Shown here piece after piece: positions 1-64,000 of a DNA stretch of 64,000 nucleotides. The first letter of the stretch is position 1. Each line of letters begins with the position of its first letter. Origin of the DNA: Membranipora membranacea (Eukaryota > Bryozoa > Gymnolaemata > Cheilostomatida > Membraniporidae); assembly GCA_914767715.1 (NCBI GenBank), contig OU612066.1:39034283-39098282 (forward strand), in the 5' to 3' direction. The translations under genes and the position numbers were made by a program. The notes under the pieces were generated by a model. It made no database searches, was not told the origin of the DNA, and saw nothing but the letters and a program-made list of their open reading frames with translations.

Positions 1-293
1 CACTGCTAGCAAAGCCAAGGTTATTTAAAGTGTAGACCCATGACATCAGTAAGCAATTATTGTTGTGAAGAAGGTAATACTATTGCCATAAGCAAAAATG
101 TGTCTACATAGTCCAACTACCATTTATTCCCTGGATCTTCACTGCGTCACTTGTTTGATAATAGGGCACCTCCATGCGCACCTGTTGTCTGAACTTGAGA
201 ATGTACTATGTTATTAAGGATAAACTTACTCTGTTTTGTTACTTAGGATATACATACTCTGCTATGTCAACAAGACTAAATTATTACTTGTAG

Positions 294-3200
294 GATCTGA
301 AGGATGAGCTAAAGTCTGAAGTTGGAGGTAACTACAAGACAATATGTACCGGGCTGTGCCTCTCTCCCGCTGCATTCGATGCACAAGCATTGAACAACGC
401 AATCAAGGTAACTTTTTACTGACCCGGTGAGATTGGGATGGACATTATCCATAAGATTGGGTTAAGATTAATTTGCATTCTTCATAGAATATTGAGCACT
501 GATAATGCACAGCTCATCACATTAATAAGGCAATTATTTACTAGACCTAGACCTAGACCTAGACCTAGACACACCTAGACCTAGACCTAGACCTAGACCT
601 AGACCTAGACACACCTAGACCTAGACCTAGACCTAGACCTAGACCTAGACCTAGACACACCTAGACCTAGACACACCTAGACCTAGACCTAGACCTAGAC
701 ACACCTAGACCTAGACACACCTAGACCTAGACCTAGACACACCTAGACACACCTAGACACACCTAGACACACCTAGACCTAGACCTAGACCTAGACACAC
801 CTAGACACACCTAGACCTAGACCTAGACACACCTAGACACACCTAGACACACCTAGACCTAGACCTAGACACACCTAGACCTAGACCTAGACCTAGACAC
901 ACCTAGACCTAGACCTAGACACACCTAGACCTAGACCTAAACACACCTAGACCTAGACCTAAACCTAGACACACCTAGACCTAGACCTAGACCTAGACCT
1001 AGACACACCTAGACCTAGACCTAGACCTAGACCTAGACCTAGACCTAGACCTAGACCTAGACCTAGACACACAGCTCTATGCTGTAGTTGGAGCAGTACT
1101 GATACTAAGCTTTTATCTCACAGTGAAATCTCATTCCACTCATTGGGATCAAGGAAGTTAGCAGCTAAGCTTCATTCTCGCTTCATTCTTCTCCATTCTC
1201 CATATCTCAGTGCTTGAACAAAGTGAATGATGGTGAAAATTGAAATAGCATTTTATTGTCGATAGGTATCAGTTAGCAGAGTTTTATTTGGTTTGGTTTT
1301 AATCCAGAGATTGGTACATGGTGATGGATGTTAAAATGTAAAAATGAAAGTTTGCTCACATTTAAACTCTTATTTGAATGAGTTTATGGAGTTATTTAGA
1401 GCTGATAGGATAATGAGCCTCAGCATCGGCACCACTTCAGATATTTTGTAGGCCTACACTTACCATTCACTTCTATATTCATAGCGGCTACTTGTCTTCC
1501 GATGACCTCCTACTACTATTACTCTTGTATCTTTATCTGTGACCATAAAAAAGTCAACAAGTGATGAGATTTATTAAAATTGTGTGGTTTATGTTAAATA
1601 GATAAATAGGTTTGTACTTTGTTCATCCCCTCTCAGTAGAGAGAGAGCCCTACATACCGAAGTTTAGATTTGGTTTTATCATCTTAATTAGACATCAATG
1701 GAACGCAAGGCTAGAACTATAAACATTCTGGGGTTTGCCCCCCACCCCATCCCTGCTTGACTTACTTTTGATGAGGGTATGTTTTAGATGTCAAATCACT
1801 AATATTTAAAGCCCATGGTTGCCTGCAAGCTCAAAGCAGACAGTTAATAGGCATCTTATCAACCTGGCATCTCTCAGTTGTGTCAGGTTTATGACTCTGT
1901 GTTTATGTCGCTTAAGTTCATTAGTAGACCCACACCAGGTCCTGAAATTGAGTTCTTGTTTACAAAACTATTCATAAAGGTCAGCATTGATTCAGATCAA
2001 AGATATTTTTAAAGTTATATATTTATATCTATGTGTACATATCCGGAAGTATCTTATAGACAGCTAGTTCCTCCTATGTGGTAATTACTACCCATGTAGC
2101 CTAAACTTGTTATGACTACTTCAGCTTAACCTCAGTAAATAAGAATTGAACAATGTAGGCAGTACTTATGATACCGATTGCTCTGATCTGATCTTTGACT
2201 GTTTTTACCAAGCATTGATGTGAGAGATGCCACTTTTATGTCAGTTCCCTTTGATGGATGCGTCTGATTGATTACTTAGAAGTACCTAAGAGTACACCAC
2301 CCTTATATCATGTTACTTACAGGGCGCTGGTACAGACGAACAAGGCCTTGTCGAACTTCTCTGCACCAGAACAAACGCAGAAATCCTGGCATATTCTGAG
2401 GCATACAAGGCTAAGTATAAATCTACAGCTGAGAAGGATGTCGCTGGTGACACCTCCGGACACTTTAAGAGGCTTCTAGTCTCTCTGCTGCAGGCCAACA
2501 GAGATGAGAGCTCATCTGTAGACCCAGCAAAGGTATATCAGGTGTGAGATTCACACATTAGTAGCACATTCTCTTCAGAAAATTACAGTGAAATGGTGTC
2601 AAAGTTGTTTTCTCATATGACAAGATCAGACAACTAACTTGTTATCTGGTAAAACTTCTTAGTTCTTGTCTGAATAGCTATTTTCTGTATCATGTCATGG
2701 CTACACCTATTATTTGCTTAGTACTAAGTAAATCGTTATACAGTGTTATCTATCGGATACCAACAAAAATAGGTGAGAATCTATTCTGAGGCAGTGTTTG
2801 AGAGTTATTTACCCGGACACACCATATGATGATAGGCTAATTGCACCAGGCATACCATCACTATGCAGTTATCTCGAACATTTGTGCAAAAAAATTGTAG
2901 CAAGCATTGCGGCTGATAGTGAGCATGGACTACAAAAACATCTGTCGAAGTGGAAGTCTGGCACAGGCCATCACTCTAGTAGGCTCAAAGACATACCACT
3001 AGGATACAAAAAATACCGTGTAACAAAAAACAGCCTATTCAGTCAATGTGTGGTCTAGAAAACTTTTTTTCATCTTTGTAGCAATTTGGTTTTGCCAATT
3101 TCTTTTTTTATGAAACATGTTTTATTTTTATCAACTTTTAATGCTTGCTTCATATAATCGGTATCACCTGTTACGAATTTTAGCAAAGTAAATAAATCAA

Positions 3201-4328
3201 TCAATCAATTTCTGTTGTATGCTCCTACTATGAACTTTGTACCCTTATTTAGGTCGAGCAGGATGCCAGGAAGCTGTATGATGCTGGTGAGCAGTCCTTT
3301 GGCACAGATGAATCTACCTTTAATATGGTACTAGTGGCCAGGAGTTACGAGCACCTGAGAGCTGTGTTTGATGAATACAGAAACATAGCCGGGAAAGATA
3401 TAGAGGATTCACTGAAGAGTGAAATGTCTGGTGACCTACTCAATGGTTTTCTCACTGTTGGTAAATATACTTTCTCTTAATAAACTCCAGAATTCTTACT
3501 GCTGCATACAGAACATATCTTTGATTGTATTTAAAAATGGAGGAAGCTGAGAAAATACTTGGCTAACAGGCATTAGATTCACTTACTTGTAGTGTGTATG
3601 TGTATAAAGTGTGGGGTCTATGATGGTCGTAATATATCACTAAAGTAAAGACTCCATGTAGTAAGCCCATGTTACATTTACTGCTCTTCACTTACTCAAG
3701 GCGATGGACGAAGGTGAGACGAAGGTGAGACGACTACTAACTAACAATGATCTGCTGCCTTGTATTCCAGACTATAAAACTCACTCCATGTTTTGTCTTT
3801 GTCCTTTCAGTAAGATGCATCAAAGACAAACCATCACAGTTTGCCCGGGTGCTCTATAAGAGTATGAAGGGTATGGGTACTGAGGACGATTCTCTGATAC
3901 GAGTCGTGGTGAGCAGAGCAGAGATAGACATGGTACAAATCAAAGAGGCATTCCAGAACGAGTATGGCAAATCTCTCGCTTCATTTATCTCTGTAAGTCA
4001 ACAGCAGAGTGAGAAACTCCATCAATTCTATAATAATCATCCTTTAATAATTCTCAAGGTCAATAACTCGATGCTAATAATTATATCAACTTGTACATAT
4101 ATCTTATCAATGATAGCGCATATGATGCAGAGTTAAGAAATACTAATGGTATGATGCTTGCCACATTTTACCATAAAGGTGAATACTGACAATATATTTC
4201 ATTCACTCCAGTAACAGGACAAAAGGATAAACCAAACGTTCATTTACTCAGTTTCATCGTTATTTCAGGGTGACTGCAGTGGTGACTATAAGAAGATATT
4301 GTTAGCTCTGATTGGTGAATCAAAATAA
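294..4328 (+). CDS. Annexin A (partial, 5' exons outside window)
   Basis: Exons 294-407, 2323-2532, 3253-3460, 3811-3992 and 4269-4328 (stop TAA 4326) join in frame to 257 residues. They cover the second half of annexin repeat 1 through the end of repeat 4. Annexins bind acidic phospholipids in a calcium-dependent way on the inner face of membranes. Visible signatures are GAGTDE opening repeat 2, GDTSGHFKR closing it, FGTDES in repeat 3, MKGMGTEDD in repeat 4 and the terminal GDCSGDYKK block. By comparison with annexins B and C about 64 N-terminal residues in two exons are missing to the left. Intron phases (0,0,1,0) are the same as in B and C. The protein resembles annexin C more than B; for example the repeat 3 stretch [16 protein letters not shown] is identical. 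The first intron carries a CCTAGA array and the second a retroelement tail. Confidence 0.93.
541..1072. repeat. Hexanucleotide array (CCTAGA)n with CACACCTAGA variants
   Basis: About 530 bases of CCTAGA units interrupted at irregular intervals by a longer variant containing an extra CACA. The array lies wholly inside an annexin A intron. The mix of two unit types in higher-order blocks suggests growth by slippage and unequal exchange. The remaining intron (1073-2322) shows no feature I can support. Confidence 0.95.
2797..3212 (+). mobile_element. 3' end of a CR1/L2-type non-LTR retrotransposon
   Basis: Positions 2798-3058 are open and read like the C-terminal tail of a CR1/L2-type reverse transcriptase: a PYDDRL block, then LEHLCKKI and a basic end. 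The same layout (YDDRL, then leucine-rich, then basic) ends the fuller copy at 44.6 kb. It is followed by an AT-rich 3' UTR and a short tail of ATCA repeats at about 3195-3209, as expected for this group. It is severely 5' truncated, as usual for such insertions, and sits in an annexin A intron. Confidence 0.6.
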
Positions 4329-6619
4329 GTAAAACAGCTGATATCGATTCCTCACCCAATATAAAAAGGCTAAATATTTGAGTGTCTATATCACCTTCTC
4401 CTAGTTATCATCATATCGTAATGTGTTATACATTTTATCATATAAGTACGCTATAATTTACTGATCGTCCTACACGATCACTTATCCTTTTTGTCACCAT
4501 GGTCGATATTTCGCAATTATTGAATCGAGATTAACTTTTCTTCGAATGTGTATTTACTCTTGTTGCAAAACTTACCAGTAGTGTATGTATTGATTGTCCT
4601 GCACATGGTTTTTGGGTTCATGTCTGGTTATAATACAGTATGTATAAATTATTATGTATTAATTCTTATGGTTTTCGCGCTGTGCTCTGTATAAATCTAA
4701 ATCTCACTTGCTGTGTACAGTAAGCAATAAGTCAGCATAAAAAACTGTTCATCCAATGCTATTAGTATCAGGAGCATTGTTTGACATCTATTGACAGCAT
4801 TGGTAGGTAGGCAGCGACCTATCAAAACAGTCACTCACAATATGTGCATCAAAAGATACCGGACAAGCCGCCATACTGCATATTTGAGTGTGTAGCAAAA
4901 AAAGATGAGCAACAAATAAAATGTGGCAGCCGCATACAGTAAGAAAAACTAAAATAATAAAAATATTCATTCACCTCTATTGCAGCATTGTTAAATCCAG
5001 CCAAGGAAGCCTCATTACTTCTGATCATCTCATTTTTTTAACCTGCGGTCAGTAGCCTAAAGACTTTAGCGTATCAGCAAAATATTACTGCTCAAGCAAG
5101 TCTTTTCTCGCAGTGAAGATGTACAAGGTCGTAGAGCAGCGAAATAAATGTATTGATAAGGTGTGTTAAAGGTCAATGCTAAATTTGAGTAAAAGTATGC
5201 AGATTGAGGTTGTCACTGACCTTCTCAATTGGTGTTGTGACTGTCAGAGCAACCAAAATTAATTACATGAACAATTCTGTTATACACTTTCTATTCATCT
5301 GATCACCAGACTTATGTAGGTAGTCCGATGACCAGACTACATGTAGGTAGTCTGATGACCAGACTATGCTATCCATTGTATAAACAAGAATTCCGCGAGA
5401 AGATTATAATTAATAGGAGTTGTGTCCTTTTATAGCAGGTGGGGGTAACTAAAGTAAAAATACATTTGTCGACAAAACACAGGAAATAGGTTTCATGGCT
5501 AGTATTGAGCAAAATTCCGGGAGTTGTAGGTAGCTCAGTTGGCTAGGGCGCCTGCCCTCTATTTCACAAGTGTTGGAGGTTTTGGGTTCAAGTCCTACTG
5601 ACTACTGGGCTCAATCGATCAGGTGTGCTTTGACCCGCCTGCAAACGGAGAGCAACTTGGCGCTAAATATTTCCCGGTCATCAGACATAGACAGAAATTG
5701 AAATTTTAACCCACAAAATACTGAATCCTTTTTGGTACAGTATTTGTCTGTCTTTAATAGGGCTGCAGTGAGTTGCAAAGAAATGGCAACTTTTTAACAG
5801 CATGTAGCACAACGGAGCTCCTAACAGAAACAACAATCTATATTGAAAACCAAACACTTTTCCACACAACAGAGTCAACATTTATCAGCTTAAAAATGTT
5901 AGCAGCGTAATAGTTAACAAGTGAGCTAAACTTCAAGCTGTAAGTGTTTGTTGACTTCATTGCATGGTCAAGTTGGTTACCTTGGCAATGTAATATCGCA
6001 GGTAATACCGCAGGTCTCTAGGTGAACAGCCTCCAATCATTAAACATTATATAAGTAAATCTGGGTCTCTGGGATATTGTCACAAGATCCACCTCTTTAG
6101 CTGCCTGCGCTCACATATTTACACAATGCTCAACATATCACTGTGTGATAGTCTCCCTAGCGCAAATAGTAAAGGCTGTATGCACATGAGATAATCATTC
6201 AACAATTAACAGCCAATTAGCAATCCTGAAAATTGATATCATCATAAATCTGTTCTCAACCCCTGGTAACGAAATGCTTTCATGGCAAGTTCTGTTTCCA
6301 TGGAATGTAAAAGAAAAAAATCCGTTCTAAATACTAATACTTGCTGTCTTTAACCTCAGAATAATTACTTGTGAAGTGTCCCTTGGTTTCCTTTCAGTAC
6401 CACTGAAATGAATAATGACATTTTTTGTTTAGGGATTGCATTCGTGCTGTTCAAAAAGTTCGCTGCGCCCTGATAGATATATGAATATCTCATAGATAAG
6501 CGATTATCAGAGTTGAATACATACAGTATGCTAAGTATGTTTGTTTGAACTTCTCACACCCTACACTTCCGAAAATATCACTGGCTCAATGTTCTATTTC
6601 GATCCGCCCACTGTACAGC
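4329..6619. other. Intergenic region between annexins A and B
   Basis: Holds the annexin A 3' UTR, whose poly(A) signal I could not fix. A 28-bp unit containing GATGACCAGACTA is repeated in 5309-5368. A tRNA-like SINE lies at 5523-5660. I see no protein-coding exon; the short open frames here have no family signature or splice context. Confidence 0.6.
5523..5660 (+). mobile_element. tRNA-derived SINE-like sequence
   Basis: A-box TAGCTCAGTTGG at 5531-5542 and B-box GGTTCAAGTCC at 5585-5595 have tRNA spacing and match the polymerase III consensus. The acceptor and T stems do not pair properly, so this is not a working tRNA. It is better read as the head of a SINE, followed by an unrelated body containing GACCCGCCTGCAAACGG. 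The 3' limit is a guess. Confidence 0.5.
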
Positions 6620-6627
6620 TATATAAT
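6620..6627 (+). promoter_or_regulatory. Possible TATA box of annexin B
   Basis: TATATAAT lies about 260 bases before the annexin B start codon and would place transcription start near 6650, giving a leader of about 240 bases. No other promoter element was recognised. Confidence 0.35.
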
Positions 6628-6887
6628 AGTGTACAAGCCGGCATGGCACTAATTCATTCATATAGATAAGATTTATTAGCTTACTTGTATTATATGAGAG
6701 ATAGGGGGTTATTACTCAGTCTGAGTGGGTTGCCAGGGACAATAGCCTTCTTATCTAAAGCATTCACTGAGCTAAGTAATCATACCAGCCGGCTAGAGAA
6801 CGGCTATAGAACGGCTAGAGAGCGCATCACTTCGCTTATAACCAGGAAGCTAGCTAGTCGTACTATAACAAACTCTACTACACAATC

Positions 6888-9800
6888 ATGTCCTGGTACC
6901 AGGTAAGTTCCTCTCACTTATTTACTATTTTATTTTAAGTATATACATGTCTGTAGATAAATGTAAACAGTAAAGACAGTATTTATAGTTTCTGTTAGTT
7001 CATTCCAAATAAACAATCTCGGCAGCAAGTTATCCCTGATGCCATCACAGGACAGCAAACTGATACACAGTAGCTGAGACCAGACCCTAAATGTTGCATC
7101 AAAATACATAAAGGCAGGACAGCCAATTTCCAGCTTGATGAGGCTGTTACCTGATTCCTGAGCTGTTATCGACAGCATAGAGTAGCTTTATTTGAATGAC
7201 CCCAATTTTAGGGTGGCTGAGATGAGGCTAGCATAGAAGGCTATGTCTATCTGCCCATTTTTTTAATTATCAACACAAATCACAATCCTCTCTGTTTTGA
7301 GCCGGAAAGCTTATAGGTCAGTAGGCTGGTTGGTCGAGAAGTTCTTATATCATATTTTCAATTATCCAGATGCAGCTGGTAGTATTGAATAGATAAATTT
7401 CTATTGATATTCTAATCGTGAATAATGTAATGACCTCAATTCAACAATCTTATCTCGCAATATTACAGAGCGAGGGAACTTTGAAGCCATACGATGATTT
7501 CGATGCCGAAGCTGATGCTCAGGCTCTGAACAAGGCGATGAGAGGCCTAGGTACAGATGAGGAGTCTATCACTAAGATCCTCGGTAACAGAGCTTCATGG
7601 CAGAGAATGGAAATAGTGGAGACCTTCAAAACACTATTTGGGGAGGTAAGTAGAAGTGAGGCACAAACAGTCTAACTTATTATATTTTTACGCGCATGTT
7701 ATAAGATTTCAAACCTCGTTCCCACAGCTATCGCAGCTTGATGATGACTTCGATTGCTATACCACTAACTATCTCAGTTATATCACAGCAGCACTATAGA
7801 TAATGAACCACTTTGCTGTGAATAGCTGCGCTTTCTCTGCAGCGCAGTCTGAGAGAAATTGCTCACAAATGTCGAGCTGTGATGCGTAACGGCTTGAGTT
7901 GAGGCTGCTGTTGGAATGTGTGTCAGTTATACAACTTTTGCATTGCATTGCATTTGCATTGCCAAAAGCCGATGGCGGCATTTGGTGGATGAGCCAAAAT
8001 GAATTTATAATATACATTAATATGCGCAATCTAAATATTCCATACACAAGGTATGCCTAAAATATATTTAGGAAAGCAATTTGGTTTTTGAAATTTCCAA
8101 TCAACAGTGATACGTATCCCCTAACAACACATCCTCCGTTCTTTCATAGCAGAACTGGTTCACCATTTGATTCAATCCCAGTTTCTCGGGTGACAAATTA
8201 GTGGAATTGAGAAGAGGCAGTAGCGTGGGTGATAGAATGGCTTATTAAATGCGTTAAATACTGGCCCTACACGTCATTGGTGCTTTGACTCAGACCATAA
8301 GATGATTCATAGCCATGCTAGTGTAACAAAATACGGAAGCTAATACAACATCATCCTTCACATGACAGTCACGACTATGATGGATCCACCCACACCCCAT
8401 CATTATCATCCTGTTATTTCACTACCAAAAAAAACTCAACAAATGAAATGAAGGATTGCTAAAAAACATTTGTCGAGACGATAGAAATCCCCGTGATACT
8501 ATTCTGGCGGCATTCGAAAGTTTTGGATGATTCTTTTTGGAAACAAAGATTGTGAGAGCTTTCTGTCAAAAAATTACTATTATTAACTTGTCAAGTTTTT
8601 ACCCTAGATACTCTTTTAGAGACTGTTACGCGACAAAATGAGCCACACTTATATGGATTTTATTTGAAAAATGGTTCATATTTTTTATGTTGACTGTCAA
8701 ACGTGTCTAGACATTACCAATTACATGTCTAACTTGCACTGCATAGTTCCAAATAATTTTCCAGTGGTGAATTGACAGAACCATGTATTAAGTGGAGCAC
8801 AACTCAGTAATAAAGTTTGATCTGATTTTGATATGTCTACGGTATTCATACTTTCTAAATATAGCCAAGAGACGAAAAGCATACAGGAGATTGATTACAT
8901 GTAACTGATGCCGAATGGCAATGTGCTGAGAATATACTTTTCTAGTGCATTAAATGATGTCGAATCTGCGGAAGTTTGAGAATAATTGAACTTGACAGCC
9001 GACAGCAGAGACCTATCAGCGACAAGAAAACCATCGAGCAAGCTGTTGTACTTGTTCTCTTATAAGAGACAGCTGGTCTCCTCTGCCGCTGCTGACCTGA
9101 TGTCGTGATGGGTTTCTTCATAACCTTCAGATACAAAGAGCTGTATTCATCAGGCATTGTTGAAGTTTGAAGCTCTTATGAAGCTCTTTTGAAAGTTATC
9201 GTTGCATACATCAGGCTGTGGTGTAAAGTATCAGCTCTTATCAGATTACGATACTCCCATAGGCGCTTATTTGTGCTTACCAGAGTAAAATTGAACATGG
9301 CTGCATGGATAATCATGCAGTGCACAGTGAATGATCTTTAAAGGACAACTTGATGATACAATACACGGCATTCTATTTTAGAGCTTGTCTGCAAACTTGT
9401 TTTTAGAATAGTTTTTTTCTTTTGTTAATCTGTATACTTGACAAGACAGGGCTGACCTATTTTCTGACACTTAACTTAACAGAGATATGTTGTCTATTTA
9501 CAGGATCTGATAGAGCAACTAGACTCAGAACTAGACCACAATTACCAGATTGTATGTACGGCTTTGTGTATGACGCCCGCTGACTTCGATGCTCAGTGTC
9601 TGAACCAGGCAATCAAGGTGAATAACAGATATTCTCAGTTATACACAAAGATATGTTATCATATTATAGTGTATATATATTAAGGATATGGGTTTACATG
9701 AAGCTTTTCACAGTAGCAGGGAGACTGTAACCAGTCCCAAACTCCCTGCTTTAACTGCGTTATGGAATAATAGTGTTAGGAGTTGTGGGATATTGTCTGA

Positions 9801-11786
9801 AGTGAAGATAACTCCGTACTTTGTAAATTTTAGTCAGCATTTTATTTTAATCAATATCAATCGGCAACAAAACAGGCTAGATCATCACTATAGGCAAAGA
9901 CATAATGATACTATCCATATGCTTATGGCTATAACGGCACCTAAACAGTTTCATCTTTGGCTGCTTGTTGGTGATGACTTACAACTAATTTCATATGTAG
10001 GGAGCCGGCACTGATGAGGGATGTCTAGTTGAGATCCTCTGTACGAGAACTAACGAACAAATAGAAGCCATTAAAGAAGCCTACAAGACAAAGTATGAGG
10101 TGCTACTAGAGGAGGATATCGTCGGTGATACATCAGGAGATTTCAGGAGATTTATGGTCTCTCTGCTGCAGGCTAACAGAGACGAAGGAGATGATGTCGA
10201 TCAGGACAAGGTACACAAGTGCTGATAACTTAGTCCACACATGCTGTTCTCTCTAATGATTTATTCATAACATTTAGGCTACTTGTTCCATGATCTTCAA
10301 GTATTCAAGTTAAGCCATTCATGTCTGGCATTCCTTCCCGATAAGTTTCTAGGGATCAAAATCTCATTCCCTGCTGGTTATAACTTGTCTCATTGCCTGC
10401 TGGTTTTAACTTGTCTCATTGCCTGCTGGTTATAACTTGTCTCATTGCCTGCTGGTTATAACTTGACTCATTCCCTGCTGGTTATAACTTGACTCATTGC
10501 CTGCTGGTTATAACCTGACACGCCACAAAGTTTCTAGAGTCCTATCAACCAAATTGTAGCATCTGTGATAATTATTGTCATCACACCGCTAAGAAATACA
10601 TTATTTAAATAAACTCGAGCTAACGATCCTAGGCATGTACCAGTTTAAAAAATCTCACAATACTGAGACTGTGCACCATGTTCTGTGATAGAGCCTTACA
10701 TCTAGGAATAAACCATAGAAGACTAGCTCATCCTGACTCGATTATGAAATATTTTGTAAGGTTGAGGAAGATGCCAAAGAGCTACATGAGGCCGGAGAGG
10801 GACAATGGGGTACGGACGAATCAGTGTTCAACATGGTGCTAGCAGCTAGGAGTTTTCCCCACCTGCAAGCTGTGTTCTCAGCCTACAAAGACTTGTCAGA
10901 GAAAGACATCGAGGAAGCTTTAGAGAGCGAATTGTCTGCAGACTTACTCGATGGCATGAAAACTGTCGGTGAGAATTATTGACCACATATCTTTGAATAC
11001 TCTCTAGTTAATGGTGATTGTAAATTATTATCAAATTTTTAAGTCTTTATTGATAATAATAACGACTATAGTGTAACCTCGGTTCAGTATCAGCATATAT
11101 AGTTCTCCGTAGTGCAGCGACCAGCTGATACAGCAGCAGGTAGGCTGTTTGGTTGATAGTCACACTATGTGGAGGATATTGTTGTCATTTAAGCAGATGA
11201 TTCAGGATTTGTTTTTTATAAATATTTCCTTTTTTCCAGTGAGATGTGTAAAGGACAGACCCACAGCTTTTGCCTATGAACTACACAAGAGCATGAAGGG
11301 AGCGGGCACCGACGACGACCCCCTCATAAGAGTGGTGGTAGCTAGGGCTGAAGTTGATATGGTGCAGATCAAATATGCATTCCAGAGAGATTATGAAGAG
11401 TCTTTAGCTGAATTTATTGCTGTAAGTAAATATAGTGATAATGGGAGGTTCATGTGTGTGTGTAAAACGAGTTGGCAGCCTAAATTGATGAATAATGTGA
11501 TGATGGTTAGCTGCCCACTCTAACCAACCTGCCAAGTCTTCTGTTACCAGGATAGGAGAGGGAACTATTAACAGCTTTCCGAAACAGAACAAAAATCTGT
11601 TCTGGAGTACTGCTCAAATACCGCAATCTATGAATTAAGTATGTCTGAGGCCTCATTTCATATTAACCCTACGCATCTAACTCACTTGATACTGATTTTG
11701 TTGTTGGTTTTTTTTTCCAGGGGGATTGCAGCGGTGATTATGAAGAGATTATTCTTCAGCTGATTGGGGAGCCTAAGGATGACTGA
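6888..11786 (+). CDS. Annexin B (complete, 7 coding exons, 323 aa)
   Basis: Exons 6888-6902, 7469-7645, 9504-9617, 10001-10210, 10761-10968, 11240-11421 and 11721-11786 (stop TGA) join in frame. The first exon codes only for MSWYQ, so the N-terminal tail before the core is short (about 20 residues). Four annexin repeats follow. Calcium-site loops: GLGT at residues 31-34, GAGT at 103-106, WGTD at 188-191 (the usual variant for repeat 3) and GAGT at 262-265, with GDCSGDYEE at 303-311. Predicted role: calcium-dependent phospholipid binding. It is the most divergent of the three annexins and more acidic in repeats 2 and 3. A 26-bp minisatellite lies in the intron after exon 4. The gene converges on the BTB gene. 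Confidence 0.95.
7646..9503 (+). other. Long intron 2 of annexin B
   Basis: 1.86 kb between the repeat 1 exons. I see no repeat array, RNA gene or extra exon that keeps the frame. Confidence 0.6.
10363..10518. repeat. 26-bp minisatellite, about 6 copies
   Basis: Units of the form CTCATTGCCTGCTGGTTATA plus ACTTGT, with single-base variants such as CATTCC for CATTGC and GACTC for GTCTC. It lies in the intron between annexin B exons 4 and 5. Confidence 0.9.
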
Positions 11787-11919
11787 GCAGAGAACAAATA
11801 ACCTCCTATGTAGCAAAAAACAAAATATAGATTTATAGCCTTGAGTATTTATTGTTATTATAACCATTCAGTTGATGTTGGTTGAGAACCTTCATTTGGC
11901 TAAGTTTTTTGTCATATTA

Positions 11920-11925
11920 AATAAA
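11920..11925 (+). terminator. Poly(A) signal of annexin B
   Basis: AATAAA 134 bases after the annexin B stop codon, the first canonical hexamer downstream. The exact cleavage site cannot be seen. Confidence 0.55.
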
Positions 11926-12179
11926 CACAACATATATCGACAGAGAATAAAACTTAGATACGAAATAAGATCATGAGCGTACATATTTAAACTCATTTAT
12001 GAGTTTCTAGCAGTGATATGAGCATCGCTGTAACTTTCATCCTGCCACTTGTTATCAATAGTTGTGGACAGAAGGGACCACATCAAAATAGGACAGGTAA
12101 TGAAGCTCTGTTTAACATAGAGAACCTCTTCTTTGTAATCGAAGTGACCATCTAAAATTTGTGACACTTGGGTTGGCGC

Positions 12180-12394
12180 CAGGGCTGCCAACTATTTTGA
12201 TAGTGAAAGAGTAGATTATGTCGGGGATAAAGATGGCTTGGTGGTTAACATATTTAATGGGGATGAAGATTACAAAATTAGGCTTGAGTTTGAATTTAAA
12301 AATGAGTTGCTAACCACGCTTTTTGAAAAATGTAGAAGAGTAGTAAGAGGAATTGGAGAAGAACGATGTACTATTAAAAGAGTTGGCAGCCCTG
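12180..12394. mobile_element. hAT-type MITE (215 bp) with 8-bp target duplication
   Basis: Termini CAGGGCTGCCAACTATTTT and the inverted AAAAGAGTTGGCAGCCCTG are flanked by a perfect direct repeat GTTGGCGC (12172-12179 and 12395-12402). The 8-bp duplication and CAG start are typical of hAT elements. There is no room for a transposase, so it is non-autonomous. One plus-strand frame is open across the whole element and reads like ordinary protein, for example DYVGDKDGLVVNIF. The element sits between the convergent annexin B and BTB genes, within or beside the BTB 3' UTR. Confidence 0.85.
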
Positions 12395-12563
12395 GTTGGC
12401 GCAATTAAGTTCTGCACAGCAGGTCCGAACAAGCTGTCGATGACTTATAAGTTGCCAAAAAGTGTTCATGATAAATTTAAAAATAGCGTTGCCTCTCAAA
12501 ATGTGTTGTACAGGACAGCGTACAATGAATCTCTCCTCATGTGAGAAGTTACTTGAAGCTGAG

Positions 12564-15500
12564 TTAATCATCTTTAGGTTTAATGAATTTGAATTCTGTA
12601 GTCCTCCAGTAGGACTGAGACGGTCCGAAGGCTTTCTGATTCTTTTCCAGCGCAGCGATAAGTCTTTTGAGATCAACTTCCCAGGACTGTCTGGTGCCTC
12701 TTCCTGAGCATATAGAATCACATCCATTGTCATCACTACCATCAGATCTCATGCTTGACACTGTGTTTTCAATCTCAGATAGAAACTTGCTTGCCTCTGT
12801 AATTTTTCTTCTACAAACAAACCGTAAGCGGAAGCTGTACCATCATAAGGAATGACAGCACAATGATAATTAAGTCAAACGCCATATATGAAACAACAAA
12901 ACACGGAACTGTTAGATCGATTAGTGATAAAGGGGAAGGCAAAATCTAGTGCAGATCTATTTATCCAGTTCTCACACTTCTCATGTGATCATCATCAGTG
13001 AATGCTAAAATAAACAGCTGCATGTGGTCAAATCGGATACATGCAAAAAAGTAATCGAACATCGAAACTGGTTTGATCTCTAGAACATTATCACAGATAT
13101 CACCTGTAGATTTTGAGAAGGATGGATTCAGGGAATCCCTGATTAATCTCTAAGCTAAGCTGCCTCTCTATTTCCTCCGGAGACAGCGCCGACCCACACA
13201 TCTCAACGGCCTTGTCATAAAGGTCAGAAAGGTCAAACATTTCAGCCAATCGGATATGAGAGAGCTGGGGGTTGGTCTGCTTCATCAGTTCATCTATACA
13301 AGCCTTCTTCAAGCTGTCTATCTGGTATTCATCAGCTAATGGTAAAAGAGCTGCCGCCATCTCATCTAATAATAGAAGGGGCACAGAATATACATCTGAT
13401 AATTCTCACAAAGGTAGTAAGACAAAGCATATTACTCAAACCTCACTCCATCAGAGGAAACCAGAATATTGTGTTTGGTGACATACTTGTCAGACATGTT
13501 TGGTTCTGGTCAAGCCACCCTTCAAGTATTGATGGCAAATATCAGATTTTGCCGAGACAGGACGAGACCGAGATAGCAACAAAACTCGATATGAGACCGA
13601 GACTAGACATATATCGGTGCCGAAAAATTGAAAACTGCCATTTTTTCTGTTTTCTTGGTATTTTGGTATTTTGGTTTAAAAAAAGTGTTTATAATGAACA
13701 AGACTCGACATATATCAAGAGTGTCTGTCTCAAGTCATCTTAAAACCTCAATGATACCAGAAGCCCATATTTTATTTACCAGTGAGTGTTGGTATTTTGT
13801 GATAGAGAAAGTCTACCATCCATATAACACTGGGTAAGTCTTTGTCTGGTAGAGTTACGCCTTTCAGCGGATCTGTCTGAGCTTCTATAAACGGTCCAGT
13901 GAACATCTGGTAGAATACTGGGGAGTTAAGCATCAGTGTCTGTAATGTAAGGAAATAACCGCTTCAAAAATTTCAAAATTGCAACCAGTGCTGTGGACTT
14001 TGGTGGTTGCAGATCAACCTGATCTGGTCTCCTGGCACGGTACAGCTGACCAATTATCTCATACACAGTACAGCTGACCACTTATCTCAAACGTAATTCT
14101 AGACTGAGTGTTTTCAGCCTATTTCTTTATATAATGAATTATTTTATTGTTGATGGCATAAATTTGACAACCAAGAAGCAGAAATAAACACTGTCAAATT
14201 TTGCGTGTTATCAAACCTCTTTGTTGACGTAGAGAGATTGTCCTTCTACGGTGAGAACGGCATTTCCAAGGTCGCTCGGACCGCTGTAACTTTTTCTCCT
14301 CTTTGTTAGAGTTGACTCCTCGGATTCTGAGCCTATTGCAAATTTTGATCAAGTTTTGCAAATAAAACAAACACGAAACCAAATAACTGACGGAAAGGCA
14401 ACTTGGAGATGAAAATGATACATGAATTGCTGTTAAATAGCTTCCAAATTGTTAAGGTTATGATACCAGCGTTGAGCGATTTGGAAATTTCATGGCCTTA
14501 GTACTGGTCCTTTTGATAGCATGTTTGACGCTATTGATAAATGACGCAAAATGTATCTACCTTTGATGATCTATGCTGATATTGATACATTTGATATACT
14601 GCTGAAATTTGTGGTGTGTGTCAATTAAACAGCAATATAGTGGATAAGCAAAAAATTTGGCCCTGTTTAATTCGAACTGTTTTAGAACGTTGCTTAAAAT
14701 TTCGCATTATATCATCAAAGTTTAAAAAACAACACTCATTATGACGTGACGTAAAAAGCCACTTTGGGCTCATCAAATATTATTTTCAACCTAAGATTAG
14801 GATGAACTATGTCTCTAAGAATGAATGTAACCTGTTTTGAACTTTCTAGCAATCAATGTTGCGCAGCCGTCCACTTTGCTAAAAACAGCCTTTTCGGCCT
14901 CATTTCTCAGATAAAATGACGCAACGCCATCCAGTCACGTTTTTGATGAGCTATTAGCGATCAGTAGGTCAGCAGCTTTCCAACGGTATATAAAATGTCC
15001 TTATCGGTCAACGTTGGTATCATAACCTTAAACACATGGCCACATAGACGGTAAACGTGGGAGGCGAATCACTGCAGATGAAAGACTTTGGTCATTCATC
15101 TTGCCCCCTAAGCTCAAACTATGTTGGGTGATAACATCAAATTGAAAAGTATGAGGTTATACGCAAGGAATAGAAGGTGAGGTATACACCCGAGGGTGCT
15201 GGGGGCTGGCACAATCAACAATGAAAGCTCCCCCAGTGGGACTCGATCCCACAACTCCTGCGGCACTAATCGCCTGGCAGTGAATAGCAAGCCGCTAACC
15301 AATTGCGCCATCTCACCATCCCCAAACAAGAATGGGTCGATGGCGCTAATTAGATGGCCCGCTATTCACTACTCGGAGTTGTGTACTCTCATCCCACAGC
15401 ACATTCCAATCCTCCATTGCAACCCTATGAAACACAGCGTACGTGTTAGGGTTATTGGCCTTACATGGCCCATTGCTGGGACCCCTTGTAGTAGCTGTCT

Positions 15501-16043
15501 TTCCAGCTTGTCAGCATGTCTTTCCATGCTGTCACATGTCTTTCCATGAGTCAGTCAGTAGACAAGTACACAGGAGAGGTATACACCCGAGGGTGCTGGG
15601 GGCTGGCACAATCAACAATGAAAGCTCCCCCAGTGGGACTCGAACCCACAACTCCTGCGGCACTAATCACCTGGCAGTGAATAGCAAGCCGCTAACCGAT
15701 TGGGCCATCTCACCATCCCGAAAAAAGAATGGGTCGATGGCGCTAATTAGATAGCCCGCTATTCACTACTCGGAGTTGTGTACTCTCATCCCACAGCACA
15801 TTCCAATCCACCATTGCCACCCTATGAAACACAGCGTACGTGTTAGGGTTATTGGCCTTACATGGCCCATTGCTGGAATAGAATATAGGTTTAGTTTGCT
15901 TGAGTTGATCTGCTCATGATAGCCAGATGTGACCACCGGCACTAGAAATATATTATCAGATAGTGTTCAATGATATAATTATATTACTGACATACTAACT
16001 TACCCTCTGTATTAGATCTCTTTACAACTTCAGAGACAGACAT
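12564..16043 (-). CDS. BTB/POZ domain protein (5 coding exons, 282 aa)
   Basis: Minus-strand exons in order: 16043-16004, 14332-14217, 13939-13780, 13365-13104, 12834-12564 (stop TGA). Phases 1,0,1,2 all match. The protein starts MSVSEVVKRSNTEG, then a basic serine-rich stretch, then a BTB fold: SDLGNAVLTVEGQSLYVNKE, LMLNSPVFYQMFTGPF, VTLPDKDL and LPLADEYQIDSLKKAC. A BACK-like helical region follows (IRLAEMFDLSDLYDKAVEMC). The last about 90 residues are charged with an acidic SDGSDDNGCDS run and match no domain I know. BTB proteins of this kind often act as substrate adaptors for cullin-3 ubiquitin ligases; that role is inferred. Intron 1 holds a TTAA-flanked MITE and a SINE insertion. A second copy of exon 1 lies upstream. 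Confidence 0.85.
14456..15027. mobile_element. TTAA-flanked MITE, copy 1 (572 bp)
   Basis: Terminal inverted repeats GGTTATGATACCAGCGTTGA (left) and TCAACGTTGGTATCATAACC (right) are bounded by TTAA on both sides (14452-14455 and 15028-15031). TTAA targets are used by piggyBac and Kolobok transposons; the purine-rich start fits Kolobok better. There is no transposase. A related copy with an inverted duplication is at 20.2-21.37 kb. It lies in intron 1 of the BTB gene. Confidence 0.8.
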
Positions 16044-16640
16044 CACCACTGTAAGTATATGGTACAGGTGTGGTTAGTGTGATTAATGTGTGTGTCAAGT
16101 TTGCTGATGGATATCTACATGCTCTGGCATCTAGTGACTGCTAACTAAACTGTACATTGTACTGTGTTATCGAGGAAAGGTAAACAAAACTTAGTGCTGC
16201 GCAACCACCAGGAAGTGTTTGTACTATGTGTACATGATAATGATATGAAAAAACCTTTTATTAGCTTTCCGAATTCTTTCTAGCTTTTTATCATATAATA
16301 AATCATGATACACTTACACTATTGAATCAAATTGTTATTTACCAATGGATTGAACAGGAGAATATTGGCGAATAGGTGCAGCTCTTTGGTGACACATTTT
16401 GATATCGGAAAAGGAAAATGGGAATACCATCGGAAAAGGGGAATACCATTTGCCATAAATTCCCCATGTTGTATTTTGGTACCTGGTGCCTATCTATTGA
16501 TTGCTTATTTTGTATGATTGTTTGTAACAGTTTCATATTAATCAGACATTTTATCCAATTTGGAAATTTACAAGGTAGCAGATTTATTGAATCAGGCAGT
16601 CCAACCCTCCCTGATTCAATGTTGTTGTACTTACTCAAGG
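14490..16640. repeat. Segmental duplication, BTB-proximal copy
   Basis: From about 14490 to 16640 (leaving out the SINE insertion) this matches 20820-22290 in the same orientation. It includes most of the TTAA MITE, its right flank, the first coding exon of the BTB gene and about 600 bases upstream of it. Differences are scattered substitutions and short indels. Confidence 0.9.
15176..15874 (-). mobile_element. Dimeric tRNA-derived SINE insertion (699 bp)
   Basis: Two tandem units (about 15179-15479 and 15576-15874) of near-identical sequence are joined by about 96 bases. On the minus strand each has a tRNA head: A-box TGGCGCAATTGG or TGGCCCAATCGG, B-box GGATCGAGTCC or GGTTCGAGTCC. The block is flanked by GGAATAGAA on both sides (15167-15175 and 15875-15883). 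The duplicated copy of this locus at about 21.5 kb has a single uninterrupted GGAATAGAA, so that site is empty and the boundaries are firm. Confidence 0.85.
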
Positions 16641-18210
16641 CATATAAGGTAATTTTGTGAACCCGAGTTATCTCCACATCTCGAAAAGGCCAAAATTCAT
16701 ATAAATTATAAAGCGAAAAACTTCTTTTGTGGCTGGCATAAAAACTTATCAAGCTGCAGACCTCAAATTTTCAGGACACACTCACAAACTGTGTATTTCT
16801 TTGCCCCCCATGAAAGTGGAATAATTGCATACATAAGCCGGCAGCAGGGCAGCAATTTATATCATTTTTAACCGTTTTCCGTAAAGCTTTCGATATTTTG
16901 GTAGATATTTTCCTTGTTTACTAAAGAAAATAACCACTATGTTCCTCAGAAGATGAGCAATCCAATGATATAAAAATTTGTGGTGTCAGACCATTCGAAG
17001 CCATGCTGCTGCTAAAAAGAAAATGTGCCTACACATTATTTTACTGATTTGTGATGCTTTAGAGAAAGCTTCTTTTGTAGCTGGCATAATAAGCAATTAT
17101 TGAGCTACAGACCTCAGATTTTCAGGACATACACTGAGTTTCATGCCCCATATATCATTACCCAACCAGCAACATTATTGTATAATTAACCCTGCCTGCC
17201 AAATAAACTACATTCTTTATTGCTATTGTATTGTTATAGTATAATCCTTTACAGTTCTAGCCCAGTTCTAGTCAATATTATATAATTGGATTGACATTGT
17301 ATTCAATGAGTTTGTATTTAGATGACCAAGCAAGTTAGCTGCTACAATGAAAGCATTCCATTCGAATTGTCCTCCTCACAATTTTTGTAAGCACAGAAAA
17401 CTCTTAGTATTGAGTATGATGAGCCGACAAAATACCTATGTTCAACTCTTCTGTGTTGTACTGTAGGCCCACCCTAAGCTATATCTTGTGCAATCTGAGA
17501 ATGTAGGCAGCAACTGCATAAATAGAATACATCAGCTAAATTATGCTAGCAGAATTATCACAAAAACTTTGCTACTAATAAAAAAGTACAACATCGCTCA
17601 CCAGTTGAGCGAGGATCTACTTTGTATTAATCGCCCTACATGCCTAAGTGGAGAAAAGTGATATGCGATTGAGGCCATATTCTCCACAGAACTACCGAAA
17701 ATATGCTGACTGATGCTAGAAAACATACTTGGTGTCAAAGCATGCAGTATTAATACTGATTATTGGCATAGTCTTAATCTACGCTCCTTGGGATTTTTGA
17801 GATTGAATGGCTCTGAGCAAGGATTTAGCTCTGAATGCTATGGTATGTGGGTAGAGTGAGGCAAAGGTAAATCTATTGTAAACCTGGTATACAGTCATTA
17901 CCTGTCTACAAAGGAGCTCTTGATGTTTAACTTTATCATTCCCAGCCATCTCAGTTATATGGTGTACAGGAAGCAATTGTGGCATTTTTCTCTCTCACTC
18001 TTGGATGGTAGTTCCCTAGCAGGTGTTGGCACTAGTACAGATAGTATTTAAATGCTAGTGACAAGACAACAACGTTTACAGTAATACATTTTAAGCTGTC
18101 AGCTTGTGTGCCACAAGCAGGGAGGTTAGCCTTTAACAGGCATAATGACTTAATTACCTCAATATTCCTTGTCAAAATTTTTAATTATCGAATTAATTGT
18201 CGCTGGTAGC

Positions 18211-19221
18211 ATACCTGTCAACATGGGCTAATATTTTTGAGGGACAAACCAGGCCGGGGGTCCAGGGGGCCGCCCAGGCCAACTGGTGGGGTCTGGGGCA
18301 GCGCCCCGGCCGCCGAAGCTTTTGAGCAATTACAAAGCAAAAAAGACCAAAATCCAGGCATTTTATGCTATTAAGCTTACTCTGAATATAGATACATGGA
18401 TATGACAGAGAATGTCCCACGCAATCGTACAGACAAATGAGTAAACAGATTCAATAGATATGGCTGTTGTAATGTAATTATTATTTACTGGTCTGTGTAG
18501 TCTTGGCCATCTCCTTATGTTTCTTGCCAAGTGTGTGTCTGAACACATCATTAGATCCACCACCAGTTATATTAATGTCACTTTTACAGTAGTAAGTACA
18601 ATGGGCATAGTCTATCCCCTGCACACTTTTCTTTAGAAAAGGGTAAGTGGTATTCCATGCATCTAAGTATTTGCATGACCTCTTTGCTTTAGGTTATGGT
18701 ATTGTGACTGTCTTTCTTTGATGAGATGAGAAGAATTGGACAAAAATGTGCAGAGTGTGAATTTTATATTTCCATAACTAAAGAAAAAACTTGTGAAGAG
18801 ATTTTAGTATTATCAAAATCATTTCTTTAGAAGTGGGACTTAGCTAGTACAATCAACAATGAACAATGAACAATGAACAATGAACAATGAACAATGAACA
18901 ATGAAGTTCATTGGCTAGTAACCACTCTTATCTTATCTTTTATCACAGTCTCTAACAGATTGAATTAGGGCTACACTACACTTACAAACAATAGACATAC
19001 ACGTCATAGTAAAACAATGTATCATCAATGTCAAAATAGTGTCATGTCCATTGCTGTTGCCAGGGCAATTGAATAAACATGATAACAGCTATTCTAACAT
19101 ACTTGACCGATTTTTAAGCATACATAAATCATTTCCCTGGACATTTGAGGGACATTAAGTGCTTGAGGGACAATGAGCATAATCCCTGGACAATCCCGTG
19201 AGATCCGGGACAGTTGACACA
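18211..19221. mobile_element. Possible non-autonomous DNA transposon
   Basis: The left end ATACCTGTCAAC is followed by GAGGGACAAACC. The right end has GAGGGACA units, then GGGACAGTTGACACATAT, so TGTCAAC occurs as an inverted terminal pair. The interior is compositionally odd, with a short very GC-rich block at 18250-18320. I could not find a clear target duplication, so the call is tentative. Confidence 0.35.
18856..18905. repeat. Heptanucleotide array (CAATGAA)n
   Basis: About seven CAATGAA units in a row. Confidence 0.9.
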
Positions 19222-19658
19222 TATACACATACATTCCATTGCACTTGTAACAAGTCATCATGACACACTTGTGGAATTAGAGAGACAGGATGTCATCGTA
19301 AGCTGACCTAACTTCCTGTCTTTTGCTGCTGATAATGAATGCGATGAGTTTTTAATTTTGCGAATGTACATGTTTACAATGATGGTTGTTTTGGTGAAAG
19401 TACAATCATGATCATTCTTTGACAGAAGAGTGAGGGGGCGGGAAGTTTTAACCTTTTATGAAAAATGCTAGATGGTTGACCAAATTCCATTTGTATATTT
19501 TCATCAAATTATTTCACCAAACTCTGCTTCCAAGCTCATCATAGTACAGAGTAACTATGCCAAAAATGAGATTGCTTTGCAAAAAAATCTCTTGCGCCCT
19601 TATTATCCGGTATTTGCAACCACGTTTCATTGATTTTCCTCTGCTACTTGGTCAACTA

Positions 19659-19710
19659 CAAGAGCTGAGCCAGACACAACATACAGTGGTTGTATCTGGC
19701 TCAGCTCTTG
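19659..19710. repeat. 22-bp inverted repeat with 8-nt loop
   Basis: Arms 19659-19680 and 19689-19710 pair at 21 of 22 positions around the loop ATACAGTG. It could fold as a hairpin in either strand. No TTAA or other target duplication adjoins it. It may be a relic of transposon ends or a chance product of an inversion. Confidence 0.8.
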
Positions 19711-20204
19711 ATAAACTGCTGCTAGCTCATTACGATAATCTGTGTGTTTACCCAAAGGGTTAACCATTTTTAAATCTACTGGTACCTTTTAAGTTCTGTA
19801 CAGGTTGCCTATGAATGCCAATGTCAACAAAATTAACATTCTGACTGGCTTATCTTGATTATGACTTCATGGGTAAACAACTTGGATAACAGCAATACAT
19901 CCAATTATGCTTGAACTCAGCTGCTTGGCTAAGATGTTGATGTCAAGTATAAGGTAAACAATTGGCAAATAGACACTGAGAATCTTGTTCAATTCAATAA
20001 GCTAATCCCATTGAAAGTGATCAGGCAGATTGAACTGTACATTGTAGCCATTTGAATGCATGCATTGAAAAGATTGGTGTGTTGAAAGTTCTTTCAACCT
20101 AAAGGTTTATCAATGAATATCAAGACTGATTTCACCAACCTACTTCAGATTAATACAATTTTCAACTAAAAAGGTTTAATTTTTTTAACATTTCATTTCA
20201 AATC

Positions 20205-21366
20205 AATTGAAAACAGGTTACATTCATTCTTAGAGACATAGTTCATCCTAATCTAAGGTTGAAAATATTATTTGATGAGCCCAAAGTGGCTTTTTACGTC
20301 ACGTCATAATGAGTGTTGTTTTTTAAACTTTTGATGATATAATGCGAAATTTTAAGCAACGTTTTAAAACAGTTCGAATTAAACAGGGCCAAATTTTTTG
20401 CTTTTATCCACTATATTGCTGTTTAATTGACACACACCACAAATTTCAGCAGTATATCAAATGTATCAATATCAGCATAGACCATCAAAGGTAGATACAT
20501 TTTGCATCATTTATCAATAGCGTCAAACATGCTATCAAAAGGACCAGTACTAAGGCCAGACAAATTCTTTTTGAAAATTCTCACATACGAAGCCGCTTTA
20601 ATTAAGCATAGTACAAACAGGAAATGCCACCAGAGTATGGCACTATGTATTAGTCTTCCGCGAATTGCTCACCACAGAATGCTCAAAACAGCCAATTTAA
20701 GGGGCTTTTTAAGGTGATTTTCGGCATTCTGTGGTGTGAAATTTGGGGAAAACTGATACCTTATGCCATATTCTGTTGTCATTTACTGTTTTTAATATGC
20801 TGTGAGACTTTTCAAAAAAAGATTTGTCTGGTCTTAGTGCTGGTCCTTTTGACAGCATGTCTGACGTGGTGGAAAAATGATGCAAAATGTATGTACATTT
20901 GATGGTCAATGTTGATCTTGATACATTTGTTATACTGCTGAAATTTGTGGTGTGTGTCATTTAAAGAGCAATATAGTGGAAAAAAGTAAAAAAATTTGGC
21001 CCTTTTTTATTCGAACTGTCTCAAATTGTTGCTTAAAATTTCGCATTATAATCATCAAAGTTAAAAAACCACATGCATTATGATGTGACGTAAAAAGCTA
21101 CTTCGGGATCATCAAATATTATTTTCAACCTAAAACTAGGATGAACTATGTCTCTAAGAATGAATGTAACCTGTTTTGAACTTTCTAGCAATCAATGTTG
21201 CGCAGCCATCCACTTTGCTAAAAACAGCCTTTTCGGCCTCATTTCTCCGAAAAAATGACGCAACGCCATCCAGTCACGATTTTGATGAGCTATTAGCGAT
21301 CAGTAGGTCAGCAGCTTTCCAACGGTATATAAAATGTCCATATTGGTCAACGTTGGTATCATAACC
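20205..21366. mobile_element. TTAA MITE, copy 2, with large internal palindrome
   Basis: 20205-20660 is the reverse complement of the same MITE sequence that runs forward at 20745-21190, so the two halves form an inverted repeat of about 400 bp around a centre near 20700. The right terminus (TCAACGTTGGTATCATAACC, then TTAA at 21367) is intact; no matching left terminus is visible. It is therefore an inverted-duplicated and left-truncated relative of the copy at 14456-15027. Confidence 0.8.
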
Positions 21367-22290
21367 TTAAACACATGGCGACATTAGACGGTGAACATGG
21401 GAGGCGAATCACTGCAGATGAATGACTTTGGTCATTCATCTTGCCCCCTAAGCTCAAACTATGTTGGATGATAACATAAAATTGAAAAGCATGAGGTTAT
21501 ACGCAAGGAATAGAATATAGGTTTAGTTTGCTTGAGTTGAGCTGCTCATGATAGCCAGATGTGACCGGCACTAGAAATATATTATCAGATAGTGTTCAAT
21601 GATATGATTATCTAACTGACATACTAACTTACCCTCTGTATTAGATCTCTTTACAGCTTCAGAGACAGACATCACCACTGTAAGTATGGTACAGGTTTAG
21701 TTAGTGTGATTTAATGTGTGTGTCAAGTTCGCTGATGGAAATCTACATGCTCTGGACGTCTAGTGACTGCTAACTAAACTGTGCATTGTACTCTGTTATC
21801 GAGGAAAAGTAAACAAAACTTAGTGCTGCGCAACCACCAGGTAGTGTTTGGCACAGTCCTTGTAATAATAGTGGCTAGAACTATGTGTACATGATAATGA
21901 TATGAAAAAAACCTTTTATTAGCTTTCCGAATTCTTTCTAGCTTTTTATCATATAATAAATCATGATACACTTACACTATTGAATCAAATTGTTATTTAC
22001 CAATGGATTGAACAGGAGAATATTGAATAGGTGCAGCTCTTTGGTGACTCATTTTGATATCGGAAAAGGAAAATGGGAATACCATCGGAAAAGGGGAATA
22101 CCATTTGCCATAAATTCCCCATGTTGTATTTTGGTACCTGGTGCCTATCTATTGATTGCTTATTTTGTATGATTGTTTGTAACAGTTTCATATTAATCAG
22201 ACATTTTATCCAATTTGGAAATTTACAAGGTAGCAGATTTATTGAATCAGGCAGTCCAACCCTCCCTGATTCAATGTTGTTGTACTTATT
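20820..22290. repeat. Segmental duplication, distal copy
   Basis: Matches 14490-16640 in direct orientation but lacks the 699-bp SINE dimer. It contains a second copy of BTB exon 1 (see separate entry) and ends between the BTB and annexin C genes. Confidence 0.9.
21633..21672 (-). CDS. Duplicated BTB first exon (alternative first exon or relic)
   Basis: A 40-base exon identical in length and phase to the BTB exon 1 at 16043-16004, with an intact ATG (21672) and intact donor GTAAGT. It would encode MSVSEAVKRSNTE, one residue different (Val6 to Ala). Splicing from here to the exon at 14332 would keep the frame, so it could serve as an upstream alternative first exon about 5.6 kb away. Whether it is transcribed cannot be told from sequence. 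Confidence 0.5.
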
Positions 22291-22503
22291 AAACAGATTA
22301 CAGCTTGATGCGACAGGTATTTTCGACATTAGAGTTTTTATTATGTGGAGAAACAAAACATGAATATCAACAGAACATTTTGCTGGTCACAGTGAAAAAA
22401 GAATGTTCAATTTGACAAGAGACTGACTTCAGATGAATCTTAAATACAATCATGATAAAAACAATACGCACTATGGCAAAGAAAGTATCAGCTTCCAAAC
22501 AAA

Positions 22504-22509
22504 TTTATT
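22504..22509 (-). terminator. Poly(A) signal of annexin C
   Basis: TTTATT on the plus strand is AATAAA on the minus strand, 133 bases after the annexin C stop codon. Confidence 0.5.
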
Positions 22510-22641
22510 TATACAATATCAAAAATGTACCCTTTCTCAAATAAAAGGCATACTTAATGTTGGTTGGCCAAGAATTTAACATGCAGCAAAATATTTTGAT
22601 CAGGAACTAAAGCAGAGAGATACACGCTGCTGGATGGCTTC

Positions 22642-25600
22642 CTATTTTGGCTCTCCGATGAGCGCCAGTAGTATCTTCTTATAGTCACCACTGCAGTCAC
22701 CCTGTGACATAAAAACCAGATTGTTATAACATCTGGAGCAGACACATTCATGTCTAAATCTTGTAATGCCAAACAGAGTATAATTCGCTGTGCAATAGAT
22801 TTAATAAAACACACATAACATTGCTACCGACAGAATTCAGAGGTATACAGCTAGAATGGGTTACTTAGCAAATTATCAGGACATCATGTAATTATGACAG
22901 CCTTGGATAGCAGTATATATCTTTACTCACAGATATAAATGAAGCGAGAGTCTTGCCATAGTCTCTGAGAAAAGCTTGTTTGATCTGCACCATGTCGATA
23001 TCTGCTCTGCTCACCACGACTCGTATCAGAGAATTATCATCTGTACCTAGTCCTTTCATACTCTTATGTAGCACCTTGGCAAATACTGATGGCTTGTCTT
23101 TGATACATCTTACTATAAACCATATCAAAACAATTTAATATAGTAGGTTATATGAATTACAAAGACATACATGAGCGTCTGTTGCATGATTATGTACAGA
23201 TAATGAATGAAGCATGTTTTTAGAAACTTGCTGCTGGACAGAGCAAATTTCATGTCATGTGTTCATCAATCAGGTGTAGAATGAAATTCAGTTTAGAACA
23301 AAATATTCTTCACTTATGTCCCTTGATGTTATGTCAGCGAATTCTACGAGTTTATGTATCATGTTACATGTTCAGTCAGGTTCTTGAGTAATTTATCTGG
23401 TTGGAATAAAAAAATTAAGTAATATTGAACATCATACTTACCAACAGTGAGGAAACCATTGAGTAGGTCACCAGACATTTCACTCTTCAGTGAATCCTCT
23501 ATATCTTTTCCAGCTACCTTTCTGTATTCATCAAACACGGCTCTCAGGTGTTCATTACTTCGAGACACAAGTACCATGTTAAAGGTAGATTCATCTGTAC
23601 CAAGCTTCTGCTCCCCGGCATCGTACAGTTTTCTGGCATCTTGCTCTGCCTGGATAAAGAGTAAAAGGCATTTTATGACCTGGTGGGAAATTATAATTTA
23701 GGATTATAATAATCAATTAAAACTGAGGTCTTACTGAGCTGTTACATTTCACTCTGGTGCTGCCTATAGATCATACTGCAGGTAAGTGTAAAGCTAAGTC
23801 AATCATATACATAGTGACTAATAAATTTATATTGGTGTGATGCAGTCGTCTCAACTTGTTTTGAGGAGAGACAACTCTGATTAGGATGATTTGGTCTTGT
23901 ACAGAAAGCAGCCAATGTTTACCTTTGCTTGATCGACGGCTGGGTTCTCATCTCTATTTGCTTGTAGTAATGACACAAGAAGTCTCTTAAAGTGACCTGA
24001 GGTATCTCCAGCGATATCCTTCTCCAGTGTTGTTTTATATTTAGTTTTATACGCCGCTGCGAAGGCTTTGATTTCGGCGTTTGTTCTTGTACACAGCACT
24101 TCTACTAGACCTTGATCGTCTGTACCTGCGCCCTGAAACGTAACACAACATAAGAGATTGACACCAAGGGAGATAACTTTATAGCCTTAGTTTATTCCAG
24201 GTACAAATATCTAGCGGTTTGCTTACAGTAAAGTCTGGAGAAATGGGATAATAAGCAAGAAATAGATGATCAAATAACTACACCGCATAGAGTCCTAAGA
24301 GTCCCCTGATTCATAATGTAGCTTAGCATGTATAGGTCTGTATATGTAGGTAGGTATAGGTAGGTATATGTATAGGATAAGAGTGATAATTACTGCCTCA
24401 TGCTGTCAGGGAAATCGATCTATCGATGTGTTACATCCCATGTTTTCCCATAGGATTACCTAATACAATAATCTGGTCTCTGAGGCGAGAGGCTCTCACA
24501 GAGAAAACAGATCAAATTACTGGTCTCAGTTGACCAGTTTATCAAATCAATTCCGGACACAAACTCAATTTATCTCTACACCTGTCTTGGCTGACAGCTT
24601 CTGTATAGCTGTGTTGAAGCTGGTATCACACAATGCCCTCTAATGACCGTATTAAGTGACTTATGCTACTATTATACTCTACGCTAACTTTTGTTTTGGA
24701 AGATGTGCTCAAAGTTGTGACGAGAAGTCATAGGATGAGAGACTACTTGTGCAGAGCTGACATGAGGGGAGAATTTAAACCTCATAGACACATTTATATC
24801 TTAAATATAAGTTTGGTTGGGTGTCATGTACACTGATCCATCAGAATTTGTGAAAACAGCTGCATGGGTGCAGAATTATTCGGAAAGAAATACTGACTCG
24901 CTTATGTTATGACTCGAGTTAACATCAAAATAAATTGTTTTCAAGATAACCCCAAAATAGATACTTTTTGAGAAAACATCAAAGTAGTTTTCAAGTGAAC
25001 TAGGTCAAAGGCTTCAGTTCATCATTGGCCTTTGTGTCGAAAATAGAGTGAGTGAGAGAGTGTGAAGTTACCTTGATAGCGTTGTTCAGTGATCGAGCAT
25101 CAAATTCAGCCTGTGAGAGACACAGACCTGTACATATAAGCTTGTAGTTACCACTCAGCTCAGATTTCAGCTCTGCCTTCAGATCCTGTAATCATAAAAT
25201 AACACTAGACTTACTTCCTCATCCGAGGGGAGAATAACAAGTACTTGTTAGAGCAAGTCCGTATATCATAATTGACCACAGAAAAATTCTCTCCTCAACA
25301 GACCATATACTAAGCTGGAACAACAAAGTCATGAAATACCAAATATCAATTATCACTGATGATATGTCATTAATTTACTGAAAAGTGACAAAACAGATCC
25401 TATTGAATATTGTAACAAGAATGAAGCAAATACCACATATGTGTTTGTTATTCCTTATAATTATTCGGCTCCCAGGTTGATGTTTCCAGGGAATAAGTCC
25501 CTTCCCCCTCCCTTCAGTCAACATAAGTGATCTGTCAAACACTTTGCGCATCGCTTGCCCTGTGCAACAAAGTGCTATCTGACAAAATCAAAGAATGAAG

Positions 25601-27203
25601 TTGGAACTGTTGTATGTTGGCAACACATCTATCCGAATCTCAAATTACAAACAGCTGATAAATGCCCTTCCTGCAGTAAAGGTACTTGTAACATAGAACA
25701 AAAGGCCCACTATCGGGGTTTGAAATACGGTAGTTAGAACTTTGGCAGTTAGAACTTTGGCAGTTAGAACTTTGGCAGTTAGAACTTTGGCGCGCTGGGC
25801 TAGTGAATTACATCCTGATAAAAGAGGTAGATCAAAAAGATAAAAAGATTCTAAGGTGTCACTTGTTGTACAAACAACGGGTACATTTTAATTTGGTTGT
25901 GGCTGTTCAATCAATCATTTTAGACCGCTAAAGGTGATTACTTGTTTGAGGCGTTCTTACTTTGGCCTCATGTGAGTTGTTCTTACCTTGCCATACATGG
26001 TCTTATATGAGTTGTGCTTACCTTGCCGTACAGGGTCTTGAAAAGCCTAACTATCTCCTGTCTTTCTGCCACTGTCCTGTTACCTAATACATTTGTTACT
26101 GCTGCCTCGTTTGTACCGAGCCCCTTCATTGCCTTTCTTAGCTGGTCAGCATCTGTCTCGGCATTAAAACCAGCAGTTGGTTTCACTGTCCCTTCATACT
26201 AAAATAGAGACAATTGAGTTAGTTATAAATGTCATACCTCAAACAGGGCAGTCTTGGTTAAGAAGAGGTGCCAGCCCACAACCAATCAAAAGTCAGTTTT
26301 ACGTGGTGTTGGTGCAGGTATACAACTGGTGAGTTTACCTTTCCAACAATATAATCAAGGTCTCCAGCCATTGTAATCGCCACTGAATATTATCAACGCT
26401 ACTGAATATGTCAGCGATAATTGCCATTGTGCTACACATTGCATTCAAAAATCTGTCAACACTTTTCCATTGTGTTTTTGATGCGAGGTAGACAATGCCG
26501 GCTCTACTTATGGCGTAAAGCATCCATGAGCATCAGACTGATTGATAAACCAAGAACTTTATCTAACTATTAGGACAAACTATGCTGGACACAAACATCT
26601 CAGTACAACTAAGGATGTCTGATTGCCGCACCAATCTCAGATACAGGAAGTGAAATGTAAATGGGTTTGGCGTGATAGGTGGGGGAGTATCTCTGTAGGA
26701 GTGCCATTAATTAGCACGCCAGGTTATTTATTGGTAGAGGTGGGGCAAGGACAGGTCAATCTACCCACACGCTGAACCTTCACCTGATGTGATTGTGTAG
26801 AGAGAATTAGCCCAGATATGTACTAGGTCGGTATAAACCAACTTAGAAGTCAACACTTGCTGCCCATAGATATGCTTAGATCAGTGCCTAGGTTGTAACA
26901 GGAGTCAGTTTAATGTAGATATCTAAATATCGTCCCCACTGGTACTAAGGTTTCTACATATTCAAGGGGTAGCTTACAGAGTCTGGCACGGCATCAGCAT
27001 GTTTTGACAATTATCACCTGCTCTTTATCTTCCATACCAATACCATATCATACCATACCAGCGGACTAAAAAGATTTTCAGAGGTAGACTCAAAATGAAA
27101 AGCTTGAAAAGTAGTCAAGCTGCGGAAACCGTCACGACACATCCGACTTTTTTCACAAAGTTAGATGATGAGTTACTCTACTGACCTGTGTATTGTAAGC
27201 CAT
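22642..27203 (-). CDS. Annexin C (complete, 7 coding exons, 322 aa)
   Basis: Minus-strand exons: 27203-27186 (MAYNTQ), 26198-26022, 25185-25072, 24132-23923, 23649-23442, 23112-22931, 22701-22642 (stop TAG). All phases match annexin B and every internal exon has the same length as in B. Calcium-loop motifs are MKGLGTNEA (repeat 1), GAGTDDQ (2), KLGTDES (3) and MKGLGTDDN (4), ending GDCSGDYKK. Predicted calcium-dependent phospholipid binding at membranes. It is closer to annexin A than to B, although A is on the other strand about 18 kb away. A 60-base stretch around the exon 2 donor is partly duplicated, giving a second potential donor, and an 18-bp tandem repeat lies just upstream of the start codon. 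Confidence 0.95.
25732..25793. repeat. 15-bp tandem repeat, 4 copies
   Basis: Unit AGTTAGAACTTTGGC, in the intron between annexin C exons 2 and 3. Confidence 0.9.
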
Positions 27204-27205
27204 GG

Positions 27206-27277
27206 CTGTATGAGTAGTAGATTCTGTATGAGTAGTAGATTCTGTATGAGTAGTAGATTCTGTATGAGTAGTATATA
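27206..27277. repeat. 18-bp tandem repeat at the annexin C 5' end
   Basis: Four copies of CTGTATGAGTAGTAGATT (the last slightly diverged) begin two bases beyond the ATG on the upstream side. They therefore occupy the 5' leader or core promoter of annexin C. The fourth copy has mutated into TATATATTA (27272-27280), which on the minus strand could serve as a TATA-like element. Confidence 0.85.
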
Positions 27278-28980
27278 TTACACTGAGTAGATTACTTCAC
27301 TTCTTATAAGTTGCTTGAATGCTTTGTTAGTGCTTCTCCCAGCTGCCTGTCTCTCTCTTTATACACTGATAAGCTTTATGTTCTAACGATCTGATTTGTC
27401 ATTTAAAATTGCAATTGCAAATTTAACTTGTAGCGTATTTCCGCATTGCCTGTAGTGTTGCCTCACAGCTATTATATGGAGCAACTCTTTTAAAGTTTTA
27501 TATTACAACACTGTCATCATGTGATCTCTGGCGTCACAATAGGCTATGCTATTCATGTGTTTATCATACTATCAATCATCATAGTGACGGAGATAAATTA
27601 AGGGTAGGCCTATCATATCATTATCCGTGCATGATTATTGTTATTTGTTAATAGTACCGGAGATCATATCATTGATATATAATAATATATCAATGATATC
27701 TGTTAACTAAATCACTGAACCTTATAATAGTAGTGTTGTCTGCTATATCGTCGCTCTCCCCTTCTTGTGTCGCAACTCAACACTTCATCTTGTATCACAG
27801 TTATCACAGTATCACAGTTATTAATAAACTTCTCTGTGACTCAGCCTCATACAGGCCTTCATGTCTATTTATGTCACACTATAAACAGAATAACTATTTA
27901 TATCCGTATTGCAATATGAGGAAGATTAGCCTTCTATTATTCAACATCAACTCCCCCAATTTTTCTTAGAAACTGGTGAATCATGATATCAACACAGAGT
28001 AAGGATATATCTTTACTCTTTGATATCAACCATCTATTTTAATATCTGCTTGTGTAATTTTGTGTATAATGACCCGTGATCTTTATACAAGAAAAATGAC
28101 TGTTATCAAGTAAGAACAGTTTGATAAACAGTTTCCATTGAAAATTTTTCTCATTTGATCTGTCGCGAATATCATGTCATCATACAGATTACTCATTCAA
28201 GCAAACACAGCAGGTTTCTGCTTCGTAATATTTTAGTTGCCTCGCCTGCACTATGAAATCTCCCTCATTTATTAGCGTAGCCTTGCCTTCTAACTCAGTA
28301 ACACAGAACCCTTTTCTCCTGTGCGCTAGATCATTTTACTTGGATCGGATAACGAGTATCAATAGTAGCCTTATGATAAATTGGTTTCAATCGGAAGTTT
28401 TATGATTTTCCATAGAAATTTAGCGTGGCTTGAGCTCTTTTGGTCGACAGGGACATGGTATGTGGTAACAGCAGCCCAAGGTAAATCCAATCAGGGTACA
28501 ACATCATATGCTACAAAAAGTCCTCTACTATGCCAGACCTCCATTCAGAGGGGTTATTCAACATACGATACATGATATGAAGCTTTGTTACTCAGCCGCT
28601 AACTGGGCCCTCATTAGGCTTATATTGAGTAATAATACACCAGAATGTAGAGCTGAAGTGAGCAGATTTCCTGTGTATATCTACTTATAGTAACTGAGTG
28701 TGACTTTACCATAAATAATTTATACAGTATAGCAGTGAGAGTTTATCATCATTACATGACCCAGGATATTATATATTATTATATAACATATTATTATTCA
28801 TATTCATATCATTATATTATTCATACTTGCCTATTATTGGCTCTTATCTCCAGGATTCTGACCTTGTTTTGTGTATTTTCGATGCTTATCATAGATTTAC
28901 GGGTATATCTAAAGTGGGTTTAGAAACAGTGCTGGTAAAAAATCGACCGAACAGTAACAGTAGCTTACATAACCCGTGAC
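27278..28980. other. Intergenic, nothing assigned
   Basis: AT-rich DNA beyond annexin C. There is one strong palindrome at 27666-27699 (15-bp arms, 4-base centre) and AT microsatellite-like sequence near 28750-28820. No gene recognised. Confidence 0.5.
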
Positions 28981-28984
28981 TGGG

Positions 28985-31560
28985 ATACCACACTTATTAG
29001 TATTAGGAGGTGATTTTAATAGATTAGATTGTTCTTAGTCTGAGCCCCCCAGACTTTTGCCCCTCGACGGTTCCATCCTAAATGATGTGTCTGAGCTGAC
29101 TAATATTGTTGAATTCCCTACCAGAGCTTCAGCCTTTCTAGATAAGATCATAGATGTCATACAAAAATGCAATTTGTTGTGCAGGTGCTAGATGTCGCTA
29201 CTACTGACTGGTCATCATTAGACAACTTATCTGACCTTGATTTGCTGACTGAAACCTATCAAAACATCGTTACCGACATATACCATAAGCATTGTCCACT
29301 CAAATATGTACATATCAAAGCTGATAGCAGGCAAGCCTGGAAAACACCTCTGATACAAATGCTCCGTCGAGCTAAAGATAAAGCCCACCCATTGGTGAAA
29401 CCGACATACATCTACCTGCAAACCACGCTCGAACGAACAATTCTGAAGGCTAAAAAGCGTTACTACAATACTAAAATTAACAGTCTCAAAGCAGGATCTT
29501 CAAACTGGTGGTGTGGTGTGAAATCTCTAGGCCCAGGTAAACAAAAACAATCACCATCACACTATGTACTGACGGTCAGCTCTGTACCCCACAGCGGTTT
29601 GTCGACAAAATGAATGAGTATTACAACACAATAGCTGGAAAACAGTCTCGATCAGACAATCCTCGCCAGAACATCGCCTCATCAACGAACACTCATACTT
29701 CTGATATCTCAATCGGTCACGTGAAAGCTGTGCTAAAAACCATCAACACCTCAAAAGCTGTAACTAGTCATGATTGTCCTGCATGGATCAGCAAAAAGTG
29801 TAGTGAAAACCTTAGTGTTCCTGTAACTCTCATTGTAAACCTCGCACTACAAACCTGCAGCTACCCTTCGCTGTATAAAACTGCTGAGATTACACCTATT
29901 GCCAAGACACCATCTCCAGCTCTATGTAAAAATTATTGCCCAATCTCTCTGCTTTGGCACATAGGCTAAGTGATAGAAACTTTCACGAACAAACAACTCC
30001 AAAACGAGCTATCAACAAAATTGGACCTGAACCAATTTGCCTACCACCAAGGAGTTAGGTGCACTGATGCCCTAGTCAGCATACTTGACGATGTGACAAA
30101 AGCCCTACTGCAGCCATGCTCAACCACGGCCAAATTGGCCATTCCGGCCGAATTGGTCATTTTGTTCGGCCAAATGCACCCTTATGACAGAAAAAAGACA
30201 GATTTTCACATCTTGTACAAAGATAAAAAGTATGAAGGAAATTCTACAGTATTCTAGCCAGCACACATAGAAAATTTCAATTGTTGCTCTGTTGTAGTAA
30301 GTGGGGTGTATTCGTAGGGAGGTAAGCAGGTAAACTTAGAAAAAGAAACCTAAACATCATCAAATGTATTGAAACTCTTGATGTTTATCAATAACAGGTG
30401 CTAAGGGTTGTGCTATTGGTAGGAATTATGTTATGATAATCAGGGCCTTCAGCAATGTGGCCTGCCTCAAACATACCTGCTCGCCATTATGGGCAAGGCT
30501 CGAAAACACAGCCTCTTAATCTAGCATGTTTTAAGTTGGTTGCAGAGGGGGGCCCGGGGTTTTGACTTTGTGAAGTGACGCTGTTGCCAAGGACATGGTG
30601 TCTCATCCAAAATGGTTTCATTTGTGTGTGATTGTCATTCAAATTAAAATTTAAAAAAAAATTGTTCGCACAAAAACTCTACTTATTTTTCTATTCACAG
30701 ACAATCTACCAAAATCACATATTTTCCTTACTGGTAATCCTTTACTTCTTTGTAAGAAGTTAACAGCTCAGGCTCTGGTTCCTACCTCCTAGGACTCCAG
30801 TCTGATCTTTTCAATCACTATGGAAATGTGCTATCAGCATTTACCACCCTTTGCAAAAATCTCACCAAATGTTTCAATTCAAAGTATCAAACACGGAGGG
30901 GGTCAGATATGATTCGATGTCCCTGAAAGTTTATTGTTACTCAGAGATTCCTGTGGCCGATTGCTGGTCAGTTTTCATCTCAAATAGGGCTGGAATGCCT
31001 AAAACTGCTTTTGTTTTCAAAAATTTTGCTGGGGGTCCCCATACCCCCTAGCGTGAAGGCACTCATCCTGCCTGGCCCTTCCACCTTAAAACCCATGGAT
31101 ATCGGCATGGATATTGATTTGCTCCCTAACAAAAAATAGTGCGGGGGATTGGTTTGCTCCCCAGCAAAAAAAGGTTGGGAAATGCATGCCTCAGACGATA
31201 CCAACAACATTGGTACACAACTTATACTGTACGGCTTCAGTAAAGCCTTCGACTTGATGGATCATAAGATTCTACTATCAAAACCCTCTGAGCTTGAATT
31301 TTCTCCACCTTCTATATCTCTGGTGACAAACTACCTGAACAATCGCTCACATTGTGTACTTCTCAGAGGGGTCAATGTCAAATCAGAGTACCGCATATGT
31401 AACATCGGAGTGCCTCAGGGTACTTTGTGTTGACTAATGCTTTGACTGGCATTTGTGAACTCGCTGACTTTCTCTTCAGGCACTGCAATAAAATATGCAG
31501 TTGACACCACCGCAGACTATCCGCTCACAAAATCTGCTACAATAGTCAAGATTAAGAGGA
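28985..31560 (+). mobile_element. CR1/L2-type non-LTR retrotransposon, broken
   Basis: Starts within the endonuclease domain (GGDFNRLD near 29012-29035). It continues through the linker (29167-29613) into the reverse transcriptase (TAEITPIAKT, then NQFAYHQGVRCTDALVSILD). It is interrupted at about 30105 and resumes at about 31187 with FSKAFDLMDHKILLS and NIGVPQGTLC. Several frameshifts and stops break it, and the catalytic YADD reads YAVD (about 31494-31505), so it is inactive. The copy at 42.8 kb is a close relative and gives the uninterrupted order. The 5' end and 3' tail are missing. Confidence 0.8.
30105..31186. mobile_element. Insertion inside the retroelement, hAT-like ends
   Basis: The reverse transcriptase frame is split here by about 1.08 kb. 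The left end reads CAGCCATGCTCAACC and the right end, in reverse complement, CATGCATTTCCCAACCTTTT. Both resemble the CAGNGNTTCYCAACC ends common in hAT elements. I do not see a clean 8-bp target duplication, and no transposase frame is present. Confidence 0.5.
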
Positions 31561-34288
31561 GTCCCAATTTTTAGTTGCTGTTTATTGTGTCATTGCCGTT
31601 GTGTTTCACATTATCGTATCACTGGCACCCAAGTATTGTCTGCAAACCGATTCTCAATGCAAGTGCACTTATTCACTAATTTCAGTGGTCAACACGTTTA
31701 TTTACACTGTAGCTATGAAGTCTGTCGATCAGATGATATGGCAAGGTAAGGTTACTTAAAAATACACTTGTATCATAAATTAATACTGGTAATTAACCTT
31801 AGAAAAAGTCATCACCAAATTTGCTGTAACGGCATTAGCGAGCTAGCAACAATCAGGTCTATTCTCTAACTTTAGATGTACTAGAAATTGTAGTGGTAGC
31901 AGTAGAATGAGCAAGAGGGCAGTGACTGCTGACGATTACTTCACCAAAAGAGCATATGTCTCCGCCGGCCCAATAAATGTTTATTAGTAGTACATACAAA
32001 CCATATAACCATATAATTTACCAGTCGGCAAGGGTTGTAATGCTAGAAATGTTGCATAGCAAAGCTTGCTGATTGTGATGAGACAATGCTATACATACAT
32101 GTATTATTTCAATTTCCTGAATAGAAATTTAATACAAATCATTGACTTTGTGCCTATGTCTGCATTTTCATATGTTGCTGGTTGTGTAAACATAGATGGT
32201 GATTTTGCAGGCAGTTCTGCTGATTTGGAAAGCAAGTAACATTGTTGCAAGGATAAAATTAGGAAACCACTTTCTAACTTATGATGCAGACCTGTTGAAA
32301 ATTCGCCTACAGTATTTATTAGTCAAGAATACATTACCTTTATATCTTTAAACCTGCCTTTATCATGCATCCTCCTATATAACCTATAAACCTATATACG
32401 AAATGTGACATGATCTTTTTTTCATCCCAAGTCAGACTAACTATGTTTTGATAAATATTACATCTCATAAACACAACCTTGGTTTGATTTACAAGAACCG
32501 ATGTTTGTTGTTGAGCTAATCACAATGATTTTCTACCAGGATCAGCAAAATTTATATGGGAAATTTCGAGCAAACACACAAGCATCCCAAAGGGACGCGT
32601 TATAGGTTGGGCAGCATATCCTTGTACCATCTTTTCCTCCCTGTAGAAAGCAAGTGCCTATAGCTTTACCAGATAATGATCTACAAAGTATCATTTGAAT
32701 GTTAGACTTTCTCTATCATAAGCTGGAGTCTCTTGATGGTGAGTCTGTTGTATGGTTTGCTTTGTATTTATATTGTTTGCATACAATATCATGGCAAGGA
32801 TGATTAAGAAATGAATATATGTGACAGCTCTCATTGAAACTCAGTTACACATAAAATTGTTGTTGTGAAATGTCATGAAAAAGTTAAAGAAACTGCCCTG
32901 AAGTTTAGTGGTACGGCAGCGTCTTGGCGTGAATTTATAGGCATTACGAGAGGATAGCCTTGGATTACTGTTAAACACGATATGCTTTTACAAAGGATGG
33001 GACTCATTACTAAGAATACTATTAAAGTGATTAGCACAGATTGTCAAAATCGAATCATTGAGGTTACGCATTAAAGTATTACATTTGGATATTATGCATT
33101 CAATGTGTTTGTTAAAATTAAGTTTGTGAGCAACATTAAATCAATCAAATTTACAATCTGAATCGCTTCTGGAAGGGTGACACTACACCAGATATTTTTA
33201 AGCGGGGACATGGACCAGAGGGTTGGCTTTGCTTCACTATCAATTGACCTGCAAATTCCAGAGGCTCAATCTAAAAGCTTTATACATTTACACTACAGTG
33301 TATTCATATGTATAAATATATAAATATATATATATATATATACAATAACAGCAATTTGTTATAAACTTTGTACATCAGTCTTAAATACTGGTACTGTTTT
33401 TTTATGTGTCAATCTTCTGCAAGAGCAAAAATAAAAGAAGACAGTCACCGAGCCAGATTATCAAGATTTTTATCAACATGATTGATTAAGATGTAAAGTC
33501 ACATGGATAGATTCTGTTCCCAGAAGTATTTTCTTTTAACTTGTGAAAATAACCGATGTGATGACCATCAACACCAGGAGGATAACAGAACACACGCTGG
33601 CTGATTTTGTTATTACATCGCTTGGTTTTCAACCATTAAACTGAAGCATTCATCATCATGTGCAACCAATCCCTGCTAATTCTGGAGGGTGCCTTTGTTG
33701 TACTAATACAAACGCACACACCAGCCATTTATCTTCAGTTCCTTCCAAAAAAACTATCCAGCTTCCCTACCTATCAGTAATTTATCCTAGATAATAGGAA
33801 TCAATAGAGTGTGCCATCAATGAACTAAACTAGCTAGTTCATTGGTGCCATTATATGCCTCCGCATGTACTCTGTGTTAAAAAGATAGCCCGACACTGTA
33901 ATATGAGTGAGACCCTAAATCAGGTGTTTTGCCTAATTGTTCAATGAAATATGTACTTAGGTACATAGTCTACATATTGTATAATGGGACAATCAATTTG
34001 GCCCAGGCTCACTGAATTTACATCACAGTGTTTTTTGAAGCTGTATATAACATTGTTTTCCATATCCATTGTTTATACAATCTCTTAAAAAGTTTCATTG
34101 ATTGGCCAATCATTTTGAATGACCTTGGACTGTGTTAGTTGTTACAGTCAATAAATGAAACTGCAAATAGAAACTCGTACACCAAGTTAACTAATAAAAG
34201 TAGTTGTATATACAAATCAATACAGATAATACTGGAAAAGTCCTTTCACTTGAGGACAGTGGAGTGACCTACAAGCAGTTCTGTTACT
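31561..34288. other. Intergenic region upstream of the RING gene
   Basis: AT-rich, with a TA microsatellite at about 33317-33345. It probably contains the promoter and leader of the RING gene, but no element is distinct enough to place. No coding exon recognised. Confidence 0.5.
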
Positions 34289-37200
34289 ATGGCTGAGAAC
34301 ACATGTCAACCAAGCTGTAGCAGCTGTATCACCAGCAGGAACAGCAGCAGTAGCAGCATACCCCTAGGAGCAATTAGCGATACTGTTGAGCCAGAGTCAG
34401 TGGAGGTAAGCTGTGGATACTGTCTTAGACAATATGCTGAGATGGAGAAGCCAAAGTTACTGCCTTGTGGGCACACAGCGTGTGAATCATGTCTGCTGAA
34501 TGATCCGAGACGACAAGTAACTGGGAGCATAGAATGTCCAGTGTGCAGGTAATTACACTCTACATCATATCATGGCTGCAATCAATGAGCGTGTCCATCT
34601 AATTTTACTGTTTGGTTGATTACATTGACATGATGTACATGTAGTTCCTTCTGTTTGAGGCTATAAGTGGGTGGCGTTGATGTTCTGAGTACGGGTCTGG
34701 TAAATGGCCACACATCTCTATAACAGGGCAACCTACTCGTGCAATAACCATACGGCAGTGCAATATATTTTATCTTGTATCAATTTTGATGGCCATTGGG
34801 CAAGTTGGTCGCCGAATAACCCTCTGGATTTGTTTTTCGCCGCAATGATGTGTCTCTACAACCCAATCTCTGCTGTAACGTACCCATCCGCCTCTGTCAA
34901 TATCTTTTCCGGATGCGGCATTCGGCAGTCTTCTGAGTTCCAAAAATAGAAATCCATTGCATGCAACCTGGACATCAGGTGGATGTTAAATAGGCATCCG
35001 GATTGGTTCACTGTGCAGCAATGTTGCTATGGCTTCAATTATATACATACATGATGAGGAACATTTTCCAAAAAAAAAGAAACTTTTTACCACAGCTACC
35101 ATCAGGAAGATATAGGAAAATAAAATACAGGTCTTCTTGGGGGAAGCACCATTATTCTATCCCTCAATAATATGTTTTAAACTTAATCCACAATAGATGT
35201 CAGCTTTTCTTTACGTAATTTTTTTTCATATGTTCTATGTGAACGGCAGTTTATTAAACAACAAATTTTGCAACATACTTGTATGTGAGTGGCTAATAAA
35301 CCAATCAATCAATAGTTTTAGTAGTAATCTATTTATTGAATATATAACAATAGAAGATCACAAAAAGCCGGCAAAACTGATGATACGGTCTGGAAAATTC
35401 AGTGACAAAATGAAACTTTTATGATTAAATGTGAGACTAAAATGAGATGTTTTTAAAGTTTGTGGCAAACTATAGGGTTAAGTAAGCAGCTAGAGTATTT
35501 ATGTGATATCTAAACCTGAGATAAAACCAATTGCACTTATACCACAAAAAATATGGCCTTTACAGTCACCTAAGTGATAATACTTAGGTACTACCATGTA
35601 CTAAGATGAAACTATCAAGAGACAAAATGAAATTTTTGAGATTAGAAATGAGATGACAATGTGACAAATTACAATGCTTGTGGCAAAAATATAAATGACA
35701 CAGAATGGGCAGTTATAGTTAACTTGTGGGAAGGTTCTAGCAAGCCAAATCCCTGGATGTTTCTAAGACCTAATACTGGCACCTCTCTCTGAGCTTCAGC
35801 ACTAACCAACTAGTTTTCATGGACTGTAGGCATGGAAAAGGTACCTCTCTAAGGGCTCTTTGAAACCATACAAGTTTGACATGGTTAAGTTTATAAAAGA
35901 TGTATTTGAAGCTACCATCTGCCTCCAGCCACTGTAATGTAACAGTTATAAAATATTTCCACAATGAAATAATTGAACAAAATTTGATATAATATCACAT
36001 AATAGGAAGTTACAACATTTTTTTCAGGAAAGTTCATGACATAGATGGTGGGATAGAACAAGACTTTATGCTACCTGCTCTATACCCAAAGCTGAATGAG
36101 GAGTTACAGGTGTTGTCTATGGAGTTATCAGTATGTGATCTCTGTCTGCGAGAGGAGAACAATATGCATGCTTCCGAGGCTAAAAAATACTGTAAAAAAT
36201 GTGCAAATTCACTATGTACCAAGCACTGCAAGGTAGGTCGATTGACTCAAGTTCGGTACCCAATTAAATGCATGTTTGTTATGCTTGCATATTTTTCATT
36301 CTAGGCACTGCTCAGGAATCTAGAAAAGGCTGCCCCTCCCACCTCCCTTTCACAGATGAGAATTAAAACTGTTACAGCTCTTTAGGAGAATATGTATAGA
36401 ATCAATCACTCATTTACCTGCATCATAGCCTTACGTTGGTGGGGCTTACAGCGCCCCCCCCCCCCAAAATCACCCCAGCTTTGTTTGCTCGGCTGGGTAT
36501 CAATTAAAAGCTAGAAATCCACCCTGTTTGGATCAATGATTCCATATTTATTTATTTTTTTGTTTTATCTTGGCACAATAGGAAGAACATCATTTTAATG
36601 ATGAAGATTGCTTGTTAATCAACGTTTAAAAAAAAAAAATGATAGCATTTATGAGTTTTCCAGGCAAATCTTGAGAACAACCTGAACAATATTGCGCCTG
36701 TTCCTGTATTGAATCACCGGCTCTGAGATTAGTTTAAGCCCATAAAACTGTGCTGGGATAGATGGTAGTAGAATTCAATAATAAACCTCGTAAACTGGAT
36801 GGGGAAACTGGTCGATTAAACTACATCTATAGTTAAAATTGCTACTATCAAAACCTGATTTTGTATAATTGTTTTATGAATTTTGAAGGATCACGACAAA
36901 CAATATCCCAAAACTGGAGCTGCTGTACATGTGACTATAAATGTGCTGAAGCAGTCCAAGGAGGAAGACACTGCTGAGAAGTGTCCTAAACATAAAGATA
37001 CGCCGCTGGCAATCATCTGCCTTTCATGTGATGAACTCTTCTGTGCACAGTGTGATCTGCAGGCTCAATGCAATGGTCAGTACTTCAATTTGTGGCATAT
37101 TAATATCAAGTGACAACAGCCTAGGGCACCAAGGCAGCATCTCAGGAAAAATATGAATGAAAAAGCATAAGACAACTACTCCAAAGCGGAGAAATATGAT

Positions 37201-40200
37201 GGCATGTTTTAAATTTAACAGCCAATGGTAGTCTTAATATTGCCTTTTATTTTAGCAGCAGGCAAGAAGAATGTTGGTGCAGCACCAGTGTTTAAAAAGA
37301 TGGCAGAAGCACACAAACTGCAGTCTATAGCAACTGTCATTCAGCAGATAAAAAAAATGTCAATAGACTTAGACCAGAAAATATTCAGCCATCACTCTTC
37401 GGCCAAGAAATCGTTTGGCAAATTTGATGATATTGAGCTAGCCGTGGAGAAAGAGAAGGAGAAAGTCGAAAAAAAGCTAGCGGACATAGTAAGCAAGACT
37501 TTAATTCTTTTTAATCAGGGAGAGTTATAAAGGAACAAAGCATATTGATGTCAATGGTCCCTTGAAACCTCAAAATAGAATATGTCAAATATTTTCTCAA
37601 ACTCTTTGAGACAAGCTGTTTCTACACAATAATTTATAGGTGGAGCACATGACTCAAGAAACGAAAAAGCTGGATGATTATATTATGATGTGCGGAGGTT
37701 TATACTCTCAGTCTTATGAGACATTCTGTCAGAAAAAGGAGGAAGTGGAACAGGAGTATGGTATCATCATGAAGTTTGTGCACAACAAGAGTAACACTGA
37801 TATACTAAGACAGCACAAGTTTCTTATAAACTCAATGGAGACTGCTATCAGGAAAATGGCTTGGGAGCAGGTGCCCTATCCGCCTATCCCGGGTCAGTTG
37901 GAAAAAACTAATTTATTGTTTAAATCTTAAAATGCAAATTATCAAGCTTAAATCTTTATTATCACCGCTTGAGGGGTTACTAAAGGGACATTTAACGCTT
38001 CAAAAATTCGTCGTCATTCTGGCTAAGGGCAAAGAATGTAAAAATATGTAGATATTTTTTTACAAGCTGTGGAACACTGAAGTGTTTAACCAAAACGATT
38101 GAATAAGAATCTGTTTGCCGCAATTAATATTTCGATGTTTTTGATACATTTTGGTTCCAGAATCCCTCGAAATCTCTGAAGCCATTAATACAAGCACAAC
38201 AGCTCCAGCCGCTGAGCAATTTGAGGACCGGCCTACTGTAATCAGAAAGGAGTTCGCGCAGACAAAAACTTTTCCTGCTCGGCCTGATGTCTACGAGACT
38301 CTCCTACAAGAGATTTCTGAGTGAGTTAATCTCTCTTACAGAGCTAAATTATATGAATACTAAAATCAGGCTAGTTTGCTCAAATCTCAAATCTCAAATC
38401 AAATGCTAGGCACTTTAGATGCCTATGAACGGTGTTTGTATGAATATCAAAAGATTGAGAAAACATGTTTTGCAAGATACAAAATATCCTTCGTAATAGA
38501 CTGATCACAATGGAAGATACCGGTCCATAACGTGAGAAAATCCAATTGAGATAAAGATCCAACCAGGTATATCTAACATATATGTATCAAATAACACATC
38601 AAGGCAGATTTCGGTTCAAAAATGTATTCAAAGCCCCACATCTAGGTGGAATAGTCAAATCCGAAAATTCATGATATCCCTTGAGAAATACTTAACTGAT
38701 GTTTATCTTTAGAAAACTTAACCTAAATGAAGCCACTAAGGACATAAAAATGGTGTTAGTCTGTCCGGCACCAGGTGGAAACTGGTACCAGCTTCTTGTA
38801 CAAGGAGACGGAATCAAAGCAGCTGAACCAGAAATTAAACAACTCGAAACTAAATATCCGCAGTGGACTTTAACTGTCTCAGACATGAAGCCAGTGTTCC
38901 AAACAGCAGACAAACTTCCTGTTTACACCGTACCCTTCCGTGAGAGTCCGTTTTACCTGACTATAAACAAAGGCTATGACGATCAGAAAGCTGATTGCTC
39001 GAAGGCCACTATTGGCGGCTTTCTTTGTGATGACAACGATGAGAGGTGCTTTGCTTTTTCTGCAGCACATGCTTTGGTTTCGGGCCAAGAAAGTGGTGCA
39101 CTGAAAGACTTGTTCGGCGAGTGGGAAAAAATGCGAGACCACATCCATCTCATGAGGAGAAATATCACTGGTGAACATTCAAGCAACGAGCTTGTTATAC
39201 ATAACCACAATCACCTGCATAAGATGACTGCATCAAAGATACAGTTTGGGGCTCAGGAGTATGTCAAACCGTCTGTTACTGCCGAGAATTACAGAAAGTT
39301 TGCAATAGACTTTCTTTTATTGCAAGTGCCACCAACAAAGGTGTACAGAGAACCAGTTCAGAAAAAGCCCTTACAATTCATGAACAGGTTTCAAGGAAAA
39401 CACTCTCTAGGGGCTCTGCCTATGGAACATGCACCTGGAGAATTCTATGTAACGCGCTTTGTGGATATCACCAGTAAAGAAGACATTGACAGACTGAGAG
39501 AGCGCAGTGTAGCAGTCTTCGTGGATGGGCACATCGGCACAATTGAAGCCCCCCCTGAGGTTCTCCCTGGTCGCACGGATTTCGTCTTTGGATGGCACAT
39601 CCCATTCAAAACAGACACTGCGTGAGTATCTAAAAGGCTTCACCCCTACTGTAAGGCAAGCACATACTCTCATGAGGGAGAAATATTTTTCTGCCATAGG
39701 CTGTTTTTGATATCCTTTGTGTAGCTGCGGGATTTGAACCTCTATTCTCATAGTTACATCTTCCGGGTACGGTACATTGGGTAAAGAGCAGCCTGGAAAA
39801 TGGAATCAGAATCTGTTTCTATTGATTGGTCAGTAGGCAGCTTCTTTGCTCATTGCATTAGCTTAAACTGTCTTAACATGACTATATTCTACAAGGTATA
39901 GAATTTTAGCATATTATAGAACTTGAGAAATCATCAATACACAAAGGGAAAAATACATTCATTTCATTCACTTCGTATGTTGATATTTCAAATCATCTCA
40001 GCTCAGTGATTATAGGTGAATGTACCCAAAATGTCTTATATGATAAGAAAACTTGTGTCCGATATATCTGAACCTGAAATGTGAAGCTTGAGACTTGAGA
40101 CTTATGACTAGTAACTCATAGCTCGTAGCTGGTAACTCGAGATTCACAAGCCTACTATCCAAATCAGCCTTAAACGAGCACAGGACCATTGAACGCCCAA

Positions 40201-40901
40201 TCAAATCAGAGGGAAAATCTTATAGTTATCTCCCCAATATAATATCTTATCGGGAAAATTTCTAGCTGTGAAAAGCTCATGAGCAGTAAGTGTCACTATA
40301 AACAGACAAGACTGCCAACCAAGACTGCCAACCAAGACTGCCAACCAAGACTGCCAACCATGACTGCCAACCAAGACTGCCAACCAAGACTGCCAACCAA
40401 GACTGCCAACCAAGACTGCCAACCAAGACTGCCAACCAAGACTGCCAACCAAGACTGCCAACCAAGACTGCCAACCAAGACTGCCAACCAAGACTGCCAA
40501 CCAAGACTGCCAACCAAGACTGCCAACCAAGACTGCTCCACCTGCTAGTCAAGACACAGCAGACTTATCTCACTTGTATTTGCAGGTTGTTTCAAGGCCA
40601 GAGTGGCGATGCCTTACTGGTGTTTGACCATAGAATTGAGGAGCTGTATATATTGGGGGTGTTCAAAGGTCAGCTCAGAGCTCCCCAGCCCTGGACTATG
40701 TACCAAGCAACAGCCTTCGCTCCCTCACTCAGGTATATGCAGGAATTCTTGTACACTCGGGAGTTTAGTGGTAAGCTGAGACTGATCAGTAGACTGGATG
40801 GTAATGCTCCGCCGGCCCACTCAGTTAGTGTGGACGACATAATTGATGATCTGATGGTCTACCCTGCTGTTGATTATGAGAGTGAGAACAATTCTGTGTA
40901 A
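34289..40901 (+). CDS. RING/B-box (TRIM-like) protein with C-terminal trypsin-like domain (8 exons, 840 aa)
   Basis: Exons 34289-34548, 36028-36232, 36889-37075, 37256-37488, 37640-37892, 38161-38320, 38713-39621, 40586-40901 (stop TAA). Phases 2,0,1,0,1,2,2 all agree. Residues 42-86 form a C3HC4 RING (C42,C45,C60,H62,C65,C68,C83,C86), the usual fold of E3 ubiquitin ligases. Residues 123-154 are a B-box-1-like cluster (CDLC, YCKKC, CTKHC). Residues 187-216 start a B-box 2 (CPKH, CLSC, CAQC), but its last two histidines are not evident. Residues 218-379 are charged and helical, coiled-coil-like. The C-terminal part holds AFSAAHAL (His552), AIDFLLLQV (Asp632) and GQSGDALLV (Ser742), in the order and local context of the S1 protease triad. 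The catalytic Ser lies in the last exon. I recognise no standard TRIM C-terminal domain such as SPRY or NHL. Ligase and protease activity are inferred. Confidence 0.85.
35190..35316 (+). mobile_element. Possible non-LTR retroelement 3' tail
   Basis: AT-rich sequence ending GGCTAATAAACCAATCAATCA, the same kind of ATCA-repeat tail seen after the elements at 3.2 and 61.4 kb. No coding part can be read. It lies in intron 1 of the RING gene. Confidence 0.35.
40307..40536. repeat. 13-bp minisatellite, about 18 copies
   Basis: Unit CCAACCAAGACTG, nearly homogeneous. It lies in the last intron of the RING gene, 50 bases before the terminal exon. The duplicated unit at about 46453-46466 has a single copy of the same motif, so the array expanded after the duplication. 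The long open frames across it are artefacts of the 13-base period. Confidence 0.95.
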
Positions 40902-41532
40902 GCCACTCACTTATAAGTTGAAGAGAAACCTACAAAATCTATTCTTCTTCAATTCAACGTAAAGACATATAAAAGTGAAACAGACATAAGTATTAGTGTT
41001 GCTGCATACCTTACCTAGCTTCCTCATGTGTATATACAATTAGTATGGTTATTTGTTCGCTCGATAACCAAGCTTTTTTCCAGCTTGGTTTTGCTGAATA
41101 TTGCTCACTGTGAAAATTTGATTCAAAAAGTTTGTTTTTTTCTGATTCATTTTGCTAGATTTTTTTAAAACAGCTCCTCTCCCTACCCTTTAAGCTGGCA
41201 AATACTCGAGCTTCATTCTGTTAAATGGTTTATTCTGTTGGAAAGGTTTCTGTAACTTCTTGCAACGCTTTTAATATGCTTCTTCATACAATATGACTTA
41301 TGTTCCATCAAACATGGCAAATATTTTGTTTCTATTATGTAGTGCTTGGTTTATTTAAACATGTCATTCAAAACATAATTGCAATTGTCAATGCAACACT
41401 GATTCACTGCATTTCCATGTTAGTTTCGAGGTCGAGCTGAGGCTAATCAAGAGGCTATTCGAGCTATGGGAATGCCTCCGAGCTTGAGCTGAGCTCTAAT
41501 GTTCAGCTCGTATTTAACAGCTCGCACTACTT

Positions 41533-41616
41533 GGCCGAGCTGGCGTGGCCGAGCTGGCGTGGCAGAGCTGGCGTGGCCGAGCTGGCGTGGCCGAGCTGGC
41601 GTGGCCGAGCTGGCGT
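41533..41616. repeat. 14-bp minisatellite, 6 copies
   Basis: Unit GGCCGAGCTGGCGT, with one GGCAGAG variant. It is much richer in GC than its surroundings and absent from the right unit of the duplication. Confidence 0.95.
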
Positions 41617-42376
41617 GGTGGCAGATTTGTTTGATGTTTTTTCCTCAGGTCTATTATGGGAATGGCTGCATATTTCGAGATCGAGCCAAGAGTTGACAAC
41701 TCAGCTCAATCTAGGCCGACGTCGAAATTCACATGGAAACATGGTGAATGTCCTCGGTATGCTCTAGGGAATTATTGAAAGTATTTAATTGTGATGTAAA
41801 CAGAAGAATCAAGTAGTAAAATAAGCCTCACGTCTACCTCACCACCCCTTATATAGTGTCAAGCTTCATCGAGTCAAAGCATGTTGGCAAGTTGTTATCT
41901 TCAAACTGTACAAAACACCATTAGTTTGTTGTTGTCTTGTTTGCTTCTAGAGCTACTCTGCATTTCAATCAAGGAGGCGTGACCACATACGAATCGCCTA
42001 TTGATGTTGTTTTTGGGGCTAAGTATATGTTTAATTCCTTCTCCTCACTTTGCTGTCTTCCTCATAGGCCATATATTACATAAATATATATATATATATA
42101 TATATATTTTCCTATGCAATTCTCATCTTCCATTACTAATATTAGGTAAAGTAGCTTAGATTGAATCAATTATGCTCGCACAAGAAATCTGGCGTACTTG
42201 GCTCCCTAGACCCTTCTACTTTAAACTCAATTAAAACTGTTCCAGCTAAACAGCTCAAAGTTTTCACTTCCGACTAGAAGTTTTAGCATTCATCAACAGA
42301 TTTGGCTCCTTGTTGTATTCTGAGTACAATTGTGTTGCTCAAACAAAAATTACAAAATAAATAACTGGAACGAACT

Positions 42377-42815
42377 TTATATCCCAGTCACACTTAGTAA
42401 AAAAGAGTTCTCGTTATCACTACTCGCTGAGTCGAGTGACTCACAGCTACTAGCCGTACTGTGTCTCAGATGGTGTTTGTGCATCACCCGATCGTTCAGT
42501 GATAGTCTATAAACATTTCGGTGTGTTTTACACAAAGTTGATGAGTCTCGTGCAGCAGGTGCTTACTTGAGCGTCAGGTGCTCTCTTAGTGACAGGTGAG
42601 TGTGATTCTGCTAATGACTGTTGGTTACTATGGTATCTGCTGTCACTATTGTCTTCAGGGTCAGAGCAGGTACTTGTATGTCTGTGTGTTGTTTTGTTAT
42701 TATTTAATACTGCATGGTAGAGATTTCTCATTGGTATCCCTGTAACAGAGATAGATATAAATGATATCAAACAATTACAAGGTTGGCTACTGCTTCCAGA
42801 AGATATTGAGTCCAT
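42377..42815 (-). pseudogene. Broken copy of the ANKFN1-like terminal exon
   Basis: Matches the working terminal exon at 51926-51445. A one-base insertion near 42555-42575 shifts the frame, so it ends early (CTRLINFV). Its upstream part and splice acceptor are lost to a deletion, and a retroelement has landed directly in it. No other ANKFN1 exon adjoins it, so it can only be a by-product of the tandem duplication. Confidence 0.85.
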
Positions 42816-44852
42816 GATAGATGATGTATATCACAAACATTGTCCGCTTATGAGATTCCGCATTCCTCAGAATAGCTCACCTGCATGGGAAACCCCCCTC
42901 ATTCAAAAGCTAAGGCGTGCAAAGGAGAAAGCTTTCAGCCAAGGAAAACCCTCATATACCTATCTCCGGACTATGCTTGATCTAATTATAACAAAATCAA
43001 AGCGAAGCTTCTTCGATCAAAAGATCAATCACCTGAAAGCTGGTACTGCTAATTGGTGGAAGAATGTCAGATCCTTTGATAGTAAATCGAAAGCCAAGGT
43101 ACCGACACACTATATCATTGATGACACACTTCATGACCCACAGCAGTTTGTCAACAAACTCAACAACTACTACGTTACTATGGATGTTCAACCACCAACT
43201 GATTATTCAAGTTACCAAATTGATGAGCTCTGTTCTGTTGACGATGTTCCAATAGGTCAAGTGAAAACTGCGCTGAGAAATATAGAAACTCAGAAGTCCG
43301 TCCACAGTAAAGATTATCCTCCCTGGATAAGCAAACTCTGTCACGAAGACCTCTGTGTACCGATAGCCGATATAATCAACCATTCACAAAGATAAGCAAA
43401 GCTCCCAGCACTCTACAAAACTGCAGAAGTTATACCGATAGCTAAAACAAACTCTCCATCCACTTGTAAAGACTATCGCCCAATATCTCTTCTATGGCAT
43501 GTAGGTAAAGTTGCTGAAAACTTCATAAACAGACGAATCCGTACCCATATCCTCCCCAAGCTGCAAGGCAACCAGTTTGTCTATATGCCGGGTGTAGGAT
43601 GCACAGATGCTCTTGTTAGCGTTCTTGATGACGTCACCAAGGCCATGGACAATTGTAACAACATCGGGGCCCAGATGATATTATATGATTTCAGCAAGGC
43701 CTTTGACCTTATGAATCACACTCTTCTTCTACAACAGTTGAGACAGTTTAAGCTCCCAAACGCCCTTGTGGCTTAAGTCGCGAGTTATCTAGAAAACAGA
43801 AAACAACAAGTAGTGATTCATCAGCACCAAGTAAAATCTCACACTGCATCTTCCAACATAGGCGTTCCACAAGGGACCTTGTGTGGACCTACTCTGTGGT
43901 TGGCGTTTGTTGATTCGCTTCAATTCTCCACTGCCAGCACTGTAAAATACGCTGATGACACAACCAACTACCTGTCTCTCCAGAAAGCTGATCTTCAAAT
44001 AATAAGCAATACTTACAACGCTGTCAAGTTTGAACCTCCACCCGTCAGTCAGCAGCTTATCGATGAATGTACTAAATGGGCACACGACAACAAAATGCTA
44101 CTGAATGCTACAAAAACTAAGACATTGAACCTTTCTCTTAAGAAACAGATGATAATGTCGAAAACTCTCACAATGAATCAATCACACAACGTAGACAACG
44201 TAGCTTCTACCAAACTACTCGGTCTTACCATCTACCAACATCTACGATTCAATGAGCATGTGGCTAACATCACTAAGTCAGCGAACAAAAGATGTCACGG
44301 TCTGCTCGTATTAAAACAGTCCGGAGTAAACCAACAAAGCCTAGTACTAATGTACAAAACCCAAGTAGTCGCAGCTATCACCCACGCTGCAGGTGCTTGG
44401 TACCCTTACACCACCGAATGTCTGAGGAATGATATTGAGAGATGTCAGCGGCTTGCTATGAGGATTATTTTCTCTGACCTCGAACACTACGATGATCGAC
44501 TTGCAGCTGCGAATTTGCTACCACTAAATGATTTACTAAACGACACATGCCACAAATACGTACATCGTATTTTATCTGACGTTAACCATCCCCTACACAA
44601 TCGACTTCCGCTCAATAAAACCAGACTCAGACGCTCAACCCGTAACTCTGAGGGCACCATTTGTATGCCTAAATGTTGAACTGAGAAGAGAAAATGTGGA
44701 ATTTTTGCCAATCCTGAGTTTTATGCCATTTGAAATGATTTATTTTATTTTTGTTCATATATTTTTAGAGGGGCTTTTTGAAAGCACACTACTTTTATTA
44801 TGTAAGCATTCTCAGATGAGAAGTTATAAATTAAACAAACAAACAAACAAAC
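42814..44852 (+). mobile_element. CR1/L2-type non-LTR retrotransposon, 5' truncated
   Basis: About 2.04 kb. It reads from the endonuclease/RT linker (MIDDVYHKHCPL) through the reverse transcriptase: VIPIAKTNSP, YRPISLLWH, FSKAFDLMNH, NIGVPQGTLCGP and the catalytic YADDT. It continues to a C-terminal YDDRLAAANLLPL block and ends in an AAAC-repeat tail (44833-44852). Stops at 43393 and 43774 interrupt the frame, so it is dead but young. The same site in the right unit (about 51880) is empty, which fixes the insertion with a short ATGAT target repeat. Confidence 0.88.
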
Positions 44853-45130
44853 AATGATGAAACAGATCTTAGGATCATGTTCTCGTGTACAAAGAGAAGA
44901 TAACTCTAAGGATATTGAAATGAGAGTTTGACACTAGAGATATATGTGGCAAGGCTACTAAATTTTTTTGGGCTTTGGACCAGGGAGGGTGGGTGTATAT
45001 CCCTCCCTCCCTGTGTGGACCAATGCACCGGGAGTATGCTAAAACAAAACAATGAAGCTGAGAAGGTATAAGGTTTTTTTGTTGAGTAGATAGTGGTGGA
45101 TAGTAGTGGATTTTTACCCTGTGCCACATC

Positions 45131-46330
45131 TCTCATAGAAAGTTACCTCAAAAACCATAAACAATATGTTGTTGTAAATACTGCTGTATCTCAGTACCGG
45201 GACATCAACATAGGAGTGCCCCAAGGTTCAATTCTGGGGCCACTTTTGTTTTTGATTAACATAAACGACCTCTTGAATGCAGCGCCTGCATTAAATTACA
45301 TACTGTATGCAGACGACACAAATATATTTTGTACAGACCATGCTATTTTAAGTCAAGAATTAAACGAAGTTGAAAATTGGTGCTTAGCTAACAAACTAGT
45401 ACTTAACTATTCCAAAACTTTTCAGGTAATTTTTAAATCCCCAAGAAAAGCTATCAGTGCCGATGATCATGTTATCAAACTGAATACCAACACCCTTGAA
45501 CTGAAAATCGAAGCTAAATCTTTAGGTATTATCCTTGATTCAAATATAACTTTTAAGTCGCACATAAATGAATTGTGCAAAAAATTAAATTTGGTTGTAA
45601 TAATGATGCGTGTAGTAAGGCCATACTTTGACATAAAACAATGATCGGATTATATTACTCATTTTTTTACCCGCACCTGCTCTATGGAATAGAGTTCTGG
45701 GGCAATGCTTCGGAAAATGACCTTTAACGAGTAATAGTTCTCCAAAAAGCTTGTGCAAGAGTAATTTTAAAGAAAAAAACCAGAGATTATGTTTCAACCC
45801 TTTTTAAGACTTTAAATATAATGCCTTTGACTATGTTATTCTAATACTGCTCTTTAAAACTATTTTTAAGAACATTTTCGAACGAGTTTATCAACTCTCT
45901 AAAATCAGAACATGATTATAACACAAGATTAAATAATTTACGAACAAAAAAGGCCAAAAACAAGCGAGGTGAGAGGTCCCTGTTGTGCCATGGTGCCAAC
46001 CTGTACAACAGGTACCTTATGGGAGTGGAGACATGTACTCAGTCTGGTTCCTTGGGTGGCCTGGCGGCACGCCTGTGGGAGGGGGTTTGATTGTGTGCAG
46101 GTTGCGAATGTTTCGCTCTGTCGTTCCGGCAGGTGAGTGTGGCTTCGAGTGTTCTAGTCGGGCAGTCTCTGCTCTAGCTACGTGCTGTCTGACTGTCCCA
46201 TTGCTTTTTAACATTTTATATACCTTTGACACCTTTTTACTCATTCTAGTTTTTATAGTAAGCAATAAACACACCAGAAAAAAAAATCATGAGAATAGCA
46301 AGTCTACGATAACCGCCTGCAACTGAGGAC
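45131..46330 (+). mobile_element. Second non-LTR retrotransposon fragment (jockey-like)
   Basis: An open stretch at 45131-45644 encodes the middle of a reverse transcriptase: DINIGVPQGSILGPLLFLI, then ILYADDTNIF. It continues in a shifted frame after 45644 with YSFFYPHLLYGIEFWG and ends with a GANLYN block near 45990. The sequence differs clearly from the CR1/L2-type copies. It is truncated at the 5' end, frameshifted, and lies exactly between the two units of the tandem duplication. Confidence 0.75.
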
Positions 46331-46512
46331 TTTGAATTAGCATAGGATCATTGTGATTTACTTAATGCTCATATTTATCTCCCCAATGTTATACCCAATG
46401 TGGAAATTTCTAACTGTTAAGAAGTCAAGAGTTTTAAATGTCACTATAACCAACCAAGACTGCTCCACCTGACAGTCCAGGCAGAGCAGACTTATCTTAC
46501 TTGTATTTGCAG

Positions 46513-46828
46513 GTTGTTTCAAGGTTAGAGTGGCGATGCCTTACTGGTGTTTGACCATAAAATTGAGGAGCTGTATATCTTGGGGGTGTTCAAAGGTCAG
46601 CTCAGACCTCCCCAGCCCTGGACTATGTACCAAGCCACAGCCTTCGCTCCCTCTCTCCGGTACATGCAGGAATTCTTGTACACTCGGGAGTTTAGTGGTA
46701 AGCTGAGACTGATCAGTAAACTGGATGGTAATGCTCCGCAGGCCCACTCAGTTAGTGTGGATGACATAATTGATGATCTGATGGTCTACCCTGCTGCTGA
46801 TTATGAAGGTGAGAACAATTCTGTGTAA
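46513..46828 (+). pseudogene. Dead copy of the RING-protease terminal exon
   Basis: 316 bases, the same length as the working exon at 40586-40901, with acceptor and stop codon kept. The codon before the catalytic Ser is TAG (46525-46527) instead of CAG, so translation would stop just before GlySerGly. The preceding exons are not duplicated. The rest of the frame remains open, so the loss is recent or the exon is under little drift. Confidence 0.9.
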
Positions 46829-47224
46829 GCCACCCCAGGGGGGGACTCACCAAAATTTACCCACCATGCTCGGCCTAAAAACACGTTTAAAGGGATGTTT
46901 TGGAGAGTTGGAGCTGCACAGTGAAATCTATAAATAAGGGGTAGTTGTGCACAACACACCAAGTGCAAAGGGCTAGGATCAATGTATGCTTATAGTGCTA
47001 GTGAAAAGGGGGTAGATCCTGTGCTATTCAGAGTGATAAGGCCCCCTCTCATGTCAAGTTGCTGGATGGGAACCTAACCAATCTGATTGATGACAAGTTT
47101 ATAAGCTGAAGATGTTTACACATAACCAGGGAACAATCTTTTCTTCCTCTTGACCTCAGAAACTGGATATAGCACCATAAACATCTACAGGTAAATATAA
47201 CTCAAAAAGTATTAAAATTATCAT

Positions 47225-48004
47225 ACATTCTGCGCATGCTCAGCTCTGGGCATGAGCTGATCTCTGCAAAATTGAGTCTCGGAATTCCGAAGCCATTTGA
47301 TTGGCTACCTGCTCTGGTGACATACTCCCCAAAGCGTGCGGATTTGTTATTATTAGTTATCCTCTCTTGTCATTATTAGCTGATTTTGATTGACAGTTTA
47401 TGTGGGGGATATCCCATTTCTCCTTTCCAAAACTAAACTCATTGTTCTTGCACATGCGCGAATTCAAGTCACGCATGATGCATACTTAGCCTTACGACAC
47501 CTGCTTTGTGATAATGATAACCTAGTTTATCAGTGATCTACATGCCCAGTCAGATCACGAGAGTCAGTATGATTATCATACTGCTTGCAGTATGATTTCA
47601 GACTATGACCTTCATACAACCTTCCTTCAATTTGTCATCCATACTGACTCTCGTGATCTGACTGGGCATGTAGATCACTGATAAACTAGGTTATCATTAC
47701 CACAAAGCAGGTGTCGTAAGGCTAAGTATGCATCATGCGTGACTTGAATTCGCGCATGTGCAAGAACAATGAGTTTAGTTTGGGTTCTGATTGCAACTTT
47801 GGAAAGGGGAAATGGGATATCCCCTGCATAAACTGTCAATCAAAATCAGCTAATAATGACAAGAGAGGATAACTATCAATAACAAATCCGCACGCTTTGG
47901 GGAGTATGTCACCAGAGCAGGTAGCCAATCAGATGGCTTCGGAATTCCGAGACTCAATTTTGCAGAGATCAGCTCATGCCCAGAGCTGAGCATGCGCAGA
48001 ATGT
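47225..48004. repeat. Large near-perfect palindrome
   Basis: Arms 47225-47571 and 47640-48004 (347 and 365 bases) are almost perfect reverse complements around a 68-base centre. The right arm has a small extra segment near 47785. The outer ends begin ACATTCTGCGCATGCTCAG. It lies 38 bases before the start codon of the small gene, so it would fill its promoter or leader. A foldback element is a plausible origin. Confidence 0.9.
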
Positions 48005-48042
48005 TTGTCATCTGCAATTGGCGTGTGGGGAAATTGGAAGAA

Positions 48043-49254
48043 ATGGAGGTTATTTTGAGATCAATTTTAGGTGATTCTACATGTGCAGAAGAAGTTGTAA
48101 CTCTGTTCAAAGGTAGGTGAAAGTGTAAAAAGTGGTTAAAGAGGTCACAGAAACATCAAGAAGATTTAGAAATGAATGATATTTATTTGGTAGAAGCTAA
48201 AAGTTTTAGTAACTCCTCCATCACCCAGTCACTCACAGTCACACACAACAATCAAAAAGTCACACCATCTTGAAATTCTTTCTTTGCCTATACTAGGCCT
48301 ATATTATATCAGTCCCTTTTCAGCCACAGGAGGAATTTTATTACCTTAACCTTGCAGTCAAGTTTGCTACTAACTAGGGGTAGTTTTCTACCACATTTAT
48401 TTCCTTTTTTTGATTTATACTCAACTGCTGTCACTGTGCATGTGGTGCCCTGTGGTAAAGTTAAAAGTAGTATAGAAACCTTCTGTTGTAAGTTTAGTCA
48501 ACCGGTCAGTCTGGCAGTAGCATTTCTGTTCACTCTATAGGCCTATGTATCAATAACCTCTGTTGTAGATGAAATGATAACAGCACAGTCGTTGAAAATG
48601 ATGACGGATATGGAGGTTGAGGAGGTACTGGCCATGATAAGAGTCAGAGGAGCTAGAGCTCTAGTGAGAACCAAACTCAAAGATCTGCGGGCTGAAGTGA
48701 AGGTAGATGTTCAAACCATGTGCGCTCACTGAAACATGATTCAAGCACACAGTTGTGTCTGTGTTCTGTATTCCTGTGTTCTGTATTGCTCTTGACAAGG
48801 AAATTGATCATCACTTTAAGGAATGTTCTGTGAGAGCATGCTGAGTATAGGATGTCAGTGGGGAGGCGGTTAGCATGCTCTGTCTAATTTTCTACCATTT
48901 TTATGCATGTTGCATCTGGTCTATTTCCTGTCGGTTACATACCACTCTGTGCTTACAGTTCTGTCTTTACCAAGTCTTAAAACCTGTTTCGCCATCGGTG
49001 GTGGGAAAGCTAATATTATATTGTCTCAAAGTGATATTTCACGTAACACTGACTGACTGTAATCTCAAATTCAAACTTCACATTCTTACTATCAGGAGAC
49101 TACTGTAGCCACAGACATCGCCGCTGTCTCAGCTGCTAATCAACCACCTGCTCAGAAAAGTGATGAAGATGTGATAGTTGTGGAGTCGGTCATTGACGGG
49201 CAAGACCAATCTGTACATAAAAAAAAGCCGAGACCAGAAGTAGAAATAGATTAG
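48043..49254 (+). CDS. Small three-exon gene inside the TIR element (120 aa)
   Basis: Exons 48043-48112, 48569-48702, 49096-49254 (stop TAG) with donors GTAGGT and GTAGAT and acceptors TTGTAG and TATCAG; phases 1 and 0 agree. Residues 1-68 look like a compact all-helical domain (MEVILRSILG, then MTDMEVEEVLAMIRVRGARA), possibly SAM- or death-fold-like; that is inference. Residues 69-120 are disordered, with DEDVIVVES (91-99), a good SUMO-interacting motif with acidic flank, and a basic HKKKPRP near the end that could be a nuclear signal. I do not recognise a family. It is either a captured host gene or the element's own accessory gene. Confidence 0.65.
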
Positions 49255-50585
49255 TTGGTTAGCCGTGTTAGTTGGACATTGAACCACAGCCAGGTGCTCG
49301 GTCTCAGAGGAGGAGACGAGCTATTGTATATGATTGATTAGATTACATTGATTAATTAGATTGACAATTAGGTTTTCTTACTTTCTCTTTCAGTATTATT
49401 GTACCTAGCTTGTCTTTATTTTTTGAAGAATATGTAAATGGTACTTGTACATATAGCCATAACCTGAGGATAAAAATCTCAAAAATATGCATGGTTTTAT
49501 ACTGGTTCAAACAATTATACTGTGATGCATCCACATCTTCACAGGCATGCTCTTTAGCTCTGAAGAAATGAATCATCCAGCATGTGGTGGTGTTAAGGGG
49601 TGCTGAAGTAAGGGGCCTGGATTAGCAAAAATAGGGGTGAATATGAGTCCAACGGACACAGTGGAAAGGGTAATGTAGTCAAATCAAGCAAAGCAGTGTT
49701 AGGGGGTAGTGGCTTTGTGGGTGGGCCTAGCATGGTGGGGTTTTTTCTGGTGAGTCTCCCCCTGGGTAAGCCACTCACTTATAAGTTGAAGAGAAACCTA
49801 CAAAATCTATTCTTCTTCAATTCAACGTTGATATAAAAGTCAAACAGACCTTACTACTAGTGTTGCCGCATATCGTTCCTAGCTTCCTCATGAGTATAGT
49901 TTGGTTATTCGTTCGCTTGATGACTTCTTCTTATAACCAACCTTGTCTCCTGCCTGGTTTTGCTGGTTATTGTGAGAATTTGATACAAAAAATTTGTTTT
50001 CTTTCTGATTAATTTTGTCAGATTTTTTAAAACAACTCCTCTCTCACCCCCTAAAGTTAATGTTTAATTCTATTGAAAAGGTTTCTGTAACTTCCTGCCA
50101 CGGTTTTTGAATAATATGTTTTTTATATAATATAACTGATGTTCCATCAAATGTGGCAAATATATTTTGTTTCTATCATGTAGTGCTAGGTTCGCTTAAA
50201 CTTGTCGTTCAAATCATTATTGCATTTGCTGAGGTGACACCGACTGTCAGCGGTGTGCTCTACGGAATTATTGAATGTATTTCATTGTAAAATGAAGAAT
50301 CAAGTAATAAAATTAGCTTCACACTACCTCAACACCCTCATACAGGGTAAAGCTTCATAGAGTAAAAATCGGTATACAAGTTGTTAATTCGAACTGTACA
50401 ACAAATCCTTAATCCTTGTTGCTGTCTTACCTGCAACTAAACTACTCGGCGTCTCAATCAAGGAGGCCAACTATTTACATAACGTCTTACGTAACGTCTT
50501 GTGTTGTTGTGCCTGGAGCTAATCAGTCTTCCTTTTAGGCCATTTATGCTTATGGAATATGTTCCCATGCAATTCTCACCTTCTA

Positions 50586-51202
50586 CCGTAAGGTCGCGCA
50601 TTGTAACCACGCGGCTTGTTGGTGAACAGGCCTGGATTAATTTAGGAAACAAAACACAGATTTTAGCCATATCATGCCAGCAAGCCCACTGTCATTGAAC
50701 CATATATTTAGCTCCCCAGGCAATATAATGATCAAGAAATGTGCACATTATATGCTACACGCTAATGCCCTGCCACCACACTGCAAAGACCTGACCACAG
50801 ACCGCAGCTGTCCTACTAACTTCTTCAAAACAAAACATTACGATATATTTCTGTCTGCCATGATAAGAAGTTGTATCGACTGGTGGGGAAGAAGAATGCT
50901 GATTGGTTAACTATTTGTCAGATCCTTTTTAATTGGATGACTATTTTATGTAGTTGTAGTCAAGACATTGAGCTCCACAATTTTATATGTCTCTTCTGAG
51001 GTCGGATATTTTTAATAAAAATAAGAGATATATAGTCACTGCTGCTAGCTTGTTACAACTGAGTTAGTATGTATGTTCACTCATTAGCCACCTGCCTCTA
51101 GCTTTTGGAAACAATGCCCTTATTATAACCGCGGGGTATGCTTGACTAAGTTTTAACCACTCATGGACATTATCCACACGGCTACAATACGCGACCTTAC
51201 GG
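50586..51202. mobile_element. Mariner-like MITE (617 bp)
   Basis: Inverted ends CCGTAAGGTCGCGCATTGTA and, in reverse complement, CCGTAAGGTCGCGTATTGTA, each bounded by TA (50584-50585, 51203-51204). TA duplication is the mark of Tc1/mariner integration. No transposase is encoded. The matching place in the left unit (about 42135) lacks it. Confidence 0.85.
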
Positions 51203-51444
51203 TATTACAAAATTAGGTCAAGTAGTTTACATTGAATCAATCAGATTCAAGAATCCGGCGTACCTGGCTCCCTAGACCCTCGTACTTTAAACTCGATTAA
51301 ACTATTCCAACTTAACAGCCCAATGTTATCGCTTACGACTAGAAGTTTTAACATTCATCAACAGATTTTGCTCCTTGTTGTATTCTGAGTACAATTGTGT
51401 AGCTCAAACAAAAAAATTGAAAAATAAAGAACTAGACCGATACT

Positions 51445-54400
51445 TTATATCCCAGTCACACTTAGTAAAATAGAGTTCTCGTTATCACTACTCGCTGAGT
51501 CGAGTGACTCACAGCTACTAGCCGTACTGTGTCTCAGATGGTGTTTGTGCATCACCCGATCGTTCAGTGATAGTCTATAAACATTTCGGTGTGTTTTACA
51601 CAAAGTTAATGAGTCTCGTGCTGCATGTGCTACCTGAGTGTCAGGTGGTCTCTTAGTGTCAGGTGAGCGTGATTCTGCTAATGACTGTTGCTTACTATGG
51701 TATCCGCTGTCACTGTTGTCTTCTGGGTCAGAGCAGGTACTTGTCTGTCTGTGTGTTGCTTTGTTATTGCTTAATACTGCATGGTAGAGATTTCTCATTG
51801 GTATTCCTGTAACAGAGATAGATATAAATGATATCAAATAATTATAAGGTTGGCTACTGCTGCCAGAAAATATTGAGTCCATGATGAAACAGATCTTAGG
51901 GTCAGGGTCATGATCGAAGCTAGAGCCTAAAATAAATCTAAAAGACTTTACTCTCCTTTATGATATAAAACCTTAAGTGAACGTGTATATCCAGTCACTC
52001 AGATCAAGGTCTGCATCTGTTTCTGTTTGGGTAGCACTCTGTTGAATCGGGAAGTCAACTCCTTGGTTTTATGAATCGATGAATATAAATTTTGGGGATC
52101 ATGTTCTCGTGTACAAAGAGAAGATAACTCAGAAATGAAAGTTTGATACCATAGATCTATGTGGCAAGGCTTTGGACCAATGCACCGGGAGTATGCCAAA
52201 ACAGAACAAGGAAGCTGAGAAGGTATAAGGTTTTTGTTGTTGAGTAGATAGAGAAGATAACTATAATGCGCCTCACCTGAGTATGATTTCTCTCTAGCTA
52301 ATGTTATCAAGTCAGTCATCCAGCGAGCTTGTCTCCACATGTTATCTAAACTATCCTTATACTCACTCATTTCCTGAAGATGTTGTTTAGTAGATTCAAT
52401 TTCCTCATCGGCAAACGCCTAAAGTCATAAAACAACCGATTAATAACTTCACCATTTTGTCGTATTGTTCAGGGAAGAAGGAAACATAGATATGCACACT
52501 AAGGAAAGTAGGTTTGAATATTTGATACAAAAAAATTATCGCATGATCAGTGGCTAATGTTTGATATGGTCAAACATCTGTACCCGTAATCAACTAACAT
52601 TGGTCAGATCGATAGATGTTTATACACTGTTGTCTGTTACGAGGTCTTAATTTTCAACTCAATTTCAACAACTTTTTGGTCTTCAGAGAAATATTGTTAT
52701 TCTGCATGAGTATGTGTAGTTTTGGCTGAATATAACAGCAGCTTCAACTGCAATCCACCATCTCTTTATATAAAGGTGATATTGATGACCTTCTGAGAAT
52801 AAAAGCTGAGCTTGTAGGTGTTCACAGCAGCTCTGATGATAAAAGTGAAGCACCCTTCGGTCTAACCATCAGGCGCTAATTCATTTAACTCTCTCACCTC
52901 TCTGTTGGCCTGCTGAGCAGATGTGACCTCCATATCGATAAGTAACATGGCCTTTGTGTAGGCCGATATAAATTTCTTATGATAAGTGTGCATATGTGAT
53001 ATCTCAAATTGTTTTACTGGAACTGACAGTAGTTCCTGTTTATCGTGGCTGCTTGTTTTGGCGCGAGATTGATAAGTTTCTTCAGCGTTTGTATATAGTG
53101 GACGGCATATCTGACTTTGTGGTGGAAGTAGAACTAGCATAGATATGTTTGGTGATAACTCTAAGATCTCATGGTGGTAGATTCTGTGTTCTACCATCAG
53201 TCCAGTAGGAATGTCTGTCAAATCGAGAGAATGTCGGAATATTAGTAGAGTAAGAAGTCATCATATTGATTCTTCGAGCTCATTTGTACAAATGTAATAA
53301 TGGATGCTGTATGAGGTCCGGTAACATTTTGACTTGGTTTGAATCAACTTGTGTGTTGTGAATAAGACAACCCAATAACAGCAAAGTTACTTGAACCATA
53401 CACTGAGCCCTATGACTGTGATCGAGACCTATAAGTACTGATACAGTGTCTACTCACTCATTTGGTCCATAAGTTTCCTAGCGGCTCGTAGCACCACCCT
53501 CTGGAATACAATGTCTGTACCTGCACCACTTTGCTTAATATATTCACCTTCAGTTTGAAGCTCCAGAAGTGACTGCCACTCGTTTTCTGATATATTAGGA
53601 TTATCTCTAATAAAATACAATAATTGTCACATTAATTCATCAGCCTCCCAGATTCGGTAGGGTCAATGACTGGGTCAAGCTAAGAACATCAACAAACAAA
53701 GAGAGCAGAGCTTAGCGCAGAACCTCAGGACAGTCGTCCAAATTAATAATCTAACACATTCAGCTGCTACCATAAAAATTTATTTAAGTCTCTCAGTAAA
53801 ATCAGTAAACGAAGCAGGCATTATATGACAATTAGAAGAACCTACAATGGTAGGCCAACATGCTATTATTGTTATATGTCTTGTCTTGTGCTTCGCAAAA
53901 GTAGAATAAAGATAGATATAATAGCTGACTCACCTTATTTTGATACATGGTAAGCCGTTTGGTTTGAGCTCTGACACTTGTACTTTTATAGAGCCATAGC
54001 AGACTTCAGTCTGTAGGTATCCCATATATAACCCTGATGTGAGTGACAGGTGGCAGCCCTGTCTATAGAGCATCATCTCCTGTAATGAACAAACATCAAA
54101 CACTTATGGTAGGCCCTAATGATTGAATGACAATCTAACTAGGCGAAAGAGGCCAGTGCCCAAAGTTGATATTTTAGCTGTTACAGGGAAGCGCTACTTT
54201 CTTAAAACACAGTAACAATGATAATAATGATAATCATTTACTCAAAGAACAGATAGGGAAGAAAGAGTACAGGTTGCACAGATGCACAGATACTGTAACA
54301 CACTATTCTAACTATAGGATAATCTTATACCTATGGTACATAGTCAGAGTCAGAGACAAGGAACCTTATAACTATATTATCCTTATAACTTTGATCCGAC

Positions 54401-57400
54401 CGCAGCTGTTATCTATTTTTAATAAATATATGATAATTCACTTAATCAGAGGATGTCCAAACTTGGTAGATGTTTGGCAGACTGGAATGTTTTGAAGCGT
54501 TTGTGACTAATTTTATAATAATATCCATATATGACAGAGTGACTGTATATTAGATAGAAATTCTGGTAAAGATAACGTCCACCCACCTCTAAGACTGGGA
54601 TAATGCAGTCATGTTGTGATGATTTGTTCTTCTGGATTTTCGCCAGAGAAGACCATTTGAGATTCTGGAAGCCATTGAGAGATTTTGGTTGGGAGACTTT
54701 CTGCACTAGACTGAGTACCAGTGCACCAGTCTCTGGGTCTTTTATGGGGCGGTAGTGGAGCATTCCTAGGTCATGGACCCCAAGTAAGGTCTAAAAAATA
54801 GAATAAAATCATATTTATCAAACTTTCAAATGAAGTCCAAAGATACACAGAGAAAGACCCAGATTGGAATATTTTTGTGTGTCTGTGTAAGTATTCAGAA
54901 GGCCACAATTACCACAATAATATCTTAGCAAGATTAATGTCTCCATTTTAAACATCCCACTCATCGTCTGAGCAAATTGGCTCACACCAGCAAGAAAAGA
55001 GCATGAGAGGCTGGATTGGCTTCTGTGTCCAGAATTAAAAAAGCTTGCAAAATGTGACAACAAGGACTGTCAGACAGATTTCTGTACCTGGAACTGAATA
55101 GCAGCGTTTAGTAGTTGTGACCTCAGTGAGTAGCTGGTTACACCAGTTAGCCGTTCCAGGTCAGCCTTAAGCTGGCGGATATCGTGCCAGTGTGAGCAGA
55201 CTTTAAGGAGCCAGTTAAAGTCTCGTGTGATTGTAGAGGTGCTGTATGTGTCCTCTACCTCCACCATCGGGAAATAACGATCCTCCTCCGTAACAAGAAG
55301 TCGGTCCTCGTAGTAAAATACACACGCTAGATATATCCCCCTGAAAAACAGGTCAATAAACGTATCATCTACAGGTTATATCTACTGAGGCTGGATAGTG
55401 GCTCCTTGTCATCATTTTTTGTCAAAATAATCTGCAGTGGCTTCAGAAAATGATTATGATGAATAACTTTTCCACAGGAATATATTACTAAAATAAAATT
55501 AAGGTAGTGCGTTTGTCATGCCAGGCCTTTTCTGATTTATTGTCAACATCAAACAGACCCTATGATGGATGGCTCTGTCTGTATATCTAGTTGCCAGGCA
55601 GGCCATCTAACTGTCAATGATATAGGAATGTATCCTTACATCACAGTGGCTATGGAGAAAGGTGAACAAGGGATCATACCTAATTAAGTTGACCTACTAC
55701 TGACGCTGTGAAGTTCTCGATGCGTGGTACTGATAATGGCTACAATACAGAATCACTTAACCAAACCAATCAAGGCCATAAAGCACAGGTACAGGTACGT
55801 GTGAGGAGACAAAGTTTTACCTTTTCACAGACTTAGATAGCTTCACTGTGGGTGGTGTCGACGCAAACAGCCCTTTTAGGCGACTTCTCTTTGATTTTAT
55901 CAGGTTCTGCTGCAGTGAGGGCGACTCTGAACTCGAACTGCTTGAGTTATCATCCATAGACCTGAACGCTTTAATCTCATTGTAGATATCCTGTACTGCC
56001 TCTGTGTCGTAGATTCTATCCGATACAGCAGTGGTACTGCAGTCCCTCCAACCTGCAATGTGAGTCAACACAGGGTTATAATAATCTGGTGGGTAAGATC
56101 GGGTAATAAGTGAGGCACTGCAGTCAACACAAATTGCTGAATTTTTTTATATCACACAGATTTTAGAAATGTTATAGAGTAACAGATTGCTGTAGGAAAA
56201 GTTATGACTGACAGTTTAATGTACCACCTGTCAGTTAACCTCTATCGACTATAACAACTTTATTTATATAAATTGTTAAAAGATCACAACCACCCATAAA
56301 TCTAACTTAAATCTCATTAGCAAATACGCCCTCAGTTTGGTCACACTCGCAATGTATTGCTTGCACTGAAAATAGAAAACATTCTAGTTTTTTACAGATG
56401 TCATAACCTGGATGTCAAAGTTTAATTAGACAATGATGTGATGATTGTTAGAGATGAGCGGACTCACTGGATGGGATGGCGTATTGTGGTTCTGTCGTGG
56501 TCTTTTCTCCGAAGCCTTTCATGTTACAGGCTGATACTCGTATGTAGTAAGGTACTAATGATTGTAGACCTGTTATCTCATACTGGAGGCGAGGTGTCAG
56601 AGCTGGTAATATCTCCTCTTCTAACTGTGAGAATAAGGGGCACCTGCTCCACTCAACTACAAAACATAACTGTCGTAATATAATCTGTCTATAAGAGGAG
56701 ATGGTCTACGGTAAAACTCCAGCCTATAATAGCTAAGTCAGAAAACAGTATACTAGGTTAAGTCCTCAACCACGGGTGTCAATTCATGATAATACTGATT
56801 TGTATCGTTGTCACTTGCTGTGACAGTCAGTCTTGTCAAGAGGTTAACTAGGCTCTTAGGGAGCACTTGTTCCTGTTATGATGGCAATCATACAACTCAA
56901 CAATGGCCTATCAATGACACAACCACATGCTGGCAGCATGACCTTCGCTGCCAGACTTCACCTTGAATGGACTGGTTGTAGATTTATAGTAAGTCTTATG
57001 TAAGACAAGTATATGACGCAGGTAGGGACATTTACAATAACATCACAGATTAAGGATATATATCCTTACTCTGTGAAAACATGGTACGAGGAGCATCAAA
57101 AGAAAACAAGTGTGAGTCAGATAGACAATAATACAACAACCAGCAGGGTGAACTGTAGGGCAACAACTGAGGAATGGAAACTTCTAAAGCAACAACTTTC
57201 TATCATTAATCTCATCATGAGAAAGACAAACATACAAATGCAATCCATCAGTATATCGAAGCAACCTACCTCAGCAAACAAGATTATGGTGACTTTTACC
57301 TTAAAATTTTTTTAATAGGGTTCACAGAAAGTGAAAGCTGATACTATTTTGTACCCTGTCAGTGTGAGGAGCCCGAGAAAAATGATAAAGTGAACTCTGA

Positions 57401-60400
57401 TAATCCTATAAAAACACGTTCACTCTCCACCACAATAGTGAGTTCCCTCACGACCCTCTGCTCTTAGTCTGTTTCTGGTCTTAGTGGTAAACACGCTGGT
57501 AATCAACTGGTAATGAAAATAACTGGCTGGTGCAAAGTAACTCTGCAGGAAGAACCATTCATCATTGACGCTTCTCCACCTATAAATACTGTATAGTCCC
57601 AAAAACATCCAAACGTAGGTTTGTTATAAAAAAAAGGACGAGCAAATCTCATAGAGCTGAAGACAGCTTCAAATCAACAATAATGATAGAAAATTGCTCC
57701 TCTGAACATGCTTATAATAAAACTAGTGTTTAACTGTTTCTCCCTAGCTGCCAGACAAAGTAATCGACAGTCCCATGGATATAATGATATGGGATTTTAC
57801 AGTACAGAGGAGCCGATTCATGGACTAGAAACCCTGTACGCCTCATTGAATTTGATGATGGTTAAGGGAAATCTGGGGATACTTCAAAGAAAACATCCAA
57901 TCCACATTTAGCGTTTACACTATTAAGGGTTCTATTAATAAAATTTATGACCTAAGCCTCCCTCTAATAAACAGTCTCATTTTAGTGGTCGGTCAAGTAA
58001 ACTTTTTTTTATATAGAAAGTAAGGTTTCAATCAAGTACCTAAGTCTGAGATAAATAATTAACCAATAGACCATAGATAGAGTTATTGTTGTGGCTATGG
58101 ATGTTAGCCTCTATATGGCTACACATACCTACTCCCAGCACAGACCACAGCTAAATCAGGGAGAATGAACCCTAAGTATAACACCAGCTAGACAAATGTG
58201 TATCGAATGGAGAACAACAATCTCTTTGTCATTCAGACAGACAGACACAGACATATTAAGTTTTAAGATCTTGAGATCTCGGTGCAAACTGAAATTTGTA
58301 AGTGCAGCTATACCTTCAGATTACTCTCATTACTAAGTTTTGCTTGCAGTAGAATTTTATTATAAGCCACGTCAACTGTTGGGGATATTGATGATAATTA
58401 AGCATAACACCAAAACAACTCAGAACTATCCATGCATCCACATATCCATTACAAGGTAACATCTTATGATGATTACATTTTCAAGATTTGTAACAAATCT
58501 AAAAATGAACGCATATTATGACAACGCATGTTTGGTCTGTGTTAGTAAAATTTGTCTATGTCAGCACTACTTGTCAGTACTTGTCAGTACTTGTCAGTAC
58601 CTGATAGTATTTGTCAGTCCTAGTCAGTAGTCTATGTCTATGTCAGACTGTAGGCCTACTACATGTTTTGGTTCCAAGAGATGAGTCCTAGCAAAATATT
58701 ATGACACCATTATATCCAATATAGCAAACGCGCAATCTACTTACAAAGTCATATACGACCATATGGAATATAGCTTACATTTAAGAACTGATATAGACTA
58801 TAATATAATGCTGCGTCACTTACCTTTATATGCAATGATAACAGCGCGACTCCTCTTCCCGTTCTGTTCCTCCTCCTCCTCTAACGCATCAAACTCCACT
58901 CTGAGAGATTTCTGACTTGTTATGATCAGTTCAATGTTTTGGACAGGATGAGGCGGATCTGCATAATAATAATGTACAAATCATACCTGTTGGCAGGTCA
59001 ATTATAAGGAAGTTGAAAACTGGAGCGGAACAGGGATAAAAATTATTGCAGTTTAAAGATGGAGTGTAATTCAGATCCAGCATTAATTATAGACACTTGG
59101 TAGTCTATCTACAGGGATTTATTTGTGCGGGGAGTAATAATATGGACCAAAAGTTTTTATGAGACTTGCTTTTACCAATTTGCTATGCTCAAAATTATAT
59201 CCTAAAAACTTATGAGATCACGGTAATTACACAGAGCATAACATGTTTTGTCAAGACAGGCTACATTGAGCCATATTTAATAGCGTAAAGCATGATGATT
59301 AATGATATATTGATTTATAATTCATTAGAAAATCAATATCATGCAGTGCACCTGCTTTGACACACATTATGACACTGTAATTTAGCTATAAACTGAACTG
59401 AAAATTATTGTATTCCTACACTTTTTTACATCTAATTTTCTTCTAAAAAAAGAAAATTAGGTTTCAAAACTATAGTTGAGGAATGTGTAGCTATAATGAT
59501 TTTCAAAAATACTAAATATTTACGGAGAAAAATCGCTAAATGTAAATCAGTCATTATTGATTGATAGGGCATTGTTTATGAGAGTCCTACGTATGACATC
59601 ATATTCTTGCTTATAAATGTGAACAAATTGTTATGATGTATTTGGCGCCAAATCGGAGCACATGTACATAATCGGAATTGGGTGATCTATCAACCTGGAT
59701 AGGGAGGGGGAGAAAGTGAATCTGACCCGTACCTCCTCTTTAATGAATGATTGTTGGTTAAATTCAGTGACAGTGATAATCAGTTGATACTCATTGAGAG
59801 TTTGTAACTTCTCACATCAAATGAAGATGAATTTGTTTACAGTAGAGTGTCACCTACATTCCCACCATGTTTACAGTAGAGTGTCACCTACATTCCCACC
59901 ATGTTTACAGTAGAGTGTCACCTACATTCCCACCATGTTTACAGTAGAGTGTCACCTACATTCCCACCATGTTTACAGTAGAGTGTCACCTACATTCCCA
60001 CCATGTTTACAGTAGAGTGTCACCTACATTACCACCATGTTTACAGTAGAGTCTCACCTATATTGCCACCAAGTTTACATTAGAGTGTCACCTACATTCC
60101 CACCATGTTTACAGTAGAGTGTCACCTACATTCCCACCATGTTTACAGTAGAGTGTCACCTACATTCCCACCATGTTTACAGTAGAGTGTCACCTACATT
60201 CCCATCATGTCAAATCTGTTACTCTCTAATTGTACGTCGTTGCCATCTCAAGGGAGAGCAACTCACAATCAGGTAAATTTTAACAAATTTAATCTAAAGG
60301 AACACCTTTGATATTAAAGGAACATAGACAGGATAAGTTGAGAGCCTAATGGTTGCCAGATTTGTGCACACAACTGATGGATGTAAAAACACAATGTAAT

Positions 60401-61347
60401 GGGGTATCCCCAAAGCTGTGACCTCGATAGAGGGGGTCCTCTCTAGGTCACATGACAGATTGCTATGATACATTGTCATTGAGCTCTATCGACATCATCG
60501 AACTTTTGGATTTATCTCTACCTAACTCCAGATTTCTTTTCTAACTATTTGGAATTATTTCTAGAATATGATACATATAACCCTGAAAAACGGTGGACAG
60601 ACATAATGGAGCATAGAGATCCCAAATCAGGCATCCATAAGTATTCCAACCCATTCCTTGTCTGTAAACCTTTAACAGCTAACAAGATAAAGTCTGCGGT
60701 TGGATGATTGAAATTCTTCAAAATAACTAAAAAGTTTTTGAACCCAAAATCATAGCGTAATAAGGTCAGTAGTTTATTGTCAATAATTTAAAACTGCTAA
60801 GCAACGACAACTCTCTGTCTAGATTCTACCTGAAATTTTATTGACCTGCATTCTCAAGAAAGAAGTGAAAGAATTTTGCTGCGGCAAACAATCTTTACGC
60901 TCACTGACTATGACATAAAGAAGCTAAAGGGCATACACGTCGATGTCTCAAAATTAAATTTCCTAAGCTAGACCCTTATTCTGAGAGGCTCAGTTCATCA
61001 AAGCTTCCCACCCTAGAAACATACATGTCTAACCTCTGCTCACAATATAGTGCCAAAGTTATCAATGACCCTAACCACCGCCTATCACACCTTGTACCAT
61101 CTAGACAGAGTCAACATCGACACTCTGCCAGGTTGACTGACCCTCTTATAAAGGGTCACAGACCAGAAAGCATGAGAAATACAATTTTTTTACAAGTATG
61201 GTGTTTGTTTTTTTAAATCCCATTTCACCAAAGACATTTCAAATACACATCAAATTTTTAGTTTTTGCCTTTTATGTTTGTTATACTCGCTCTTATAATG
61301 ATAGACATGTCACCATGTACTATTTGAGCAGTAAAAATACAGTGGAT

Positions 61348-61405
<58 letters not shown>

Positions 61406-62808
61406 GTGTATATTGCAATATATTGGAAAAATGGAATATCACCTGTTGAATTGTTTAGTTGTCTCCTCCTTGACATAAAGGAAACAACTCTTGGTTATTT
61501 TGAACTCCTTAGAGTATTTTGGTCTGTAAGACAGCGGTATGCAGAAGTTCCTGGTTCAACCTGCACAATCAAACTGATGTATTAAGAAGCCAATATACAT
61601 GACTTACGGGTTGCCTTATAAGTTTTCTCCATCCTTTTGAGCATTTTTCGTTTCCGAGTCCATAGTTCTAGTTTCCTTTGGTGCTCCTGCAGATAAAATA
61701 TTCAATAAAACTTTCTATTATGACCTTCACAGACATATCAAAGATGGACATGTTTATATCCAAATGCTAATAATGGCATGGGAGCTGTGATGATAGCAGT
61801 TTCTCCTAACCAAACAACATCATTTATCTTGGTGTGAGTTGACTATTTAAAACTAATCGCCCGAGGTGGGGCTCGAACCCACGACCCTGGGATTAAGAGT
61901 CCCATTCTCTACCGACGGAGCTACCCGGGCTGGTTGGCACATATGTAGTGATGGAGACAGAATCTATACAGTCATTTGCCACCTGCTGGTTCTCATTCTA
62001 TTAACCCCAAGATGTTACGCCCTCCAGCTAAAGTTTGTATCTTCCATCATCAATGCCATCTTAAAAGACATTGGCATTTATGTGCGTAGAGACATAGTTT
62101 TGTTATCCGGCTTTACCAATCTCATGCAGACTGCGTTACTGCAGACCCGTGACCTTTGCGATCAAAATAGCAAACTAATCAGATTAAAATTCAGGCGGAA
62201 TCGACAAAACTCTTACTACCTTATCTCATGAACTCAAAAGATCTGCATTAGGACAGCTTTAGTTCCCACAACAAACTGCTCGTAATCAATTCTCACTTTA
62301 GAACATTCTGCTGCTCTGCTGGCATCCCCTTGACTGAGACTCAACCAATCACATCACAGCGATGCTGTTACTAGTCAGCTGTATAAGATCGTATCTGTAG
62401 TTTTCCTTACCTTCAGTTTCGAGCTGCTCGCTGTTATTTTACCACAGAGTGTTGCTTCTTTCTGTTCCGCTGCAGATATGAGATGTGATAAGGTAGCAGT
62501 TACTGATATAGTGTCTGCCATGTCAGCTGTCAAACAACCAAACATTCAATCATACATCTGAGTAGCAGTATAAGATAAAAGCAACTGTGTACGCGGCAAA
62601 GTACACAAGGAAGTTAGGACACGTTGAAGTGGAGCAGCAGCTTAAACAAATACCAAACAGGAAGAGGAGATGCCTACATGAGGTTGTCATATAGTCAGTC
62701 TTACCTAATAGAGAAAGAGTAGCTCCATGCTTGAGGAGATAGTTAGATATAGATTCACATTGGAGGAGAAGAGCCATGTCTAAAGCTGACATACCGTCAG
62801 TATTTACA
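51445..62808 (-). CDS. ANKFN1: ANKFN1-like protein (ankyrin + fibronectin III), 13 exons, 5' end outside window
   Basis: Minus-strand exons: 62808-62705, 62526-62411, 61686-61608, 58958-58824, 56656-56468, 56052-55821, 55340-55088, 54790-54587, 54079-53934, 53606-53458, 53214-52898, 52418-52277, 51926-51445 (stop TAA). Every phase agrees; about 849 residues are in the window. The first exon is an ankyrin repeat (GMSALDMALLLQC, LLKHGA). A basic helical segment (RKLELWTRKRKMLKRM) follows, then a fibronectin III domain (HPVQNIELIITSQKSLRVEF to YYIRVSACNMKGFG). After it comes the long region typical of ANKFN1/Wide awake proteins: FNWLLKVCSHWHDIRQLK, LLGVHDLGMLHYRPIKD, GLYMGYLQTEV. The tail is Ser/Asp-rich. 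Homologues bind ion-channel or receptor partners in neurons; that role is known only for the family. The terminal exon has a broken twin at 42377-42815. Confidence 0.88.
56657..58823 (-). other. Long ANKFN1 intron within the fibronectin domain
   Basis: 2.17 kb between the two fibronectin III exons. An open frame at 57013-57315 has no recognisable domain and no splice context. A short CAGTACTTGT repeat (about three copies) is near 58570-58600. Nothing else supported. Confidence 0.5.
59832..60208. repeat. 34-bp minisatellite, about 11 copies
   Basis: Unit of 34 bases containing GTTTACAGTAGAGTGTCACC and ACATTCCCACCAT. Copies are directly adjacent with few substitutions; two middle copies (about 60040-60085) are the most diverged. 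Confidence 0.95.
60960..61404 (+). mobile_element. 3' end of a CR1/L2-type retrotransposon
   Basis: The frame from about 60970 reads DPYSERLSSSKLPTLETYM, then NDPNHRLSHLVP, the same C-terminal pattern as the copies at 2.8 and 44.5 kb. It ends in a long ATCA-repeat tail (61347-61404). Sequence at 60560-60960 is probably older, frameshifted reverse transcriptase of the same element. It sits in an ANKFN1 intron, in antisense to the gene. Confidence 0.7.
61687..62410 (-). other. ANKFN1 intron containing the tRNA-Lys-like sequence
   Basis: Apart from the tRNA-like sequence I see nothing. The open frame 61866-62231 overlaps the tRNA and has no domain. Confidence 0.6.
61858..61930 (-). tRNA. tRNA-Lys (CTT)-like, probably a pseudogene
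   Basis: 73 bases with a fully paired acceptor stem (GCCCGGG with CTCGGGC), a good anticodon arm with loop CTCTTAA and a standard T arm (GGTTCGAGCCC). Two D-arm positions are wrong: the near-invariant A14 is C, and base 25 is A, which breaks the 10-25 pair. It is therefore likely a decayed or retroposed copy rather than a working gene. It lies in an ANKFN1 intron on the same strand. Confidence 0.7.
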
Positions 62809-64000
62809 CTGCAATAAAAAGAGTACATATCAGCTCACAACAGGGAAACTAACATGACATACTACACCTTAACTATATCAGCCTGTCAGTAATTTACCAT
62901 CACCGTTGGCTCTAGAAGCTACAAACTTGTTTTGATAATTTTGTGAAATGTGACCGAATGTAATATGAATAACAGCATTGCTGTGCTACACAATTGACTC
63001 AACCCAGTGAGTAGAACCCAGTAATTAGTGATATAATTATATACATTTCCGGATTAGTGGAAGTGACTGACAAGCTTGGTCACTTATGTAGGATTGATTT
63101 TCCTCCTTTTGGTTGCTCTACCAGTTTAGTGAGACTACAGCACACCAGTTTAAGAAATTTTGGAAAAGAGCTAATAACCTTGTATAGAGAAGGATGTCAC
63201 TGGTTCGGCATCCTTAGCTTACAGCCAAATATAGCCATCATTATATTAAACGTGGTTAATTATAAAGAGCATATTGTAACTAACGGATAAAAATTCTTCA
63301 CAAAAAGCCTGTATTCAACCACTGATCCAATTTTTGGTTAATAATAATAATGTTTTCTTAAGGGGATACCAGGCAATCCGTTGATGTGGTCTGCCAATTG
63401 AATCCTGCGTTGTGTTCATGACCATGGCCTGCTATATTTTATGAATTGGACAACTGTTTTTTAGAAATTGAATTTCAAACTAGACATGAAAGTTGATCTG
63501 TTTAAAACCAGAGGATCAGAGAAATGCTAGGATGCCAATTTTATTTTCCTGCAACTGATTTCTTCCGCATATCAGTTATGGAGAGCTATTATTTCCCCTT
63601 AAGAGGATGCTCTGGATTGAAGAAAGTGCCATGAAATTCAATGATTTGGGGTCAGGGAGGGAGCCTTTGAGTCTTGCTATGGCAAGGGAGGGGATAAAAT
63701 GGCAAGGGAGGGGATAAAATACTTCCGCCCGAACAGGGACTCGAACCCTGGACCCTCAGATTAAAAGTCTGATGCTCTACCGACTGAGCTATCCGGGCCA
63801 TGAACTCCGAGGAAAGTGTCAAGAAAATGATTGGGGGCATAATAAATCAGTGCAAAGGGGACTGTGGGTTAAGGGGGGGGCACCTAAAATCAAACCTCGA
63901 CAGCTCCCTCATACCAGTGTATTGTGGAAGTCCAAGTTTCGAGGTTTCCCAAGAGTTTGGGGGTGGGGGTGACTCATGCAAAACTAAGATACTTGACACA
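62809..64000 (-). other. Upstream ANKFN1 intron, continues beyond window
   Basis: The exon at 62808 has a good acceptor, so this is intron sequence as far as the next upstream exon, which lies outside. It contains a two-copy 19-bp repeat (about 63681-63719) and a tRNA gene. No other gene recognised. Confidence 0.5.
63726..63798 (-). tRNA. tRNA-Lys-TTT: tRNA-Lys (TTT)
   Basis: 73 bases including the discriminator G. All stems pair: acceptor GCCCGGA with TTCGGGC (one G-T pair), D arm GCTC with GAGC, anticodon arm CAGAC with TCTG around TTTTAA, T arm CAGGG with CCCTG. The internal promoter boxes TAGCTCAGTCGG and GGTTCGAGTCC match consensus. It is the canonical animal tRNA-Lys(UUU) sequence and looks functional. 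No intron. Confidence 0.95.

Follow-up and report, generated by a model that had tools for sequence, protein, structure and literature searches.

The available text of Marin (2012; PMC3503706) arranges the TRIM subfamilies in classes that follow Short and Cox and Ozato, and the word trypsin is absent from the main text of that paper. In the accessible portion of PMC9798293, FAM111A is described as a trypsin-like protease that acts inside the cell, cleaves itself and contributes to antiviral defence, its His-Asp-Ser triad lying at positions 385, 439 and 541. According to the same portion, FAM111 proteins match the Pfam model Trypsin_2 and carry two ubiquitin-like domains in most species of the tree, and two marine invertebrate members are without these domains. 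Trypsin-like effectors in bacterial conflict systems and fusions of TRIM proteins to TRADD-N domains are reported in the available part of PMC8195603. A literature search revealed, among the matches listed, no paper on a RING-B-box-trypsin protein by title or by the start of the abstract. To our knowledge, one protein does not normally carry out both ubiquitin ligation and regulated proteolysis.

The window, which is the whole stretch of DNA analyzed here (64,000 nt, C2:39034283-39098282, GC content 38.8%), comes from a genome of 339 Mb in 18 contigs; spliced genes, the three annexin-like exons and the presence of an RBCC gene point to an animal. The window probably encodes a TRIM-like RBCC E3 ligase that ends in an intracellular trypsin-like serine peptidase with the triad His552-Asp632-Ser742, the two parts being joined at intron 5.

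Gene model and the RING/B-box half

Eight exons spanning 34289-40901 on the plus strand join in frame to give 840 aa, and each of the seven introns is of the GT-AG type (Table 1). Enumeration of GT/AG splice choices produced 12 in-frame eight-exon models of 834-840 aa, which differ in where exon 1 ends (by two residues, within the last RING Cys pair) and in the starts of exon 4 and exon 5 (1-2 residues). The in-frame eight-exon gene of the original prediction is the 840-aa version among them. All eight exons are open, and a pseudogene reading of the fused gene was set aside. An assembly join of two genes was also set aside, though graded as possible.

The C3HC4 RING claimed in the original prediction is complete, with eight ligands (C42/C45/C60/H62/C65/C68/C83/C86), and three Pfam RING models score above their curated cut-offs (best zf-RING_5, E = 6.2e-8), with the zf-C3HC4 model below its own (19.3 vs. 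21 bits). Both of the zinc clusters described alongside it were found, the second being an incomplete, degenerate B-box that lacks the last His pair in the 840-aa model. The B-box model PF00643 stayed below its cut-off (E = 1.6e-4, 22.2 vs. 24.1 bits, profile positions 4-31 of 42). For the cluster in exon 2, no Pfam model matched, and we read it as B-box-1-like. A genome search with exon 5 returned no second match at E <= 1 (three candidates scored). Judged from these motifs, the protein would be a TRIM-like E3 ligase, presumably active as such and located in the cytosol.

Table 1. Coordinates of features in the window (positions counted from its first letter) and of the family loci elsewhere in the genome (contig:position)
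Feature	Position	Strand	Description
Annexin-domain exon	3771-4133	+	E = 1e-16
Annexin-domain exon	11242-11520	+	E = 2.1e-14
Annexin-domain exon	23362-23694	-	E = 4.8e-22
Exon 1	34289-34548	+	Start codon, Ser-rich leader, C3HC4 RING (residues 42-86, 34412-34546)
Exon 2	36028-36232	+	First zinc cluster, B-box-1-like: C123, C126, C142, C145, C150, H153, C154 (36134-36229)
Exon 3	36889-37075	+	B-box-2-like cluster, residues 187-210 (36982-37053), without final His pair
Exon 4	37256-37488	+	Helical, coiled-coil-like (read by eye from sequence)
Exon 5	37640-37892	+	Helical, coiled-coil-like (read by eye from sequence)
Intron 5	37893-38160	+	Proposed fusion point of RBCC half and protease-family half
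Exon 6	38161-38320	+	Pre-protease linker, end PDVYETLLQEISE, Met absent
Exon 7	38713-39621	+	Trypsin-like domain with His552 (39068-39070) and Asp632 (39308-39310)
Intron 7	39622-40585	+	Phase 2, position conserved in family
Tandem repeat in intron 7	40307-40536		13-bp unit, 17.7 copies, 99% matches, ahead of serine exon
Exon 8	40586-40901	+	GQSGD nucleophile motif, Ser742 (40602-40604), domain end, C-terminal tail, stop
Reverse-transcriptase ORF	43777-44676		RVT_1
Reverse-transcriptase ORF	45090-45641		RVT_1
Second copy of exon-8 region	46450-46833	+	Matches 40523-40906, 94.5% DNA identity, stop codon inside nucleophile motif
Palindrome or foldback element	47222-48007		786 bp, 89% match to own reverse complement
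Two tRNA-Lys genes	61858-61930, 63726-63798	-	Anticodons CTT and TTT
Family locus	C2		Window
Family locus L010	C4:15957772
Family locus L028	C4:15933754
Family locus L030	C4:17383626
Family locus L011	C9:23723526
Family locus L017	C9:23816571
Family locus L019	C9:1750790
Family locus L029	C9:13869273
Family locus L031	C9:13850067
Family locus L033	C9:8586527
Family locus L040	C9:8610388
Family locus L038	C9:12631510
Family locus L039	C9:12625520
Family locus L037	C10:2491132
Exon-8-like piece	L049:1695-1901		Without serine motif, between two tandem C9 family members

Outside the gene, the window holds a cluster of annexin-domain exons upstream, and LINE-like elements with reverse-transcriptase ORFs just downstream. 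The second copy of the exon-8 region is probably a broken duplicate, because it has a stop codon within its nucleophile motif and sits beyond these ORFs. The part near the duplicate exon that matches the intron-7 tandem repeat is without the 13-bp expansion. A large inverted stretch and two tRNA-Lys genes also occur in the window (Table 1).

The C-terminal domain and its family

The genome carries 13 further loci with the C-terminal domain, which makes 14 with the window. These loci were obtained by single-protein genome searches, and one search alone gave exactly these 14 at E <= 1, all of which were kept; as the search scores the best candidates only, the number is a lower bound. The best E-values of L019 and L037-L040 were weak (0.0065, 0.026, 0.063, 0.066 and 0.50), and these five were kept as members because long open frames and serine exons support them. 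A chance triad was set aside, since the conserved domain recurs at no fewer than these 14 loci in the genome.

In the alignment of the 14 loci, 303 columns hold at least 12 residues, and six of them are invariant: His552, Phe629, Asp632, Gly708, and one Gly and one Tyr of exon 8 (13 rows). Among the 13 rows with exon 8, the Ser742 column has Ser in 12 and Cys in one. Exon 8 of L037 is absent from the alignment, and a serine exon for this locus (GQSGS) was located downstream by a profile built without L037 (E = 2.5e-17). Over all loci, His and Asp are each found in 14 of 14; Ser occupies the third position at 13 loci and Cys at the remaining one, mostly in motifs of the GDSGS or GQSGS type, this Ser count being partly circular, as the serine exons of L028, L029, L031, L038 and L039 were sought with a pattern requiring G-x-[S/C]-G. 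At the other loci, open frames or a profile served to locate the serine exon. The spacing is 73-94 residues from His to Asp and 84-124 residues from Asp to Ser (the latter without L037). The motifs TSAHLLL, NDIAVF and GDSGSVIF of L038 were read as the three trypsin motifs. In the window, the nucleophile motif is GQSGD, with Ser-Gly followed by Asp rather than by Gly or Ser. Additionally, the best-scoring intron right before the serine motif is in phase 2 in all 13 loci examined (L037 left out), with a lower-scoring phase-0 alternative in L028.

At L019, the motif is GDCGS, in which Cys replaces the nucleophile Ser, and His and Asp are retained. This is a possible Ser-to-Cys nucleophile switch, which can be likened to the 3C-like proteases.

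The domain might also be a catalytically dead protease-like fold that binds a substrate or ligand, the role played by SPRY in other TRIM proteins. The available text of PMC8195603 states that recognition is a frequent role of the C-terminal domains of TRIM proteins, SPRY among them, and both the departure of the window motif from the GDSGG type and the Cys of L019 would suit such a binding module. We regard this as unlikely, because the identity to the window is about 16-27% (members for which it was computed) and His, Asp and Ser or Cys are nevertheless kept at all 14 loci; a pure binding fold would have no reason to retain exactly these residues. Since few columns are nearly unchanged and the catalytic positions belong to them, a working protease is favored over a dead fold, and a triad retained despite such divergence speaks for catalysis in the family. 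Taken together, the comparison suggests that catalytic constraint acts on a family of trypsin-like peptidases, and speaks against a chance triad or a dead fold.

A search of exon 7 against 5.8 billion predicted proteins revealed six relatives among 698 candidates, one of which is a 98% copy, and the other five show 44-64% identity over 52-98% of the exon length, a range that the search itself gives as 45-64%. Each of the six is about the size of an exon and carries no name. The His motif is spanned by P0001-P0005 (among them the 98% copy), all of which retain AAH, and the alignment shows no variation in the Asp column. In P0005, RFPEKPTDYDRLLEEISK lies upstream of the domain and resembles, by eye, the end of window exon 6. 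The family-profile search obtained eight proteins among 4086 candidates at E <= 0.1, two of which were new: P0009 is identical by eye to L028, and P0010 is a relative of L028 whose longest contig measures 27 kb. All eight are unnamed and look like members of the window domain family. No full-length relatives were found at E <= 1 among 3520 candidates (query residues 433-810, proteins of 0.55-1.75 x 840 aa), and exon 7 had no match in viral contigs.

Profile models were less informative about the fold. No Pfam model scored above its cut-off within residues 433-840, neither PDZ nor ubiquitin-like domains were matched by Pfam in the 840 aa, and the Pfam trypsin models, including PF13365 (Trypsin_2), matched none of the eight loci scanned of the 14. 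Comparison of a 10-sequence family profile with the PDB gave five chains at E <= 10, of which four are named serine proteases (Pet, 0.039; EspP, 0.9; Pic, 1.4; Jep, 1.7) and one is not a protease (SarX, a transcription regulator, 0.84). None of the protease matches is individually significant; they lie in the profile stretch 294-343 or parts of it, which holds the Ser region. Pet, EspP and Pic have a chymotrypsin-like fold. Similarly, Peptidase_S6 of Pfam matches two of the 10 members over the Ser region, below cut-off (best E = 0.032).

Several other matches were rejected. The prion protein gave the best E-value (0.0025) and most of the 53 hits of a 7-sequence profile, and was discarded as a short chance match that is absent with the larger profile. 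Matches to EndoS_Ig-like and Matrix_Borna (E = 0.019-0.055) were taken as chance, and so were those from PADLOC and NCBIfam (E = 0.012-0.16), though one of them, Rv1815_serprot (E = 0.16, one member), bears the name of a serine proteinase.

The hhalign comparison with DegP, DegQ, DegS and 10 further DegP sequences was weak (probability 2%, E = 0.024). The Ser stretch was aligned in one mode and the Asp stretch in the other, never both together, and His stayed unaligned. The score was 23.5, against 12.7 for the reversed alignment and at most 16.1 in 19 of 20 column shuffles; the one remaining shuffle gave 132.9, a 9-column artefact. Two AlphaFold models of exon 7 alone, and thus without the serine exon, had mean pLDDT values of 39.2 and 42.3 (7 and 9 sequences). 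Foldseek returned no match at E <= 0.001 for the first of them, a model of too low confidence for this result to be meaningful.

The original prediction had placed His552, Asp632 and Ser742 in a trypsin-like domain and had proposed comparing it with profiles of protease families. The three residues were confirmed at the positions in Table 1, and the trypsin-like reading gained strong support from the conservation of His, Asp and Ser/Cys over 14 loci and from the shared phase-2 intron; the profile matches to protease families stayed below significance. An unrelated conserved domain in which the H, D and S motifs are fortuitous would explain why no known protease was matched significantly, and the fold prediction, made on exon 7 with low pLDDT, is uninformative on this point. 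Such a domain is very improbable in our judgment, as the order, context and conservation of the motifs fit S1 peptidases in 14 loci and serine proteases make up four of the top five PDB matches. From motif order, motif context and conservation, on which the trypsin-like reading rests, we infer a trypsin-type fold.

The junction between the two halves

In the window, an exon end of the Y-x-x-I type (PDVYETLLQEISE) stands ahead of the domain and is followed by a GT donor; the same arrangement was read in eight of the 13 other members (L010, L017, L028, L030, L033, L038, L039 and L040), with no clear one in the other five; the pattern was chosen after seeing examples and returned unrelated strings too, and the eight were picked by eye. 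By motif likeness, exon 6 is a likely part of the protease family, since counterparts of this exon, but of none of exons 1-5, occur close to other members; on this basis, intron 5 is the probable fusion point.

RING regular expressions, a RING profile and tblastn with residues 1-378 recovered the RBCC half in the window control but none in the 6-21 kb upstream of each of the 13 other members, although larger introns could hide one. The RING profile was built from eight loci, three of which were read on the wrong strand; it found the window RING, left out of the model, with E = 0.0071, and nothing else above the inclusion threshold. Outside the window, tblastn gave two short matches at chance level (E = 0.54 and 0.69), near L037 and L040. 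The B-box regular expression misses the B-box of the window itself, so the absence of upstream B-boxes rests on tblastn.

The absence of RING halves in these searches suggests that a RING-less form is the family norm, and raises the alternative of two separate genes, the first an RBCC gene that would stop after exon 5 and the second a short gene for the peptidase that would start near exon 6, or of alternative isoforms. Exon 5 can indeed be read into its intron up to an early stop. However, the open frame of exon 6 has no Met, whereas the matching exons of L038, L039 and L040 contain one (as putative starts only), and introns 5 and 6 have usable GT-AG sites that keep the frame. The lack of Met suggests that the start of the peptidase half has to be supplied by exons further upstream. 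We consider two genes or isoforms rather unlikely, and exons 1-5 and 6-8 would form one transcript and one protein. In the fusion that we favor, the peptidase half would derive from a lineage-expanded family, with at least 13 other loci at which no RING half was found, and exon shuffling or a gene fusion at intron 5 would have linked it to the RBCC half.

Proposed function and comparison with known systems

We tentatively propose that the peptidase is activated by clustering and acts together with RING ubiquitination. The coiled coil and B-boxes would oligomerise the protein upon a target or stress signal, clustering would activate the peptidase, and the target or the protein itself would be cleaved. 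The RING would ubiquitinate the target, the cleavage products or its own protein. One polypeptide would then both cut and ubiquitinate, and this expanded animal peptidase family, so far unlisted, may be a set of cell-autonomous defence or death effectors with one Cys-switched member, a view that we hold with considerable doubt. A natural fusion of this kind would make it directly possible to ask whether an E3 can steer both cleavage and ubiquitination onto one target.

The protein shares with the TRIM/RBCC E3 ligases an N-terminal C3HC4 RING, two zinc clusters, a helical region and a variable C-terminal domain, and differs from them in the trypsin-like nature of this last domain and in a B-box 2 without the last His pair. 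In HtrA/DegP proteins (S1C), the His, Asp and Ser motifs come in the same order, but the profile score against them is weak, as given above, and the window protein has no PDZ match. In the conflict systems and metazoan TRADD-N fusions covered by the available part of PMC8195603, a trypsin-like domain is an exchangeable effector beside adaptor or sensor domains, and TRIM modules join too; no RING-B-box-trypsin protein is described in that part of the paper. FAM111A and FAM111B, as far as the accessible portion of their description goes, resemble the window protein as animal intracellular peptidases of the S1 type with the peptidase at the C-terminus and a regulatory N-terminal half. They differ in that the window family has no Trypsin_2 match in the members scanned, and in that the fused partner in the window is a RING E3. 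By analogy, FAM111A may be the closest working model for the window protein as a conditional, clustered protease. If our reading is true, the family, with at least 14 loci, no significant Pfam match in the eight scanned and likewise none in NCBIfam and PADLOC for the members scanned, would represent a new intracellular trypsin-like branch in animals, beside HtrA and FAM111.
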